Source: Idiomarina aquatica
GTDB taxonomy: Bacteria; Pseudomonadota; Gammaproteobacteria; Enterobacterales; Alteromonadaceae
Assembly: GCF_003987185.1 (NCBI RefSeq)
Contig: NZ_PIPS01000006.1
Span: 1 to 64,000 of the forward strand
Length of the DNA: 64,000 nt
Direction of reading: 5' to 3'
Position numbers and translations under genes: made by a program. The first letter of the stretch is position 1, and each line of letters starts with the position of its first letter. Under the pieces are notes generated by a model. It saw nothing but the letters and a program-made list of their open reading frames with translations. It was not told where the DNA came from and did not search any database. Below, piece by piece: positions 1-64,000 of the stretch.

Positions 1-108
1 CATAGCGGTATGGCACCACCTGGCTCCATTCCGAACCCAGAAGTGAAACATACCAGCGCCGATGGTAGTGTGGGGTCTCCCCATGTGAGAGTAGGACACC
101 GCCAGACT
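1..108 (+). rRNA. rrf: 5S ribosomal RNA, 3' part
   Basis: The first ~108 bases match the conserved gammaproteobacterial 5S rRNA from its early helix to its 3' end. Landmarks are CCGAACCCAGAAGTGAAAC, GCGCCGATGGTAGTGTGGGG and TCTCCCCATGTGAGAGTAGG, ending in GCCAGACTT. The first bases of the gene lie outside the window, so this is the end of an rrn operon transcribed into the window. The exact 3' end is inferred by similarity. Confidence 0.95.
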
Positions 109-121
109 TCAAATTAAGGAA

Positions 122-152
122 AGCCCCAAGCTCACGCTTGGGGCTTTTTTTT
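122..152 (+). terminator. rrn operon intrinsic terminator
   Basis: A 9-bp perfect stem (AGCCCCAAG, 122-130, pairing with CTTGGGGCT, 137-145) has a 6-base loop and is followed directly by a run of eight T. It sits 14 bases after the 5S rRNA 3' end, as expected for the terminator of the rRNA operon. Confidence 0.93.
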
Positions 153-261
153 ATGCCCGCTCGGCCCGCAGCGTTACCTTCAGCCGATGGTGACCGACGA
201 TCTGAACCCGCACCCTTGTCGCTTTGCTGTCTTATAGAGTTCCGGTTCTTTCGCTGGCTAT

Positions 262-269
262 GCTACAAT
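262..269 (+). promoter_or_regulatory. putative extended -10 promoter of murB
   Basis: TGCTACAAT reads as an extended -10 element (TG, one base, TACAAT at 264-269), 29 bases before the murB start and downstream of the rrn terminator. No convincing -35 hexamer is visible, which is tolerable for extended -10 promoters. This is inference from motif and position only. Confidence 0.4.
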
Positions 270-297
270 TTTGGCAATCAAATTAATTGGGTAACGC

Positions 298-1317
298 ATG
301 TCGGTCGATCTGCAACAACTTCATACCTTTCAATTACCTGCTAAAGCTTCTGCATTATTTAGGTTGTCCTCGCTGGCACAATTGCCGGACTTGGCGAAAC
401 TGGATAACGTTATCATCCTCGCCGGTGGCAGTAATACCTTATTTATAGATGATTATCAGGGCACCGTTGTTGTCCCGGACTTTACCGGTATTGAAGAAAG
501 CGAAACAGCAACCGACTACAAACTTCGGGTTGGCGCCGCCGAAAACTGGCATCAACTGGTGAACTATTGCCTCACTAAAAACATCAACGGGTTGGAAAAC
601 CTCGCCCTGATTCCGGGTACCGTTGGCGCAGCACCTGTGCAGAATATTGGCGCCTACGGCATTGAAGTAGGCACTTTTATTGATAGTGTGGAAGTTGTCG
701 ACATCAACGCGGCAAAGCAACAGCGCTTTTCAGCCAAGGATTGTCAGTTCGCCTATCGTGACAGTTTATTCAAACAAAACCCAGGCAGATACCTGATAAC
801 CCACGTCAACTTTAACATCCCCAAGCAATGGCAACCGGTTCTGAGCTACGGACCTTTACAGAGCTTGATCGGTAAGGAAGTTAATGCCCGAGCCGTTTAC
901 GACAAAGTGATTGAAGTGCGACAAAGCAAGCTACCTGATCCTGAGATCACACCAAATGCCGGCAGCTTTTTTAAGAATCCGGTGGTATCAAAGCAACATC
1001 TGCAACAGATTCTCGAAAATCATCCTGATGTTGTGTATTTCCAACAAGGTAATGATGTGAAGCTCGCAGCGGGTTGGATGATTGATCGAGTCGGACTTAA
1101 AGGACTCGAGATTAATGGTGCCGCGGTACATCAGCAACAGGCATTGGTGTTGGTCAACAAGGGCACTGCAACTGCAGATGCCGTTATTCGTTTATGCCGA
1201 AAGATTGTGCATGAGGTTTTCCACGCATTTGCTGTGCGCTTAGAGCCGGAAGTCCGATTAATTGGTCGAGCCGGGTTATTAAGTCCACCTGAGCTGGAGA
1301 GCCTGTTGTATGAATAA
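298..1317 (+). CDS. murB: UDP-N-acetylenolpyruvoylglucosamine reductase
   Basis: MurB reduces UDP-GlcNAc-enolpyruvate to UDP-MurNAc with NADPH and bound FAD, in cytoplasmic peptidoglycan precursor synthesis. The 339-aa product has the FAD-binding motif near the N terminus (ILAGGSNTLF, ~41-50) and the typical IPGTVGAAPVQNIGAYG segment (~103-119). NAGSFFKNP (~220) carries the serine that acts as proton donor in the family, and the C terminus ends with LEPEVRLIG as in type I MurB proteins such as E. coli's. The start is ATG at 298, and the length is normal. It is the first gene after the rrn terminator and overlaps birA by 8 bases, the same murB-birA order as in E. coli. Confidence 0.97.
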   Translation: MSVDLQQLHTFQLPAKASALFRLSSLAQLPDLAKLDNVIILAGGSNTLFIDDYQGTVVVPDFTGIEESETATDYKLRVGAAENWHQLVNYCLTKNINGLENLALIPGTVGAAPVQNIGAYGIEVGTFIDSVEVVDINAAKQQRFSAKDCQFAYRDSLFKQNPGRYLITHVNFNIPKQWQPVLSYGPLQSLIGKEVNARAVYDKVIEVRQSKLPDPEITPNAGSFFKNPVVSKQHLQQILENHPDVVYFQQGNDVKLAAGWMIDRVGLKGLEINGAAVHQQQALVLVNKGTATADAVIRLCRKIVHEVFHAFAVRLEPEVRLIGRAGLLSPPELESLLYE

Positions 1318-2302
1318 TCGCATCAATGATCGCATCAATGATGTGTTGCAGTTGCTTGCCGACGGACGTTTTCATTCTGGTCAGGCACTCGGTGAGCAAT
1401 TGGGCGTAACCCGAGCCGCCATTAACCAGCATATCCAAAAGCTGATTGAACTGGGCGTAGAGGTCTTTTCGGTGCATGGCAAGGGCTATCGGCTGGGACA
1501 TCGACTGGAACTGCTGGACGCTGAAACGATCGCTGCGGCTGCCGCAGTTAATCAACAACAGCTTGAAGTACAGTCAGTGGTTGGCTCAAGCAACGATGAG
1601 ATTCGTACCCTCAGTCACGCTAAAGCGTTACCGGCGGGTTACGCGGTATTTGCAGAAGCACAAACCGCCGGACGCGGACGTCGGGGTAAGCCCTGGTTCT
1701 CGCCTTTTGGCAGTAATCTTTATATCAGCATTTACTGGCCGTTAACGGACGGCATTAATAGTGCGATGGGTCTGAGTCTGGTTGTCGGCGTTGCTGTTGC
1801 GGACGCGTTAACGGCGCTGGGTATAAAAGATGTTGGTGTCAAATGGCCGAACGACGTTTACGTTGAACATAAAAAACTCGCCGGAATTCTGGTTGAACTG
1901 GACTCACGCTCTGATGGGCAAAGCACTAGCGTAATTGGTATTGGTGTAAACTTGCGCATGCCTGAACAAGGCGCTAAAGCCATCGACCAACGTTGGACCG
2001 ATATTGCGGCACATATTTCCGCGGATTGGTCGCGTAATGCGATTGCAGGAAGTATTTACCGGAATGTTCTGGATGCGCTGGAACGCTTTAGCCAGTATGG
2101 ATTAGAACCAACCCGGAATAAGTGGGTCAGTTATGACATTTATCTTAATCAACCGGTGACATTAATGATGGGACAGCGGACGGTTTCAGGGATTTGCCGT
2201 GGGATCGACGAGAATGGTGCCATTTTGCTCGACCAGCAGGGCAGTATTATTCGTTATTTTGGCGGCGAGGTATCGCTGAGGGCGGCACATGTTATTGATT
2301 GA
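1310..2302 (+). CDS. birA: biotin--[acetyl-CoA-carboxylase] ligase / biotin operon repressor
   Basis: BirA charges the biotin carboxyl carrier protein with biotin via biotinyl-5'-AMP and, in the long form, represses biotin genes. The 330-aa product has the N-terminal winged helix (SGQALGEQLGVTRAAINQHIQKL, ~24-46), so it is the bifunctional repressor type. The ligase domain contains the ATP/biotin loop AGRGRRGKPW (~120-129) and KWPNDVYVEHKKLAGILVE (~181-199). The start is ATG at 1310 inside the end of murB, with GGAGAG about 11 bases upstream. The first codons contain a perfect 12-base tandem duplication (1317-1340) encoding RINDRIND, an unusual N-terminal addition. It overlaps coaX by 14 bases, so the three genes are probably co-translated. 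Confidence 0.96.
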   Translation: MNNRINDRINDVLQLLADGRFHSGQALGEQLGVTRAAINQHIQKLIELGVEVFSVHGKGYRLGHRLELLDAETIAAAAAVNQQQLEVQSVVGSSNDEIRTLSHAKALPAGYAVFAEAQTAGRGRRGKPWFSPFGSNLYISIYWPLTDGINSAMGLSLVVGVAVADALTALGIKDVGVKWPNDVYVEHKKLAGILVELDSRSDGQSTSVIGIGVNLRMPEQGAKAIDQRWTDIAAHISADWSRNAIAGSIYRNVLDALERFSQYGLEPTRNKWVSYDIYLNQPVTLMMGQRTVSGICRGIDENGAILLDQQGSIIRYFGGEVSLRAAHVID

Positions 2303-3062
2303 TAACGGTAATACCCGGACCAAGTTTGTCGTATATGATGATGGCAAGGTGGTCTTCGAAGAAAAACTCGTGAACACCGAAATCGCACAGAAGCTCGATC
2401 AGCACTGGTGTACGAAGCTAAGCAGCGCGCTTGGTAAGCAGCCTCGTGCGTGGGGGTGCCGTGTCGGTGCTCTTGAGGCAGCGAGGTTGATTGAGGCGAA
2501 GCTCGCGTCCGTTGTTGGTCCGGTGAACTGGTTACATACCCAACGGGAATTTGGTGGTGTGACTAACGGTTACGGTTCGGACTGGTCGAAACTCGGTGCG
2601 GATCGCTGGTTCGCGTTGGTTGGCTATCGAAGTCTACGCCAGGACAACGCGCTTATTATTGATGCCGGTACGGCGCTTACCATCGACTGGCTGAAACAGG
2701 ACGGCCATCACCTTGGTGGATGGATTGTGCCAGGGCGGCGTCTGATGCAGGAATCCCTGCATAAAGGTACCGCAAACCTTTCCGATTTGTTATCAGAATC
2801 CTGCCATAGGGTGCCGGCCGTGAATACACAGCAGGGCATGAGCTATGGCGTCCATTATGCTCTGGTGGGAGCAATAGCGCAGGCATTAACAGCGTCTGCA
2901 GACGTATTTGCGCAACAACCCTTCTCGGTGGTGGTGACCGGTGGTGATGGCGAACGACTGTTAAAGTCATTGCAAAAGGTGGAAAACGTCAGTTACCAAC
3001 GCATTGACGATTTGGTATTTAAGGGATTAGCAATCGCTGCCGATAACAGTGATATCGGTTGA
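2289..3062 (+). CDS. coaX: type III pantothenate kinase
   Basis: CoaX phosphorylates pantothenate in the first step of coenzyme A synthesis. It belongs to the ASKHA fold and is unrelated to the CoaA enzyme that E. coli has at this locus. The 257-aa protein begins with the phosphate loop LLIDNGNTRTKF. It also has GADRWFALVGYR (~98-109), the IDAGTALTIDWL block (~124-135) and GGWIVPGRRLM (~143), all diagnostic of CoaX. The start is ATG at 2289, inside birA, preceded by GAGGGCGG. The 3' end of this gene also carries a probable sigma-28 promoter for motX (see 3020-3046). Confidence 0.95.
   Translation: MLLIDNGNTRTKFVVYDDGKVVFEEKLVNTEIAQKLDQHWCTKLSSALGKQPRAWGCRVGALEAARLIEAKLASVVGPVNWLHTQREFGGVTNGYGSDWSKLGADRWFALVGYRSLRQDNALIIDAGTALTIDWLKQDGHHLGGWIVPGRRLMQESLHKGTANLSDLLSESCHRVPAVNTQQGMSYGVHYALVGAIAQALTASADVFAQQPFSVVVTGGDGERLLKSLQKVENVSYQRIDDLVFKGLAIAADNSDIG
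3020..3046 (+). promoter_or_regulatory. probable sigma-28 (FliA) promoter of motX, inside coaX
   Basis: TAAG at 3020-3023, then exactly 15 bases, then GCCGATAA at 3039-3046. The flagellar sigma-28 consensus is TAAA-N15-GCCGATAA, so the -10 matches 8 of 8 and the -35 core 3 of 4 with correct spacing. Transcription would start near 3054, about 24 bases before the motX ATG. The following gene is a flagellar motor gene, a class known to depend on sigma-28 in Vibrio, which strengthens the call. Confidence 0.7.
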
Positions 3063-3077
3063 ATAAGAGGTTTCTTC

Positions 3078-3728
3078 ATGGCGAAAATATGGCTCCAGTC
3101 GCCGGCGCTAGTCCTGTCTGCAGCGCTGCTGTCAGCATCTGCACTTGCTCAACAGTCCGAGCCCGCTGATGAGTTAGAGGCGGTTCAGCTTTATACCGAT
3201 GAAGCGCTGGTCAGTATGTTCGAGGATAATCGTCACTTGCAACAGGTTGAGCAGATCGATCGCTGCCAATTGGTCATGGACATCGAAGCTCAGGCTGAAC
3301 TTGAGCAACGTCCGACGTATCAGTTTCTCTATGGTGATATGTTAGCTTGGGGCGTTTGTTATGAGCGCGATGTCGAGCTTGGGCTGCATTATATGCGTGT
3401 GGCTGCGGATCAAGGGTTGATTCAGGCGCTTGAGCAGCTTGGTCGCTATTACCATACGGGCACTATAGTCCAGCAAGACACTGAGCGGGCTATTCGCTAT
3501 TTGCGTGAAGCGGCGTCTTTAGGTAACTTAGCCGCGCAAAAACGTTTTGCCGATATCATGCTGGCAGGCAACGGCAGTCCTTATGACTTTACCCACGCCT
3601 ATCACTGGCTGCATCATGCGGAAACCGGCGATCGTGAGGAACATCAACGTATTCAACAAAAGCTCGAGCAACTGGCTAAATTGATGCCACCCTCCGCCGT
3701 CGAAAAAGCCCGCCAAAAATTACTTTAA
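3078..3728 (+). CDS. motX: sodium-type polar flagellar motor protein MotX (Sel1-repeat)
   Basis: MotX is a periplasmic protein of the T ring of sodium-driven polar flagella. With MotY it holds the PomA/PomB stator units around the basal body. The 216-aa product has a signal peptide (~1-25, cleaving near ALAQQ), then YTDEALVSMFEDNRHLQQV and a Cys pair (CQLV ~63, WGVCYERDVELG ~93). Sel1-type repeats follow (ALEQLGRYYHTGTIVQQDTERAIRYLREAASLGNLAAQ). The order and wording match Vibrio MotX closely from memory, more specifically than a generic Sel1 protein. The start is ATG at 3078 with AGAGG 8 bases upstream. It lies 15 bases after coaX but probably also has its own sigma-28 promoter. Confidence 0.88.
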   Translation: MAKIWLQSPALVLSAALLSASALAQQSEPADELEAVQLYTDEALVSMFEDNRHLQQVEQIDRCQLVMDIEAQAELEQRPTYQFLYGDMLAWGVCYERDVELGLHYMRVAADQGLIQALEQLGRYYHTGTIVQQDTERAIRYLREAASLGNLAAQKRFADIMLAGNGSPYDFTHAYHWLHHAETGDREEHQRIQQKLEQLAKLMPPSAVEKARQKLL

Positions 3729-3737
3729 GGCGGGCTT
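3703..3737 (-). terminator. intrinsic terminator of the nspC operon, inside the 3' end of motX
   Basis: AAGCCCGCC (3706-3714) pairs with GGCGGGCTT (3729-3737). Read on the minus strand, the stem is followed by five T (3707-3703). It therefore terminates the minus-strand polyamine operon, yet the poly-T arm encodes the last codons of the convergent motX gene. On the plus strand the hairpin spans the motX stop but has no T tract. Confidence 0.75.
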
Positions 3738-3766
3738 GGTAAGCGATTGGTTAACCTTTCAATGGG

Positions 3767-4900
3767 TTAAGACAGTCGGTCGCGGAAGTCCTCATAACGG
3801 AACTGACGGACGCAATCGAAGGAACCGTCCTCACGCAGAATCCCAATGGCAGGATGTTGTACGCCGTTAAAAAAGGTGGTTTTGACCATGGTGTAATGCA
3901 TCATGTCTTCAAACACCAAGCGATCACCAACACTGAGCGGATGATCAAAACTGTATGTTCCGATAACGTCCCCGGCCAGGCAGCTGTTGCCGCCCAGACG
4001 GTAAGAGAACGCCTTTTCGTGCGGTAAACCGCCTCCGGTAATGGCAGGGCGGTAAGGCATTTCCAATACATCCGGCATGTGAGCGGTTGCAGAAATATCC
4101 AATAACGCGATCTTACCGTCGTTTTCGACGATATCGACCACCTCACAAATGAGTGGTCCGGTCTGCCAGGCAACGGCTGAGCCAGGTTCGAGGATAACCT
4201 GTAAATCGTAACGTTCCGCAAGGCCGCGCAACTGTTCGATGAGGTGATCAACATCGTAGCCGGCGCGCGTCATTAAGTGCCCGCCACCCAAGTTTAACCA
4301 CTTCATCTGCTTCAGATAGTGCCCGAAACGTTTCTCGACCGCTTCCAGGGTACGCTCCAGTGCAAAGGAGTCACATTCGCACAGGTTATGAACGTGGAAG
4401 CCCTCGATACCTTCTAACTCTATACCTTCAAGGCTTTCTGCCTTTACCCCCAGGCGAGAGCCCGGCGCACTTGGGTCATAAAGCTCGGTTTCCGCCTCCT
4501 GATGTTCGGGGTTAATGCGCAAACCCATCGAAACACCAGCGGCTTTAACCTGTTCGCGGTAGCGTTGCCATTGGCCTAAGCTGTTGAACGAAATGTGATT
4601 AACCAACGGTAGCAGTTGATCAATGTCATCTTGCTTATAGGCCGGTGCATAAGCGTGCACTTCACGGCCGAATTCTTCGGCCGCAAGTTTTGCTTCCCAT
4701 ACCGAACTTGCGGTACACCCTTTCAGATACTCCCGTACAATCGGAAAGGCCGACCACATAGAAAAACCTTTCAACGCAAGAATAATGTCAGCGCCGCTTT
4801 GCTCTTGCACGCGCTGCATCAATTGCAGGTTTTTACGCAACAGAGCCTCATCGAGTACATAACACGGTGAGGGAATGTTCGGTGATGTATACTTACTCAT
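3767..4900 (-). CDS. nspC: carboxynorspermidine/carboxyspermidine decarboxylase
   Basis: A PLP enzyme of the alanine racemase-fold decarboxylase family that removes CO2 from carboxy(nor)spermidine to give norspermidine or spermidine. The protein begins SPCYVLDEALLRKNL, and LALKGFSMW holds the PLP lysine near residue 40. HVHNLCECDSFALE and LNLGGGHL follow, with LEPGSAVAW (~235) and GNSCLAGDVIG (~305, active-site Cys) further on. I chose the ATG at 4900, one base after the stop of the upstream gene, giving 377 aa. A longer reading from 4933 would overlap that gene and adds nothing conserved. It is co-transcribed with carboxynorspermidine synthase, as in Vibrio. Confidence 0.93.
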   Translation of the reverse strand: MSKYTSPNIPSPCYVLDEALLRKNLQLMQRVQEQSGADIILALKGFSMWSAFPIVREYLKGCTASSVWEAKLAAEEFGREVHAYAPAYKQDDIDQLLPLVNHISFNSLGQWQRYREQVKAAGVSMGLRINPEHQEAETELYDPSAPGSRLGVKAESLEGIELEGIEGFHVHNLCECDSFALERTLEAVEKRFGHYLKQMKWLNLGGGHLMTRAGYDVDHLIEQLRGLAERYDLQVILEPGSAVAWQTGPLICEVVDIVENDGKIALLDISATAHMPDVLEMPYRPAITGGGLPHEKAFSYRLGGNSCLAGDVIGTYSFDHPLSVGDRLVFEDMMHYTMVKTTFFNGVQHPAIGILREDGSFDCVRQFRYEDFRDRLS

Positions 4901-4901
4901 G

Positions 4902-6101
4902 CTATTCGCCAAAAGGTTGATCGCACTCAACAACTTGCCAAGGCAGGCCGTGTTGGTTCAAACGATTCATAAACTCGTCTGGATCAAATTGTTCCATGTT
5001 CCAGACACCCGGTTTCATCCACTGACCTTCTAACATCATCGCCGCAGCAATCATCGCCGGTACGCCAGTGGTGTAAGACACGGCTTGTGCGCCCAACTCT
5101 TTGTTGGTTTCAGCATGGTCACAGTTATTGTAGATAAAGATGGTTTTTTGTTCGCCATCTTTAATCCCGGTCACATAAGTACCAATACAGGTTTTACCGG
5201 TATAGCCTTCGGCCAGTGAGCCTGGGTTTGGTAGTACCGCTTTTAGGAATTCCAGTGGCACAATGTCTTGTCCCTGGAACTTAACCGGCTGTATCGACGT
5301 CATGCCGACGTTCTCCAGTACGCGCAGATGCGTCAGGTACTGGTCACCAAACGTCATCCAGAAACGCGCACGTTTTAGCGTCGGGAAGTGTTTTACCAGC
5401 GACTCCAGCTCTTCGTGGAACAACAAGTAAGATGCACGTACACCAACATTAGGATAATCCAGATCTTTACGCACACCGATCGGGTCGGTTTCGTGCCACT
5501 CGCCATTTTCCCAATACTTACCGCGTTGGGTAATTTCACGAATGTTAATTTCTGGATTAAAGTTGGTGGCAAAAGCTTGTCCGTGATCGCCACCGTTACA
5601 GTCAACGATATCCAGATATTGCACTTCGTCAAAGTAGTGTTTTGCCGCATAGGCGGTGAATACGTTGGTTACGCCCGGGTCAAAACCCGCACCCAACAAG
5701 GCCATTAAGCCTTTTTCTTTAAAGCGCTCCTGATAAGCCCACTGCCATGAGTATTCAAATTTCGCTTCGTCTTTAGGCTCGTAGTTTGCGGTGTCAAGGT
5801 AATGCACGCCAGTTTCCAGACAAGCATCCATGATCGGCAAGTCCTGGTAAGGCAACGCAACATTGATGACCAGCGAAGGTTGAATCTGACGAATCAAGTC
5901 AGCCACTTTGGCTGAATCATCGGCATCCACCTGGTAAACACCGACGACGCGATCTTTGCCGGCTTTCTCTTGTAAAGCTTCACATTTTGAGAGCGTGCGG
6001 CTGGCCAAGTGAATTTCAGAAAAAACGTCTGCTAATTTAGCGCACTTTTGAACAACAACGCTGGCAACACCGCCGGCGCCAATGACTAAAACTTTCGACA
6101 T
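4902..6101 (-). CDS. carboxynorspermidine/carboxyspermidine synthase (saccharopine dehydrogenase family)
   Basis: This NADPH enzyme joins aspartate semialdehyde to 1,3-diaminopropane or putrescine by reductive amination, forming carboxynorspermidine or carboxyspermidine for the downstream decarboxylase. The 399-aa protein opens with a Rossmann motif (VLVIGAGGVASVVVQKCA). It has the family segments INVALPYQDLPIMDACLETGVHYLDTANYEP (~100-130) and GAGFDPGVTNVFTAYAAKHYF (~157). The start is ATG at 6101. Its partner begins one base after its stop. Vibrio also has diaminobutyrate genes for diaminopropane in the cluster; none is seen here, so putrescine and spermidine are equally possible as substrate and product. 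Confidence 0.92.
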   Translation of the reverse strand: MSKVLVIGAGGVASVVVQKCAKLADVFSEIHLASRTLSKCEALQEKAGKDRVVGVYQVDADDSAKVADLIRQIQPSLVINVALPYQDLPIMDACLETGVHYLDTANYEPKDEAKFEYSWQWAYQERFKEKGLMALLGAGFDPGVTNVFTAYAAKHYFDEVQYLDIVDCNGGDHGQAFATNFNPEINIREITQRGKYWENGEWHETDPIGVRKDLDYPNVGVRASYLLFHEELESLVKHFPTLKRARFWMTFGDQYLTHLRVLENVGMTSIQPVKFQGQDIVPLEFLKAVLPNPGSLAEGYTGKTCIGTYVTGIKDGEQKTIFIYNNCDHAETNKELGAQAVSYTTGVPAMIAAAMMLEGQWMKPGVWNMEQFDPDEFMNRLNQHGLPWQVVECDQPFGE

Positions 6102-6130
6102 GTCAGTAATCCTTTAATCGCAGTTTTGAG

Positions 6131-6143
6131 GACAATAATTGTC
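6131..6143. promoter_or_regulatory. 13-bp palindrome upstream of the polyamine operon
   Basis: GACAATAATTGTC is a perfect inverted repeat (GACAAT, A, ATTGTC) lying 30 bases before the carboxynorspermidine synthase start, in the 71-base gap after the prolyl oligopeptidase gene. Position and symmetry suit a repressor site, but I recognise no specific regulator. A chance palindrome is possible. Confidence 0.35.
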
Positions 6144-6172
6144 GCGAAAGATAGCACATTTTTGCTAAAGCA

Positions 6173-8338
6173 TCATTTCGGCTTTTCATTTTTCAGCCAA
6201 CCAACCTGTAGTTGATTGAGTGCAAACGCCCATTGCCGTTGCGTGCGGTCAATTTCCATCCAAATGGGAGTTTTATCACCATGCCCGGCATTTTCGTCGA
6301 CATCAAGCAGGACTGGGTTCGGACAACCCTGCACGTATTGCATTTGTGCGGCAAATTTATAGCTATGCCAAGGGGCAACCCGCTGATCATGCTGACCTGT
6401 GCTCAGTAACATGGCGGGATAACACTGACCGTAACGGGTGTTATGCAGCGGTGAATACTGAATTAACGCGTTAAAGTCATCCGCGGAGGAGCTGATACCA
6501 AACTCGGTTTGCCAGGCTCGGGCATTCGCATTGGCGGTTTGATAGCGCAACAAATCGTAAACACCAACTTCGGCGAGCACGACAGAAAATAACTGCGGTT
6601 GCTGCACCATTGCGGCCGCCGCCATCATAGCGCCATGTCCGCGGCCGTGAACGGCGAGCTTGTCAGGACGTGTATAACCCTGGCTAATCAACCATTGGGC
6701 CGCGCCAATAAAATCATTAATCGCCGTCGCTTTGTTATTCTGGATACCGGCTTTGTGCCAGGGGTTACCATAGGCACCACCGCCGCGAACATTAGCAACC
6801 GCAAGCACACCGCCGAGTTCAAGCCAGGCCATAAAATCGGCCTGGTATTCTGGTCTCAGGGTTCTGCCAAAACCGCCGTAACCGTGCAGTAACAATGGGT
6901 TGTTACCATCCAGCTGAACCTCATCGGCATGGACAATAAACATCGGAACCTGGGTACCGTCGGCCGCGCTAAAGAACACCTGGTGAGTTTGATAGCGGCT
7001 GGTATCGATGGGTAACGATGACTGTTGCCATAAACTGGTGCGTTGCTGTTCGACTTGATAGCGGTAAATTTTTCCGGCTTCGGTAAAGCTGGAATACTTA
7101 AAAAATGCCTGAGTGGAATCAGGGTGACCTTCGAAACCACTAATGCTGCCCATGCCGGGAAGCGCAAGCTCGCGCACAAAACGTCCTTGAAGATCAAAGG
7201 TCATGACGCGTGAACGTGCGTTGTCCAGGTAATGAGCAACGAGCTGGTTACCCATCAAACTGACTGAAGTCAGCGGATGGTCTTGCTCTTCAATGACGGT
7301 TTCGATGGAGGCTGATGTTGTCTGAATGCTGACAACTTTACCCAGCCCATCTTGGTGATGGCTGTAAAAGTACAGCTCATCGTCGACAGTCCCTAAGTAT
7401 TGATGTTCGCTTTGCGGCTGCTCTAATAAGGGCTCAAAGTCCGCGGCGGTTTGCCTTAAAGGACGGCGATACCAGCGGTTCTCATTGGGACCCTGTTGGA
7501 CACGTAACAGCAAAAACTGCCCGTCACTACTGACTTGTGGATAGGGGTTAACACCTGGCTCGTAGCCCAGTTCTGTCACGCGAACATCATCCCGGGCGTC
7601 GGTACCGAGGGAGTGATAGAACACGTCGACCGAAGCGTTATCATCAAATCCGCGCGCTGTGCGAGGGTAGCGGCTGTAATAAAATCCTTTGCTGTCCGGG
7701 TACCAACTGATATTGGTAAACTTAGTACCTTGGATACGCTCATTAAGAATTTCGCCGCTGTTTAAATGTTTGATCTGCCAAACCCGCCAGTCACTGCCGG
7801 TTTCTGACAGCGCATAGGCAAGGTAACGGCCATCAGGTGAGACACTAAAGTCAGTTATTGCGGTGAGTCCGGTTGGGTCGACTTGATTGACATCGACCAC
7901 TTTAAGCGGCGCGCTGTCAACGCTCTGTTGCATGTAGAGGTCAGCCTGTGCCTGCAAACCGTCATTGCGCCAATAAAAGATTTTTCCTGCCACTTCGATG
8001 GGTGCACTAACACGCTCGACATTCCAAAGTTCGGTTAAGCGCTCTTTGACGAACCGGGAAGCCGTTAGTTGTTGTAGCTGCTGTTGAGTAAACTGCTGCT
8101 GGCGAGTAACCCAATCGAGGGTTTCAGCCGTGTGCAGTTGTTCAAGCCACTGATAAGGCCCGCTGATGGTGTGCCCATGGTAATCGGCCGTGGCTGTGCC
8201 ACGTTGGGTTGCCGGATAATCGAGGCCTTTTTGAAGCGCCTGCTCTGAGTCTTTTGGGGCGGAGCTACAAGCGCCAATTAACAGCGACAGCAGTGAGCCG
8301 GCCAATAACAGTAATGATGTTTTTCGTTGCGAGGGCAT
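6173..8338 (-). CDS. S9A prolyl-oligopeptidase-like lipoprotein lacking the catalytic serine
   Basis: The 721-aa protein has a lipoprotein signal (LLSLLIGAC, Cys 24), a beta-propeller region (~120-430) and a C-terminal alpha/beta hydrolase domain closely following prolyl oligopeptidase. Conserved blocks are LLLHGYGGFG (~483), GGVLAVANVRGGGAYGNPWHKAGI (~509-532), the Asp region STGQHDQRVAP (Asp 651) and the His region ENAGHGDKTP (His 686). At the nucleophile elbow, where the family has GGSNGG, this protein reads G565-R-G-H-G-A, so the serine position is glycine 567 (codon GGA, 6638-6640). It is therefore probably not a working serine peptidase, although the frame is open over its full length. 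It may have become a binding protein. Export to the envelope is inferred from the lipobox. Confidence 0.88.
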   Translation of the reverse strand: MPSQRKTSLLLLAGSLLSLLIGACSSAPKDSEQALQKGLDYPATQRGTATADYHGHTISGPYQWLEQLHTAETLDWVTRQQQFTQQQLQQLTASRFVKERLTELWNVERVSAPIEVAGKIFYWRNDGLQAQADLYMQQSVDSAPLKVVDVNQVDPTGLTAITDFSVSPDGRYLAYALSETGSDWRVWQIKHLNSGEILNERIQGTKFTNISWYPDSKGFYYSRYPRTARGFDDNASVDVFYHSLGTDARDDVRVTELGYEPGVNPYPQVSSDGQFLLLRVQQGPNENRWYRRPLRQTAADFEPLLEQPQSEHQYLGTVDDELYFYSHHQDGLGKVVSIQTTSASIETVIEEQDHPLTSVSLMGNQLVAHYLDNARSRVMTFDLQGRFVRELALPGMGSISGFEGHPDSTQAFFKYSSFTEAGKIYRYQVEQQRTSLWQQSSLPIDTSRYQTHQVFFSAADGTQVPMFIVHADEVQLDGNNPLLLHGYGGFGRTLRPEYQADFMAWLELGGVLAVANVRGGGAYGNPWHKAGIQNNKATAINDFIGAAQWLISQGYTRPDKLAVHGRGHGAMMAAAAMVQQPQLFSVVLAEVGVYDLLRYQTANANARAWQTEFGISSSADDFNALIQYSPLHNTRYGQCYPAMLLSTGQHDQRVAPWHSYKFAAQMQYVQGCPNPVLLDVDENAGHGDKTPIWMEIDRTQRQWAFALNQLQVGWLKNEKPK

Positions 8339-8410
8339 ACCAAAGTCTCAGTTATCTTTTTAGTTACTTTAGCACGGGGTGTTTTTGCTCTTAACGTTCT
8401 TTACCGTTTG

Positions 8411-10024
8411 TTAACGAACATTAAGCGCAAATTCCGCCGATGCTCTTGGCAGGTAGCCTTGCCTGAAACCCTGTTCGATGGCCGCAACGACTGTGTTGTC
8501 AGTCAGGGGTTGTAGACGTTTGTGCAGTACCCAGTCGCGTTCGGCAGCACCGTACTCCAGTAAAGCCGACCACTGTTCAACAGGCTCGTGCAGGCAGCAC
8601 GCCATAATGTGCTGATGGCGTGCACTTACACGATCCAGTGCGGTACTGGTACGAATGGCGTGGAAGTCGTTGTGTTGCCAAAACGCCCCCAGCGCCTGAC
8701 TGAAACCAAAACTGGTACCGATAAACTGACACTGTTGTTGAGTTGCCCATTGTTTTACCCGCTGCAGCAGCTGACTGGCAATTCCCTGGCGGCGGTATGC
8801 GTCAGCGACGGCGATGCGAACCACGCGGCACCACTTGTGCGACAGAGCCCAGCGTTGCTGTAAAAAATAACCGATGGCTTGTGGTAACAAGTTGCCTTTA
8901 GGACGCCGTTTACCAGTGACAATGGCATCGCGTATCGGCTCCGGCAGTGGCCCCTCGAGTGCCGACCAGGTTACCCCAACGACGCGGTTATCCTGGTATT
9001 CCAGGGTTAAAAATTGATGGGGGTCGTTGAGCAATAAGGCCAGGTCATTGGGACTGCTCTGATAGTGTGCCTGTAACAGCAGCTCGAACGCCTGATGCAG
9101 AACATCATCGGGCAACGAGCTGGCGTGTACCGTTTGCCGACTGGTGATGTGCGTCAGCGTCGGCGGTGCGGGCGTAAGCAGGAGTGCCTGCTCAAGCCAG
9201 TGTTCGAGCGGGTCCCCGGCAGGCCAGCGGATCGGGGTGTCCAGACGGTGAAATCGAACCGCCGCAAACTGCTGTTGCGCCCAATCGGTAAAATGTACCG
9301 CGAAGCCTTTACCACAGCCCTCATAACCATTAATGGTGGTCGCCAGTAGCCAGGGGCGGTATAACTGACATAAACGCTGTGTTGCCCACAACGGAATACC
9401 GGCGGCCTCATCAATGACCAGCAGCGCATCGCCTTTTTGCTCTGCCAACAGTTTATCCCAGGCAACAAACTGTGCTGCCGGTGCCGACTGCAATAAGACC
9501 TTAGCATTGGCTTTGCGGGGCGCTGTCACCAATAGTCGTTGCTGTGGATACTGCTGCAGTTGCCGGGCAACTGCCTGGCCGAGGGTATGACTCTTACCGC
9601 GCCCACGGTCGGCCAGCAACAGATGGGTGGTCTCGGTATCGCGCAGGTGTTGCGACAGTTGCTGCTGCTCGGGCGTAGGTAATCGTGGTAGTGGTGGCGG
9701 TGGTGTTGTCGGTTCCGCCCAGTTTGATCGCAAACGCCTTAGCATAGGCGACTCTGTGCTACCGGTTAGCAACAGCAGTTGGCCGCCGGCAACCACCGTT
9801 CCCGACAGCGCGGCTATTGCATCAACATGCAACTGTTCGCGGCAGTCAATGGTAACCTGGTCGAATTCATGTCCCAGATAATCACGGTAACGGGATAATT
9901 GCGCATCGGCTTGTGGAAAACTATCGGAAAGCAGCAAGTGTCCTGACTGAGCAGCTGGCAGTGGAAGCTGCCAGCTGTCGGTAACCGAGCGTATTACCAG
10001 TCTGCGGTAACCGTTCGTGTGCAT
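8411..10024 (-). CDS. tmcA: tRNA(Met) cytidine acetyltransferase TmcA
   Basis: TmcA makes N4-acetylcytidine at the wobble base of elongator tRNA-Met, using acetyl-CoA and ATP/GTP. The 537-aa protein has a short N-terminal domain and a helicase-like module with Walker A ADRGRGKS (~138-145) and Walker B DEAA (205-208). The family signature TTINGYEGCGKGF follows (~229-241). A GNAT acetyltransferase domain (~320-470) contains RIAVADAYRRQGIASQLL (~403-420). It is clearly shorter than E. coli TmcA (about 670 aa), with a reduced N-terminal domain and C-terminal tail, but all catalytic motifs are present. Its ATG overlaps the stop of the upstream transporter gene (TGATG at 10022-10026), so translation is coupled. 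Confidence 0.93.
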   Translation of the reverse strand: MHTNGYRRLVIRSVTDSWQLPLPAAQSGHLLLSDSFPQADAQLSRYRDYLGHEFDQVTIDCREQLHVDAIAALSGTVVAGGQLLLLTGSTESPMLRRLRSNWAEPTTPPPPLPRLPTPEQQQLSQHLRDTETTHLLLADRGRGKSHTLGQAVARQLQQYPQQRLLVTAPRKANAKVLLQSAPAAQFVAWDKLLAEQKGDALLVIDEAAGIPLWATQRLCQLYRPWLLATTINGYEGCGKGFAVHFTDWAQQQFAAVRFHRLDTPIRWPAGDPLEHWLEQALLLTPAPPTLTHITSRQTVHASSLPDDVLHQAFELLLQAHYQSSPNDLALLLNDPHQFLTLEYQDNRVVGVTWSALEGPLPEPIRDAIVTGKRRPKGNLLPQAIGYFLQQRWALSHKWCRVVRIAVADAYRRQGIASQLLQRVKQWATQQQCQFIGTSFGFSQALGAFWQHNDFHAIRTSTALDRVSARHQHIMACCLHEPVEQWSALLEYGAAERDWVLHKRLQPLTDNTVVAAIEQGFRQGYLPRASAEFALNVR

Positions 10025-11448
10025 CAGAAGAAGGCGTACTGCGCCCCGAAGAATTTAGCGAGTAAGGTGTTGATGAACACGACGGCAAGAATTAACGGAA
10101 TAAAGGTCGAAATCGAAACACGCACATACTTGGCCAGTAAAGTGGTGGGATAAGCATGATTACCGTGGGTCAGTTCTGACTCGAGATTATTATTGCGCCA
10201 TTGCAACCAGACAAACAGACAAATCAGTAAGCCGTTCAGCGGCAAAATGGTGTCATAAAAGACATCATAAATGACATCGAATACCGACTTCGATTGCCCT
10301 GCGTACTCTACAAACTCGGTGAAGGCTGGAATAAAGCCAAACGACGTCGCGGCGATTATGGTCAGTATGGTATTGGCAATCACCATGAACAGCAGCGCTT
10401 TCTTACGGCTGGTATTGCGCTGTTCCATGATGGCGGCCGTCGGCACTTCCAAAATCGACACCAATGAGGTGATGGCGGCGACGAATGCCAGCAAGAAGAA
10501 CACCGAAGCGGCGACGCTGGCAGCGACGTAACCGATGGATGCTTCCAACTCCATAAAGATCTGCGGGAAGAACGAGAAGATCATGCCGACCGAAGATTCG
10601 CTCAGATCCGCAGGATTGGTATTTGGATTGATGGCGAAAATGGCCGGCAAGGTCATTAAGCCGGCGGTAAATGCCACCGCGGTATCCGTTATTGCAACCA
10701 ACTTGCCGGAAGTGACAATGTCATCCGAACGGCTGAAATAAGAACCATAGGTGATCAAAATGCCCATACCCAGCGATAGCGAGAAGAACGCTTGTGAAAG
10801 CGCGCCACTGACAACAGATCCATCAATCTTGCTAAAATCCGGTACCAGATAGAACTGTACACCCAATTCTGCGTTGTCCAACGACAGCACAAAGATCACC
10901 AGCAGAATGAGCATCACAAATAACGCTGGCATGAGAAACTTGGCGGCTTTTTCAATACCTTGTCGGACACCACCCAGCAAGATCAAGTTGATGACCAGGG
11001 TTACTGCAACCAAGAAGCCGATAAACTTATAGTCGTTAACGAATTCACCAAAGTAACCGGGCTGAGCGAGTTGCGCCAGGTCACCGGTCACCGCGTAAAA
11101 CAGATAGCCAAAAATCCAAACCGTGATGACCATATAAAAAATGGCAATCATGAAGGGGGTTAATACCGCAAGAAAACCGGCAAAACTCCAGAATTTCTTA
11201 CCGTTCCCCAAACTTAAGTAAGCACCGAGTGGGTTCTTTTGCGCATGACGGCCAACGCCCATTTCGGCCAGCATAATTGGCACACAGATAAAGGCGACAA
11301 AAATCGCGTAGATCAGTAAAAACGCGCCGCCACCATTTTTCGTTGCTGCTACCGGAAACCCGACGAGGTTGCCGATGCCCACGGCGGAACCGGCTGCGGC
11401 TAATATAAAGCCGATTTTCGAGCTGAATTGATCGCGTTGTTCGCTCAT
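10024..11448 (-). CDS. sodium-dependent amino-acid transporter (NSS/SNF family)
   Basis: A 474-aa inner-membrane symporter of the neurotransmitter:sodium symporter family (LeuT fold), which imports amino acids or related amines with Na+. The N terminus FSSKIGFILAAAGSAVGIGNLVGFPVAATKNGGGAF is the TM1 sodium/substrate-binding signature, with GNLVGFP replacing the more common GNIWRFP. About 11-12 hydrophobic segments follow, including AFFSLSLGMGILITYGSY (TM6 region). The substrate cannot be read from sequence. The start is ATG at 11448, with AAGGA 6 bases upstream. It is the first gene of a two-gene unit with tmcA and is divergent from the RND pump genes. Confidence 0.93.
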   Translation of the reverse strand: MSEQRDQFSSKIGFILAAAGSAVGIGNLVGFPVAATKNGGGAFLLIYAIFVAFICVPIMLAEMGVGRHAQKNPLGAYLSLGNGKKFWSFAGFLAVLTPFMIAIFYMVITVWIFGYLFYAVTGDLAQLAQPGYFGEFVNDYKFIGFLVAVTLVINLILLGGVRQGIEKAAKFLMPALFVMLILLVIFVLSLDNAELGVQFYLVPDFSKIDGSVVSGALSQAFFSLSLGMGILITYGSYFSRSDDIVTSGKLVAITDTAVAFTAGLMTLPAIFAINPNTNPADLSESSVGMIFSFFPQIFMELEASIGYVAASVAASVFFLLAFVAAITSLVSILEVPTAAIMEQRNTSRKKALLFMVIANTILTIIAATSFGFIPAFTEFVEYAGQSKSVFDVIYDVFYDTILPLNGLLICLFVWLQWRNNNLESELTHGNHAYPTTLLAKYVRVSISTFIPLILAVVFINTLLAKFFGAQYAFF

Positions 11449-11686
11449 GGTCTTCCTTCTTTTAATCGTTATTATTATCAGGCGCCCATATGTTGTCGTG
11501 CGCAGAAAATTCCAGCAATCCTAGCAAGGGGCATGACGCTCGGCAAGCACGGCTAACGTGTTTCTGCGATTAAAGGTGTAAACCATAAGCTTAATTAGAA
11601 GATTTAAGAACCTTTAAGGACTTTTTCAGGAGTCTTAAGACGGGTTAGGCGATGCTCAACCTGTCGATTCCTGATAGGACAGAACA

Positions 11687-14600
11687 ATGAGCTGGATAAA
11701 ATTAACTCAACAGAATGCATTCGCAACCATCGTTGCGTTTTTAATCGTGGTGATACTTGGGGCAACCACGTTAATCAATATGCCCATTCAGTTAATGCCG
11801 AATATTGAACGGCCTACCATATCGGTGATCAATAGCTGGCGCTCAGCGGCTCCGGAGGAAATGGAGTCTGAAATCGTCGAGCCGCAAGAAGAAATTCTTA
11901 AAAACATCGTGGGAGTGGAACGAATTTCGACCTCCGTTCGTAATGGCCTGGCGTTAACGACGATTGAGTTTGCTCTCGATGAAAATATGCAGCAAGCCTA
12001 CATTAACGTCATTAATGCGCTGAACCAGGTACAGGGAATGCCGCGTGAAGCGTATGAGCCACAAGCCATGCTCGGTGAGTTCGAAGCAGGTACGGCGACC
12101 ATGATGATTCAGAAAGTTGGTCAGGATAAGAGCAAGGATTTCACGGCGTACCAAGAGCTGATCAAGCACACCGTTGGTCCGCGTCTGCGGGCGATTCCCG
12201 GGGTAAGTAATGTGAGCTTGGCCAGCTATCTGAATAACCAACTGCAAATCATATTTGACCCTTATAAGTTGGCGGCACTGGGTATCACGGTACCGCAATT
12301 AATGAATCAGGTGATGGAATCCAAAGATTTTTCAGGTGGTTTTGCCGAGGTTGGCCGCCGTGAATACTCGGTGCGGTATGAAGGCCAGTTTAAGCCTGAA
12401 GAAATGAACCAGATGGTGGTCGCCCACAACGATGGCCGCCCGGTTTACCTGGGGGAAGTTGCGACCGTCGTACGAGGTTACGAAAAACAACAAAACTTTA
12501 TTTATCGAAATGATAACCCCGCGTTTTATATCACGCTCGACGCGGCCAAAAATGCCAATACCGTCGAAATCTTCGAGCAGTTGAAGGTCATTATTGCGGA
12601 TTTAAATGAGAAAGAGCTTAATCCGCGTGGCTTAGACATGACGTTAAGCTTTGATTCTTCGCTGCACATTAAACGTGCTGTTAACTTGGTGAAAGGCAAT
12701 TTAGGTATCGGTATTGCCCTGGCCCTGTTGATGCTGTACGCAATGATTCGGGGCGTTCGCTCAACGCTGTTGATTAGTATCACAATTCCCGTGTCTTTGA
12801 GTGCTGCGATACTGGGCCTGGGCCTCCTCGATCGTACGTTAAACATCATTTCACTGGCAGGACTGGCGTTTTCAACCGGGCTTGTTCTGGACGCTGCTAT
12901 TGTCGTGCAGGAGAACATTGTGCGTTTACGCCAGCAAGGTGTTCCGCTCGCCAAAGCCCTGGTACAGGGCGCTCAGGAAGTATCGCGAGCGCTCTTTGCC
13001 GCTACGCTCACCACCGTTGCCATTTTTGCGCCAGTTGCTTTTATGGGCGGTGTCGAAGGGCAAATGTTCTTTGATCTGGCGTTGACAATGACCATTGCCG
13101 TATTTACCTCGATGCTAACGGCGTTGTTATTGTTGCCCGTGGTTGCCGGCTTGGTTTTGCGGGGTAATACACACTTTAGTGAGCCGTTGCCAATTTGGAC
13201 AAAGATAGCGTCTATCTATCAGCGCCTATGCAGTACTCGTCGGCAAGCGTGGGTTTGGTTTTTGGTGCTTGGTTTGGGTTCAGTATTCAGTATTGTCGCA
13301 CTGGCTCCGAAAACCGACTTTCTGCCGGAAGCCAAGTTTGAGGGCATCATTGCGGTGTTGCAGACGCCACCTGGCACCAACTATACGACGCTGGAAAACG
13401 AGCTGGCGAAAGAACTGATTGCACGTCTGAACCGCTATAGAACGGGTGAGAAAACACCGGCTATAAAAGACTTTAACCTAACGATGAGTTCCGGAGGACG
13501 CGCCATATTTATTTACCCCGAAGATCCGTCGAAAGCGGAAGAACTGTTGAACATCGTGCGTACTGAGCTGTTTGCAGACCTACCGGATACGCGGGGTGTC
13601 GCTTTCAAAATGTCGTTGTTGAACACCGTAAAAGTTGGCTCGGGGCGAAGCGTTTATCTGGATTTTACCGGACAACTGGATGGTACCACCGAACTGGTTA
13701 TCGAGCGGACTATGGCGCAGATCCGTGATCGCATTCCCGGCTCCTATGTGCGTCGTGTGCCGAATGCCCAATCGGTTCAGACCGAATTGAACATTCGTCC
13801 CAATAACTACGCCATTGCGAATTCCGGCTTAACCCGTAATCAGGTTGGGCAAATGATACGCAGTATGACCGATGGCCAGTATCTGGGCGAGTATTTTGAC
13901 GGCACCTTGCGCAGTGACGTGATTTTAAAAACCAAGCCATGGCAGACACCGGAAGCCTTGGCGGCGATGCCGGTTTACACCCCGAATAGTGGCATTCAGA
14001 CCATTGATCAGCTGACCTCTCAGACACGCACCGTTGCCGCTAATGAAATCCGCCGTCTGAACGGACAAAGAGTGCTGAGTATCGGTGTTACACCACCGGA
14101 TGACGTGTCACTGGAGGAAGCCATAGCGGTGCTGGAAGAGCTCAAAGTGGAGGCGCAGGAGCAACTGGGGGAAAGTACGTTTATTGCACTTAGCGGCGGC
14201 GCTGACGACTTGGCTGAGACCATCGATACCATGATCAGCAACTTTATCTTTGCGGTGTTAATTCTGTTCTTAATCATGGCCGCCATTTTCCGTTCATTGA
14301 TCGACAGTCTGTTGGTGATGTTAACCACACCGATGGCGATTGCCGGAGGCGTGATTGGACTGTGGTGCCTGAACTTATTTCAGTTTCAGGCGCTGGATCT
14401 GCTGACCATGATCGGCTTTGTTATCTTGCTGGGACTGGTGGTTAATAACGCCATTCTATTGATTGAAAAGACGCGTCAGGCACAAGCTCGCGGGTTGTCG
14501 ATTCGTGAGGCGATTGCCGAAGCCGTCGCTTTGCGGGTGCGTCCTATTTACATGAGTTCACTGACGTCGGTGGTCGGTATGTTGCCGCTGGCGGTAATTC

Positions 14601-14776
14601 CGGGCGCGGGTAGTGAGCTCTACCGCGGGCTGGCAACGGTTATTTTAAGTGGTATGACGGTAAGTACGCTGTTCATGATTATGTGTATGAGCAGTCTGTT
14701 GTATCTGGCCGAACTGGTACGCGCACGCATACCTAAGCTGAACACCGAAAACGCATCGATTCAACCCAACGTATAA
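11687..14776 (+). CDS. RND-family efflux pump, inner-membrane subunit
   Basis: A 1029-aa proton-driven pump of the HAE1/AcrB-type superfamily, the inner-membrane part of a tripartite exporter. The N-terminal TM1 (FATIVAFLIVVILGATTLINMPIQLMP) is followed by the porter domain, then TM2-6 (~335-490), a second porter domain and TM8-12 (~850-1015). In TM4 the proton-relay motif reads STGLVLDAAIVVQENI: the first Asp is kept and the second position is Ala instead of the DD of AcrB, a variant also seen in other RND groups. The start is ATG at 11687 with AGGACAG before it. The adaptor gene follows after 14 bases. The export substrate is unknown. Confidence 0.93.
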   Translation: MSWIKLTQQNAFATIVAFLIVVILGATTLINMPIQLMPNIERPTISVINSWRSAAPEEMESEIVEPQEEILKNIVGVERISTSVRNGLALTTIEFALDENMQQAYINVINALNQVQGMPREAYEPQAMLGEFEAGTATMMIQKVGQDKSKDFTAYQELIKHTVGPRLRAIPGVSNVSLASYLNNQLQIIFDPYKLAALGITVPQLMNQVMESKDFSGGFAEVGRREYSVRYEGQFKPEEMNQMVVAHNDGRPVYLGEVATVVRGYEKQQNFIYRNDNPAFYITLDAAKNANTVEIFEQLKVIIADLNEKELNPRGLDMTLSFDSSLHIKRAVNLVKGNLGIGIALALLMLYAMIRGVRSTLLISITIPVSLSAAILGLGLLDRTLNIISLAGLAFSTGLVLDAAIVVQENIVRLRQQGVPLAKALVQGAQEVSRALFAATLTTVAIFAPVAFMGGVEGQMFFDLALTMTIAVFTSMLTALLLLPVVAGLVLRGNTHFSEPLPIWTKIASIYQRLCSTRRQAWVWFLVLGLGSVFSIVALAPKTDFLPEAKFEGIIAVLQTPPGTNYTTLENELAKELIARLNRYRTGEKTPAIKDFNLTMSSGGRAIFIYPEDPSKAEELLNIVRTELFADLPDTRGVAFKMSLLNTVKVGSGRSVYLDFTGQLDGTTELVIERTMAQIRDRIPGSYVRRVPNAQSVQTELNIRPNNYAIANSGLTRNQVGQMIRSMTDGQYLGEYFDGTLRSDVILKTKPWQTPEALAAMPVYTPNSGIQTIDQLTSQTRTVAANEIRRLNGQRVLSIGVTPPDDVSLEEAIAVLEELKVEAQEQLGESTFIALSGGADDLAETIDTMISNFIFAVLILFLIMAAIFRSLIDSLLVMLTTPMAIAGGVIGLWCLNLFQFQALDLLTMIGFVILLGLVVNNAILLIEKTRQAQARGLSIREAIAEAVALRVRPIYMSSLTSVVGMLPLAVIPGAGSELYRGLATVILSGMTVSTLFMIMCMSSLLYLAELVRARIPKLNTENASIQPNV

Positions 14777-14790
14777 TTTGCGAGGCACAC

Positions 14791-15858
14791 ATGAAATATT
14801 ATCTTTACCTAATTTTGCTTGTTGTCACTCTGTTATTCAGTCGCGGTGCGGCTGCAGCGAACGAACCTGTGGTGTCCGTCGGTGAAGTAAAAACGGAACA
14901 ATTAAGCCCATCAATTCGAGTGACCGGACATGTGCAGTCCCGTTATCGCAGTGAGCTTTCTTCTGGCGTCAGTGGCGTTGTTGCCTGGACAGCGGAAGCA
15001 GGGACGAAAGTAAAACAAGGTGATGTGGTGGCAAGACTGGATACCACTCAACTGAGCCTGGCACACCGTCGCTTGCAAGTGCAGCTGCAGCGCAAGAACG
15101 TTGAACTGGAACGCCTGACGGAAGACTATCAGCGTTTGCAGCGCCTGGAGCACAGCCAGTCGGTGTCGGAACAGGCACTAAATAATGCCCGGGTTGATAT
15201 GGCGCTGGCGCAATCCGATGTTGAGTTGTTGGAAATAGAAGTACAACAGGCCGAGGATAACTTGACGAAAGCACACATCAAAGCGCCGTTTGATGGTGTC
15301 GTTACCGAACGTTTTGTGCGGGTGGGACAAGCTGTATCAGCGACACAGTCGGTGTTACAGCTGGTTAACCTTGATCAACTGGAGGTCAAACTGTACGGGC
15401 CGTTGAGTTATGGTCGCTACCTTGAGCAAAAAGGGTCTGCGGAAGTGTACTTCAATGGGGGGCGGACGCTGTTGCCGGTCCGGGCACTGGTTGCGGTTAG
15501 CGATGAGCGCTCGCAAACCTTCTCTGCGTACCTGCAAATTCCAGAGTCAGCGCGCGCTCAATTTGATATCGGCCAGGTGGTGAGCGTGGGCGTGCCCAGC
15601 GCTGCTGATACGGCGCAGTTTACAGTGCCTCGGGATGCCCTGGTGATTAATCAGGAAGGCCGTTTTGTATTCACCTTGGGAGAAGATAACGTGGCCAAAA
15701 AAATCCGCGTTAAGGTAAAGCACGGAGCTGGTGAGCGGCTGGCTGTCGAGGGAGCTCTTGAGGCGGGGCAGCGGGTGATTGTCCGCGGTGCCGAGACGCT
15801 TCGAGATGGCACCACGGTGCGAGTGCTTACCGCAAACGAGTTTCCGTTAGCCAGTTAA
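14791..15858 (+). CDS. RND efflux periplasmic adaptor (membrane fusion protein)
   Basis: A 355-aa adaptor linking the preceding RND pump to an outer-membrane channel. It has an N-terminal signal or anchor (YLYLILLVVTLLFSRGAAAA) and a lipoyl-like half (VSGVVAWTAEAGTKVKQGDVVARLDTTQLSLA, ~58-90). A coiled-coil hairpin (~90-155) is followed by the second lipoyl half (IKAPFDGVVTERFVRVGQAVSATQSVLQLVNLDQLEVK, ~160-197), then beta-barrel and membrane-proximal domains. The order pump-then-adaptor is the reverse of acrAB. No outer-membrane factor gene is attached; the TolC-type gene at the far end of the window could serve. Its last 4 bases overlap the convergent regulator gene. Confidence 0.92.
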   Translation: MKYYLYLILLVVTLLFSRGAAAANEPVVSVGEVKTEQLSPSIRVTGHVQSRYRSELSSGVSGVVAWTAEAGTKVKQGDVVARLDTTQLSLAHRRLQVQLQRKNVELERLTEDYQRLQRLEHSQSVSEQALNNARVDMALAQSDVELLEIEVQQAEDNLTKAHIKAPFDGVVTERFVRVGQAVSATQSVLQLVNLDQLEVKLYGPLSYGRYLEQKGSAEVYFNGGRTLLPVRALVAVSDERSQTFSAYLQIPESARAQFDIGQVVSVGVPSAADTAQFTVPRDALVINQEGRFVFTLGEDNVAKKIRVKVKHGAGERLAVEGALEAGQRVIVRGAETLRDGTTVRVLTANEFPLAS

Positions 15859-17345
15859 CGGGATATTTGCTGTTCGATGCGCTGCGTCACTTGCTGAAAT
15901 TTCGGCAGTGACGCCAGCGGCTGGTAGAGCGGATCTAATGGAATAAAGACCGCGGCCGGTTGTTTTGTATTCACCGCTTCGTTCAGCCAACGGATAGCCT
16001 GCTCAAAGTCTCCCGCAATAACGGCATAACGAGCCCATGCTAAGGGTGGCAGATGATGCCCCAAATTCTTATCGATGCGTTCATCCAGCAGTTTTTGGTA
16101 AACCGCGGCTAAACCGTCGCGCAGGAACAACGTTTCCATTTGCTCAATAAAGGTTTTGGGCAGATCGACTTTACGCATTAACCGTTGCAGCGTGGCGAAG
16201 GCTTCGTCATCGTTTCCCGAGAGGATAGCAATGCGATTCAAAACACGCTGTGCAAGCCGTGATTCGGCTTCAGAGTTGGCGATGCGATGAACCTCTGCGC
16301 GGGCTTTGTCATAGTCACCTTGAAGCATATAAACAAAGGACATATTCAAGTATTTGTAATAGTCCGGGTTCTCGCGGCGCAGTTGATCAAAAAAAGCGTG
16401 AGCTCGTTCGAAATCGCCGAGCGCCATTAAGTATTCCGAATAGCCCAAGTACACGAGCGGATCATCAGGACTGTATTTTAGCGCATTCATATACGCTGAC
16501 CCCGCGGTTTCATACTCCCAGTCCGCAATTTGTGCAAGCCAGCCACGGTAGAGCCAGGCGCGGCCATTTTCAGGATCTCGCGCAAGAACAAAGTCGACGA
16601 TGGACTCGATTTCTGGCTGGTAAATGGCAATGTCCCGGTAACTGTTCAACATACTGAGGTTAAGTTTTGCCTGTGCGATGGTCAGATAGGCGGGGAGGAA
16701 CTCTGGATAATCTTCGGTAATCAGCCGCGCTTTTTTGATCACGTCACGTTGATTATCCGGGTCTACCTGGCGCAGTTGTTTGGTTAATTGGTCATGCTGC
16801 GCGATAACCTCAGCAGAGACAACGGCTTCGGTGGTGTCTGTTGATGACGGTTGGTGCAACAGCAATGCGCCGATTAACCCAACAGCCAACACCAGGCTTA
16901 GCCCCGCCCATAGCGGTTTGCGCACGCGTCGCGGGGTGGGCGGGGAATCGCGCTCTGGCGTCGTCGGCGGAGCTGATGTGGTAGGCTGTGGGCTGTTCTC
17001 TTCACTGTCAACCGTTGCCAGCCAAAGGTAACCGCGACCGGACAGCGTTTTAATGTAGACTGGGTTGTGACGATTATCCCCAAGCGCTTTTCGTAGCTTA
17101 CTGATAGCAACCGATAAACTGTCTTCATTAACCACGCGGTCAGGCCAAACCAGCGTTATTAGCTCGTTTTTGCTCAGCTCTTGGTTGGGTTGTTGACAAA
17201 ACGCCAGTAATAAATCACTAACACGTTGTTCCAGTACCTGTTCGGTATTCCCTTCGATTAACAGGTTACGCGCCGGAATAAAAGTTTTGCCGGCAAAATG
17301 GTAGACAATATCCATATCAATTATTCTTATTATCTTATGACTCAT
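15855..17345 (-). CDS. CadC/ToxR-like membrane transcriptional regulator with periplasmic TPR domain
   Basis: A one-component regulator. It has an OmpR-type winged helix at ~12-110 (LEQRVSDLLLAFCQQPNQELSKNELITLVWPDRVVNEDSLSVAISKLRKALGD ... YIKTLSGRGYLW), then a Pro/Thr-rich linker and one transmembrane helix (~144-163, LWAGLSLVLAVGLIGALLLH). The periplasmic part of about 330 residues is built of TPR-like helical repeats. It probably senses an envelope signal and binds DNA from the membrane. An internal ATG at 17315 (MDIVYHFAGK) is an alternative start; neither has a strong ribosome site. It is convergent with and overlaps the RND operon, so control of the pump is plausible but unproven. Confidence 0.85.
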   Translation of the reverse strand: MSHKIIRIIDMDIVYHFAGKTFIPARNLLIEGNTEQVLEQRVSDLLLAFCQQPNQELSKNELITLVWPDRVVNEDSLSVAISKLRKALGDNRHNPVYIKTLSGRGYLWLATVDSEENSPQPTTSAPPTTPERDSPPTPRRVRKPLWAGLSLVLAVGLIGALLLHQPSSTDTTEAVVSAEVIAQHDQLTKQLRQVDPDNQRDVIKKARLITEDYPEFLPAYLTIAQAKLNLSMLNSYRDIAIYQPEIESIVDFVLARDPENGRAWLYRGWLAQIADWEYETAGSAYMNALKYSPDDPLVYLGYSEYLMALGDFERAHAFFDQLRRENPDYYKYLNMSFVYMLQGDYDKARAEVHRIANSEAESRLAQRVLNRIAILSGNDDEAFATLQRLMRKVDLPKTFIEQMETLFLRDGLAAVYQKLLDERIDKNLGHHLPPLAWARYAVIAGDFEQAIRWLNEAVNTKQPAAVFIPLDPLYQPLASLPKFQQVTQRIEQQISR

Positions 17346-17359
17346 TCAGTGTACAACAT

Positions 17360-18436
17360 TTATGCAACAAACTTCCAATTTTGCATTTCGAACAGCCTAG
17401 AGGCACACCGCTGGAAGGGAAATTTAAGCAGTTCAGCGCGGTACAGTTGGTCGATATCAACCGCTGCCGTTAGTACCAGCAGGCATTTTCGGTCATAGCA
17501 TTCATCAACCAGAGCAATAAATCGGCGAGCTTCATTATCCAGGTGGCTGAGATGCACCGAAGCTTGGTCGCGCTGGTAACCCTCTTCGATACCTTGCGTG
17601 GCCTCGGCACACGGCTGCAGGCTAAATTGCGGCACGGCGTTAACGGCAATACCCCGGTAACGGTCTGCTAGCTCCATGTAATCGCGATGACTGCGAGGAC
17701 CTGAACAGAGTTGCTGGAAATCAAAGCCAACGATTGCGCTGTTGCACCAAAGCGTATTGATGGGACGGTTCATTACCGTGATTTGGTGAGTTGGGCTCAC
17801 TGGCCCCGACAAGTGTTCACACAATGATTTTAGTTTAGTGGGAGACTGGCCGATGAGGTAATAGGGAGTTTCCGCTGCTGTCAGACGCCGATAATCGGTA
17901 CCGGAATCAATAGCAACAATACGGCATTGCCGGTTCAGCAAGTCAATAAAAGGCTCAAATCGATGACGGGCAAGACCACCGCGATACAACTCTGAAGGAG
18001 GCGTATTGGAGGTGGTTACCAATACCACGCCGGCATCGAAGAGCGCGGACCAAAGGTTTGCCAGCAGCATGGCATCACCAATATCCTCGACCATAAATTC
18101 ATCGAGACAAATGACCCGGCATTGCTGTGCCCAGGCGGCAGCAATATGTTGCAATGGATTGGTTTCCCCCTCATTGAGTTGCAATTGCTGATGTACGCGG
18201 CGCATGAAGTGGTGATAATGGAGGCGTACCTTGGCATTAATGAACAGGCTGTCATAAAACAGGTCCATGAGCATCGACTTACCCCTGCCAACCGGCCCGT
18301 AAAGGTAAAGACTCTCGGTTGTGAGGCCCTGGTTGAGTCGCTGTGCCAGGTGATCAAGCGCCGCACAGGCATTTTTCTGCGCCGGATCGGCGGTCAGTTG
18401 TTGTTGGTCGATGAGTTGCTGGTAACGAGTGAGCAT
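17360..18436 (-). CDS. zapE: cell division AFG1-like ATPase ZapE
   Basis: ZapE is a P-loop ATPase that acts on FtsZ rings during constriction, and is needed in E. coli under heat or low oxygen. The 358-aa protein has Walker A GPVGRGKSMLMDLFYD (~47-62), then RLHYHHFMRRVHQQL and Walker B VICLDEFMVEDIGDAMLLANL (~112-132). VVLVTTSNTPPSELYRGGLARHRFEPFI (~138-165) is typical of the AFG1 family. The start is ATG at 18436, with no clear ribosome site because the terminator of the upstream gene abuts it. The regulator gene lies 14 bases downstream in the same direction. Confidence 0.93.
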   Translation of the reverse strand: MLTRYQQLIDQQQLTADPAQKNACAALDHLAQRLNQGLTTESLYLYGPVGRGKSMLMDLFYDSLFINAKVRLHYHHFMRRVHQQLQLNEGETNPLQHIAAAWAQQCRVICLDEFMVEDIGDAMLLANLWSALFDAGVVLVTTSNTPPSELYRGGLARHRFEPFIDLLNRQCRIVAIDSGTDYRRLTAAETPYYLIGQSPTKLKSLCEHLSGPVSPTHQITVMNRPINTLWCNSAIVGFDFQQLCSGPRSHRDYMELADRYRGIAVNAVPQFSLQPCAEATQGIEEGYQRDQASVHLSHLDNEARRFIALVDECYDRKCLLVLTAAVDIDQLYRAELLKFPFQRCASRLFEMQNWKFVA

Positions 18437-18438
18437 CG

Positions 18439-18466
18439 TAAAAAAAGGCCGGCAGAGGATGCCGGC
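18439..18466 (-). terminator. intrinsic terminator of cnoX
   Basis: GCCGGCA (18448-18454) and TGCCGGC (18460-18466) form a 7-bp stem with a 5-base loop. On the minus strand it is followed by seven T (18446-18440). It lies 27 bases after the cnoX stop and only 2-3 bases before the zapE start codon, so zapE probably depends on read-through or on a promoter within this small gap. Confidence 0.85.
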
Positions 18467-18492
18467 TAAACTCGTTGCTAGTGAACAGCCAT

Positions 18493-19344
18493 TTAATACA
18501 TCATGCTGTAAAGGGTTCTACGCGCGCGTGAGGCGAGCGGATCACCATCTGGCAGGGCATTAATAATGTCCAGTGCAAAACGTTTTGCATCGGCGTTGGC
18601 CGGATCTTTGCGCATCACATAAAAGGCATGATCCAGTGCCTCCTCGTCGCGGTGAGCCTGTTGCAGTGCCAATGCCAATTGCAGGCGCGTCGCAAAGTCG
18701 TCCGGTTGCTGCTCGACGTGTTGCTGTAAATTACGAATCTCGGGCGAGTCAGCGGCTTGTTCGGCTAACTCGATTTTGCTCATTAACCGTTGATAGTCAT
18801 TGTCCTGCTCCACCATCGGAATGGTTTCAGCCAGCTCTTTCGCCTGTGCCAGCCGGCCATTGTCGACAGCGGCTTCTGCCAACAGCTTTAATGCCAGCAT
18901 ATTGCGGTTATCAATATCGAACGCTTGCTTGGCAAAGGTGTAAGCATCGGCGGCGTTGCCTTCCGCCATCGCCTGTTGCGCCTGCTGGATATACTCATCG
19001 GCAGGGCTGGGTAAATGCTTGCTCAGCATTTCTTTAATTTCGGATTCTGACTTCACCCCGCCAAAGCTATCGACCGGCTGTCCATCTTTAAAGAAAGCGA
19101 CGGTGGGTAGGCTACGAATACCAAACTGCATGGCCAGCTCCTGCTGGTCGTCACAGTTTATTTTAGCCAGCGTTACTTGTTCTGGATATTGGCTGGCAAT
19201 GCGTTCCAGTGTTGGCATCAACTGTTTGCAGGGCTCACACCAATCCGCCCAAAAATCTATTATGACGAGTTTTTCTTTTGAACCTTCCAGCAGCACTTGC
19301 TGAAAGTTCTGAATCGTGACATCAACGATGTTATCGGCAGCCAT
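18493..19344 (-). CDS. cnoX: thioredoxin-TPR co-chaperone CnoX (YbbN)
   Basis: CnoX/YbbN has a thioredoxin domain followed by TPR-like repeats. It protects substrates from over-oxidation and hands them to GroEL and DnaK. Here the thioredoxin domain (~1-110) contains FWADWCEPCKQL, a complete CxxC pair. E. coli CnoX has only one of these cysteines and is not a reductase, so this version may be redox-active. The C-terminal ~170 residues (YIQQAQQAMAEGNAADAYTFAKQAF ...) are helical repeats ending FALDIINALPDGDPLASRARRTLYSMMY, as in the family. The start is ATG at 19344. It has its own terminator downstream. Confidence 0.93.
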   Translation of the reverse strand: MAADNIVDVTIQNFQQVLLEGSKEKLVIIDFWADWCEPCKQLMPTLERIASQYPEQVTLAKINCDDQQELAMQFGIRSLPTVAFFKDGQPVDSFGGVKSESEIKEMLSKHLPSPADEYIQQAQQAMAEGNAADAYTFAKQAFDIDNRNMLALKLLAEAAVDNGRLAQAKELAETIPMVEQDNDYQRLMSKIELAEQAADSPEIRNLQQHVEQQPDDFATRLQLALALQQAHRDEEALDHAFYVMRKDPANADAKRFALDIINALPDGDPLASRARRTLYSMMY

Positions 19345-19432
19345 AACGGGCGTCCGCTCCTTTGTTCTGAATGATAATAAAGGATATGCAGACGCCGGTG
19401 ATAAATTTCAATGGTGCGCTAACGAAACTTTT

Positions 19433-20803
19433 TTAACTAAACCACGATAAAACTTTGTCTTTTAGTCGGCTGTAGGGAGGATAGCGCAGCGCAACATCGA
19501 GCATAAAGCGACGCGTCATTACGGGTTTTAGATGGCTGAAGGTATCAAACCCGAAACGCCCGTGGTAACGACCCATGCCGCTGCGGCCGACACCGCCAAA
19601 CGGCATTTCATCGTTGAGCATAAACATCAGCGTGTCGTTGTAACAGACGTTACCGGCCGCAACGCGTTGAGTAAATTGCTTTAAGGTTCGTTTATTTTTA
19701 CTGAATACATACAACGCCAAAGGTTTGGGGCGCGCGCTGATGTATTCAATCGCCTCATTCGCAGAGTCGATGCTGACAATCGGCAGGATGGGACCGAAAA
19801 TTTCCTCTTTCATCAGCGAGTGGCTGGCCTCGACGTTATCCACTAGCGTCGGTGCAATATAGCGCTCGCGTTTGGAAAAGTCGCCGCCGTGCAGAATGTG
19901 TTGGTCTTTTAGGCTATCGACTAAGCGTTGATAATGGGCTTGATGGATGATCCGCCCATAGTCATCGCTGGTTTGCGGATCGTCACCATAAAACTCGTTA
20001 ATGGAGGAGGTTAATTGTTCGATCAGTTCAGCTTTGACCGCTTCCTCAACCAACACATAGTCCGGCGCAATACAGGTCTGTCCGGCATTTAAAAACTTAC
20101 CCCAGACGATACGGCGGGCACTGACCTTGATGTCACTGTCGGCGAGAACGACCGCCGGACTTTTACCGCCAAGCTCCAGTGTCACCGGCGTTAAATTCGG
20201 TGCGGCAGCGGCAAGAATCGCACGCGCCGCCTGTTCACCGCCGGTGTAAAAGATATGATCAAAGGGTAACTGAGTCAGCTCCGATGACACGTCAACCTCG
20301 CCATTGACGACCCGGATGGCTGATGCATCCAAATAATTCGGTAAATTTTTGCCCATCACCTGGGCCACATGCTTTGCGTGTTCCGACGGCTTGATAACCG
20401 CACAGTTGCCGGCCGCTATCGCCGCAATCAGCGGTGCCAGTAACAGTTGCACCGGATAATTCCAGGCACCGAGTATCAATACTGTACCGAGCGGCTCCGG
20501 CACCAGTTCACTTTTAGCGGGCCAGGCTAACATCGGTGTTTTAACGCGCTGCGGTCTGACCCATGATGCGATACTGGCAAGGGTATGTTTAATGTCAGAG
20601 CGTAAAAACTGCAGTTCGGTCAGGCGGGCTTCGCTGGGGTGCTTACCTAAGTCCTTTTTTAAGGCATCAAGCAGGTCTTGTTCATGGTCGTTGAGGAACT
20701 GCAACAATTGTTTCAGTTGCTCTTTACGCCAGGACACCGGGCGTGTCAGCCCGGTGCGAAAGGTGTGATTGAGGTCATCCAGTAGCGATTGCCATGTGTT
20801 CAT
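19433..20803 (-). CDS. class 3 (coniferyl-aldehyde-dehydrogenase-like) NAD(P)-dependent aldehyde dehydrogenase
   Basis: A 456-aa aldehyde dehydrogenase of the short class 3 type, oxidising an aldehyde to its acid. It shows the cofactor-binding ILGAWNYPVQLLLAPLIAAIAAGN (~110), the catalytic Glu region VTLELGGKSPAVVL (~207) and the nucleophile NAGQTCIAPDYVLVEE (~240). MPFGGVGRSGMGRYHGRFGFDTFSH (~400) is also conserved. The C terminus extends past the active-site region as in fatty- and aromatic-aldehyde enzymes. Its ATG overlaps the stop of the upstream gabD-type gene by 4 bases, so the two are translationally coupled. The natural substrate is not evident. Confidence 0.88.
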   Translation of the reverse strand: MNTWQSLLDDLNHTFRTGLTRPVSWRKEQLKQLLQFLNDHEQDLLDALKKDLGKHPSEARLTELQFLRSDIKHTLASIASWVRPQRVKTPMLAWPAKSELVPEPLGTVLILGAWNYPVQLLLAPLIAAIAAGNCAVIKPSEHAKHVAQVMGKNLPNYLDASAIRVVNGEVDVSSELTQLPFDHIFYTGGEQAARAILAAAAPNLTPVTLELGGKSPAVVLADSDIKVSARRIVWGKFLNAGQTCIAPDYVLVEEAVKAELIEQLTSSINEFYGDDPQTSDDYGRIIHQAHYQRLVDSLKDQHILHGGDFSKRERYIAPTLVDNVEASHSLMKEEIFGPILPIVSIDSANEAIEYISARPKPLALYVFSKNKRTLKQFTQRVAAGNVCYNDTLMFMLNDEMPFGGVGRSGMGRYHGRFGFDTFSHLKPVMTRRFMLDVALRYPPYSRLKDKVLSWFS

Positions 20804-22257
20804 CCGAGTCCGCCGAGAGTTACTGTCTTAATTTCCAGGTACTCATCTATACCGTATTTTGACCCCTCTCGTCCAACACCAGATTCTTTTATGCCGCCAA
20901 AAGGATTATAGGCGTGAGAAATGCCGCCGGTGTTAACGCCGACCATGCCGTATTCCAGTGCTTCACTCACCCGGAAAATGCGTGCGGTGTCTTTGCTGGC
21001 AAAATACGAGGCCAGCCCAAAGGGCGTATTGTTGGCTTTCTCGATGGCTTCTTCTTCCGTCGCAAAGGTGCTGATGGCAATCACCGGGCCAAAAATCTCT
21101 TCGCTGTTAATTTCCATCTCCTCGGTTACGCCGCTGATCACCGTTGGCGCATAGAACAGATCGCCTAGCCGGGTCAGTACTTCACCGCCGGTTTCCAGAG
21201 TCGCACCGTCGGATGTGGCTGACACCACCAGTCGTTGAACTTTATCGACGGCATCTTGATCAATCAATGGGCCGAGTTCGACGCCTTCTTCATCGCCCGG
21301 TCCGACTTTTAATGCTTTGACCTTGTTGGTAATGGCTTTAATGAAGTCGTCTTTTACCTTTTCATCAACCAGTACGCGGTTGGCGGCAATACAAGTTTGG
21401 CCACCATTACGGAATTTGCAGGCCATTAATTGTTCGGCGGCTGCATTAATATCCGCGTCATCGAACACAATGAATGGTGCATTGCCGCCCAATTCGAGGG
21501 AAATTTTCTTCACATTCTCGGCACATTGCTGCATCAGAATTTTACCAACGCCGGTAGAGCCGGTGAATGATAATTTACGCACCTTGGGCGACGTCGCCAG
21601 GATTTTTCCAACGGTTTTGGCGTCGCTTGTCGGGATAAGATTGATAACGCCATCAGGAATACCGACCTCACTGGCTAACTGTGCAAGCGCCAAACTGGAT
21701 AACGGGGTTAGTTGGGGTGGCTTGACCACGATGGTACAGCCGGCCGCCAATGCTGGTGCGATTTTGCGTGTAATCATGGCGTTGGGGAAGTTCCACGGCG
21801 TGATGGCAGCGCATACGCCAATCGGTTGTTTCATCACGAACACCCGTTTGCTGTTATCGGCAACCGGCAGAATGTCACCATCAATACGCTCGGCTTCACT
21901 GGCGAACCAATCCACAAAGCTGGCGCCGTACTCGACTTCGCCAGCCGCTTCGGCGACCGGTTTACCTTGCTCGGCACTCATCAGCTCGGCCAGTGCCTGT
22001 TTGTTATCCATCATGGCCTGATACCATTTACGCAGCAGGTCGGCACGTTCTTTAGCGGTCTTTTTAGCCCATTTTGGGAGTGCAGCTTCAGCCACGTTGA
22101 TGGCGCGGTGGGTGAGATCTTCACCGGCATCCGCGACTTCTGTGATCGACTCACCGGTGGCCGGGTTAGTTACGCTGAAACGTTTATCGGTAGGAACCCA
22201 ATGACCCTCAATAAAACAATCCGTTTTTGTTAGCGACGACATAGAATGCGCTGACAT
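20800..22257 (-). CDS. gabD: NAD(P)-dependent succinate-semialdehyde dehydrogenase
   Basis: It oxidises succinate semialdehyde to succinate, feeding GABA or related amines into the TCA cycle. The protein of about 485 aa has ITPWNFPNAMITRKIAPALAAGCTIVVKP (~150-178), SFTGSTGVGKILMQ (~230), the catalytic Glu block LELGGNAPFIVFDDAD (~255) and the Cys block NGGQTCIAANRVLVDE (~287). It ends NPFGGIKESGVGREGSKYGIDEYLEIKTV. I set the start at the ATG at 22257, which has AAGGAGG 5 bases upstream; an apparent longer frame uses TTG and includes that ribosome site. No gabT is nearby, so assignment to this substrate rests on family resemblance. Confidence 0.85.
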   Translation of the reverse strand: MSAHSMSSLTKTDCFIEGHWVPTDKRFSVTNPATGESITEVADAGEDLTHRAINVAEAALPKWAKKTAKERADLLRKWYQAMMDNKQALAELMSAEQGKPVAEAAGEVEYGASFVDWFASEAERIDGDILPVADNSKRVFVMKQPIGVCAAITPWNFPNAMITRKIAPALAAGCTIVVKPPQLTPLSSLALAQLASEVGIPDGVINLIPTSDAKTVGKILATSPKVRKLSFTGSTGVGKILMQQCAENVKKISLELGGNAPFIVFDDADINAAAEQLMACKFRNGGQTCIAANRVLVDEKVKDDFIKAITNKVKALKVGPGDEEGVELGPLIDQDAVDKVQRLVVSATSDGATLETGGEVLTRLGDLFYAPTVISGVTEEMEINSEEIFGPVIAISTFATEEEAIEKANNTPFGLASYFASKDTARIFRVSEALEYGMVGVNTGGISHAYNPFGGIKESGVGREGSKYGIDEYLEIKTVTLGGLG

Positions 22258-22374
22258 AGTGCCTCCTTCCAAAAAAGTATCTATTACAATGTAGGCAATA
22301 ATTGACGTAATGGTTCAACTTTTTCGTAAAAACTGCATTGTCGCTCAATGATTAACCATAATTAACGTTCTCAC

Positions 22375-22402
22375 TTGTATTTGTCGGTAAACTGCGTATA
22401 AT
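22375..22402 (+). promoter_or_regulatory. sigma-70 promoter of deaD
   Basis: TTGTAT at 22375-22380 as -35, a 16-base spacer, and a perfect TATAAT at 22397-22402. Transcription would start near 22409. This is the strongest sigma-70-like promoter I see in the gabD-deaD divergent region (22258-22633), and it implies a long leader. Confidence 0.75.
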
Positions 22403-22408
22403 GCGCGT

Positions 22409-22633
22409 TCTTCAAGGAAATCCGCTTATACCAGCACTGACTGCTGGCATCTAGAGGCTGCGGTAACCCTTGATTCGTGGGGTTGAGCGCCTGATTCCAG
22501 ATATTCTATTCAACCGTAGGCATACGCACAGCGTAAGCTACGATTGCGCTTGTCATTGATTCCTGTCGCCGGGCCGGACCCCTTATTTTTGTTGTACGTT
22601 TGCCTTGGGCAAACAGGAATGAGTGAGAAATTC
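22409..22633 (+). promoter_or_regulatory. structured 5' leader of deaD
   Basis: About 225 bases separate the predicted transcription start from the deaD ATG, and no ORF of note fills them. The leader holds several hairpins: CCAGCA/TGCTGG (22431-22447), AACCC/GGGTT (22465-22484), and a longer imperfect one at 22515-22542. The last is CGTAG/CTACG closing, then an inner TACGC/GCGTA, with one bulge and one mismatch. Long leaders on cold-inducible RNA-helicase genes are known in E. coli. I match no known riboswitch family; an auto- or cold-regulatory role is inference. Confidence 0.5.
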
Positions 22634-24415
22634 ATGTCAAATTCTATTTCAGCGATGTCGTTTGCCGACATGGCACTACCTGCTGCTATCTTTAACCAAC
22701 TGGAAAAGCTGGGTTTTACCCAACCGACTCCTATTCAGCAACAGTCAATTCCGGCGTTACTGGACGGTAAAGATGTACTGGGTGAAGCGCAGACAGGAAC
22801 CGGTAAAACGGCAGCATTTGGCTTGCCGGCGCTGGCCGCAATTGATCCATCAGTGCGTCAAACGCAGGTACTGGTTGTTACTCCGACTCGCGAGTTGGCG
22901 ATTCAGGTTGCGGAAGCTATTGAAAGCTTTGCGCAACAGCTAAAAGGTGTTGATGTTGCTACCGTTTACGGTGGCTCGGCATTTGGACCACAAATCCAGG
23001 CCCTTAAGAAGGGTACTCCGGTCATCGTCGGCACGCCGGGTCGGTTGATCGATCTGCTTAATAAGAACGTGCTAAAACTGGACGCCTTGCGCGTTGCGGT
23101 ACTCGACGAAGCTGACGAAATGTTGAACATGGGCTTTATCGAAGACATCGAAAAGATTCTTAGCGCGGTTCCTGAAAGTGCTCAACGTGCGTTGTTCTCG
23201 GCAACCATGCCTGGCGCTATTCGTAAGTTGGCGAAAACCTTCCTGACCGATCCGCTTAACATTCAGATCGAAGCGATTGCCCGTGAAAAAGCGACGATTA
23301 AGCAAAAAGCGTGGAAAGTGGCGGGCTTGACCAAAATGACGGCATTAACCCGTTTGTTGGAAGTCACCCCGTACCAACGTGCACTGATTTTCGTGCGTAC
23401 CCGTCAGGATACGATGGATGTGGCGGAGCTGTTGCAACGGTCTGGCTTTAAAGCATCGCCGTTAAGTGGTGACTTGAATCAGGCGCAACGTGAGCAGACA
23501 GTGAGTCAATTGCGTAGCGGTCACATTGAGATTCTGGTGGCAACGGATGTTGTTGCCCGTGGTCTTGACGTTCCTGAAATTACTCACGTCATTAACTATG
23601 ACTTACCGGGTGATACTGAGTCGTACGTTCACCGTATCGGTCGTACTGGCCGCGCGGGTCGTGAAGGGGAAGCGATTTTATTCTTCCGTCCGAAAGAGCG
23701 TCACTTGTTGCGTCATTATGAGCGCCTGACCAACTCGTCGATCGAGTACTTTGAGGTGCCTAACGCACAGCAGTTGAGTGAACATCGCCAGCAACAATTA
23801 CTGACGACCATTCGCGCAACACTGGAGCAGGAAAACCATCAACCGGTCGAGCAATTGCTGCAAAAATGGTTGCAGGAATCGGATCTGAGCGCGGAACAAA
23901 TCGCATTAGCTCTGTTAAAGCAACAACACAAGCAGCGTCCGTTGTTCCTGAAAGAAGATCGTATCGTGCGTGAACGCCCAGAACGTGGTGAACGGACTGA
24001 CCGTGCCGATCGCGGTGATCGTAAGAAGGCACGTGGGCCACGCCCAACTGATGCTGACTTTGATACCTATAAAATTCAGGTCGGTCGCGAGCATGGCGCT
24101 CGCCCGGGCGACATTGTTGGCGCGATTGCTAACGAAGCGTCAATGGACAGTCGCTTTATTGGTCAAATCCAGTTATTTGATCAGCACTCGTTAGTGCAGT
24201 TACCGAAAGGTTTGCCGGGTGAGGTAGTAAAAGTATTGAAGAAAGCTCGTGTTCGTCAGCAACCAATGTCACTCGAACTGACCTCTGAGCAGGTGCGTCG
24301 TGCGCCACGTCCACCACGTACTGGTGGTCGTGACGGAGGTGGGCGTGACAGTGCGCGCGGTGAGCGCCGTCGCGATGGTCGTCGTGGCCAGGGCGCAGCG
24401 CGTCGCTTTAACTAA
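22634..24415 (+). CDS. deaD: DEAD-box ATP-dependent RNA helicase DeaD/CsdA
   Basis: A cold-shock and ribosome-assembly RNA helicase. From the ATG at 22634 the protein is 593 aa. It has the Q motif (FTQPTPIQQQSIP, ~28-40), motif I AQTGTGKT (52-59), PTRELAIQ, TPGRLIDLL, DEAD, SAT, and motif VI HRIGRTGRAGR. A DbpA/CsdA RNA-binding domain (YKIQVGREHGARPGDIVGAIANE ... PKGLPGEVVKVLKK) precedes a basic RGG-like tail (~555-593). Upstream in-frame ATGs at 22619 and 22544 would add residues not found in the family, and the AGGA before 22619 is too close. The basic tail and the RNA-binding domain distinguish it from RhlE or SrmB. Confidence 0.95.
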   Translation: MSNSISAMSFADMALPAAIFNQLEKLGFTQPTPIQQQSIPALLDGKDVLGEAQTGTGKTAAFGLPALAAIDPSVRQTQVLVVTPTRELAIQVAEAIESFAQQLKGVDVATVYGGSAFGPQIQALKKGTPVIVGTPGRLIDLLNKNVLKLDALRVAVLDEADEMLNMGFIEDIEKILSAVPESAQRALFSATMPGAIRKLAKTFLTDPLNIQIEAIAREKATIKQKAWKVAGLTKMTALTRLLEVTPYQRALIFVRTRQDTMDVAELLQRSGFKASPLSGDLNQAQREQTVSQLRSGHIEILVATDVVARGLDVPEITHVINYDLPGDTESYVHRIGRTGRAGREGEAILFFRPKERHLLRHYERLTNSSIEYFEVPNAQQLSEHRQQQLLTTIRATLEQENHQPVEQLLQKWLQESDLSAEQIALALLKQQHKQRPLFLKEDRIVRERPERGERTDRADRGDRKKARGPRPTDADFDTYKIQVGREHGARPGDIVGAIANEASMDSRFIGQIQLFDQHSLVQLPKGLPGEVVKVLKKARVRQQPMSLELTSEQVRRAPRPPRTGGRDGGGRDSARGERRRDGRRGQGAARRFN

Positions 24416-24423
24416 GTAGCTCG

Positions 24424-24951
24424 CTAAGGCAAATTGGCCGGATGTTCAACCTCGATCATCCGGTCAATATCAAATCCCCACTCATTGGCTTTCGCCAGCG
24501 CGTAATCAATATCACTCTGATCCACATCGGGGGTTCGCGATAACAGCCAAAAGTAGTCTTTAGAGTCACTGGTTACGATGGCCAGCTGATAATCTTTGTC
24601 CAGCCAGCTAACATAATAGCCACCATAAAATGGCCAGAAAAACGTCACCTGATAGGCCGCCGTCATACCGTCAACCGGCTCGGCACGGCCAATGGCTGTT
24701 TGCCACTCTTTGTCATTAATATGCCAACCGCGGTTGGTGACTTCCAGCGTATTATCGCCGTTTAGACGATACTCGGCGGTTACCGCAATGAGGTTTTCCT
24801 CAAAGCCATGCGGCATCCGCAGTATTTCATACCACTTGCCCAAATAACGCTCGGCCTGAAATGACTGAACCGGCTCTGCAACAGGCGTCGGATTCGATTT
24901 GCAGCCTAACAGGAGGAGCGCGGTAAGTGCTGCCAGCAGCCCATGTTTCAT
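24424..24951 (-). CDS. blc: outer-membrane lipocalin lipoprotein Blc
   Basis: Bacterial lipocalins bind fatty acids or lysophospholipids in an eight-strand barrel anchored to the outer membrane. The 175-aa protein has a lipoprotein signal (LTALLLLGC, Cys 17) and the lipocalin signature ERYLGKWYEILRMPHGFEENL (~34-54). VTAEYRLNGDNTLEVTNRG, PFYGGYYVSWLDKDYQLAIVTSDSKDYFWLLSRTP and a final DIDRMIEVEH are also typical of Blc. The start is ATG at 24951 with AAGGA upstream. It is the last gene of a three-gene minus-strand unit, 17 bases after the photolyase gene; Blc next to photolyase genes is a recurrent arrangement in marine gammaproteobacteria, as I recall. Confidence 0.93.
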   Translation of the reverse strand: MKHGLLAALTALLLLGCKSNPTPVAEPVQSFQAERYLGKWYEILRMPHGFEENLIAVTAEYRLNGDNTLEVTNRGWHINDKEWQTAIGRAEPVDGMTAAYQVTFFWPFYGGYYVSWLDKDYQLAIVTSDSKDYFWLLSRTPDVDQSDIDYALAKANEWGFDIDRMIEVEHPANLP

Positions 24952-24968
24952 AGCGAATTCCTTACTCT

Positions 24969-26531
24969 TTAGAGGGTATTCATGTTGTCCAAATAATGCT
25001 GAGCCTGCTGCAGTATCTGCTCTCGCTCAGACGGCGTTTTTTTGTGCCAAACTGAATACATCATACTCATGCGCTGATTTTGCGCAAATGCTTGTTGATG
25101 GCGGTCGATAAAGTGCCAGTAAAGGCTGTTAAACGGGCAGGCTTTATCACCGGTTTTTTGGGTGTGTTGGTAGTAACAGTCGCTGCAGTAGTGGCTCATT
25201 TTATGCACGTAGTTGGCGCTGGCAACGTAGGGTTTGGTCGCCAGTATTCCGCCGTCGGCATACTGACTCATGCCGCGGGTATTGGGTAGCTCGACCCACT
25301 CAATGGCATCGATATAGATACCAAGATACCAGGCATCAACGTGATCGGGGTGCACGCCCGCCAGCAGCGCAAAATTGCCGGTAATCATCAGCCGTTGAAT
25401 GTGATGTGCGTAGGCATAATCGAGCGACTGCTGAACCGCCTGTCGGACGCAATTCATATGAGTGTCGGCATCCCAATAGAAAGCCGGCAAATCGCGTTGG
25501 TGCTGCAACTGGTTCTGGTTTTTGTAATTCGGCATAAAGCGCCAGTAAATACCACGAACATATTCTCGCCAGCCGATAATCTGGCGAACGAAACCCTCGA
25601 CCTGGTTGAGTTCAATCTCATCCGAGCGTTGTTGCCAGTGCTCGACCACGTTGCTGACCACCTCAAGAGGACTGAGCATTTTACTGTTCAGCGCAAATGA
25701 TAAACGAGAATGGAAAAGACTCCAGGCATGCTGATGTTGCTCTGGCAAAGCCATGGCGTCTTGATAGGTGCCGAAATAAGGAAGTAAGTGCTGACAAAAA
25801 TAACTGAGCAATTGCCTTGCCTGTGCGCGGGAGGTTGGCCAAAGCAGCCGTTGGGGCCGGGCATTGCCAAGCGTTGCTATGCCACACTTGGAGAGCATGG
25901 TGTCGATGTCGGAAACGTCATTGGCGAAGCAAAGAGGTTCCGGTACGGTTACATTTTTTGGCAGCTTTTTGCGGTTATCGGCGTCAAAATTCCACTTGCC
26001 GCCAAGCGGTTTATCGCCGTCCATGAGGATCCCGAGTCGGCGCCGCATATGGCGATAAAAGGTTTCCATTAGCAGGCTATCGTCACTTTTGAAGATCTTA
26101 TCCAGGCAATTTCGCTGAGTAAGGAAGTGCTCACTGTCAAACCATTCAATGGTTATGTTTCCAGCGCCGGCCCAGGAGCGTAACTGGTGATCGAGCCGAT
26201 ATTCATCGGGCAGCTGACACTGCAATTGGGCATCCGGATAACGGGCTAACAAGGCGGCAAGGTTGTCAGTGATGGAGCCGGTGTTTTGTTCATCATCGAG
26301 TCTCAGATAGTGAACGTCAAAACCTTTGCTGGTGAGCGCCTTGGCAAAGTTGCGCATCGCCGCAAAAAAGGCCAGCACTTTTTGCCGATGATGGCGAACG
26401 TAATCGGTTTCCTGCGCGACTTCCATCATCACATAAAGTACGTCCTTTTGCTGGTGCTGAAACCAGCTATGACTGGCGTTGAGCTGGTCACCTAAGATCA
26501 ATCGTAGGGTTTGATAGCGCTTGTTAGTCAT
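24969..26531 (-). CDS. iron-sulfur bacterial cryptochrome/photolyase (FeS-BCP, (6-4) photolyase type)
   Basis: A flavoprotein that uses light to repair DNA photoproducts. FeS-BCP proteins such as Agrobacterium PhrB carry a 4Fe-4S cluster and a lumazine antenna and repair (6-4) lesions. Counting from the ATG at 26531, this 520-aa protein has cysteines at 361, 449, 452 and 465. These spacings of 88, 3 and 13 are the same as those of the PhrB cluster ligands as I remember them. QIIGWREYVRGIYWRFMP and NTRGMSQYADGG are typical of the group. A GTG at 26546 is an alternative start. It overlaps the upstream flavin reductase gene by 8 bases, which suggests a functional pairing. Confidence 0.92.
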   Translation of the reverse strand: MTNKRYQTLRLILGDQLNASHSWFQHQQKDVLYVMMEVAQETDYVRHHRQKVLAFFAAMRNFAKALTSKGFDVHYLRLDDEQNTGSITDNLAALLARYPDAQLQCQLPDEYRLDHQLRSWAGAGNITIEWFDSEHFLTQRNCLDKIFKSDDSLLMETFYRHMRRRLGILMDGDKPLGGKWNFDADNRKKLPKNVTVPEPLCFANDVSDIDTMLSKCGIATLGNARPQRLLWPTSRAQARQLLSYFCQHLLPYFGTYQDAMALPEQHQHAWSLFHSRLSFALNSKMLSPLEVVSNVVEHWQQRSDEIELNQVEGFVRQIIGWREYVRGIYWRFMPNYKNQNQLQHQRDLPAFYWDADTHMNCVRQAVQQSLDYAYAHHIQRLMITGNFALLAGVHPDHVDAWYLGIYIDAIEWVELPNTRGMSQYADGGILATKPYVASANYVHKMSHYCSDCYYQHTQKTGDKACPFNSLYWHFIDRHQQAFAQNQRMSMMYSVWHKKTPSEREQILQQAQHYLDNMNTL

Positions 26532-27183
26532 CCTGCTTAGGTCCACTCAATGGAATTTCAGTGGGTTCGCGATCGGGCTTGGCGTAACTTAAACGACATA
26601 AGCCCGATGTTGTGTGGTAGCGATCGAGGCCGGACACGGTGACGGTTTCCAGTGCTTCAATATCGATAAAACCGTCATCGAGAATCGCCGACTCTTCGGT
26701 TCTTACCCATTGAATTTCGCCAATGACAAATTCGGTACCGTTGTGCGTGATGCTGGCAACTTCCACCAGTTTGACGCCCATTGATAAGCGACTTTCTTCA
26801 ACGTAAGGTGCATGAAAGCCATCATAGCGGGCCGGCGTGAGACCGGTTTGTTCAAACTCCGATTGTTCGCGTTGATACCGCGCTGATGTTTGATGCGCTT
26901 GTTTAACGATACCGGTATGAACGTGGTTAATGGTATAGACTCCGGTCTCTTCAATATTTTCCAGAGTATGGCGGCTGACGGAATGAGGGCGCATGATGAA
27001 TCCAATCAACGGTGGGTTAGCACCAAGATGAACAACAGAGCTGATGATGGCCAGGTTGTCTTCGTTGCGGCGGCTACTGGTGCCAATTAAATTTGCGCTT
27101 TTGAAACCCGACAAGGAGTTAATAAATTTTACTCTTGCCTCGTTTTCCATGTCTGCCAGTTCTTTTTGATTAAAGTGCTTCAT
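26524..27183 (-). CDS. flavin reductase-like, FMN-binding split-barrel protein
   Basis: A 219-aa protein of the flavin reductase (FMN-binding split-barrel) family, which bind FMN and often reduce free flavin with NAD(P)H. Recognisable parts are FINSLSGFKSANLIGTSSRRNEDNLAIISSVVHLGANPPLIGFIMRPHSVSRHTLENIEETGVYTINHV (~25-95) and the later HNGTEFVIGEIQWV. The start is ATG at 27183 with AAGGA 7 bases before it. It heads the unit with the photolyase and lipocalin genes; supplying or handling flavin for the photolyase is a reasonable guess from position only. Confidence 0.82.
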   Translation of the reverse strand: MKHFNQKELADMENEARVKFINSLSGFKSANLIGTSSRRNEDNLAIISSVVHLGANPPLIGFIMRPHSVSRHTLENIEETGVYTINHVHTGIVKQAHQTSARYQREQSEFEQTGLTPARYDGFHAPYVEESRLSMGVKLVEVASITHNGTEFVIGEIQWVRTEESAILDDGFIDIEALETVTVSGLDRYHTTSGLCRLSYAKPDREPTEIPLSGPKQDD

Positions 27184-27303
27184 AACGTTCCTTGCGTTTC
27201 ACTGGTGTAAAAAGCTAATACGAGCAGACTGTGCAAGCAGATCTAATACCTAAAAAGTGAAAAATATGGCATTATGCGGCTACTTTATTTGGTGGGAGCA
27301 ATT

Positions 27304-28056
27304 ATGAATAACCAAGCCGATCCCGTAAACGTTTTATGCATTAAGTGGGGCAATAAATACGGCTCTGACTACGTCAACACGCTGTATTCTATGGTAAGCC
27401 GCAATTTGAGCCGGCCGTTCCGCTTTGTTTGTCTTACTGACGATAATGAAGGCATTCGCAACGAAGTCGAGGTTAAACCGATACCTAAAATTGGTTTTGA
27501 GGACTTTGACAAGCAAGTGCCATGGACCAAAGCACACGGCTGGTTAAAACTGACCTGTTTTGCCAATCCGCTGCATGATTTAAGCGGTCCAACGCTGTTC
27601 CTGGATCTTGATATCGTTATTGTCGGCAGCCTGGATGAGTTCTTTGAGCCGGAAGGCGAATTCCTGGTGATCAAAGAATGGGATAAGTCCGATGCAACCG
27701 GTAATACCTCGGTGTTCCGCTTTGAGGCCGGCGCGCACGAAGATGCACTGGATTATCTTAAGGCTGATCCGAAGAAGGCAACCGAGCCGGTGCGCAACGA
27801 ACAGGAATTTATCACTCAGTTCGTCGACCGCCAGGGTAAATTGAAATACTGGCCGGCACAGTGGTGCCGCAGCTTCAAACGCCACTGCCTGCGTCCATTC
27901 CCGCTCAGCTTCTTCCAGCAGCCGCGGATCCCTGAGGGAGCTAAGGTGATTATTTTCCACGGTAAACCGCATCCTGACGATGCCTTGCGTGGCCGTAGCG
28001 GTAAATGGTACCGCAAGGTATTACCGACGCGTTGGATTGCCGAGTACTGGCGTTAA
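27304..28056 (+). CDS. glycosyltransferase, GT-A fold, probable LPS core
   Basis: From the ATG at 27304 (GGGAG 7 bases upstream) this is a 250-aa protein; an earlier in-frame ATG at 27274 lacks a ribosome site. It starts VNVLCIKWGNKYGSDYVNTLYSMVSRNLSRPFRFVCLTDD, the nucleotide-sugar-binding start of GT-A enzymes. It has the metal-binding motif FLDLDIVIVGSLDEFF (~98-113), then HGKPHPDD near the C terminus. It has no signal peptide and would act at the cytoplasmic face. It sits 2 bases before waaA-kdkA, so addition of a sugar to the LPS inner core is likely. The donor and acceptor cannot be read. Confidence 0.8.
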   Translation: MNNQADPVNVLCIKWGNKYGSDYVNTLYSMVSRNLSRPFRFVCLTDDNEGIRNEVEVKPIPKIGFEDFDKQVPWTKAHGWLKLTCFANPLHDLSGPTLFLDLDIVIVGSLDEFFEPEGEFLVIKEWDKSDATGNTSVFRFEAGAHEDALDYLKADPKKATEPVRNEQEFITQFVDRQGKLKYWPAQWCRSFKRHCLRPFPLSFFQQPRIPEGAKVIIFHGKPHPDDALRGRSGKWYRKVLPTRWIAEYWR

Positions 28057-28058
28057 TT

Positions 28059-30041
28059 ATGCTACGACGGCTGTACGCGGCATTGATGACAGCATTAGTG
28101 CCGCTGTTGGTGCTTTATTTTTGGCTGCGTGGTCGCAAGGACCCAGGTTATCGTCAACATCTGGGTGAACGCTTGGGCTTTACTGCCACTAAAGCTGAGT
28201 ACCAGGGCGGCCTGTTGATTCACAGCGTATCTGTGGGCGAAACACTGGCGGCGAAGGGACTGATAGCACAGTTGTTAGCTGAGTACCCGATGTTGCCCAT
28301 AACCGTTACCTGCATGACGCCGACGGCGCGGCGACTTATCGAAGCACGCTTTGGCGACCGCGTTAACTGTGTCTATTTTCCGCTGGATTATCCCGGTGCG
28401 GTAAAGCGTTTCATTGAGCGACTAGCCCCTCAAGCGGTGTGGTTGATGGAAACAGAACTGTGGCCACGGTTTTTAGACGAATTGAAACGCCGTCGTATTC
28501 CTGTGGCCTTGCTCAATGCCCGCCTATCACAACCGTCGGCCGCGGGTTATCGGCGATTACAGGCACTGTTGCGCCCAGTTTGGCAACAACTGGCGCTGGT
28601 GAGCGCACAAACACAGGCGTCAGCCCGAAGATTCCGAGCGCTCGGTGCACCTGCTGTGACGGTTGATGGTAACTTGAAATTTGATGTTACGGTCACCGAT
28701 GAGCAGCGCTGTCAGGCGCGGACATTTTTTACTGCAGTGGCGGACAAGCCGGTATGGCTTTGTGCCAGCACGCATCCCGGCGAGCATGAGATCATCCTGG
28801 ACGCTTATGCGAAAATTAAGCGGGCATACGATGTTCAACTGGTGATTGCACCCCGCCACCCGGAGCAGTTTGAGCGCGTCGCTGAACTGTTGAATGCAGC
28901 CGGTGTTGATTTTACACGGCGCAGTGAAATTACCGAAATGCCCAACGACGACTCGGTGCTTATCGCCGACTCCATGGGCGAAATGTTGGTTTGGAGCTGC
29001 GCCGCTGACATCAGCTTCGTTGGTGGCAGCTTGATTGAGCGGGGTGGGCATAACCCACTGGAACTGATCGCGGGCGGCAGTGCGGTGCTGTCGGGTCGCT
29101 CGGTGTATAACTTTGCGGAAATCTATCAACAGTTAAACCGTGCCAAAGGTGTACGTTGGGTCGACGATTGCGATACCCTTGTCGATCAAGTCGCTGAGTT
29201 ACTGTCTGACAGCAACACTCGTCAGCAACAGATTGCAGCGGCGCAGAAGGTACTATTACAACACAAAGGTGCGACACAACGTGTCCGGGAAAGGGCCTTG
29301 CAAGCAACTTTTACAGGAAACTTCATGGTAAAAACTCAGACCAACGGCAAAGAGTTTATAAAATTTGATTCAGCGGTTTTGCCGGAGTGTGAAGCGAAAC
29401 ATTTTTCTCCCAAATACTGGCAGCAACAAAAAGCGATTGCCGGTAATTCGACCGGACGGGCTACGGTCTGGTTTATTCAGCAGGGTGATCATGGCATGTT
29501 ATTGCGCCATTATTATCGTGGTGGATTAGTGGGCAAGGTGAATAAAGACCGGTTTTGGCGCGAACCTGAACAGCAAAGCCGTGCGATTCATGAATTTGAT
29601 TTACTGGGTAAATTGGTAGAACTGGGATTACCGGTACCCAAACCGATCGCTGCAAGAATGATTAAAACCGGGCTGTTCAGTTATCGGGCAGATATTTTAG
29701 TTGAGGTGATCCCGGGGGCTATTGATGTTTTCCGGTTGCTGCGTGACAAGCCTTTAACTGCAGAACAATGGCAAACTCTTGGTGCTGCGGTGAAGCAGAT
29801 GCATAACCACAACGTTTATCACTCAGACTTAAACTGTCATAACTTGATGCTGGATGACCAGGACAAAGCATGGATTGTTGACTTTGATAAATGTGGTTTT
29901 AAAGAGCCTGATCAATGGAAGCAGGACAATCTGGCAAGACTGAAACGATCATTAGTGAAAGAAAAGGGTAAGAACGAGTCGTTTTTCTGGAAAGAAAATC
30001 GTGACTGGCCTGAATTTTTAACAGGTTATGAAAAGTCTTAA
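28059..30041 (+). CDS. waaA-kdkA: fused Kdo transferase - Kdo kinase (WaaA-KdkA)
   Basis: One open frame of 660 aa joins two complete LPS enzymes. Residues 1-422 are WaaA: an N-terminal membrane anchor, HSVSVGE with the catalytic Glu 61, CMTPTARRL, PRHPEQFERV and VGGSLIERGGHNPLELIAGG. Residues 423-660 are the Kdo kinase KdkA, with HSDLNCHNLMLD (~588-599) and VDFDKCGF, kinase-like catalytic and metal motifs. WaaA adds Kdo to lipid IVA and KdkA phosphorylates it at position 4. Both halves have normal length and no linker. The kinase's old ATG (29325) and an AGGA six bases before it are still present, so separate KdkA could also be made. The start is ATG at 28059, 2 bases after the glycosyltransferase gene. 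Confidence 0.9.
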   Translation: MLRRLYAALMTALVPLLVLYFWLRGRKDPGYRQHLGERLGFTATKAEYQGGLLIHSVSVGETLAAKGLIAQLLAEYPMLPITVTCMTPTARRLIEARFGDRVNCVYFPLDYPGAVKRFIERLAPQAVWLMETELWPRFLDELKRRRIPVALLNARLSQPSAAGYRRLQALLRPVWQQLALVSAQTQASARRFRALGAPAVTVDGNLKFDVTVTDEQRCQARTFFTAVADKPVWLCASTHPGEHEIILDAYAKIKRAYDVQLVIAPRHPEQFERVAELLNAAGVDFTRRSEITEMPNDDSVLIADSMGEMLVWSCAADISFVGGSLIERGGHNPLELIAGGSAVLSGRSVYNFAEIYQQLNRAKGVRWVDDCDTLVDQVAELLSDSNTRQQQIAAAQKVLLQHKGATQRVRERALQATFTGNFMVKTQTNGKEFIKFDSAVLPECEAKHFSPKYWQQQKAIAGNSTGRATVWFIQQGDHGMLLRHYYRGGLVGKVNKDRFWREPEQQSRAIHEFDLLGKLVELGLPVPKPIAARMIKTGLFSYRADILVEVIPGAIDVFRLLRDKPLTAEQWQTLGAAVKQMHNHNVYHSDLNCHNLMLDDQDKAWIVDFDKCGFKEPDQWKQDNLARLKRSLVKEKGKNESFFWKENRDWPEFLTGYEKS

Positions 30042-30062
30042 ACGCTCTCCATACTCTGAATA

Positions 30063-30099
30063 AAAAAGCCTGCTCAAACAGATGTTGAGCAGGCTTTTT
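30063..30099. terminator. bidirectional terminator between waaA-kdkA and proA
   Basis: A perfect 15-bp stem (AAAAAGCCTGCTCAA, 30063-30077, with its complement at 30085-30099) has a 7-base loop and A/T runs on both outer sides. It therefore works for the plus-strand waaA-kdkA unit and the minus-strand proBA unit that converge here. Confidence 0.92.
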
Positions 30100-30122
30100 A
30101 AATGCATTAGCGGTGGCTTCGG

Positions 30123-31376
30123 TTATTCGCGGATTTGGCCGTTGCCGGTGACCACAAACTTCTCTGTTGTTAATGCTTGTAAGCCCATTGGGCCATAAGC
30201 GTGCAGCTTGCTGGTCGAAATACCGATTTCGGCGCCTAAACCAAGCTGACCACCGTCTGAGAAACGTGACGAGGCATTCGCCATGGTGACCGCAGAATCG
30301 ACTTCGCGGATGAAGCGTTTCGCCGTGTCTTGATTCTCGGTTACGATAACCTCGGTGTGACCACTGCCGAATTGCTGAATATGTTCCAGCGCCGCTTCGT
30401 AGTCATCAACGGTACGTACCGCAATCTCCAGCGCCAGATACTCTTCACCAAACGCATCATCAGCAATTTCATCAGCGCCGTCAAAATAGCTCACTGAACG
30501 CTTGTCGGCGTGGATAACCACGTTTTTTTCCGCCAGTGCTTTCGCTGCCATCGGCAGGAAGCTATCCGCTACGTCCTGATGCACTAACAGGCCTTCAAGG
30601 GCGTTACAAACACCAGTACGCTGCGTCTTGCCGTTCAGCAGAATAGCCAGCGCCTTATCAAGGTCTGCGTCTTTGTCGACATATAAGTGGCAGACGCCTT
30701 TATAGTGCTGAATTACCGGGATCTTACTGGTGTCACTGACGTAATGAATCAGACCTTCACCACCGCGTGGAATCACCAGGTCAATGTAATCTTTCTGTTG
30801 CAGTAATTCGGTCATCAGTTCGCGATCCGGAGTGGGTACCACTGTGATCACGTCTTTTGGCAAACCACTTTGTTCCAACGCTTCATGCAAAGCTTCTGCA
30901 ATCGCTTTACTGCTCTCGATGGCTTCGCGGCCACAACGCAGGATAACGGCGTTACCGGATTTAAAGCACAACGCACCCGCATCGGCGGTAACGTTAGGGC
31001 GTGCTTCGTAAATCATCGCAATGACACCCAACGGAATGCGCATTTTTTCGATGGTCAGGCCATTGGGACGCTCTTCCAGGACATAGCTGTCGCCTACCGG
31101 GTCTTTCAATGCGATGATTTCTTCAATGGCTGTCGCCATGCCCTCGATACGTTCATCGTTTAACTGCAAGCGATCCATCATGGCGTCGCTGAGGCCTTTT
31201 TCTTTGCCGGCAACCATGTCTTTTTTATTCACTTCCAGGATGTTGTCTTTATGGTTGCGAATGGCGTCCGCCATTTTTTGCAGAACGTTGTTTTTGTCCT
31301 GCTCTGATAAAGTAGCAACGGCGCGAGCGGCTTTGGCTGCGCGTTGGGCAATTTGTTCTGCTAACTGCTGGCTCAT
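30123..31376 (-). CDS. proA: gamma-glutamyl phosphate reductase
   Basis: ProA reduces gamma-glutamyl phosphate with NADPH to glutamate semialdehyde, the second step of proline synthesis. The 417-aa protein shows LEERPNGLTIEKMRIPLGVIAMIYEARPNVTADAGALCFKSGNAVILRCGREA (~100-152) and VIPRGGEGLIHYVSDTSKIPVIQHYKGVCHLYVD (~203-237). The active-site Cys is in KTQRTGVCNALEGLLVH (~250-266), and the C terminus ends ASSRFSDGGQLGLGAEIGISTSKLHAYGPMGLQALTTEKFVVTG. Its ATG overlaps the proB stop by 4 bases. Together with proC (40868-41692) the complete glutamate-to-proline route is encoded in the window. Confidence 0.97.
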   Translation of the reverse strand: MSQQLAEQIAQRAAKAARAVATLSEQDKNNVLQKMADAIRNHKDNILEVNKKDMVAGKEKGLSDAMMDRLQLNDERIEGMATAIEEIIALKDPVGDSYVLEERPNGLTIEKMRIPLGVIAMIYEARPNVTADAGALCFKSGNAVILRCGREAIESSKAIAEALHEALEQSGLPKDVITVVPTPDRELMTELLQQKDYIDLVIPRGGEGLIHYVSDTSKIPVIQHYKGVCHLYVDKDADLDKALAILLNGKTQRTGVCNALEGLLVHQDVADSFLPMAAKALAEKNVVIHADKRSVSYFDGADEIADDAFGEEYLALEIAVRTVDDYEAALEHIQQFGSGHTEVIVTENQDTAKRFIREVDSAVTMANASSRFSDGGQLGLGAEIGISTSKLHAYGPMGLQALTTEKFVVTGNGQIRE

Positions 31377-32488
31377 GAATCCTCCAAAATCATTAAATCG
31401 TCGCGGTGAATTACTTCGGTAATCGGGCTATAGCCAAATTGCTCGGCGATATCTTCTGTTTGTTGCCCTTTAATGTGCAGTAATTCGTGCGAGCTGTACT
31501 GGCAAATGCCTTTTGCCAGTGCGTCTGTGTTGTTCGCGCTACGAACCACTACGGCGTCACCGCGGTCAAAGTCGCCTTGTACATCAACAATGCCTGAGCT
31601 TAATAAAGACGCGCCATTTTCCATTAGCGCTTTCTCAGCGCCTTCGTCGATGAGAATTTCACCTTGGGCTACCAGCGTATGCCGGAGCCAATGTTTCTTG
31701 TTGCTGATAGGATCAGACTGGCGACGGAACAGTGTTCCGGGAATTTCGCCTTGTAGTAGCGATTCAAAGGTTTCACCTTTGCGGCCATTAACAATGTAAG
31801 TATCGATACCGTGTGAGGTTGCTTTTTCTGCCGCCTCTACTTTGGTGCGCATACCACCTGTTCCTACTGCACTGACCGAGCCGCCGGCCAGCGAGAAAAT
31901 GCTTTCATCGATTTGTTCGACAACCGGTATTTTCTTAGCTTCCGGGTTCAAATTCGGATCAGCGTCATATAACCCGTCGATATCCGAACAGATGAAGAGC
32001 GCATCGGCATCGACCAGAGTCGCGATCATCGCGGACAAGTTATCGTTGTCGCCGACCTTCATTTCGTCCGTTGCCAAGGCGTCGTTTTCATTAACGACCG
32101 GCAAAACGTTGTGCTCTAACAATCTGTTTAGGGTGTTCTTGATACTCACATAACGTGCACGATCACGTAAGTCGCTGTGAGTCATTAATAGCTGGGCGCA
32201 AGGAAAATCGAAAAAGCGCGACCAATACCCCATCATTTCGTTCTGGCCTACCGCTGACATCGCTTTGCGAACAGCGACCGGAACTTTCTTGTGTTCGAAG
32301 TGAATATGCTTACGACCTGCGGCAACACTGCCTGAAGATACTAATACAACTTCCTGGCCTCGTTCACGGCACTCGTTGATAAAACGAGCAATGGGCAGTA
32401 AGTATTTGGTACTAACTCCGGTTTCATCTGGCGCGATGAGCGCACTACCAACTTTAAGCACGGCTCTTCGCCAGGATGGCGCTTTCAT
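31373..32488 (-). CDS. proB: glutamate 5-kinase
   Basis: ProB phosphorylates glutamate to gamma-glutamyl phosphate, the first and feedback-controlled step of proline synthesis. The 371-aa protein has the amino-acid-kinase domain (VLKVGSALIAPDETGVS, VLVSSGSVAAGRKHI, NENDALATDEMKVGDNDNLSAMIATLVDADALFICSDIDGLYDADP, GTGGMRTKVEAAEKATSHGIDTYIVNGR). A C-terminal PUA domain follows (~280-365), as in E. coli. The start is ATG at 32488 with GGGAG upstream. The 143-base gap before it, to yggX, is AT-rich and has two TTGAC-type hexamers but no -10 I would defend. Confidence 0.97.
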   Translation of the reverse strand: MKAPSWRRAVLKVGSALIAPDETGVSTKYLLPIARFINECRERGQEVVLVSSGSVAAGRKHIHFEHKKVPVAVRKAMSAVGQNEMMGYWSRFFDFPCAQLLMTHSDLRDRARYVSIKNTLNRLLEHNVLPVVNENDALATDEMKVGDNDNLSAMIATLVDADALFICSDIDGLYDADPNLNPEAKKIPVVEQIDESIFSLAGGSVSAVGTGGMRTKVEAAEKATSHGIDTYIVNGRKGETFESLLQGEIPGTLFRRQSDPISNKKHWLRHTLVAQGEILIDEGAEKALMENGASLLSSGIVDVQGDFDRGDAVVVRSANNTDALAKGICQYSSHELLHIKGQQTEDIAEQFGYSPITEVIHRDDLMILEDS

Positions 32489-32631
32489 AAAGACTCCCTT
32501 TTGTTGAATTCGTTAGTAGTCTAACAGAATCGATGCTTAAGCTCCAGTAACGCTCATAACCTGAAACTATTGTCAATATTTTAGTCAATAATTTAGCCTA
32601 ATCAGAGATTTTGCAATCTTTTTTCGCGTGT

Positions 32632-32904
32632 TTAGTTTTCCGGCGGTGTGTAGCCTTCAATTTCAATAGTTTTCCGTTCGAACAGAAACGCTACCATCTG
32701 CTCTTCCAAAAATTTGCGATCGTCTTCAGACATCATGTTCAGATGCTTCTCGTTAATGAGCATGGTTTGTTTTTTCTGCCACTCTGCCCACGCCTGTTTG
32801 GAGATGTGGTTAAAAATACGCTCGCCGAGCTCGCCTGGGTATAATTGAAAATCCAGACCTTCTGCGTCTCGTTGTAAATATTCGCAAAAAACCGTACGGC
32901 TCAT
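32632..32904 (-). CDS. yggX: Fe(2+)-trafficking protein YggX
   Basis: A 90-aa protein linked to iron handling and protection of Fe-S proteins from oxidation. It starts [57 protein letters not shown], which follows E. coli YggX almost residue by residue, including the conserved Cys 7. The start is the ATG at 32904, which overlaps the end of mutY by 4 bases; a longer reading from 32985 runs into mutY and is not real. The mutY-yggX pair is standard, and MutY itself contains a 4Fe-4S cluster. Confidence 0.96.
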
Positions 32905-33965
32905 AATGATTCCTTTAATTGTTGAAGAATTTTTTGAGTTGCTGCGGAAACACCCACGTCGGGGGAGGTATCCAGACTCAGCCAACGCTGTTTGTCACTG
33001 CCCGACGGCTCTGCCACAGCCGGTGATGTTTCGTCATAATTATCTATTAAGACAGGATGACAGTCCAAATGGAAGTGGGAGAACGTGTGTCGAAACGAGG
33101 GCAGGGCATGCAGGTTGCTTACGCTCACTGATAATGTATCGCTAAGTTGTGCCGTAGATTCAAATTCAGGAAAACTCCAGAGACCACCCCAGATGCCCTG
33201 TGCCGGGCGTTGTTGCAGGAGTACTTGGTTGCCGCGTTGATAAATCGCAAAGACGACGGTTTTCACCGGTTTGTCTTGCTTTGGCTTTTTAGCCGGGTAG
33301 TCTGTTTGCGTACCTTGCTGAAAAGCACCACAGCCTTTGCTAAGAGGGCAATCATTACAGCGTGGTGAGCTACGCGTACAAACCAATGCGCCTAAATCCA
33401 TCATTGCCTGGTTAAAGTCGGCATGTCGTTGACTCGGCGTGACTTGTTCTGACAGCAACCATAGTTGTTTTAAAACGGCAGTGCGGCCCGGCCAGCCCGC
33501 GACTAAAAAATAACGTGCGAGTACTCGTTTGACATTACCGTCCAGAATGGCCGCATACTCACCACAGCCGAGTGATGCAATCGCGCCCGCGGTGGAGCGG
33601 CCGACACCAGGCAAAGACTCCAATTGTTGCTGAGAGCATGGAAATACACCGTCGTAGTGCTCGACAACATATTGTGCGGCTTTGTGGAGGTTTCGAGCTC
33701 GCGCGTAATAGCCCAAGCCGCTCCAGAGGCTTAGTACCGTATCAATATCGGCGGTAGCCAGATCATTGACGGTTGGAAACCTCGCCATGAAACGTTCGAA
33801 ATAGGGGATAACAGTAGTCACTTGAGTTTGCTGCAACATGATCTCGGATACCCAAACGCGGTAAGCGGATTTATTGTGTTGCCAAGGCAAATTTTTACGC
33901 CCGTGTTGGTCAAACCAGGCGAGTACCAAACCGCTGAAATCAGCCTGCAGTTGACGGCTTGCCAT
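32901..33965 (-). CDS. mutY: A/G-specific adenine DNA glycosylase
   Basis: MutY removes adenine mispaired with 8-oxoguanine. The 354-aa protein has the helix-hairpin-helix/GPD core with [10 protein letters not shown] (catalytic Glu 41) and [36 protein letters not shown] (catalytic Asp in LDGNV). The cluster motif C-x6-C-x2-C-x5-C is present ([17 protein letters not shown], ~192-208). A C-terminal Nudix-like domain that recognises 8-oxoG follows ([33 protein letters not shown]). The start is ATG at 33965 with AAGGAG about 9 bases upstream. yggX follows with a 4-base overlap. Confidence 0.97.
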
Positions 33966-34046
33966 TTATTAACTACTCCTTAACTTGTATGGCTTTAGTG
34001 TAGGATGAGCCTACCATGAAGTATCTGTAAATATTTGCAAACTCAT

Positions 34047-34074
34047 CTGACATTTTTCCAGTTAGTACTATAAT
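34047..34074 (+). promoter_or_regulatory. sigma-70 promoter of the OmpA-family gene
   Basis: CTGACA at 34047-34052 (5 of 6 to TTGACA), a 16-base spacer, and a perfect TATAAT at 34069-34074. Transcription would begin near 34081, leaving a 5' leader of about 90 bases before the OmpA ATG at 34171. Long leaders are common for major outer-membrane protein genes under small-RNA control, but no pairing partner is identified here. Confidence 0.7.
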
Positions 34075-34170
34075 AACGGTTAACGTAATTCATATTGTGA
34101 TCGTTATACGTAAAATGTCGTATAAGGGTGCAAGAAGTAATATGCTTATTGCAGTAACAAGGAGCTTGCA

Positions 34171-35265
34171 ATGAAGAAATTAAATGCTGTTTTACTTGCG
34201 TTGGTCAGCGTTGGAATGACCTCAGCAGCGATGGCTCAACAGACCCAAAAACAACCCGGAGAATTTTATGTCGGGGCGCGTTTTGGCGCATTGAACCTAG
34301 ATTCGGATCGCGTTGGTTATAAGAATGGTGAACTTTATAACGTTGATACCGGCTTTGACACACTAGACACCGGCGTTGAAATTGGTTTTATGTTAACCCA
34401 ATACTGGGAAACTCGAATTTATTATGACTATGTTGAGGCATCAATTGAGGGTAGTCCCGGCGATCTTTATGGACAGTCATTTGGTTCTGATTTTCTGTAC
34501 CATTTTAACGACCTAGTTTACGCTGGTTTAGGTATTAATGGCACCGAGGTCGGTGACTTATCTGATGCTATGGTGCGCGCAACCGTAGGCCATAGACAGT
34601 TTATTAATGATCAACTTTCTTGGCGAGTTGAAGGTGGTGTTCAGCAAGGTTGGGAACTGGATCACACGGAGTCCTTTGTGAACTTCGGTTTGCAATTATG
34701 GTTTGGCGAGCCTGCAACAGTTGCGCCAAAGACTCGCCCGCAGGTTGAACCTCAACAGGCTCAGCCGGAACCACAGCCGGAGCCACAGCAACCGGTCGAT
34801 TCAGACGGTGACGGTGTGGTCGATAGTAACGACAAATGTGTCAACACACCTAAAAATTATTCAGTGGATGAAACCGGTTGTGTGATGTATGAAAATGAAG
34901 TGATTCGCGAAGAATTACTGGTCGAATTTGACCTGAATTCATCAAAAGTTCGTGAGTCAGCGATGGGTGCCATCGAAGAAATGGCAAACTTTATGAAGGA
35001 ACACCCGCAGCTAAGCATTACCATCCACGGTCATACTGACTCTACCGGTGAGGCAGACTATAACCAGTGGCTATCGGAACGCCGCGCGAAGTCAGTGGGC
35101 GATGTGTTAATTAAGCGCTTTGGTATCGCCGCCAACCGTGTTGATTACAAAGGACACGGTGAGTCACAGCCTAAAGTGGTTGAGAACAGTGCAACTGACC
35201 GTCAGGAAAACCGTCGCATCGAAGCGGAATTGAAAGTGGTAAACCGCGTGCCGGTTAAACGCTAA
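34171..35265 (+). CDS. OmpA-family outer-membrane porin
   Basis: A 364-aa protein with a signal peptide (~1-22, AAMAQQ), an N-terminal beta-barrel (~30-180) of alternating strands (GEFYVGARFGALNL ... FVNFGLQLWFG) and a Pro/Gln/Glu-rich linker (~188-208). One thrombospondin type 3-like calcium motif follows (DSDGDGVVDSNDKCVNTP, ~210-227). The C-terminal OmpA peptidoglycan-binding domain has VEFDLNSSKVRES, ITIHGHTDSTGEADYNQWLSERRAKSVGDVL and GHGESQPKVVENSATDRQENRRIEAEL. It anchors the outer membrane to peptidoglycan and is probably abundant. The start is ATG at 34171 with AAGGAG 7 bases upstream, behind a good sigma-70 promoter and followed by its own terminator. Confidence 0.93.
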   Translation: MKKLNAVLLALVSVGMTSAAMAQQTQKQPGEFYVGARFGALNLDSDRVGYKNGELYNVDTGFDTLDTGVEIGFMLTQYWETRIYYDYVEASIEGSPGDLYGQSFGSDFLYHFNDLVYAGLGINGTEVGDLSDAMVRATVGHRQFINDQLSWRVEGGVQQGWELDHTESFVNFGLQLWFGEPATVAPKTRPQVEPQQAQPEPQPEPQQPVDSDGDGVVDSNDKCVNTPKNYSVDETGCVMYENEVIREELLVEFDLNSSKVRESAMGAIEEMANFMKEHPQLSITIHGHTDSTGEADYNQWLSERRAKSVGDVLIKRFGIAANRVDYKGHGESQPKVVENSATDRQENRRIEAELKVVNRVPVKR

Positions 35266-35300
35266 GCGTTGCGATTTAGCACCATAAACCGCTAAAATAG

Positions 35301-35335
35301 AACGGGTCTACCAATGGGTAGGCCCGTTTTTTTTA
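35301..35335 (+). terminator. intrinsic terminator of the OmpA-family gene
   Basis: AACGGGTCTACC (35301-35312) pairs with GGTAGGCCCGTT (35317-35328), 12 bp including one G-T pair, with a 4-base loop. It is followed by a run of T, so the OmpA-family gene is a single-gene transcript and trmB downstream starts separately. Confidence 0.93.
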
Positions 35336-35371
35336 TTTCTCATCATTCAGAATATCGGATAACAGCCATTC

Positions 35372-36085
35372 ATGACTCAATTCAAAAGTGCCGAAGAAGC
35401 CGCTGCTGCGGGTAAATATGTACGTACCGTACGTAGTTTTGTGAAACGCGAGGGGCGTCTGACCAAGGGCCAGGCTGCAGCGATTGAGCGTCAATGGCCG
35501 GTCATGGGGCTCAGTATTGCCGGTGGCCAGCTGGATCTTAAGGCGGTGTTTGGCAATGACCACCCGGTGACTCTGGAAATTGGATTTGGCATGGGTCACT
35601 CGTTGGTCGAAATGGCACACAATGAGCCCGATCGCAATTTTATCGGGGTAGAAGTGCATGAGCCGGGCGTTGGTGCCTGCTTAATGGCCGCTGAGCAGGA
35701 AGGTGTTAATAACCTGCGTATCTACAATGAAGACGCCGTCGAGGTGCTGAAACAGTGCATCGCAGACCACTCATTGGATCGGGTACAGATCTTCTTCCCG
35801 GACCCTTGGCATAAAAAACGCCATCATAAACGCCGTATCATTCAACCTGAGTTTGTCGAACTGTTGGTACAAAAGCTCGTGCCTGGCGGAATTCTGCACC
35901 TGGCCACCGACTGGCAAAATTATGCCGAACATATGCTGGACGTACTGAATGCCAATGCTGAATTGACGAACCTGTCAGCAACCAACGACTATGTGCCCCG
36001 TCCGACAACACGGCCGAAGACCAAATTTGAGCAACGAGGCGAACGCAAAGGTCACGGCGTTTGGGATTTGATGTTTCAGCGCTGA
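35372..36085 (+). CDS. trmB: tRNA (guanine-N7-)-methyltransferase
   Basis: TrmB methylates G46 in the variable loop of tRNAs using S-adenosylmethionine. The 237-aa protein has [17 protein letters not shown] at the N terminus, the AdoMet motif [15 protein letters not shown] (~68-82), then [15 protein letters not shown] and [25 protein letters not shown] (~139-163), the family signature. The C terminus [19 protein letters not shown] is also typical. The start is ATG at 35372. A long inverted-repeat element follows the stop codon. Confidence 0.97.
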
Positions 36086-36136
36086 TTATGGCGAGGAAAA
36101 TTGTCCGGGGCGTCAGCTAACGCCGCGAGATAGCAG

Positions 36137-36284
36137 CCAAGTGAATACGCTGTTGGCAGAACTCGAGGGGGCTAAGCCAGGAGCCGCCATGAGCACATCC
36201 GTGAGGGCTTGTTTCCGGCCATCCATGGCCTCCAACATTCCTGGCTTAGCCCCCTCGAATTCTACCTCGCGTATTCACGTGGCG
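36137..36284. repeat. 148-bp intergenic inverted-repeat element
   Basis: The 219-base gap between trmB and hemW is filled by two arms of about 47 bases. The inner 20 bases TCGAGGGGGCTAAGCCAGGA (36163-36182) are perfectly repeated in inverse at 36239-36258. The outer GTGAATACGC (36141-36150) matches in inverse at 36269-36278. The short segment between these blocks is diverged. The roughly 55-base centre has its own hairpin, GGCCAT-CC-ATGGCC (36218-36231). No ORF or T tract is present. It looks like a MITE- or REP-type dispersed element between two convergent genes; whether copies exist elsewhere cannot be seen here. Confidence 0.8.
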
Positions 36285-36304
36285 GCCAACCTTTAGGTAT
36301 AAGG

Positions 36305-37456
36305 CTATAGCAGGGTCTCCAGCACGCTGTTGAGGTAGCGGTGACCGCTGGCAGTAAGTTGCCAGTGACTGTCTGATTCAACCAGCCATTGATTGCTGAT
36401 CGCAGGTTGGAGTTTAGCGGAGGCTGCGTCGGCGCTAAGCCCCGTGGTTTGTTCAAAGCGATGCTTGGATACCGGCTCAAGTAGTCGTAATTGATTCATG
36501 AAAAACTCAAAATACCGTTCTTCCGGTGTAATTTCTGTAAGCTGATAGCGTGGGTTACGGGTTAAGTCGAGGTAACCCTGCGGGTGTTTGACTTTCTCGC
36601 AGCGTAAAATGGTATTTCGATCGGCTAGAGTCACCTTACTGTGCGCCCCGCAGCCGATCCCTAAGTAGTCCCCGTAGCGCCAATAATTACGATTATGGCG
36701 GCTCTGATGGCCAGGTTTTGCATAGGCACTGACTTCGTATTGCTGATAGCCGGCGGCTTGCAATAATTGATGACCCTGCAGATAAATATCCCATAGTGTG
36801 TCATCGTCCGGCAATTGCGGAGGCTTGCTGGCGAACAGCGTGTTTGGCTCAATGGTCAGTTGGTACCAGGAAATATGCGGCGGGTTAAGCTCGATGACTT
36901 GTTTAAGGTCATCGAGCGCCATCGCCAGCGATTGGTCCGGCAGGCCATGCATTAAATCCAGGTTAAAACTGGTTAACGGCAAGACGCCAGCGTGTGCGGC
37001 GGCGGCTCTCGCCTGCTGCGGGTCATGAATGCGACCTAAAGCCTGCAACTGGTGGTGCTGGAGGCTCTGAATGCCAATCGACAAGCGGGTGACACCAGCG
37101 CGGACAAAGTCATCAAACTTTTCTGTTTCAAAGGTGCCCGGGTTTGCTTCCAGCGTGATTTCACAGCCTTCGGCCAAGGTTAATTGCGCGCGGATGCCGT
37201 CCAACAGGCGCTGAATAGCGCTGGCGGTCATCACACTCGGGGTGCCTCCGCCGATAAAAATGGAGTGGATGTCACGCCCCTGAACCCATTCACTGTCCGC
37301 TTTCAAGTCATCCAGTAAGCGGCCAATATAAGCCTGTTCCGGAATGTTCCCGGTTAATTTATGCGAATTAAAATCGCAATACGGACACTTCTGTATACAC
37401 CAGGGGATGTGTACGTAAAGCGATAATTCTGGCAGTTCAAGAGACGCTTTAGGCAT
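36305..37456 (-). CDS. hemW: radical SAM heme chaperone HemW
   Basis: HemW (formerly annotated as a coproporphyrinogen oxidase-like protein) binds heme and a 4Fe-4S cluster and delivers heme to respiratory enzymes. The 383-aa protein begins [24 protein letters not shown], with the CxxxCxxC of radical SAM enzymes. It continues with [61 protein letters not shown] and [35 protein letters not shown]. It lacks the second conserved Cys of HemN, in keeping with HemW. It overlaps rdgB by 8 bases. Confidence 0.96.
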
Positions 37457-38069
37457 GTTGGGTCAACTGTTCCAATAATTGGGCTAAGGCTTTACCACGG
37501 TGGCTCAACTGCTGTTTGCGCTCGCGCGGCAATTCGGCCGCAGAGGCTTGCTCCTGTGCTACCCAAAAAATGGGATCGTAGCCAAAGCCGCCTTCTCCCC
37601 GCGGGCTTTCCAGGATTGAACCATGCCATTGGCCATGACAAATCAACGGGGTTGGGTCGGCGGCGTGTTGCAGGTATACCAAGACACAATGGAAGGTCGC
37701 CTGTCGTTGTTCGGGGGCAACATCCCGTAATTCGGTTAATAGCTTGTCGATGTTATCGGCGTCACTGCAGCCGGCCCCCGCGAAACGTGCCGAGAATACC
37801 CCGGGAGCGCCGTTGAGCGCCGCGACCGCCAGACCTGAGTCATCAGCAATCGCGGGTAGACCGGTATGTTCACACGCATGGCGCGCTTTTATGATGGCAT
37901 TTTCGACAAACGCCAGGCCGGTTTCCTCAGCTTCTTCAAAGTGCCATTCGGACTGCGCTCTGATACGCCAGTTGCTGGTGGTCGGATGGTCCGCCAACAT
38001 GGCCTGTAACTCTTTGACTTTCCCTTGGTTTCCGGTAGCCAGAACGATTTCTTTGCGGGTATTTTGCAT
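37449..38069 (-). CDS. rdgB: XTP/dITP pyrophosphatase RdgB
   Basis: It removes non-canonical purine triphosphates (dITP, XTP), keeping them out of DNA. From the ATG at 38069 the protein is 206 aa. It has [18 protein letters not shown] (substrate loop), [50 protein letters not shown] (~50-100), [13 protein letters not shown] and LSHRGKAL, all diagnostic of the Ham1/RdgB family. The open frame extends upstream to 38525 but that part lies antisense to the antiporter gene and has no homology I recognise. rdgB-hemW is the standard pair. Confidence 0.96.
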
Positions 38070-38148
38070 AGTGTTAAATTCATCACTCAATTTGAATTGC
38101 ATGATAACATGACCGAGGATTCGTCGGAACGAGCAAGGAGATACTGGT

Positions 38149-39876
38149 TTGGATACTGCCAATACACTGTTATTGATTTGTGGCTTGCTGTTGGTGATCA
38201 GTATTCTTGCGAGCGTTCTGTCAAACCGCCTCGGCGCGCCGATTTTACTGACCTTCCTTATCATTGGAATGCTCGCCGGCACGGACGGCATTATCGGCCT
38301 TGACTTCGACGATCCTGATATGGCGTTTTTCATCGGTTCGACCGCGTTGGTGATTATCCTCTTTGATGGGGGGATGCGCACCAATCCGCAACGCTTCCGG
38401 GTGGCACTGTGGCCAGCGATAAGCCTGGCAACGGTAGGGGTTGCACTAACCTGCACCTTGGTTGCCTGCGCCGCCGTATTTTGGTTTGGTCTGCCGTGGC
38501 CGGCGGCGTTATTGATCGGAGCCATTCTCAGCTCGACGGATGCTGCCGCGGTGTTTGGTATTTTTCAGTCGCAGGGACTGCAAATTAAGGAACGGGTCGG
38601 GGCTACACTGGAGATCGAGTCCGGTACCAACGATCCGATGGCGGTCATCCTGACGCTGACGATGACCGCAGCGGTTGCCAGTGGTCGCTTTGACGTCTGG
38701 TACCTGATGTTGGCCGAAGTGATATGGCAACTTGTTGGTGGCTTATTATTCGGCTGGTTGGGTGGCCGGCTGTTTATTATTGCGGCGCGTAAGCTGCCGT
38801 TAAGTTTTACTTTTTTTCCGTTATTGGCGGTGGCAAGCGCGGTATTGGTGTTTGCCACCACCGCGACCCTGCAGGGCAGTGGATTTCTGGCGGTCTATTT
38901 GATGGGCTTTGTGATCGGTAATGCACGGCTGCCGCAACTGGTGCACATTCTGCATGTGCAAGACGGGCTGGCCTGGCTGGCGCAAATTACCATGTTCCTG
39001 ATCCTGGGCCTGCTGGTCACCCCCTCACATTTGCTGGAGTACTTGCCGGTCGCCTTAGGTATTGCGTTTGCACTGATCTTTGTCGCGCGTCCGATAGCGG
39101 TGCTCATCAGCTTGTTACCGTTTTCGTTCCCCTGGCGCGAACAGGTATTTATGAGCTGGGTTGGGCTGCGCGGTGCGGTGCCAATTATTCTGGCATTGTT
39201 CCCCTGGCTAAGCGGTGTTGAACAACAGGAGCTTTATTTCGACATTGCCTTTGTGGTGGTGATGGTTTCGTTGCTGATCCAAGGCTGGACCATTGCGCCG
39301 CTGGCTCGCTGGTTGAACCTCGAAGTGCCCAAGCGGCCACAACCGCAACAACGCATGCCATTGTCTTCGGTACCGTCAAAAGAAGCGCTGGAAGTCTGGT
39401 TGTACCGTATTGATAAGGACTCGCCGGCCTGTGATCACAGTTGGAGTGAGTTGAAGCTAACCGCTCCGGCGACCTTTGTTGGTCTGGTGCGGGATGGTGA
39501 ATGGATTCAACCGGAAACCAAACCGGTGGTAGAGGAAGGGGATGATCTGTTGGTTGCGGCAACGGCTCGTGATATCGATGAGGTCAGTCGAATTTTGGCA
39601 TCTGGCGGGCGCGGTCTGAAAGTGAATGACAAAGGCTTCTTCGGCGATTTCTCGTTACGCGGCGATCTAACCTTTACCGAGCTGTCATCGGTTTATCCGC
39701 TGGGTAATGTTGACGATACGCTGATGGGAAAAATGCTCAAAGACTACTTCACCGAAAAATTTCACCGGCGCGTGGTTATCGGGGACATGATAACGGTTGG
39801 GGATGTGGTGCTTACTGTGCGTGAAATTGATGAACTGGGTGAGGTTAAATCGCTGGGGATTAAAGCAAAAGAGTGA
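38149..39876 (+). CDS. nhaP2: K(+)/H(+) antiporter, CPA1 family, NhaP2/CvrA type
   Basis: A 575-aa cation/proton antiporter. The N-terminal ~390 residues form about 12-13 transmembrane helices with the CPA1 motifs [10 protein letters not shown] (~71-80), [16 protein letters not shown] (~124-139), [17 protein letters not shown] (~154-170) and [19 protein letters not shown] (~335-353). The cytoplasmic tail has a TrkA-C-type regulatory domain (~400-490) and a CorC-HlyC-like end. It is close in layout to E. coli CvrA. The start codon is TTG at 38149 with AAGGAG 8 bases upstream; no better ATG fits the conserved N terminus. It lies in reverse orientation inside the otherwise conserved yggS-hemW block. 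Confidence 0.92.
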
Positions 39877-39892
39877 GCCGCGGCTCACTCTT
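39869..39892. terminator. terminator hairpin spanning both convergent stop codons
   Basis: AAGAGTGAGCC (39869-39879) and GGCTCACTCTT (39882-39892) make an 11-bp stem with almost no loop. On the minus strand it is followed by TTGCTTTAA after the T pair, so it best serves the DUF4426-yggT-proC-yggS unit. The nhaP2 and DUF4426 stop codons both lie within the palindrome. Confidence 0.7.
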
Positions 39893-40319
39893 GATAAAAT
39901 TGCTGCTCGAACGTGAGCGTTTCACCGGCGTTTTTACTGTCAGGAAAACGAAGGGTAAAGCGCATAACTTCTTCATCGCCAAACTGAAAACTGGCCAGAT
40001 AATAAATGGCGTCACCTTCGGTTATTTCCTGAAACTCCAGGTTCTGCACACCGCCGCGTGGATTACTGACGTAGCCTTCGGGCTTGGCACGAACCGCGCT
40101 TTGAGTGTCGCTGTGCAGCACCGAAATATTCACCAAGCCACGTTTATCGCTGCGGGTAATACCGTACTGCGCGGCGATTTCTGGCGTCAGAAAGGTTGAG
40201 TTAAAGGCACTGTAATGCACGTCCCATTGACCGATTTGCTGTTTCTGCTCTGCTACAGCCACGACAGAAACGGCCGCTAATAACAAACCACTAAGCACTC
40301 TTAAGATAACGCCAGACAT
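39885..40319 (-). CDS. DUF4426 exported protein
   Basis: A 144-aa protein with an N-terminal signal peptide (~1-24, ending AVAEQ). Its mature part (IGQWDVHYSAFNSTFLTPEIAAQYGITRSDKRGLVNISVL) matches the DUF4426 family as I know it, a small beta-rich periplasmic protein of unknown function found near yggT or metW in gammaproteobacteria. It lies 12 bases after yggT on the same strand. Function unknown. Confidence 0.85.
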   Translation of the reverse strand: MSGVILRVLSGLLLAAVSVVAVAEQKQQIGQWDVHYSAFNSTFLTPEIAAQYGITRSDKRGLVNISVLHSDTQSAVRAKPEGYVSNPRGGVQNLEFQEITEGDAIYYLASFQFGDEEVMRFTLRFPDSKNAGETLTFEQQFYQE

Positions 40320-40331
40320 CGCTATTGCTCC

Positions 40332-40859
40332 TTATACGCCAATCAAGATTCGTAAAAACTGCAACACGATAATCACCACCAGCACCGACAGGTCAAGCCC
40401 GCCAAGCGGTGGGATAATCCGTCTAACCGGTGCTAACAAGGGCTCTGTCAACTGATGCAGCATGGCTTCCATCGGATTATAGCCCTGCGAGAACCAGCTT
40501 AGGATCGCACGAATAATGAGGATCCAGAATAACATCGACAGTAAGCTGCTGACGGTAAACAGAATCCCCTGAATGATCACCGGTAACAGCGGTACACCGT
40601 AGCCATTCAATGAGAATAATGCCGCCGCTTTTAGCACACCGATAATGATCGCAAACACCAAGCTCGCTGTGTCAAGGCGACCCGCTGAGGGAATCGCCTT
40701 GCGCAGAATACCGACCACCGGCTGGGTCGCTTTAACGACAAACTGGCTGACGGGGTTGTAGTAGTCCGCCTTGACCAGTTGCATCCACACCCGCAGTAAA
40801 ATGACGATCAAATACAGATCGATAAGGGTGGCAACTAAAAACGTTAACGCGTCGTTCAT
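40332..40859 (-). CDS. yggT: YggT-family integral membrane protein
   Basis: A 175-aa inner-membrane protein made of two tandem YggT domains. Each has a pair of hydrophobic helices with the conserved pattern LRVWMQLVKADYYNPVSQFVVKATQPVVGILRKAIPS (first) and RAILSWFSQGYNPMEAMLHQLTEPLLAPVRRIIPP (second). Family members are linked to osmotic or cation stress, but the biochemical role is unsettled. The start is ATG at 40859, 8 bases after proC. Confidence 0.93.
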   Translation of the reverse strand: MNDALTFLVATLIDLYLIVILLRVWMQLVKADYYNPVSQFVVKATQPVVGILRKAIPSAGRLDTASLVFAIIIGVLKAAALFSLNGYGVPLLPVIIQGILFTVSSLLSMLFWILIIRAILSWFSQGYNPMEAMLHQLTEPLLAPVRRIIPPLGGLDLSVLVVIIVLQFLRILIGV

Positions 40860-40867
40860 GTCCGCTC

Positions 40868-41692
40868 CTAAAACAACTTAGCCATTTCTTGATTACGCTT
40901 AACCGCCGCTTTGACAGCGTCAGCAGAAATCTCGTGCAAGTGACGTTGTTGATAAACTTCAACCCCTTTCGCGGTTGAGCCGCCTTTACTGGTGACTTGT
41001 TTACGCAGGTCTTCCAGCGATAAGTCGCTTTCTTTTGCCATTTGCGCAGCCCCTAAGCAGGTTTGTTGCACCATGGCGCGCGCTTTCTCCGGATCAAAGC
41101 CCAGTTCGACCGCGCCTTTGGCGAGGCTGTCCATAAATTCGAAAAAGTAAGCCGGACCGCTACCGGCAACGGCGCCAAGTATATCCAGCTGATCTTCATC
41201 AGCTACCCAAAGCGTATCGCCCACGCCGTTAAACACCTCAGTGACGTAGCTTTTGTCGGTATCGCTGACGCTATCTTCTGCGACCAATCCGGACATGCCT
41301 TGGCCGACCAACGATGGGGTATTGGGCATCACTCTAATAATAGTAATGTCATCGCCGAGGTATTGACGGTACTTGGGCATACGGATACCGGCGGCAATGG
41401 TGATGATCAGTTTATCAGCCAGATTTGAAATATTTTCTTTCAGGTGAGCACAAACGTCAGCCATCAACTGGGGTTTTACCGACAACACCACGACATCGGC
41501 GGCGTTGACGACTTCTAGATTGTCGTGACTGGTGTTAACGCCCAATTCCGATTTCATTTTTTCCAATTTACCGGCGCTGGGGTTACTGACCCACACGTTG
41601 TTCGCTGGGTAGCCACTTTTACACATACCGCCAACAATGCTTTGCGTCATGTTACCTGCACCAATAAAGGCGATGTTACGGATATCGTTCAT
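40868..41692 (-). CDS. proC: pyrroline-5-carboxylate reductase
   Basis: ProC reduces pyrroline-5-carboxylate to proline with NAD(P)H, the last step of proline synthesis. From the ATG at 41692 (GGGAG 6 bases upstream, 2 bases after the yggS stop) it is 274 aa; a GTG at 41698 is less likely. It has the Rossmann start IAFIGAGNMTQSIVGG and VVLSVKPQLM. IIRVMPNTPSLVGQGMSGLVAE and the C-terminal signature GSGPAYFFEFMDSLAKGAVELGFDPEKARAMVQQTCLGAAQM ... LRKQVTSKGGSTAKGVEV follow. proB and proA are elsewhere in this window. Confidence 0.96.
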   Translation of the reverse strand: MNDIRNIAFIGAGNMTQSIVGGMCKSGYPANNVWVSNPSAGKLEKMKSELGVNTSHDNLEVVNAADVVVLSVKPQLMADVCAHLKENISNLADKLIITIAAGIRMPKYRQYLGDDITIIRVMPNTPSLVGQGMSGLVAEDSVSDTDKSYVTEVFNGVGDTLWVADEDQLDILGAVAGSGPAYFFEFMDSLAKGAVELGFDPEKARAMVQQTCLGAAQMAKESDLSLEDLRKQVTSKGGSTAKGVEVYQQRHLHEISADAVKAAVKRNQEMAKLF

Positions 41693-41694
41693 TA

Positions 41695-42402
41695 TCACTC
41701 CCGTTGTCCAAAAATTGCAGTTCCAATACGTACCATGTTAGCACCCTCAAGCACCGCTTGTCGCATATCGCCGCTCATTCCCATGGAAAGCGTGTCAACG
41801 GAGGCCCCAAAGGTTTGCTGGAGCTGTTCAAATAACGACCGCATGCGGGCAAAACTCTCGCGTTGTTGCGTCGGCTCGGTACCGGCTTTTAAGATGGTCA
41901 TTAAACCGCGTAACTGCAGCCGCTCGCAGGCGTCGACAAACTTGGCTAATGCCATTACCTGCGCCGGTGCCAGACCGGACTTATTATCGTCGTCGTCAAT
42001 ATTAACCTGTAATAACACATTCAGCGGTGGCTTATGCGCGGGACGTTGGTCATTCAGCCGGCGCGCAATTTTTTCACGCTCAACACTTTGTACCCAGTCA
42101 AAGTGCTCAGCCACGTCACGGGTCTTATTGGATTGTAACGGGCCGATGAAATGCCAGGTCAGTGATAGCTCAGCAAGCGCGTTAATTTTGGCGACGCCTT
42201 CCTGCACGTAGTTTTCACCAAAATCACGCTGTCCGGCGGCGGCCGCTGCCTGAACCGCTTCGATAGGGTGGCGTTTACTGACCGCGACCAGTTGCACCTC
42301 ATTGACATAGCTCGACTCGGCCGCCAAATCGTGCAGTTGTTCACGTACTGTCGCCAGGTTTTTTGCTATGGTTTGGCTATTATTCTCTGCTACCTTAGTC
42401 AC
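41695..42402 (-). CDS. yggS: PLP homeostasis protein YggS (PLPBP)
   Basis: YggS binds pyridoxal phosphate on an alanine racemase-like barrel and keeps PLP and amino-acid pools balanced; it has no known enzyme activity. The 235-aa protein shows VQLVAVSKRHP (PLP lysine, ~44), FGENYVQEGVAKI, LTWHFIGPLQSNKTRDVAEHFDWVQSVER, VLLQVNIDDDDNKSGL and LSMGMSGDMRQAVLEGANMVRIGTAIFG. The start codon is GTG at 42402 with AGGA upstream. It is divergent from pilT across about 30 bases, the arrangement also seen in Pseudomonas. Confidence 0.95.
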   Translation of the reverse strand: MTKVAENNSQTIAKNLATVREQLHDLAAESSYVNEVQLVAVSKRHPIEAVQAAAAAGQRDFGENYVQEGVAKINALAELSLTWHFIGPLQSNKTRDVAEHFDWVQSVEREKIARRLNDQRPAHKPPLNVLLQVNIDDDDNKSGLAPAQVMALAKFVDACERLQLRGLMTILKAGTEPTQQRESFARMRSLFEQLQQTFGASVDTLSMGMSGDMRQAVLEGANMVRIGTAIFGQRE

Positions 42403-42433
42403 ATTGATTGTCCTTTAGCACATGAGAGTCGTT

Positions 42434-43468
42434 ATGGATGTTACTGACTTATTAGCCTTTAGTATGAAGCAATCCGCTTCGGATTTACATTTATCCTCGG
42501 GCAGTGTGCCGATGATACGGGTAGATGGTGATATGCGCCCGCTGAATCAACCGGTACACGAAGCTGCTGAGTTAAAACGCATGTTATATAAGATCATGCC
42601 CGAGCCACAGCAGCAAGAGTATGAACAGCGCTTTGAATGCGATTTTTCGTTTACGCTGGACGATATCGCCCGCTTCCGGGTCAACGTGTTTACGCAGCGA
42701 AAAGGCATTGCCGCTGCGTTTCGGATGATTCCGAACCAAGTGACAACGCTGGATGAATTGGAAGCTCCGGCAATTTTCAAAGATATTGTCGATGCTCCCC
42801 GTGGACTGGTATTGGTTACCGGACCGACAGGGTCGGGTAAGTCCACCACGCTGGCTGCGATGGTAGATTATATTAATCGCACACGTTCGGATCACATCCT
42901 AACCATTGAAGACCCCATTGAATTTGTGCACGAGAATCAACGAAGCTTGGTCAGCCAGCGGGAAGTTCATCGGGACACGCGTTCGTTTGAAGCCGCTTTG
43001 CGCTCAGCCTTGAGGGAAGACCCGGATGTGATCCTGGTCGGCGAGATGCGAGATCTGGAAACCATCCGGTTGGCAATGACGGCCGCAGAAACCGGGCATC
43101 TGGTCTTGGGGACGTTGCATACCACTTCAGCCCCAAAGACCATCGATCGTATCATTGATGTGTTCCCGGGGGACGACAAACCGATGGTGCGTTCGATGCT
43201 GTCGGAATCTTTGCGCGCGGTCATTTCGCAGACGCTGCTGAAACGTGTTGGGGGCGGCCGGGTAGCGGCGCATGAAATCATGCTCAGCAACTCCGCCATT
43301 AAAAACCTAATCCGGGAAGACAAAGTCGCGCAGATGTACTCGGCCATTCAGACCGGTGGGGAACGTGGTATGCAAACCCTCGATCAAGCATTAAAGAAAT
43401 TGCTTGCCCGGGGCGATATAGAAGCACAGGAAGCGCGTCGCTGCGCGGTCAATAAAGAGGAGTTTTGA
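42434..43468 (+). CDS. pilT: type IV pilus retraction ATPase PilT
   Basis: PilT is the hexameric ATPase that depolymerises type IV pili and powers twitching. From the ATG at 42434 (MDVTDLLAFSMKQSASDLHLSSG) it is 344 aa and matches Pseudomonas PilT over its length. It has Walker A GPTGSGKSTT, the Asp box ILTIEDPIEFVHE, Walker B LREDPDVILVGEMRDLETIRLAMTAAETGHLVLGTLHTTSA and AIRNLIRE-like SAIKNLIREDKVAQMYSAIQTG near the end. The ATG at 42422 would add four residues not in the family. No pilU follows, unlike in Pseudomonas. Confidence 0.97.
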   Translation: MDVTDLLAFSMKQSASDLHLSSGSVPMIRVDGDMRPLNQPVHEAAELKRMLYKIMPEPQQQEYEQRFECDFSFTLDDIARFRVNVFTQRKGIAAAFRMIPNQVTTLDELEAPAIFKDIVDAPRGLVLVTGPTGSGKSTTLAAMVDYINRTRSDHILTIEDPIEFVHENQRSLVSQREVHRDTRSFEAALRSALREDPDVILVGEMRDLETIRLAMTAAETGHLVLGTLHTTSAPKTIDRIIDVFPGDDKPMVRSMLSESLRAVISQTLLKRVGGGRVAAHEIMLSNSAIKNLIREDKVAQMYSAIQTGGERGMQTLDQALKKLLARGDIEAQEARRCAVNKEEF

Positions 43469-44499
43469 TGGTATTGCGACTACTGCTGGGCGTTCTATTG
43501 ACGGTAACGGTTGCGTCGAATGTTGCCGCCCAACAGTCAACCCGGGTGGCCTTTGGTTGTTGTATGGATCATAGCGAGCGCCAAGAGGTCTTTGATGCCC
43601 TGAATCTGGCTGATCCTGAAGTGTTTGTTTTTTTAGGAGATACGGTCGATGTTGACGCGGGTGACATGGATGACATGCTGGAAGCCTATGAGGTGCTAAA
43701 CCGCTTTCGCGGGCCTCGTTTACTGCGTCGACAGTCGGCCGTGATGGCCGTGTGGAATCGTATGGATTACCAAATTGACGGTTATAGTGGCGCAAATAAT
43801 CCGCTCAAGTACGCCGTACGCAACCACTTTCTGACCTTTTGGCGCGAACCCATCAGTTCGCCGCGAATGTTTCAACAGCATGGTATCGCCAAGGCGGTCA
43901 TTTTTGGCGACGCGCCACAACGGGTGCAGGTGATTCTATTGGATGGTCGCTGGAACCGGGATGCGCTGAGCAGGGTTGGCTGGTTTGAACGGCTTAAGCG
44001 TTCTTTTGACGATAACCTCGGGCCTTATCAGGCCAGCCCCGGCGGTCGTTTGCTGGGAGATGAGCAATGGCAGTGGCTGCGCGAACAATTGCAAAAACCC
44101 GCGGAAGTGCGGGTATTGATGAGTGCAACGCCTTTTTTTGCTCCGCTCAATGGCTACGACAGTTGGGCCATGTACGCACAGGAACAGCAGCGTCTGCAGC
44201 AGTTGTTACAAGAGGTACAGCCAAACGGTTTGGTGCTGGCGGTCGGCGACAGGGGCTTCGGTGAACTGGTAAAAGTTGACGGGATACTGGAGTATCCGTT
44301 ATGGCAGGTAACGTCCGGTTACTTGTCAGCGGAAAGTAACCCGCCCTATGCTTACAACGAACGACAGGGGAAGGCGCAGGAAAACGCCCGTTATGGTCAA
44401 ATTGAAGTGCGTTGGCAGCAAACGCCCGAACTCATTTTGTCGCTACGCGACGTCGATGGCCGGGCGCTGCTTGAACAAACGCTAACGCTTCCTAATTAG
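43468..44499 (+). CDS. PhoD-like phosphatase-family protein, exported
   Basis: A 343-aa protein with a signal peptide (~1-22, SNVAAQQ). It resembles the metallophosphatase domain of PhoD-like alkaline phosphatases: VAFGCCMDHS, then VFLGDTVDVDAGDMDDMLEAYEVL, a metal-binding block, WNRMDYQIDGYSGANN, VILLDGRWNRDAL, LGDEQWQWLREQL and LVLAVGDRGFGELVKV. The usual GDxxYxD motif is altered to GDTVDVD. The start is ATG at 43468, its A being the last base of the pilT TGA, with AGAGGAG upstream. The substrate is unknown; a link to pili is not implied. Confidence 0.78.
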   Translation: MVLRLLLGVLLTVTVASNVAAQQSTRVAFGCCMDHSERQEVFDALNLADPEVFVFLGDTVDVDAGDMDDMLEAYEVLNRFRGPRLLRRQSAVMAVWNRMDYQIDGYSGANNPLKYAVRNHFLTFWREPISSPRMFQQHGIAKAVIFGDAPQRVQVILLDGRWNRDALSRVGWFERLKRSFDDNLGPYQASPGGRLLGDEQWQWLREQLQKPAEVRVLMSATPFFAPLNGYDSWAMYAQEQQRLQQLLQEVQPNGLVLAVGDRGFGELVKVDGILEYPLWQVTSGYLSAESNPPYAYNERQGKAQENARYGQIEVRWQQTPELILSLRDVDGRALLEQTLTLPN

Positions 44500-46076
44500 T
44501 CCAGTTGCGGAGCGCGCCGTTGTTGACTGGCTTGTTCATAAGCAAAGGCCGCCTCGATCAACACCGGTTCGGCACGTGCCGTGCTGAAAAAGCTCATTCC
44601 CACGGGTAACGCGGGTTCTTCACCAATTTGTACAAAGCCCATCGGTACGGTGATGTGTGGATAACCGGCTACCGCCGCGGGAGAACTTGCCGAGCCGGAG
44701 TAGTTATCGCCATTGACACGATCAATCTTCCAGGCCGGTGACGTGGTCGGTGCCACTAACAGGTCGAGGTTGTGCTCGGTCAACATCGCATCGATGCCTT
44801 CTTTACCGGCCAGGCGTTTGCTGTTGGCTAACGCCTTTTCGTACTCCTCCTGATCCGCTTCCGACTTGGCCGCTGCCATTTCAAACAGTTCCTGGCCGAA
44901 ATAAATCAGCTCCTGATCGGCGGCCTGTTGATTGGCTGCTATCAGATCATCCAGCGTTTTGTAGGGCAGGTCGCTACTGGCGAGGTAGCTTTCCAGGTCG
45001 TACTTAAACTCGTGTAACAGAACCGTAAATTCATCGCCACCATATTGACCATAGGTTGGCATGCGAACATCCACCAGTTCGGCTCCCTGCGCCCGTAAAA
45101 CGTCCAGTTGTTGCTCGAACTGCTGATCGAGCAACTCGTTATAGCCCATCAGGTTACGCACCACACCGATGCGTTTGCCGGTTAAGCCATCGGCTTTTAA
45201 GTGGCTGGTAAAGTCGCTGTTGGCCGCATAACCAGCAGTGTCATTGGCATCATACTCAGCCATTGCCTGCAGCATCAGGGTAGCTCCGGTTACGGTGCGC
45301 GCCATCGGCCCTGCCGTGTCCTGACTGTGGGCAATAGGGATAATGCCGTCACGGCTGATCAGACCAAGCGTCGGTTTGATGGTAACGATACCGTTGACCG
45401 CTGCGGGGCACACTAACGAACCGTCCGTTTCGGTGCCTACCGCTAATGCGGTAAAGTCGGCCGCCACGGCGCTGGCCGAACCGGCACTCGAACCGCAGGT
45501 AGAGCGAGTTGCATCATAGGGGTTCACGGCCTGGCCGCCAGCGCCACTCCAGCCGGAGCTGGAACGCGTTGAGCGGAAGTTGGCCCATTCGCTGAGGTTC
45601 GCTTTGCCAAGAATAATAGCGCCCTCGGCGCGCAGCTCCTCAACTAGGAAAGCATCATCGGCCGGAAAGTTATTGGCGAACAGAACGGAACCTGCGGTAT
45701 TGGGCATGCCGTCAGCTGTGTCGATGTTATCTTTCAGTAATACCGGGATACCATGCAGAGGCCCACGCAGTTTACCCGCTTCGCGTTCGGCATCAAGACG
45801 ACGGGCATCTGCCAGCGCCTGTTCATTGACGCTGATGACAGCGCGCAACTCAAAACCCTTGGTATTATGTCGTGCAATACGGTCCAAATAGTAGTGTACG
45901 AGCTGCTCGGCACTGAGTTCGCCGTCTTGCATCGCGCGTTGCAGATCGGCAACCGAAGCCTGCTGATAGGCAAAGGGTTCCGGCTGCGTCGAGTCGGTTG
46001 TCTGGCAGGCACTCAGCGAGAGTGCAATGGCACTGGCCAGAAACAGGGATTTGAGCGTTGACGTCGTTGTCTTCAT
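44496..46076 (-). CDS. amidase-signature lipoprotein
   Basis: A hydrolase of the amidase signature family, which uses a Ser-Ser-Lys triad to cleave C-N amide bonds. From the ATG at 46076 (AAGGA 7 bases upstream) it has a lipoprotein signal (ALSLSACQ) and 526 aa. It shows IPVLLKDNIDTADGMPNTAGS (catalytic Lys), NPYDATRSTCGSSAGSASAVAADFTALAVGTETDGSLVCPAAVNGIVTIKPTLG (both Ser) and SQDTAGPMARTV. Unlike GatA, it is probably anchored in the envelope, so peptide-amide or similar scavenging is more likely than tRNA amidation. Its stop overlaps the convergent PhoD-like gene by 4 bases. Confidence 0.9.
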   Translation of the reverse strand: MKTTTSTLKSLFLASAIALSLSACQTTDSTQPEPFAYQQASVADLQRAMQDGELSAEQLVHYYLDRIARHNTKGFELRAVISVNEQALADARRLDAEREAGKLRGPLHGIPVLLKDNIDTADGMPNTAGSVLFANNFPADDAFLVEELRAEGAIILGKANLSEWANFRSTRSSSGWSGAGGQAVNPYDATRSTCGSSAGSASAVAADFTALAVGTETDGSLVCPAAVNGIVTIKPTLGLISRDGIIPIAHSQDTAGPMARTVTGATLMLQAMAEYDANDTAGYAANSDFTSHLKADGLTGKRIGVVRNLMGYNELLDQQFEQQLDVLRAQGAELVDVRMPTYGQYGGDEFTVLLHEFKYDLESYLASSDLPYKTLDDLIAANQQAADQELIYFGQELFEMAAAKSEADQEEYEKALANSKRLAGKEGIDAMLTEHNLDLLVAPTTSPAWKIDRVNGDNYSGSASSPAAVAGYPHITVPMGFVQIGEEPALPVGMSFFSTARAEPVLIEAAFAYEQASQQRRAPQLD

Positions 46077-46195
46077 GGAAATGTCCTTCTGGTTATTTTT
46101 GTTTGCCATAAACTGACACAGTTTGGGCAGATTGACGATAAAAAATACGGTAAACTGTCGCCTGATTACGTTAACTGCAACAGAGCGCGAACCCT

Positions 46196-47221
46196 ATGCG
46201 AGTATTAGGCATTGAAACTTCCTGCGATGAAACCGGTATTGCGATTTACGACACCGAGCAGGGCCTGCTGGCTCATCAGCTGTATTCTCAAGTAAAACTG
46301 CACGCAGACTATGGCGGCGTGGTGCCGGAACTGGCCTCACGAGATCATGTGCGAAAAACGCTGCCATTGATTAATGCGGCGTTGGAACAAGCACAATTAA
46401 CCCCTGCGCAACTGGATGGGGTTGCCTATACCATGGGACCCGGCTTGGTGGGCGCGTTGTTGGTGGGGAGCTGTATTGGTCGCAGTCTGGCCTATGGATG
46501 GCAATTACCGGCCGTCGGTGTGCATCATATGGAAGGCCATTTGCTGGCGCCGATGCTGGAAGATAACCAGCCGCAGTTTCCGTTTGTCGCCTTGTTGGTG
46601 TCCGGCGGACACACACAGTTGGTGCAGGTGAAAGGCATAGGCGACTATGCCTTGCTGGGTGAATCCATTGATGATGCCGCCGGTGAAGCTTTTGACAAAA
46701 CGGCCAAACTGATGGGGCTTGATTATCCGGGCGGACCACGATTGGCAAAATTGGCCGAGCAGGGGCGCAGTGGTCTGTATCGTTTCCCACGGCCGATGAC
46801 GGATCGCCCGGGGCTGGACTTTTCTTTTAGTGGCTTAAAGACGTTTACGGCGAACACGCTGGCTGCCAGTGATCATGAACAACAGACACTGGCTGATATT
46901 GCCCGGGCTTTCGAGGATGCGGTTGTTGATACCTTGGTGATAAAGTGTCGCCGTGCACTTGAGCAAACCGGTTATAAACGACTGGTGATTGCCGGCGGTG
47001 TCAGCGCAAACAAACACTTGCGTGAACAGCTGGCCGCATTAATGAAAAAACTAAAGGGGGAGGTTTTCTATCCGCGTACCGAGTTTTGTACTGATAACGG
47101 TGCCATGATCGCCCTGGCCGGCGCGTTACGCTTGCAGGCCGGAGAGCGGCAACCGTTGGCGATCAAAACCTTTCCACGCTGGCCAATGACCGATTTGTCA
47201 CCGATGAAGGCTGTTGGTTAG
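46196..47221 (+). CDS. tsaD: tRNA N6-adenosine threonylcarbamoyltransferase TsaD
   Basis: TsaD transfers the threonylcarbamoyl group to A37 of ANN-decoding tRNAs, working with TsaB and TsaE. The 341-aa protein has [17 protein letters not shown] at the start, [10 protein letters not shown], and the metal ligands [10 protein letters not shown] (His 111 and His 115). [40 protein letters not shown] and [15 protein letters not shown] follow. The start is ATG at 46196. In E. coli and many relatives this gene is divergent from rpsU-dnaG-rpoD; here the divergent neighbour is the amidase gene instead. Confidence 0.97.
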
Positions 47222-47222
47222 C

Positions 47223-47816
47223 TCAATCCCGGCGCCGTTTAAACGGCGCCTCAGCACCACTGCTGAGGCGCAGAATATTGGCCTGATGGCGCCATACGAT
47301 CAATACGGAAATCATTATCACTGGAATGGTGTATTGGGGCTTTATCCAATAAGCATAAAATGGCGCCAGGCATACAGTAATCAGCGCCGCGAGTGATGAT
47401 ACCCGGCTAATTTTAAACACCAGCAACCAGGTGGCGATCAGCAGCAATGCCATTTCCCAGGCGACCGGAAACATCGCTCCTAATGCGGTGGCAACGGCTT
47501 TTCCGCCGCGAAAATTGAAATACAGCGGGAAAATATGGCCTAGGCAGGCGGCCACCGCAATAATCCCCAGAAAGAAAGGTTCAATGCCGAGAAAGTACGA
47601 ACCCCACACCGGTACCATCCCCTTTAACACATCAAACCAGAGCGTCAGAAAGGCGGGCACCTTGCCACCAATGCGGTAGACGTTGGTTGCTCCGGGATTG
47701 CCCGAGCCTTGCTTGCGCGGGTCTGGTAAGCCCCAGAGTTTGCAAATGAGAACGGCGCTACTGATTGAGCCCAGTAAGTAGGCAACCAAGATCATCAGCA
47801 GGGTCAGTGCGGTCAT
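47223..47816 (-). CDS. plsY: glycerol-3-phosphate acyltransferase PlsY
   Basis: PlsY makes lysophosphatidate from acyl-phosphate and glycerol 3-phosphate at the inner membrane, the first step of phospholipid synthesis with PlsX. The 197-aa protein has five predicted transmembrane segments and the three motifs [39 protein letters not shown] (~15-52), [23 protein letters not shown] (~92-114) and a third near LSSLAALI/YWIKPQY. The start is ATG at 47816. The 3' end of the gene contains nested palindromes (47231-47271) and lies 1 base from the convergent tsaD stop. Confidence 0.96.
47231..47271. repeat. nested palindromes in the 3' end of plsY
   Basis: GGCGCCGTTTAAACGGCGCC (47231-47250) is a perfect 20-base palindrome. 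Its right arm also starts a second hairpin, GCGCCTCAGCA (47246-47256) with TGCTGAGGCGC (47261-47271), 11 bp with a 4-base loop. The two stems share bases and exclude each other. They lie just after the tsaD stop and encode the last residues of plsY. There is no T tract, so intrinsic termination of tsaD is uncertain. Confidence 0.6.
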
Positions 47817-47912
47817 AGGGTACGATTCTCTAAATGTTTGGTGTAGACTGCAATGAATTCAGCGACTTTTAGAATAAGCGCTTTTACATTGAAATACCAA
47901 TGGTGGATTAGC

Positions 47913-48296
47913 ATGTCAGCATCCGATCTTGATTGGGTTCATATTGAAGGATTGCAAATAGATACAGTTATTGGTGTCTATGAGTGGGAACAACAACAGA
48001 CTCAGCGTCTGCTGATTGATTTGGCAATGGCATGGGATATCCAGGCTGCAGCGCAAAAAGACGATATTGAGCAGGCGCTGGACTATGCCAAAGTGACAGA
48101 AGCCGTTACTGCGTGGGTCCAGCAAAAACCGCGGCAACTGATCGAGACCGTAGCTGAAGGGATCGCTCAACTGGTGCTACAGCAATTTGGCGTGCGCGAA
48201 GTTGAGGTCAAAGTCAGTAAGCCCGGCGCTGTCCCAAGCGCGGCCAATGTTGCCGTGAGCATTAGCCGGCGTCAATTTGACAGCCCCTTTGGTTGA
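47913..48296 (+). CDS. folB: dihydroneopterin aldolase FolB
   Basis: FolB splits dihydroneopterin to 6-hydroxymethyl-dihydropterin in folate synthesis. From the ATG at 47913 it is 127 aa: VHIEGLQIDTVIGVYEWEQQQTQRLLIDLAMAWD, then DDIEQALDYAKVTEAVTAWVQQKPRQLIETVAEGIAQLVLQQFGVREVEVKVSKPGAVPSAANVAVSI. An open frame from 47853 would add a tail not found in the family. It is followed after 15 bases by folK, the next enzyme of the pathway, and is divergent from plsY. Confidence 0.95.
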   Translation: MSASDLDWVHIEGLQIDTVIGVYEWEQQQTQRLLIDLAMAWDIQAAAQKDDIEQALDYAKVTEAVTAWVQQKPRQLIETVAEGIAQLVLQQFGVREVEVKVSKPGAVPSAANVAVSISRRQFDSPFG

Positions 48297-48311
48297 GGTT
48301 CTGAGTCGTTT

Positions 48312-48806
48312 ATGGCAACCGTATTTTTAGGGGTAGGTTCCAATATCGACCGCGAACAACACATTCTCAGTGGCGTTATCGCATTAGCAGAGCAATTTGA
48401 GTGGCGTCAGCGTTCGCGGGTGTTCGAGAGTCGCGCGGTGGGTTTTGCCGGCTCCGATTTCTATAATTTGGTGGTTGAAGTCCGTACCGACTGTTCCATA
48501 CAGCAGGTCTGGCAGTGCTGCAAAGACATCGAAGAGCGCAATGGACGTTCACCGAACAGTCCTAAGTACAGCCCGCGCTCTCTCGACATTGATATGCTGC
48601 TTTATGATGATGAGCTGAACGCTGAGCATCCGCAGCTACCGCGTGCGGAAATTCTTGAAAACGCATTCGTACTCTGGCCGCTCGCCGACATCGCTCCGAA
48701 TCGTAAACATCCGTTGGTGCATAAAACCTATGCTCAGCTATGGCGTGAATATCAGGGACAACAACAATTAGCGCCGTTGACCGACGAGCGCTGGCTACCG
48801 TTCTAG
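48312..48806 (+). CDS. folK: 2-amino-4-hydroxy-6-hydroxymethyldihydropteridine pyrophosphokinase
   Basis: FolK transfers pyrophosphate from ATP to 6-hydroxymethyl-dihydropterin, the product of FolB. The 164-aa protein has VFLGVGSNIDREQHI, SRVFESRAVGFAGSDFYNLVVEV, IEERNGRSPNSPKYSPRSLDIDMLLYDD (the HPPK signature with the metal-binding DID) and LPRAEILENAFVLWPLADIAP. The start is ATG at 48312. Its last 12 bases overlap the convergent cca gene. Confidence 0.96.
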   Translation: MATVFLGVGSNIDREQHILSGVIALAEQFEWRQRSRVFESRAVGFAGSDFYNLVVEVRTDCSIQQVWQCCKDIEERNGRSPNSPKYSPRSLDIDMLLYDDELNAEHPQLPRAEILENAFVLWPLADIAPNRKHPLVHKTYAQLWREYQGQQQLAPLTDERWLPF

Positions 48807-49886
48807 CTGTTCGAGAAAAACTTGCCGGCGACGTCGGGTCAGCGCTTCACCGAGCGCTTTGCCCGTAAACCCCTGTTGCAACAATTCCTGTGCCGTCACG
48901 GTTGCCGCAGTAGCGGCCGCTTGCCGTACTCGTTGTTGGGGTATGCCCGGCTGTAACGCGGTTTTTAACATCAACCATTGATTGAGTCGCTCTGGTCGGC
49001 GCCAGTAGTCCAACTCACCGAGCAGATTAAAATACTGCTCACTGCTGATGGTATCGGTTTGCAGTAACAGCACTTGCTGCGCCTGAGCCAGTTGCGCGGC
49101 CTCTTTGTAGCGGTTGGGTACGGCCAGCCGGCGGCAAAAAGCAGCAACATCGAAGCGTTGTGGCTGGCTGATAAATAGGCTGGCAAAGCGCAAAATAGTA
49201 TCCTTGGTTAGCGCAGAAACTTGGCGTTGATGTTGCAGTACCTGCTGAGTAATCTGCAACTCGGGAAACACCTGCTTTTCTGCGTTGAGCGTTACCAACA
49301 ATTGCAGAAATTTGTCCGGCGCCTGCGTTGCCAGTGCTTTCTCCCATTCTTTCCATACCCGTTCCGGAGTTAGGTGTTGGAGCTCTCCGGAGGCAACCAT
49401 CTGCGCAAGCAGCGCAAGCGTCTCGTCGGCAACCTGAAAACCCAGGTGAGCAAACCGAGCCCAGAAACGTGCAATGCGCAACACCCTTAATGGATCTTCG
49501 ACAAAGGCATCGGAAACGTGTCGCAGCAACCGCTGCCGGATATCACGTTGGCCGCCGAACGGATCAATCAGGTTGCCGTCAGGATCCTCGGCAATGGCGT
49601 TAATGGTGAGATCGCGGCGACTGAGATCCTGCTCCAGTGTGACGGAGCGGTCAGCGTTTACCGTAAAACCTTTATAGCCTTTTCCGGCTTTGCGTTCGGT
49701 TCTGGCTAGGGCATACTCTTCCTGAGTTTGTGGGTGCAAAAACACGGGAAAGTCTTTCCCTACTTGTTGGAAACCTTGTCGTTCCATTTCTTCGGCGCTG
49801 GCGCCGACAACGACCCAGTCGTGTTCGAGCGGTTCAATACCGAGTAATTTATCGCGCACCGCGCCACCGACTAAATAGGTTTTCAC
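48795..49886 (-). CDS. cca: CCA tRNA nucleotidyltransferase
   Basis: It adds or repairs the 3' CCA end of tRNAs without a template. I place the start at the GTG at 49886 (MKTYLVGGAVRDKLLG), which has AGGAG 5 bases upstream and matches the start of E. coli Cca; an open frame extends back to 49925. The 363-aa protein has the class II nucleotidyltransferase GGAVRD, DWVVVGA, RRDLTINAIAED (the DxD metal region and RRD), VSDAFVEDPLRVLRIARFWARF and ERVWKEW. It lacks the C-terminal HD phosphohydrolase domain of E. coli Cca (412 aa). Confidence 0.95.
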   Translation of the reverse strand: MKTYLVGGAVRDKLLGIEPLEHDWVVVGASAEEMERQGFQQVGKDFPVFLHPQTQEEYALARTERKAGKGYKGFTVNADRSVTLEQDLSRRDLTINAIAEDPDGNLIDPFGGQRDIRQRLLRHVSDAFVEDPLRVLRIARFWARFAHLGFQVADETLALLAQMVASGELQHLTPERVWKEWEKALATQAPDKFLQLLVTLNAEKQVFPELQITQQVLQHQRQVSALTKDTILRFASLFISQPQRFDVAAFCRRLAVPNRYKEAAQLAQAQQVLLLQTDTISSEQYFNLLGELDYWRRPERLNQWLMLKTALQPGIPQQRVRQAAATAATVTAQELLQQGFTGKALGEALTRRRRQVFLEQLER

Positions 49887-49981
49887 GCTAACTCCTGTGT
49901 TTTTTTCCTGATCTTGTCGAATCACTAGCCCAACTGCAAGTGAGTCGTTACACTGACAACAAAAAATGACGCGACCAGGTT

Positions 49982-51430
49982 ATGTATCAAAATTTTTTCG
50001 GCTTACAAGAAGCGCCTTTTTCGATCGCACCGGATCCGCATTACCTGTATCTGAGCGAGCGCCATCAGGAAGCCCTTGCGCACTTAACTCAAGGCTTAAA
50101 TGGCAGCGGCGGCTTTATTTTATTAACCGGCGAAGTGGGAACCGGCAAAACCACTGTATCACGAGCGTTGTTAGAGCAGTTACCGGAAACCACCAATACC
50201 GCGTTTATTCTAAACCCAATGCTCAACGAAGACGAATTACTGGCGAGTTTGTGCGATGAGTTTGGCATCCGTTATCAGAAACGCAGTGCCACGCGTAAAA
50301 CCTTAACCGACAAGCTCAGCCAGTTTTTGCTGGCAGCCCATGAACGGGGTGAACAGTGCGTTGTTCTGATTGACGAAGCGCAACACTTAAAACCCCAGGT
50401 GCTCGAGCAGTTGCGGCTGTTAACCAATCTGGAAACGCACCAGGCAAAACTACTGCGGGTGATTTTGATCGGGCAGCCGGAGTTACAGGACTTACTGAGG
50501 CGGCGTGAATTACGACAGCTTGCGCAACGCATCACCGCGCGTTATCACATCCTGCCGCTGACCGAAAAAGACACTGAGCGTTACATCGCTTATCGCTTGC
50601 AAATTGCCGGCGCGGTAAAGCCATTGTTTAGCCATGCCGCTTGTATTGCTGCCCATAAGGCGACTCAGGGCGTCCCCAGGCTACTCAACCTGGTGTGTGA
50701 TCGCGCTTTACTGGCCGCCTACACCGATAGCGCTGCCGCGGTACAACCGAAACACATTAAAACTGCCGTGGCAGAGCTGGAAGGGCCGGCTCGGCCAGAG
50801 CGCGCATCGGGACGTTCATTTTTGCTGTGGTTACTGATCATTGTGGTCATGGCGTTGCTGGCTGTAGCCGGTTGGCAATGGCAAAAGGAATTGCCGGCAT
50901 CGGCAGGATCTGCCGCGGCCGAGTCACAGAGTGAGTCGCGCAACACGGACTATCAGGCAGCAACAGCACTTGCCCGCGCCTGGGAGTTACCACAACCACC
51001 GCAACAACAAAGGTTTTGTGACTGGGTTAAGCAGTATCAGCTTGCTTGTTTACGGCAACCGCTCAGTATGCGTGAGTTGCGTGCGATTGATTATCCGGTA
51101 GTTCTGTTTCGACAACAGCGTGAGGCAACCTTGGTGAGCCAGCAACAAGCCGTTGACACACAGGGCTGGAACGGCGACATCTTGTTGTTGTATCGACATC
51201 CTTTTATGGCCGCGGCGATGGATGAAGAACAGCAACAGCAGTGGCTGCAACAGGAGCTTAAGCGGCACTTGCCGGCCGCTGATGCCAACCTATCCGCAAG
51301 CGAACAGTTTACTCGGTTACAACGACAGCAGGGGCTGCCGGTAACCGGTCAGTTAGATGCCCCCACACTGGCGTGGTTGAGCGCCCGTTATTATGCCAAC
51401 GTGCCGCGATTGAGCGAGGCGCAGGAGTAA
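49982..51430 (+). CDS. gspA: type II secretion assembly ATPase GspA/ExeA
   Basis: With GspB, this AAA+ ATPase remodels peptidoglycan to let the secretin ring of the type II system assemble. The 482-aa protein has the ExeA start MYQNFFGLQEAPFSIAPDPHYLYLSERHQEALAHL, Walker A GEVGTGKT (~51-58) and Walker B VVLIDEAQHLKPQVLEQLRLLTNLET. The arginine-rich RRRELRQLAQRITARY follows. One transmembrane helix lies at ~279-300, and a periplasmic part ends in a peptidoglycan-binding-1 domain (EQFTRLQRQQGLPVTGQLDAPTLAWL). The start is ATG at 49982. The rest of the type II system is not in the window. Confidence 0.93.
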   Translation: MYQNFFGLQEAPFSIAPDPHYLYLSERHQEALAHLTQGLNGSGGFILLTGEVGTGKTTVSRALLEQLPETTNTAFILNPMLNEDELLASLCDEFGIRYQKRSATRKTLTDKLSQFLLAAHERGEQCVVLIDEAQHLKPQVLEQLRLLTNLETHQAKLLRVILIGQPELQDLLRRRELRQLAQRITARYHILPLTEKDTERYIAYRLQIAGAVKPLFSHAACIAAHKATQGVPRLLNLVCDRALLAAYTDSAAAVQPKHIKTAVAELEGPARPERASGRSFLLWLLIIVVMALLAVAGWQWQKELPASAGSAAAESQSESRNTDYQAATALARAWELPQPPQQQRFCDWVKQYQLACLRQPLSMRELRAIDYPVVLFRQQREATLVSQQQAVDTQGWNGDILLLYRHPFMAAAMDEEQQQQWLQQELKRHLPAADANLSASEQFTRLQRQQGLPVTGQLDAPTLAWLSARYYANVPRLSEAQE

Positions 51431-51433
51431 CTC

Positions 51434-52156
51434 ATGTCATCCTTATTAAAAGCGCTGAAACAACAACAATCGCCGTTGGTAAACCGTGGTAGCGATTTGG
51501 ATCCATCACTTGTTGATGCGCCCGAGCGGGGTGGCAGGGCGACAGTGTGGTTGGTCGCCTTAGGCCTCGTGATCATTATGCTGTTGGCGTTTATTGGCTG
51601 GCAACTGCTGGCCGCTGATGACAAGGATAACAAGCAGCCGTCGCAATCCAATAGCGCCTTATCCGATTACCAACTGGGAGAAAGCTACGAGGTGAGCTCA
51701 GTGAGCTGGCCGGCACAGCAACCTGAAGAAAGCCCCCGAGTTGACGCCGAGCCGATTGTGGTAAGGCCGGAACCGGAATCACGAAACAACCAACGCGAGC
51801 CTCTGGATCTTAATCAGGTATCGCCGGAATTATTAGCGAAGTTTGAGCAGGCCGTACAGCAGAGTAGTGCCGGCAATGCTAACCAGGACGATAACCGTTC
51901 TTCCGTGGTGCCGCCGTTGGCGGAACTGAGCGACAGCTTTAAACAGCAAGTGGCACCGTTCAGCTATGACGGGCACATGTACCTATCCGATCCCGAGCAG
52001 CGATGGGTGGAGTTAAATCAACAACGCTATTACGTTGGCGAACGTTTTAACGGGCTGCGTATTGAACAGATTGAACCGCAACGGCTGGTGCTGTCGCGCG
52101 ATGGACAGGCTTTCAGTATTGACGCGCTCAGTGACTGGAACGGGCTTAAAGAATAG
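51434..52156 (+). CDS. gspB: type II secretion protein GspB/ExeB
   Basis: A 240-aa partner of GspA, 3 bases downstream of it with AGGAG before its ATG. It begins MSSLLKALKQQQSP as GspB proteins do, then has one transmembrane helix (~37-59, WLVALGLVIIMLLAFIGWQLL) and a long low-complexity periplasmic linker. The conserved C-terminal domain follows (VAPFSYDGHMYLSDPEQRWVELNQQRYYVGERFNGLRIEQIEPQRLVLSRDGQAFSIDAL, ~173-234). In Aeromonas ExeAB is needed to place the ExeD secretin. Confidence 0.9.
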   Translation: MSSLLKALKQQQSPLVNRGSDLDPSLVDAPERGGRATVWLVALGLVIIMLLAFIGWQLLAADDKDNKQPSQSNSALSDYQLGESYEVSSVSWPAQQPEESPRVDAEPIVVRPEPESRNNQREPLDLNQVSPELLAKFEQAVQQSSAGNANQDDNRSSVVPPLAELSDSFKQQVAPFSYDGHMYLSDPEQRWVELNQQRYYVGERFNGLRIEQIEPQRLVLSRDGQAFSIDALSDWNGLKE

Positions 52157-52200
52157 CTGATTGACATTAGCTCGGGAACTTCTTAATCTAACCGGATAAA

Positions 52201-52216
52201 TCAAACAACTGTTTGA
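52201..52216. promoter_or_regulatory. probable PsrA-type fatty-acid operator
   Basis: TCAAACAACTGTTTGA is a 16-base palindrome except for its central AC. It fits the PsrA pattern of CAAAC, four bases, GTTTG, known from Pseudomonas and Shewanella beta-oxidation genes. It lies 29 bases before the acyl-CoA dehydrogenase ATG, a position suited to repression released by long-chain fatty acids or their CoA esters. The regulator gene is not in the window. Confidence 0.6.
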
Positions 52217-52244
52217 AATAACCGTTTAGTTAAGAGGTTTCCCC

Positions 52245-54029
52245 ATGGCAGATTACCGAGCTCCACGTGATGATATGGACTTCGTCTTGCACGATGTCTT
52301 TAATGTAGCCGCTGACTGGCAGCAAGCAGCCGAGTTAGCAGAAATGATGGACGTGGATACCGCAACCGCAATCCTTGATGAAGCGGCAAAAGTGGCTGAA
52401 AACCTGGTCGCTCCGTTATCACGTCAGGCCGACGAGCAGGGCATCCGTTTTGATAATGGTGACGTAACGACGCCTGATGGTTTTAAAGAAAACTTTAAAC
52501 AACTCGCTGAAGGTGGCTGGGTCGGTGTCACTGCCAATCCGGAGTTTGGCGGTATGGGTTTACCCAAGGCATTGTCAGCTCAGTATGAGGAAATGCTCTG
52601 CAGTGCGGACATCGCGTTTTCGCTGTATCCGGGGCTTACCTCCGGTGCCATCATGACACTGGATTTGCATGCCAGCGAAGAACTAAAACAGCAGTACCTG
52701 CCGAAAATGGCAGCCGGCGAATGGACGGGCACAATGTGCCTGACCGAGCCACACGCCGGTACCGATCTGGGCATCATCAAATCAAAAGCCGTGCCGAATG
52801 ATGATGGTAGCTACGCCATCAGCGGCACCAAGATTTTTATTACTGGTGGCGAGCATGACCTGGCGGATAACATCGTTCATTTGGTGCTGGCGAAGCTACC
52901 GGATGCACCGGCCGGAACTAAAGGCATCTCGCTGTTTGTAGTGCCTAAAATTCTTCCCAATGAAGACGGTTCGCTGGGCGAACGTAATGCCCTGAGCTGC
53001 GGTTCGGTCGAGCACAAAATGGGGATTCACGCCTCCGCCACCTGCGTAATGAACTTCGACGGTGCTAAAGGTTGGCTGGTGGGAGAGCCTCACCGTGGCT
53101 TACCGGCGATGTTCACGATGATGAACTATGAACGTTTAGGGGTTGGCATTCAGGGGTTAGGTGCTGCCGAACGCTCTTATCAAAATGCGCTGGAATACGC
53201 CAAAGACCGTATTCAGGGACGCGGGGCAAAAGCCACCCGTAATGATGCAGCCGAGGCTGACTCGATCTTAGTCCACGGCGACGTCCGTCGTATGTTACTG
53301 ACCATGAAGGCGTTGACCGAGGGTGGCCGGGCATTTTCGACCTGGGTGGGACAACAACTGGATCGAGCCAAATACGCCTCTGATGCGAAGGTTCGTGAGA
53401 AGGCGGATGCGATGGTGGCGCTATTGACCCCGGTTGCAAAAGCGTTTCTGACCGATACCGGGCTGGAATCGACCATTCACGGGCAACAAGTGTTTGGCGG
53501 TCATGGCTATGTGCGAGAGTGGGGACAGGAGCAGTTAGTTCGTGATACCCGTATTGCGCAGATTTACGAAGGCACCAACGGCATTCAAGCGTTGGATCTG
53601 CTTGGACGTAAAGTCTGTGGGTCGCAGGGGCAACTGTTACAGCCGTTCATGGAAGAACTGAGTGGGTTTGTTGCAGAAATTGCGCAGCATAATCGTTGGA
53701 ATACGGAACGCGCACAATTGCAGCAAGCGATGGATGCATTGCAGGGTGTCAGCGCCGAGGTACTGCAAAAAGCCGGAACCGATGAAAACATCATCAGCAG
53801 TGTTGCCGTTGAGTATTTGCATTTAGTCGGGTATGTTTCTTACGCGTATCTGTGGCTACGGATGGCAGTCGTTGCCGAGCAACGACAAGCCGAAAAGCCG
53901 TATCTGGCCGCCAAGATAAAGACCGCCAAGTTTTATTTTGCCCGGATTTTACCACGCGTACATGCGCTGGTCGCATCCATTAAAGACGGAAGTGAGAGTT
54001 TATATCTGCATGACGACAACGAATTCTGA
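52245..54029 (+). CDS. acyl-CoA dehydrogenase with C-terminal extension (DmdC/FadE-like)
   Basis: An FAD enzyme that desaturates acyl-CoA thioesters in beta-oxidation or related pathways. The 594-aa protein starts MADYRAPRDDMDFVLHDVFN and has GGWVGVTANPEFGGMGLP, CLTEPHAGTDLGIIKSKAVPNDDGSYAISGTKIFITGGEHDL (FAD and substrate region), VEHKMGIHASATCVMNFDGA, MMNYERLGVGIQGLGAAERSYQNALEYAKDRIQGR and the catalytic Glu region QIYEGTNGIQALDLLGRKV. A C-terminal domain of about 130 residues follows, typical of the larger long-chain and methylmercaptopropionyl-CoA enzymes. A PsrA-like operator precedes it. The exact substrate is not evident. Confidence 0.9.
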   Translation: MADYRAPRDDMDFVLHDVFNVAADWQQAAELAEMMDVDTATAILDEAAKVAENLVAPLSRQADEQGIRFDNGDVTTPDGFKENFKQLAEGGWVGVTANPEFGGMGLPKALSAQYEEMLCSADIAFSLYPGLTSGAIMTLDLHASEELKQQYLPKMAAGEWTGTMCLTEPHAGTDLGIIKSKAVPNDDGSYAISGTKIFITGGEHDLADNIVHLVLAKLPDAPAGTKGISLFVVPKILPNEDGSLGERNALSCGSVEHKMGIHASATCVMNFDGAKGWLVGEPHRGLPAMFTMMNYERLGVGIQGLGAAERSYQNALEYAKDRIQGRGAKATRNDAAEADSILVHGDVRRMLLTMKALTEGGRAFSTWVGQQLDRAKYASDAKVREKADAMVALLTPVAKAFLTDTGLESTIHGQQVFGGHGYVREWGQEQLVRDTRIAQIYEGTNGIQALDLLGRKVCGSQGQLLQPFMEELSGFVAEIAQHNRWNTERAQLQQAMDALQGVSAEVLQKAGTDENIISSVAVEYLHLVGYVSYAYLWLRMAVVAEQRQAEKPYLAAKIKTAKFYFARILPRVHALVASIKDGSESLYLHDDNEF

Positions 54030-54435
54030 CCACGTTGAGTTTTATCGAGACAGTCGCCGTCCCCAGGGTTGGGGCGGCTTTTTTTTGGCCATTTGGATGG
54101 CAATCTATATTGGTGGGGTGGTGCCATTGTGGATTATTGCCATCGGCGCGCTGACCACAATGGCGCTGGTTGCGGCCATTATCATTCGCTTCAGACCGAA
54201 ACAGCTGGCAGCACGTTGGGCGGATAATCAATTGCTGGAAAAACGGTTTATTCTGCCGCCTAAGCACCATTCGTTACCGCAACCGCCGAAGCTGGTGCGT
54301 TACGAGGAGGACTTGTCGGCTTTGCAATTTACCGATCAGGGACGACTTTATGAGATCGCTGTAATACACGATCAGGAGCTCGAACAGCAATTACAGGGCA
54401 GCGACATCCCGGTGATTGATAGGCGTGACCGTTAG
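54010..54435 (+). CDS. uncharacterised small membrane protein
   Basis: From the ATG at 54010, overlapping the end of the dehydrogenase gene by 20 bases, this is a 141-aa protein; a longer frame from a TTG at 53938 lies fully inside that gene. It has two closely spaced hydrophobic helices (~19-60, GWGGFFLAIWMAIYIGGVVPLWIIAIGALTTMALVAAIIIRF). A soluble C-terminal part follows, rich in Pro, Gln and charged residues (LPPKHHSLPQPPKLVRYEEDLSAL). I recognise no family. Tight overlap with the upstream gene and its own terminator downstream support a real gene. Confidence 0.7.
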   Translation: MTTTNSDHVEFYRDSRRPQGWGGFFLAIWMAIYIGGVVPLWIIAIGALTTMALVAAIIIRFRPKQLAARWADNQLLEKRFILPPKHHSLPQPPKLVRYEEDLSALQFTDQGRLYEIAVIHDQELEQQLQGSDIPVIDRRDR

Positions 54436-54441
54436 GCACAA

Positions 54442-54469
54442 AAAAGCCGTGGCAGGGGCCCCGGCTTTT
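54442..54469. terminator. bidirectional terminator between the small membrane-protein gene and putA
   Basis: AAAAGCCG (54442-54449) pairs with CGGCTTTT (54462-54469), with a 12-base G/C-rich loop. The outer A and T runs make it usable from both strands, for the plus-strand dehydrogenase unit and the minus-strand putA gene. Confidence 0.8.
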
Positions 54470-54482
54470 GGCTTTATTGCGA

Positions 54483-57400
54483 TTAATCGTCCAGTGACAA
54501 CAAGGTTGCATTACCACCAACGGCAGTAATGTTGTCGGTGCGTGTTTTTTCGGTAATAAAGCGCGTAAGGTAGTGTGGACCACCGGCTTTAGGACCGGTA
54601 CCGGACATGCCACGGCCACCGAACGGTTGTACACCAACCACAGCGCCAATCTGGTTACGGTTGATGTAAACGTTACCGACATCGATTTTACTGGCAACAT
54701 CATGCGCAAAGGTTTCGTTACGGCTATGAATACCAAAGGTTAAGCCGAAACCGGTGCCGTTGATGCTGTCGATCACTTCGTCGATGTTATCCGTGCTGTA
54801 GCGAATGACGTGCAGGATAGGGCCGAAGTTTTCTTTCACCAGTTGGCTGATGCTGTCAATTTCGATGGCCGTTGGCGCAACAAAGGTTCCACCCATGGTG
54901 TAGTCCGGCATCGGTGCACGAGCAATCAGACGGCCAGCTTGCTGGATATCGGAAATGTGCTGTTCCAGGTTGGTTTTGGCAATACCATCGATCACCGGGC
55001 CGACATCGGTTTCGTGCAACAGCGGGTCACCAACGGTTAATTCTTCCATGGCGCCGCGCAGCAGATCGATGACGCGGTCGGCGATGTCTTCTTGCACGAA
55101 CAACACACGCAATGCCGAACAACGTTGACCGGCGCTCTGGAAGGCACTGGCAACAACGTCAGTGACAACTTGCTCAGGTAACGCGGTGGAATCCACCATC
55201 ATGGCATTTTGACCACCGGTTTCGGCCACTAATGGGACGATAGGACCGGTGCGGGCAGCCAACGCGCGGTTGATGGCTTGCGCGGTATAGGTTGAACCGG
55301 TAAAACAAACACCACCGATGTCTTCCTGTGAGGTCAGGAAGCTACCGACTTCAGCACCACTGCCGGGCATAAAGTGCAGGACGTTACCCGGAATGCCAGC
55401 TTCCAGTGCCAGTTGTACCGCGCGGTAGGCGATCAGGCCGGTTTGCTCGGCGGGCTTAGCGATAACGGAGTTACCGGTAACCAGTGCCGCGGCAACCTGA
55501 CCGACAAAAATCGCCAGCGGGAAGTTCCACGGACTGATACAAATAAAGGTTCCGCGGCCTTCAACAAACAGTTCGTTGTCTTCACCCGTTGGCCCCGGCA
55601 GTTTGATCGGATTGCCCATCAGCTTGCGCGCCTGATTGGCGTAATAGCGACAAAAATCAACGGCTTCACGCACTTCGTCGATACCGTCCTGCAGACCTTT
55701 ACCGGCCTCTAGCGAGCAAATCGCGATCAGCTCGTTGCGGTTTGCTTCCATCAGATCGGCAAATTTTTCCAGGCATTTGGCACGATCTTCGACCGCAACC
55801 TCACGCCAGGCGCGGTAGGCCTTATTCGCACTGGTCAGCGCCTTGTCTGCCAACTGTTTATCACCCCAGTAAATGCTGCCGATTTGTTTCGAGGTTTCCT
55901 GTGGGCTGGTGATACTAACATGGTGATCCGTTTCAATGGTTTTACCATCAACGATCGGGCCACCCTGCCATTGCTTGTCACGGTACTGCTGCACTGCAGC
56001 AATAAAATCATCTGCTTGTGAGTGAATATTCATATTCAATCCTAACGAATTTGTGCGATCCCCATAAATCTCAGTGGGAAGAGGAATTTTGCTGTTGGCG
56101 AACTTTTCGTAACCCGAGGCGGTAGCCATAGGGTGTTTAACCAGCTCCATCACCGGCGTGTCTGCATCCAGTAATTTGTGCACAAACGACGAGTTTGCGC
56201 CATTTTCCAGCAGGCGGCGAACCAGGTAGGGCAGTAGATCGCGGTGCGGACCGACAGGCGCATAAATGCGCACGACCAGTTTACTGTCCTGCTCCATCAA
56301 GGTGTCGTAAAGGTTATCGCCCATACCATGCAGGCGCTGGAACTCGATGCGTCGTTGTGCCGCCTCGTTCATGTGCTGAATCGAGACGATGGTTTGCGCG
56401 TTATGTGTGGCAAACTGCGGGTAGATGGCACCGTCGGTATCATCACTTAACAAGTACCGGGCGCAGGCCAAATACGAGATGTCACTGTGGGATTTGCGCG
56501 TAAACACCGGGTAGCCGGTTAAGCCATTTTCCTGGCTCCATTTGATCTCGTTATCCCAGTAAGCACCTTTAACCAGTCGCACCGGAATTTCATCACCGCA
56601 TTCTTTGGCTAACGCAGAAATCCAACATAACGTTGGCAACGCTCGTTTTGAGTAGGCCTGTACCACCAGACCAAAACGTGGCCAGCCTTTACACACGCCA
56701 CTGCGATAGACTTTTTCGAACAGTTCAAGAGACAGTTCATGGCGGTCGGCTTCTTCGGCGTCGATGGTGACACCTACGTCCGCCTCTTTCGCCAATTTAA
56801 CCAGTTCCGTCAAGGTGGTTGCCAGTTCGGTCAAAACCCGCTCGTGGTTTGCCGCCTCATAGCGAGGGTGCAGAGCCGACAATTTGATCGAAATGGTCGG
56901 CCGCGGCGCATCCGGGTTATTGAACTCTTCTTTGGTGATGGTTTTGATGGAGTTGACGTACTGTTGCTTATAGTACTCCGCGTCCTTCATCGTAAGCGCG
57001 GCTTCACCCAGCATGTCATAGGCATGGGTATAACCCTTGTCGCGGTTATCGCGACTTTCTTTCAGGGCTTCCTCAATGGTTCGGCCAAGCACGAACTGCT
57101 TACCCATGATCTGCATCGCCGCGTAGGTGGCTTTGCGAATCACCGGTTTACCTAACTTACGTACCAGTCGACGGAAAGCGCCCCGCGGGGTCTCCATGGC
57201 TTTACCCGTTGGATTGGTCACACTGTTGGTCAGGGCTAAAGCCCAGGTACCGGAATTGACCAGCCATGAGGCACTTTGGCCCATGTGCTTTTGCCAGTCA
57301 CCGCCGGATAATTTGTCCTGGATCAAGGCGTCAGCCGTGTAAGCGTCCGGAATACGGAGTAACGCTTCCGCTAGACACATCAGAATAATGCCTTCCTTGG

Positions 57401-57650
57401 TGTCCAGACTGTATTCTTGCAAAAACGCATCAACAACGCCGTTGGCTGCGTTCTCTCTGACTTGCTCAACTAATTTAGCTGCGCGTTCGGTTACTGCGCT
57501 AATCGTTTCGTCATCAGCAGGAACCAGCGGCAAGAGTTCACGCATATACGCGTCTTCATCGACAATATAGTTGTCGGTGATTGCCTGCTGTAAGGACCTT
57601 AGGTCCTCCGCCTGATGCTGTTTGGATAGCACCTCACTCGCTTTAAACAT
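54483..57650 (-). CDS. putA: bifunctional proline dehydrogenase / L-glutamate gamma-semialdehyde dehydrogenase
   Basis: PutA oxidises proline to glutamate in two steps, with FAD then NAD+. From the ATG at 57650 (AGGAG 5 bases upstream) it is 1055 aa. The proline dehydrogenase barrel (~80-470) has SIKLSALHPRYE, DAEEADRHELSLELFEKVY, RLVKGAYWDNEIKWSQ and RRLLENGANSSFVHKLLD. The dehydrogenase half (~540-1040) has ISPWNFPLAIFVGQVAAALVTGNSVIAKPAEQT, FTGSTYTAQAIN and the catalytic Cys 844 in SAGQRCSALRVL. The N-terminal ribbon-helix-helix DNA-binding domain of E. coli PutA is absent, so it does not self-repress. A longer frame to 57695 lacks support. Confidence 0.96.
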   Translation of the reverse strand: MFKASEVLSKQHQAEDLRSLQQAITDNYIVDEDAYMRELLPLVPADDETISAVTERAAKLVEQVRENAANGVVDAFLQEYSLDTKEGIILMCLAEALLRIPDAYTADALIQDKLSGGDWQKHMGQSASWLVNSGTWALALTNSVTNPTGKAMETPRGAFRRLVRKLGKPVIRKATYAAMQIMGKQFVLGRTIEEALKESRDNRDKGYTHAYDMLGEAALTMKDAEYYKQQYVNSIKTITKEEFNNPDAPRPTISIKLSALHPRYEAANHERVLTELATTLTELVKLAKEADVGVTIDAEEADRHELSLELFEKVYRSGVCKGWPRFGLVVQAYSKRALPTLCWISALAKECGDEIPVRLVKGAYWDNEIKWSQENGLTGYPVFTRKSHSDISYLACARYLLSDDTDGAIYPQFATHNAQTIVSIQHMNEAAQRRIEFQRLHGMGDNLYDTLMEQDSKLVVRIYAPVGPHRDLLPYLVRRLLENGANSSFVHKLLDADTPVMELVKHPMATASGYEKFANSKIPLPTEIYGDRTNSLGLNMNIHSQADDFIAAVQQYRDKQWQGGPIVDGKTIETDHHVSITSPQETSKQIGSIYWGDKQLADKALTSANKAYRAWREVAVEDRAKCLEKFADLMEANRNELIAICSLEAGKGLQDGIDEVREAVDFCRYYANQARKLMGNPIKLPGPTGEDNELFVEGRGTFICISPWNFPLAIFVGQVAAALVTGNSVIAKPAEQTGLIAYRAVQLALEAGIPGNVLHFMPGSGAEVGSFLTSQEDIGGVCFTGSTYTAQAINRALAARTGPIVPLVAETGGQNAMMVDSTALPEQVVTDVVASAFQSAGQRCSALRVLFVQEDIADRVIDLLRGAMEELTVGDPLLHETDVGPVIDGIAKTNLEQHISDIQQAGRLIARAPMPDYTMGGTFVAPTAIEIDSISQLVKENFGPILHVIRYSTDNIDEVIDSINGTGFGLTFGIHSRNETFAHDVASKIDVGNVYINRNQIGAVVGVQPFGGRGMSGTGPKAGGPHYLTRFITEKTRTDNITAVGGNATLLSLDD

Positions 57651-57877
57651 AGCATCTCCTGTAAAGCCAGGCCGAAGCTCGGCGTGCTTCCCCAACGCTG
57701 GGAATCGGGCGCAAGTATAAATGACTTTTTGCCCCGGTAAAGAGTTCTTTTTGCTCGCCCACGGTGCAACTTTTCACGAGGGCTGTCAAGCCAGTGTCAA
57801 CGTGCTTTATGTTGACCCGGACTGCGCAAGCCGATACCTTTAGCAGCACACCTTACAGCACTGGAATCCATAATTGT

Positions 57878-59389
57878 ATGTCGCAAAATACGTCGCAAGA
57901 GCTCGAGCTAAAACTGGTCATCGAACCCAGTCAGCGGGACAATGCGCTGACGGTTTGTCAGCAGCTGGCTGAAACCTTTGCTACTGCGGCTGACTATCAG
58001 CAGCTTGAACTCGAAAATGCCTACTTCGACACGAGCGACTTGCGTTTACGCCAGTTCGATATGGGATTACGTATCAGACGCTCAGGAGATCAACTTGAAC
58101 AAACCATCAAGCTGGCGGGAAGAGTACTCGGCGGGATGCATGAACGCCCGGAATACAATGTTCCGATAGCGGATATGGTGCCGGATCTGACGTTATTTGA
58201 TGAAGACATTTGGCCCGACGATTTTCCGGTTTATGACGTCCAACGCGATCTGCAGCAATTGTTTGTGACCGATTTTAAACGCCATCGCTGGTTGCTGAAA
58301 AGCGGTGATGGGGTCATCGAAATGGTGCTGGATCTGGGTCAGGTGCTGGCGCAGGAGTCCTCTGAGCGCATTGCCGAAATTGAATTGGAGTTGCAAGGTG
58401 GCGACATCAATGATGTTTATCGCCTGGGCCAGCAGTTGGTAGAGCAGCTCAACGCGCGCATGGGGTCACTCAGCAAAGCCGCGCGCGGTTATCTGTTGGC
58501 GGGCCGCAGCGTGCTTGAACCTTTTGTACAAACCCACTTTGTCAGCACCAAAGCCGAACACAGTCTCGGCGAAGCGCTTTACCGGGCGTTGGAATATGGC
58601 TTAAAACATTGGCAGCATAATGAATCCTGTCTCGAACGGCATGCCAACGTGCGTGCGGCACAGGGAATGGCTGACGGCATTTACTTATGCAAATCAGTAC
58701 TGGAGTTGCTGGCAAACCAAGGCATCGAATGTACCGGGTTGGTCGATCGCATCAGCACCATGTTGTCCCATTTCGGTTGGCTGAAGCGATTTGAAGGACT
58801 GGCTGAATTGACCGCCGAAGACGGCGCTTACCATCGTGCGCTGAAGCGCTACAACAGTCTTTATGAAGCGTTACAGGATAGCCAGCAGCAGGTGGTTCAG
58901 TTAACTCAATTACTGGAGCTGGTGCGCTCGTCGGACTACCAATTGCTGTTGCTGGATTTATCACGGTTAATGATTGAACGTCAGCAAACCGACGACATGC
59001 AACAACCCTGTGAACAATGGGCGACGGCACTGTTACGAGATGACTGGCGCGACGTGCAACAGGAGTTTGAGCAGGTGGAGGACATGAGTGAAGAACGCTA
59101 CCTGAAGCTGTTGCCAAAGTTACAGCACAGTCTGATGCTCGGTATTTGTTTTGGGCAACTGTTCGACGCCAATCTCCGGGACAGTTTCCGCGCCCCGTGG
59201 CAGGATTTGGCGCGGGGTATCCGTGAAATTACCGCGTTGCATATTTTGCACGAAACGGTAAAAAACAGTGATGATTTCAATGACGAAAAGCTGATTGATT
59301 GGCAGCGTATGCAGCGTGAATCCTTGTTAACGGCGTTGGAGTATTCACGTAAAGCCGCGTTGAAACGGGAGCCATACTGGCAGTTGTAA
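57878..59389 (+). CDS. ygiF: inorganic triphosphatase / CYTH-CHAD protein YgiF
   Basis: YgiF-type CYTH enzymes hydrolyse inorganic triphosphate in a tunnel-shaped active site. From the ATG at 57878 the protein is 503 aa and begins with the diagnostic ExExK motif (ELELKL, residues 8-13). YFDTSDLRLRQFDMGLRIRRSGDQLEQTIKLAG (~47-80), IAEIELELQGGDINDVYRLGQQL and an alpha-helical CHAD-like C-terminal half follow. It is longer than E. coli YgiF (about 430 aa). The ORF can be read back to 57764 but that part has no family match. glnE follows after 7 bases, the same order as in E. coli. Confidence 0.92.
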   Translation: MSQNTSQELELKLVIEPSQRDNALTVCQQLAETFATAADYQQLELENAYFDTSDLRLRQFDMGLRIRRSGDQLEQTIKLAGRVLGGMHERPEYNVPIADMVPDLTLFDEDIWPDDFPVYDVQRDLQQLFVTDFKRHRWLLKSGDGVIEMVLDLGQVLAQESSERIAEIELELQGGDINDVYRLGQQLVEQLNARMGSLSKAARGYLLAGRSVLEPFVQTHFVSTKAEHSLGEALYRALEYGLKHWQHNESCLERHANVRAAQGMADGIYLCKSVLELLANQGIECTGLVDRISTMLSHFGWLKRFEGLAELTAEDGAYHRALKRYNSLYEALQDSQQQVVQLTQLLELVRSSDYQLLLLDLSRLMIERQQTDDMQQPCEQWATALLRDDWRDVQQEFEQVEDMSEERYLKLLPKLQHSLMLGICFGQLFDANLRDSFRAPWQDLARGIREITALHILHETVKNSDDFNDEKLIDWQRMQRESLLTALEYSRKAALKREPYWQL

Positions 59390-59396
59390 GGACGTT

Positions 59397-62231
59397 ATGC
59401 AGAATCATTTAAGTACACTACCGCCAAAATCGTTACTGCAGCAGTCTGCCGGGATCTGGGAGCACATCGTAGAGCTCCACCCCGCCGCAAAGGAAAACGA
59501 CGAATGTCGGAATCTGGTCGCCAGCAGTGATTTTTTCGCACGAGTACTGGAACGTTATGGCGATAAGCTGTTGAGCGGTATGGCGCAGCCCTGTGCCGAG
59601 CAGGACTATGCGAACCGCTTGCAACAAGCCTTGCAGCAATGCAGCACTGAACAACAGTTAAAACGGCAGTTACGCTGCTTCCGGCACACACAAATGGCGA
59701 TCCTGCTGTGGCGTGAACTGCGCGGTGACGTATCGCTGTCAACGTCGCTGGCGCATTACAGTGCCATCGCTGATGCCTGTATACAGCAAGCTCTGCAATG
59801 GTTGCAAACGGATTTTAAAGCCCGTTACGGGAGCGCCTATACCGCTAGCGGCGACGAGCAGTCGTTGGTGGTGTTGGGGATGGGCAAACTCGGCGGTCGC
59901 GAACTTAACTTTTCGTCCGATATCGATCTGATCTTTTTTTATCCGGAGCAGGGGGAAACCAGCGGCGGGCGCCGCTCACTTGAGCATAATGTTTATTTTA
60001 CCCGGCTGGCACAGGCCTTGATCGCGGCGTTGGATGAGTCGACCGCTGACGGGCAGGTGTTTCGAGTGGATATGCGGCTGCGTCCGTTTGGCAGCTCCGG
60101 TCCGTTAGTGACCAGTTATAACGCACTTGAGCATTACTATCAGGAGCAGGGGCGGGACTGGGAACGTTACGCCATGGTCAAAGCGCGGGTGATTAATCAG
60201 AACGAGGATTACAACCAGTTATTTCAGTCGCTGATCCGGCCGTTTGTTTATCGTCGCTATATTGACTTCAGTGCCATTGAAGCGCTGCGCAAGATGAAGT
60301 TATTGATCACCCAGGAAACTCGGCGTCAGGGCGTAAAGAACAATATAAAACTCGGTGCCGGCGGTATTCGGGAGGTTGAATTTATTGCGCAGGTGCATCA
60401 ATTGATTCGTGGTGGCCAGGAAAAAGCGCTGCAAACACAATCGCTCTATCAGGCGTTTTCACAAATCGAGCGACTCGGACTTATGGCGTCAGCGACCGTC
60501 AACCAATTGATGCAGGATTACGAGTACCTGCGCGAACTCGAACATCGTCTGCAACAGCTTAACGACGAACAAACCCAACAGTTACCTGAAGATGAGCGGT
60601 TGCGTCAGCAGCTCTGTTACATGATGGGCGATGCCGAGTGGCAACAGTTACAGCAACGTGTCGATGACGTTATGCAGCGTATCCACCAGGAGTTTCGCCA
60701 GGTCATCGGCTCGCAGTCAGAGGATGATGAAGAGGAGCATGGGCTGCAGGTGTTGTGGCAGGACATGCTGGAAGATGACGCTGCGGTTGAAATTTTGCAA
60801 CAGGAAACCGAAGTGGATGCTGCCGAACTGTGGCAGCAAATTAAGACCTTTCGGCAGGAAACGCGCAAACGCAGTTCGGGGCCGCGCGGGCGCGCGGCAT
60901 TGACGCGACTGATGCCAGTATTGTTACGACAGATCTTGCAACAGCAGCATCCGGTGCAGTTGCTGGAGCGCGTGCTATCGGTTATCCGCGCCATCATGAG
61001 CCGCACTGCTTATATCGAGTTGTTGACGGAAAATCCGGGCGCACGTGAGCAGTTGTGTAAGCTTTGCGCGGCGAGCCCATGGGTGTCAGAACAACTGGCT
61101 TTACACCCGGTGTTGCTGGATGAACTCATCGATCCGCAACAATTGTATCAACTGGCCGATTTGGAAGAGTACCCTGCGCTGCTGCGGGAATACCTGATGC
61201 GTATTCCGGAACAGGATCTGGAACGGCAGATGGACGCGTTGAGACAGGCTAAACAAGCATTACAGTTGAAAATCGCTGCGGCAGATATCAGCGGTGCACT
61301 GGAATTAATGAAAGTCAGTGATCATTTAAGTTATCTGGCCCAGGCTGTGATTGCCGAAGTGGTCGTGATGGCGTGGCAGCAGTTGGCACAAAAACATGGA
61401 ACGCCGCCGGGTCGCTCAGCCAGCGATACCGGGTTTGCGGTTCTGGCCTATGGCAAACTGGGTGGGTTGGAACTGGGCTATGGCTCCGATCTGGATCTGG
61501 TGTTCGTCTGCGATGCGGACTACAGCGAGCAAACCGACGGTGCCAAGCCGATCGAGGTGCAGCAGTTTTATCTGCGCTTGGCACAGCGTATTCTGCATCT
61601 GTTCACGACCCGCACCGTGGCCGGCATCCTCTATGATGTGGATTTGCGCTTGCGACCCTCAGGGCAGGCCGGGCTACTGGTCACTCAGGTTGATTCTTTT
61701 GTGCGTTACTTGCGCGAGGACGCCTGGACCTGGGAGATGCAGGCCTTGGTGCGAGCACGTTGTGTGTATGGCAGCGAGCACTTATGCAGCCAACTGGAAG
61801 ACATTCGCCGCTCGATGCTGGCACGGCAACGGGATAAGGCTCAGTTAAAGCAAGACATTCTTGAGATGCGGGCCAAAATGCGTCAGCACCTAAGCCGCTC
61901 AGATACGACTCAGGCCTTTGATATAAAACAGGACGCCGGTGGTATTGCTGATATTGAGTTTATTACTCAATACCTGGTGTTGGCGTACTCGCATGAGCAT
62001 CCGTCGTTGTGTCGTTACAGCGACAACATCCGCGTGCTGACGGCGGCGCAACAACGGCATATTATCAGTGAGCTGGACGCGCAGAACCTGATTAATGCTT
62101 ACCAAATACTGCGCTGTGAGAGTCATGCCCTGGCTTTGCAGGGCGAACAGGCATTAGTGACGCACGATTTAAGTAGCGAACGTGACGCCGTTATTGACTG
62201 TTGGAACCGTGTGTTTGCCGAGCCTGACTAG
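59397..62231 (+). CDS. glnE: bifunctional glutamine synthetase adenylyltransferase/adenylyl-removing enzyme
   Basis: GlnE adds AMP to glutamine synthetase to switch it off when nitrogen is plentiful and removes it when it is scarce, under PII control. The 944-aa protein has two nucleotidyltransferase domains. The N-terminal deadenylylating one has GMGKLGGRELNFSSDIDLIFFY (~162-183), and the C-terminal adenylylating one has AYGKLGGLELGYGSDLDLVFV (~684-704). Between them lies the helical regulatory region, with KNNIKLGAGGIREVEFIAQ after the first domain and DIKQDAGGIADIEFITQYLVL after the second. The start is ATG at 59397 with AAGGA. Length is normal. Confidence 0.97.
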   Translation: MQNHLSTLPPKSLLQQSAGIWEHIVELHPAAKENDECRNLVASSDFFARVLERYGDKLLSGMAQPCAEQDYANRLQQALQQCSTEQQLKRQLRCFRHTQMAILLWRELRGDVSLSTSLAHYSAIADACIQQALQWLQTDFKARYGSAYTASGDEQSLVVLGMGKLGGRELNFSSDIDLIFFYPEQGETSGGRRSLEHNVYFTRLAQALIAALDESTADGQVFRVDMRLRPFGSSGPLVTSYNALEHYYQEQGRDWERYAMVKARVINQNEDYNQLFQSLIRPFVYRRYIDFSAIEALRKMKLLITQETRRQGVKNNIKLGAGGIREVEFIAQVHQLIRGGQEKALQTQSLYQAFSQIERLGLMASATVNQLMQDYEYLRELEHRLQQLNDEQTQQLPEDERLRQQLCYMMGDAEWQQLQQRVDDVMQRIHQEFRQVIGSQSEDDEEEHGLQVLWQDMLEDDAAVEILQQETEVDAAELWQQIKTFRQETRKRSSGPRGRAALTRLMPVLLRQILQQQHPVQLLERVLSVIRAIMSRTAYIELLTENPGAREQLCKLCAASPWVSEQLALHPVLLDELIDPQQLYQLADLEEYPALLREYLMRIPEQDLERQMDALRQAKQALQLKIAAADISGALELMKVSDHLSYLAQAVIAEVVVMAWQQLAQKHGTPPGRSASDTGFAVLAYGKLGGLELGYGSDLDLVFVCDADYSEQTDGAKPIEVQQFYLRLAQRILHLFTTRTVAGILYDVDLRLRPSGQAGLLVTQVDSFVRYLREDAWTWEMQALVRARCVYGSEHLCSQLEDIRRSMLARQRDKAQLKQDILEMRAKMRQHLSRSDTTQAFDIKQDAGGIADIEFITQYLVLAYSHEHPSLCRYSDNIRVLTAAQQRHIISELDAQNLINAYQILRCESHALALQGEQALVTHDLSSERDAVIDCWNRVFAEPD

Positions 62232-63154
62232 TTATAGTAGCTCGGCATATCCTCCGTGGGTCTGGTTTTAAAGCGCCGGTGAACCCAAAGGTATTGATCC
62301 GGTGCTTGCTCAATGGCCTGCTCGACTAACGTGTTGATTCGCGCCGCATCGGCTTTATCATCACCGCTTGGGAAGTCCCGCAGCATCGGTTCGTAGTAAA
62401 CGTCGTAACCGCTGCCATCTTCGCGACGAACGCAACGGCTGACCAGCACGTTACAATTTTTGTGTTGGGCAAACAGCGTAGTGCCTGTGGTTGTGGATGC
62501 GTCCGGAACATTAAAAAATGGCACAAACTCGACGCGGCGGCGGCCATAATCCTGATCCGGCAGGTAGCCGGCAATTTCACCATTGCTGATGGCTTTAAGC
62601 ATCCCTTTTACATCGCGTCGTTGGATCATGTACTTGTTTGAGCGACCACGACCACGGGTTTGTAAAAACTCCATAACCGCGTTGTTATGTGGACGATAAA
62701 GTCCAACCGCCGGCTTTACAAAACCGTGCAGACGGGCATGAACTTCCAGGCTCAAGAAGTGAAACAGCAGCATCAGCACGCCTTTGCCACCAGCCTGAGC
62801 CTGCTCCAGGTTTTCTTTACCATGCACATGCAACTTGCGCTTGATACGCCAATCGGGCCACCACCAGGCGATACCGATTTCAAAATAGGCAATGCCGGTA
62901 TTTTCCAGGTTTTTGGTCACCAGTTGCTCGATTTGTTCGTCGCTGTAATCAGGAAAGCACAATTGCAGATTACGACGGGCGATATTAACCCTGCGCGGCA
63001 TCGCCTTTTTAAACAATCGCCCCAGACCTTTGCCCAGCCACAGCTGCAGTCGATAGGGCAGCCACGATACCAGGTACAAAAACAGGACACCAAGCCAGGT
63101 AAGCCAAAATTTGGGGTGCAGAAAATACAGTTTAAACTTGGGTTTCTCGATCAC
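62228..63154 (-). CDS. lpxL: lipid A biosynthesis lauroyl-type acyltransferase
   Basis: LpxL/HtrB-family enzymes add a secondary acyl chain to Kdo2-lipid IVA at the inner membrane. The 308-aa protein has an N-terminal membrane anchor (FWLTWLGVLFLYLVSWLP, ~16-33), NIARRNLQLCFP, the catalytic HX4E motif HFLSLEVHARL (~133), GLYRPHNNAVME, RGRGRSNKYMIQRRDVKGMLKAISNGEIAGYLPDQDYG and YLWVHRRFKTRP. The start codon appears to be GTG at 63154, with a weak ribosome site. LpxL rather than LpxM is favoured by HFLSLE wording, but the acyl chain is not known. Its stop overlaps glnE by 4 bases. Confidence 0.9.
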   Translation of the reverse strand: MIEKPKFKLYFLHPKFWLTWLGVLFLYLVSWLPYRLQLWLGKGLGRLFKKAMPRRVNIARRNLQLCFPDYSDEQIEQLVTKNLENTGIAYFEIGIAWWWPDWRIKRKLHVHGKENLEQAQAGGKGVLMLLFHFLSLEVHARLHGFVKPAVGLYRPHNNAVMEFLQTRGRGRSNKYMIQRRDVKGMLKAISNGEIAGYLPDQDYGRRRVEFVPFFNVPDASTTTGTTLFAQHKNCNVLVSRCVRREDGSGYDVYYEPMLRDFPSGDDKADAARINTLVEQAIEQAPDQYLWVHRRFKTRPTEDMPSYYN

Positions 63155-63201
63155 TGTGATGGTCTTTTATTTACCGAACGAATTTTTGCGCATAGTAGCA
63201 C

Positions 63202-63242
63202 AAAAACAAAAGGCACCGTGAACCGACCTCCACGATGCCTTT
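63202..63242 (-). terminator. intrinsic terminator of the TolC-type gene
   Basis: AAAGGCACCGTG (63209-63220) pairs with CACGATGCCTTT (63231-63242), 11 of 12 positions, with a 10-base loop. On the minus strand it is followed by TGTTTTTG. It lies 22 bases after the stop of the TolC-type gene, so lpxL downstream must have its own promoter in 63155-63205. Confidence 0.85.
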
Positions 63243-63264
63243 GTCGCTGTCTGACCGCGTTGAC

Positions 63265-64000
63265 TTAGTCGGCAGCGGTGCCGTCAGCCTGCTCTGACAG
63301 GGCTGCGTTAATACCTTGTAGGTCTTCCGGTGTCAGATCGCCAACCGCTTGCTCCAGTGCCAGCCGCTGACGAATATAACCATAGCGCGCTTCGGCCAAG
63401 TTACGGCGGGCGTTAAACAAGTTACGGGTGCTGTTCAACACGTCAACAATGGTACGAGTTCCGACTTCAAAGCCGGCTTCGGTTGCCTTTAAAGCACTCT
63501 CTGCGGAAGTAACCGCTTGTTCGAAGGCTCGAATGCTCGACAGCGATGCGGTGACATCATAGAAGGCATTACGGGTTTCACGCTCGACGGTACGACGAGT
63601 TTCCACCATGGTCTGGCTCGTGGCCACATAGTTGTCACGCGCCTGCTCGGTCAGCGCGGTGGTGCGGTAGCCTGAGAAAATAGGGACGTTAACACTAATG
63701 CCAATCGATTTATTGTCGAGTCTTGGCGGGTTTGACGTTCGTGTACCAAACCCGGGTATCTCAGCTTCTGTCTCTGAGTCGCCGGTAGAATAAGACGCTT
63801 GTAGCCCGACCGTTGGATAGTGACCTGACTGCTCAACTTTGATGCGCTGTTCGGCGATATCAACGGCAACCATACTCTGCATCAAGCTGAGGTTGTTGTT
63901 TTCGGCTTTCGTAACCCACTGACGCACATCTTCCGGTGTCGGTTTGCTGGGGTCAAATGACTGAGTTTGCAAACCAGCAAGTTGGTTAGGGTATTGACCG
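63265..64000 (-). CDS. tolC: TolC-family outer-membrane channel, C-terminal part
   Basis: The minus-strand frame is open to the window edge, so the start lies beyond 64000 and only the last ~245 residues are seen. They contain the second TolC repeat: NNLSLMQSMVAVDIAEQRIKVEQSGHYPTVGLQASYSTG, VNVPIFSGYRTTALTEQARDNYVATSQTMVETRRTVERETRNAFYDVTASLSSIRAFEQAV and GFEVGTRTIVDVLNSTRNLFNARRNLAEARYGYIRQRLALEQAVGDLTPEDL. Apparent starts within the window (for example the TTG at 63972) are internal. TolC-type trimers are the outer-membrane duct of RND and type I exporters, and this one could serve the RND pump at 11687-15858. The symbol is by resemblance to E. coli TolC. Confidence 0.9.
   Translation of the reverse strand, partial: GQYPNQLAGLQTQSFDPSKPTPEDVRQWVTKAENNNLSLMQSMVAVDIAEQRIKVEQSGHYPTVGLQASYSTGDSETEAEIPGFGTRTSNPPRLDNKSIGISVNVPIFSGYRTTALTEQARDNYVATSQTMVETRRTVERETRNAFYDVTASLSSIRAFEQAVTSAESALKATEAGFEVGTRTIVDVLNSTRNLFNARRNLAEARYGYIRQRLALEQAVGDLTPEDLQGINAALSEQADGTAAD

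Follow-up and report, generated by a model that had tools for sequence, protein, structure and literature searches.

The fused waaA-kdkA locus

The stretch of DNA analysed here (the window) comprises 64,000 nucleotides of a contig from Idiomarina aquatica, in which an open reading frame on the forward strand (28,005-30,041, with ATG 28,059 as the probable WaaA start) joins waaA, for the Kdo transferase, to kdkA, for the Kdo kinase, and contains no internal stop (Table 1). The initial annotation had described the transferase as running into the kinase at codon 423 with no stop and no linker, both halves being of normal full length, and these points were borne out: the frame is open throughout, the kinase ATG at 29,325 is codon 423, and profile coverage is near full length on both sides. 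The WaaA half matches model positions 2-414 of 425 in the NF004388 equivalog at 442.2 bits, narrowly over the cut-off of 438, and scored under the respective cut-offs of the four other listed WaaA models; the KdkA half matches positions 4-237 of 241 in the NF002475 equivalog at 281.6 bits, far over the cut-off of 142. No second match to the fused protein was found in the same genome at E <= 0.001.

Across 22 fusions, E61 and residues 265-268 and 330-335 of the WaaA half are invariant, within the motifs SVGE, PRHP and GHNPLE that we take to be conserved WaaA motifs, as are H588, D590, N592, C593, N595 and D608-F609-D610 of the KdkA half, presumably its kinase motifs. An AlphaFold2 model built from these 22 fusions (mean pLDDT 89) has a pTM of 0.68, so the relative placement of the two halves is unsure. 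Its top Foldseek matches are Aquifex WaaA (2xci, ranked first and also found by phmmer at E 1e-24) and 4bfc, and further matches include the LPS kinase WaaP (6dfl) and PRPK (Bud32-type) kinases. The WaaA half closes with its last helix (residues 405-417), and since the joint of about three residues is the sole stretch of that length or longer under pLDDT 50, there is hardly any linker.

Table 1. Features of the waaA-kdkA region, in positions of the window
Feature	Positions	Strand	Basis
GT8/GT6-like glycosyltransferase gene	27304-28056	+	stop 2 bases before waaA ATG; model fold
waaA-kdkA fused gene, 660 aa (stop in span)	28059-30041	+	open frame; Pfam PF04413 + PF06293; NCBIfam NF004388 + NF002475
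WaaA (Kdo transferase) half, residues 1-417	28059-29309	+	NF004388, residues 1-410; Foldseek best match 2xci WaaA
AGGA, Shine-Dalgarno-like site in frame (Gly420 codon GGA)	29315-29318	+	read directly; GGA in 17/17 core Idiomarina
Joint, residues 420-422	29316-29324	+	sole segment of >=3 residues with pLDDT <50
KdkA (Kdo kinase) half from inner ATG, 238 aa (stop in span)	29325-30041	+	NF002475, residues 425-659
Hairpin GCCTGCTCAA..TTGAGCAGGC then T run, likely terminator	30068-30099	+	by eye; absent from scan's list

For the gene immediately upstream, Pfam and NCBIfam gave nothing at E <= 0.001. In fold, its structural model (pLDDT 78) is similar to glycogenin and further GT8/GT6 enzymes, a likeness compatible with an alpha-glucosyltransferase. 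Elsewhere in the window, a 5S rRNA at positions 1-107 is the sole Rfam match over its gathering score.

Distribution and history of the fusion

A search for the same fusion in relatives, as the initial annotation had proposed, found it in the same open frame in 18 of the 19 genomes of the genus Idiomarina, that of I. aquatica included; the fusion is old and not peculiar to this genome. In the family, at least 34 of 196 genomes, in at least 6 of 52 genera, carry it among the matches listed, counted as full-length stop-free matches, each with a frame of at least 666 aa around KdkA; fusions would rank high in such a listing. Neither the rest of the order (359 genomes outside the family) nor the rest of the class (365 genomes outside the order) gave a full-length match among the matches listed. 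Long WaaA frames in other families were considered as extra fusions and rejected in the six loci checked (L044, L061, L067, L071, L081 and L084), where the frame stops 11-15 codons past the WaaA match and never reaches a kinase.

A scan of named genomes, in which 51 of 80 loci were examined (the other 29 being WaaA-only matches with enterobacterial titles), returned 43 fused and 8 unfused loci, with fusions also in Pseudidiomarina, Rheinheimera, Alishewanella, Arsukibacterium, Alkalimonas and one Colwellia metagenome-assembled genome (MAG). Two more fusions occur in records labelled Betaproteobacteria and Thiomicrospira. The former (L142, 1753-4513, on a contig of 64% GC labelled as a betaproteobacterial MAG) comprises a glycosyltransferase gene and the waaA-kdkA fusion, and may reflect either horizontal transfer of a two-gene unit or a wrong label; the latter (L143, 2459-4462, labelled Thiomicrospira microaerophila) has the fusion without the upstream glycosyltransferase gene. 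The Colwellia fusion (L148/G065), which has no ATG with a Shine-Dalgarno (SD) site at the joint, stands among Colwellia relatives with separate genes and is probably an independent fusion.

Separate genes also occur close to the fused ones. In Idiomarina tyrosinivorans (G016, L178), waaA ends in TGA and kdkA follows separately, out of frame, behind AAGG-CATTGA-ATG. All seven Aliidiomarina-type rows of our tree have separate genes, which adjoin each other in six; the exception is A. indica, whose kdkA is remote from waaA and sits 1.3 kb from the counterpart of the glycosyltransferase gene found upstream of the I. aquatica fusion. In Aliidiomarina quisquiliarum the two genes share a frame and are parted by a stop; in I. 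tyrosinivorans and A. haloalkalitolerans they are in different frames. Because separate pairs are found in both arrangements, an insertion or deletion is as possible an origin of the fusion as the loss of the waaA stop that the initial annotation had put forward.

In a tree of WaaA plus KdkA with 60 rows (L142, L098 and L102 left out), I. tyrosinivorans is nested within fused Idiomarina with support of 100/98, and a clade of fused Idiomarina and Pseudidiomarina without it, a group named after the first tree, was rejected (p-AU 0.017). The fused and separate states change at least four times, and a single origin, examined by uniting every fused ingroup row in one clade, was rejected as well (p-AU 3.5e-13). 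Since change counts carry no direction, they fit an early single gain followed by losses in Aliidiomarina and I. tyrosinivorans as well as they fit several gains. For I. tyrosinivorans itself, fission is the simplest reading, with repeated gains as the alternative, and an inner start of the kind described below would make such a fission harmless.

A probable inner start at the joint

The initial annotation had also pointed to an AGGA six bases before the kinase ATG, and reading the sequence gives exactly that spacing, with AACTTC between the two. This arrangement is present at the joint in 17 of 17 core Idiomarina, in whose genes other in-frame ATGs from codon 60 onward have such an SD site in only 4 of 206 cases. 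For comparison across lineages, 86 fused genes were merged to 70, the criterion being 98% identity across a length above 600 aa. Among these 70 non-redundant fusions, the joint carries an ATG with SD in 44, a TTG with SD in 2, an ATG without SD in 17 and none of these in 7; the 24 without a start that has an SD all lie outside Idiomarina and Pseudidiomarina. By set, the joint ATG with SD is found in 17/17 core Idiomarina, 18/18 Pseudidiomarina plus I. xiamenensis, and 9/32 members of the Rheinheimera group. Over 67 of the 70 fusions (without L142, L143 and L148), windows of the same size in other parts of these genes contain an ATG with SD in 1.4-2.3% of cases, and in-frame ATGs elsewhere have such an SD in 14 of 634 (4/206, 5/170 and 5/258 by set). 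Of 46 long open reading frames in the 64-kb window, 21 have such an SD before their first ATG; of the deep inner ATGs, 18 of 302 do.

The inner SD of the window has an energy of -4.3 kcal/mol and comprises four bases only. The site before the waaA ATG is weaker (-2.2), and the stop of the upstream gene lies 2 bases away there. In core Idiomarina, the joint ATG ranks 1 to 4 by SD energy among the in-frame ATGs of its gene, and is thus not always the best of them. Of the 32 Rheinheimera-group fusions, 23 have no joint ATG with SD (two of these having TTG with SD), and a free kinase therefore seems dispensable in them. A promoter within waaA was considered and rejected, as a simple scan of its plus strand found no sigma-70-like candidate.

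Constraint on synonymous sites was scanned in five-codon windows. The scan treats species as independent, and 17 species amount to far fewer independent samples, so its ranks weigh more than its z values. In core Idiomarina, the top five of 656 windows begin at codons 416-420 (z 4.4 to 3.8), and the joint holds rank 1 of 662 in the Pseudidiomarina-type set (18 genes, z 6.3) and rank 1 of 673 in the nine Rheinheimera-group fusions with ATG and SD (z 3.2). The joint gets no higher than rank 215 of 658 in the 21 start-less fusions of the Rheinheimera group, and 223 of 652 when the 32 members of that group are scanned together. Mean synonymous codon identity in the three start-keeping sets is 38-50%. 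All 17 core Idiomarina use GGA for the glycine within the SD and also keep the ATG; the 21 remaining columns with an invariant glycine all mix codons, and GGA accounts for 19% of glycine codons. As judged from codon choice, selection acts on the inner start at the DNA level in three sets of relatives. Pseudidiomarina-type fusions show, in addition, a second peak of synonymous constraint near the 3' end, in the window from the codon equivalent to residue 638 (z 5.5).

We consider it likely that one gene gives two proteins, a bifunctional WaaA-KdkA and a free KdkA from the inner start. Translation from 28,059 would yield the bifunctional enzyme of about 75 kDa, which would place one Kdo on lipid IVA and then a phosphate at O-4 of that Kdo, and ribosomes initiating in frame at the SD and ATG of the joint would add free KdkA of about 27 kDa. 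We infer use of the inner start, and free KdkA would, on this reading, add kinase capacity or partner the upstream glycosyltransferase; the kinase is thus probably also made alone. Both the bifunctional enzyme and the separately started KdkA proposed in the initial annotation are supported, by the conserved inner start, the separate genes of I. tyrosinivorans and one chemotype of lipooligosaccharide (LOS), described below.

The same motif could instead be a relic, with the fused protein as the only product and AGGA and ATG left over from a former kdkA start; the 21 Rheinheimera-group fusions that exist and persist with no start that has an SD at the joint are in keeping with this. A relic, however, would be expected to decay, as it has in the start-less lineages, whereas the joint has the most conserved synonymous sites only in the three start-keeping sets, at a mean synonymous codon identity of 38-50%, and we regard this explanation as improbable. 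AGGA also sits exactly at the domain joint, where it might cause an elongation pause that aids folding of the halves and not serve as a start. A pause needs no ATG, yet the ATG is kept alongside the SD in 17/17 and 18/18 genes, and Pseudidiomarina retains an SD-ATG pair even with another position, spacing and linker length, which makes a pause very unlikely. Finally, the fusion might be an artefact of sequencing or assembly in this one genome, for example the missed base that the initial annotation had asked about. Error is ruled out because the open frame recurs in 18 of 19 Idiomarina genomes, and with 43 of 51 named loci fused it is refuted for the lineage; we give it virtually no probability.

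Core chemistry, the upstream glycosyltransferase and known systems

For Idiomarina zobellii KMM 231, the published LOS structure reads alpha-Neu-(2->6)-alpha-Glc-(1->5)-alpha-Kdo4P-(2->6)-lipid A, with one Kdo, a phosphate at O-4 and heptose absent (PMC9695755). The genome of this strain (L111) yields a single KdkA match at E <= 1e-5, located in a fused frame, and is identical over 4977 bases to the locus of G018, where the fused gene is the sole WaaA/KdkA match. The searches thus leave the fused gene as sole candidate for the kinase step in KMM 231, and since its LOS carries a single Kdo4P, the fusion probably performs both reactions, transfer and phosphorylation; Kdo4P is compatible with either fused or free KdkA as the kinase.

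The same two activities act on one Kdo in Haemophilus, Bordetella and Aeromonas, where WaaA and KdkA are encoded by separate genes (in Aeromonas, for example, kdkA lies beside waaC), unlike the one frame of Idiomarina. According to the respective reports, Bordetella pertussis has a single Kdo, phosphorylated at position 4 (PMC10743493), the KdkA phosphate of Haemophilus replaces a second Kdo (PMC3078933), and Kdo-P is present in Aeromonas (PMC5372535). In B. pertussis, kdtA and kdkA are reported to be inactivated only when the bifunctional Kdo transferase of E. coli is supplied (PMC10743493), from which it follows that capping of Kdo, by phosphate or by a second Kdo, matters.

The upstream glycosyltransferase gene, with its GT8/GT6-like modelled fold, is a candidate for the alpha-1,5-glucosyltransferase acting on Kdo in a core without heptose. 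It accompanies 45 of the 46 fusions that have the inner start and 1 of the 24 that do not, so that 68 of 70 agree (the gene was scored as present from flanking sequence nearby or from the whole genome, and as absent from a search of the whole genome). L142, which has the glycosyltransferase gene and no ATG with SD at the joint, is one of the two exceptions. The association is not significant by phylogeny, since four independent contrasts (three agreeing, none opposing and one tie) give a median p of 0.25; with only these four contrasts, common descent could explain it. Furthermore, among 20 genomes, the heptosyltransferase family PF01075 is found in none of the 10 with the glycosyltransferase gene (G000, G018, G017, G044, G118, G137, G160, G059, G097 and G099) and in 6 of the 10 without it (G016, G080, G035, G113, G062 and G151). 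The remaining 4 of the 20, two Aliidiomarina-type and two Arsukibacterium-type, have neither. In I. tyrosinivorans, which lacks this glycosyltransferase gene, a PF01075 gene adjoins kdkA, and the neighbours in that region, by eye, are presumably gmhB and hldE. We read these patterns as two core types, one heptose-less with glucosyltransferase and inner start, the other heptosylated without either.

Two products from one frame are known from other systems, and WaaA and KdkA are themselves known enzymes. In type III secretion, SctQ (YscQ, HrcQ) is described as made both in full length and as a C-terminal part, SctQ-C, from an inner in-frame start (PMC4295842; PMC8553256); there, the short form has been shown to be made and is a partner that the long form requires for assembly or stability, as opposed to a pair of pathway enzymes. 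Cas11b likewise arises within cas8b from an inner in-frame methionine as a second, shorter protein; it belongs to an archaeal CRISPR interference complex, and its peptides are reported to have been identified by mass spectrometry (PMC11899642). A conserved in-frame ATG with SD, constrained as DNA, marks inner-start genes of the SctQ and Cas11 kind, and the joint carries one. As a bifunctional enzyme of the LPS core, WahA of Aeromonas is comparable in joining two core-sugar activities in one polypeptide, in its case a glycosyltransferase and a deacetylase, with no inner start mentioned in the accessible part of the source (PMC5372535). In the accessible literature, with most subscription journals outside its scope, we found no description of the WaaA-KdkA fusion, of its spread or of its tie to core type.

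A possible though doubtful extension of the two-product reading is a two-gene, three-product operon, in which glucosyltransferase, fusion and free KdkA would together make a complete inner core without heptose, alpha-Glc(1->5)-Kdo4P-lipid A, and the glucosyltransferase would be the reason why the free kinase is selected; lineages with a heptosyltransferase in its place would have neither glucosyltransferase nor inner start. If this were true, core chemistry would set whether one frame gives one or two proteins. Annotation that assigns one protein to each frame would overlook the second product, and relatives that have kept the inner start or do without it offer ready pairs for the question of tethered and free enzymes. 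A natural fusion of transfer and capping, as found in these bacteria, shows one route by which uncapped Kdo may be avoided.
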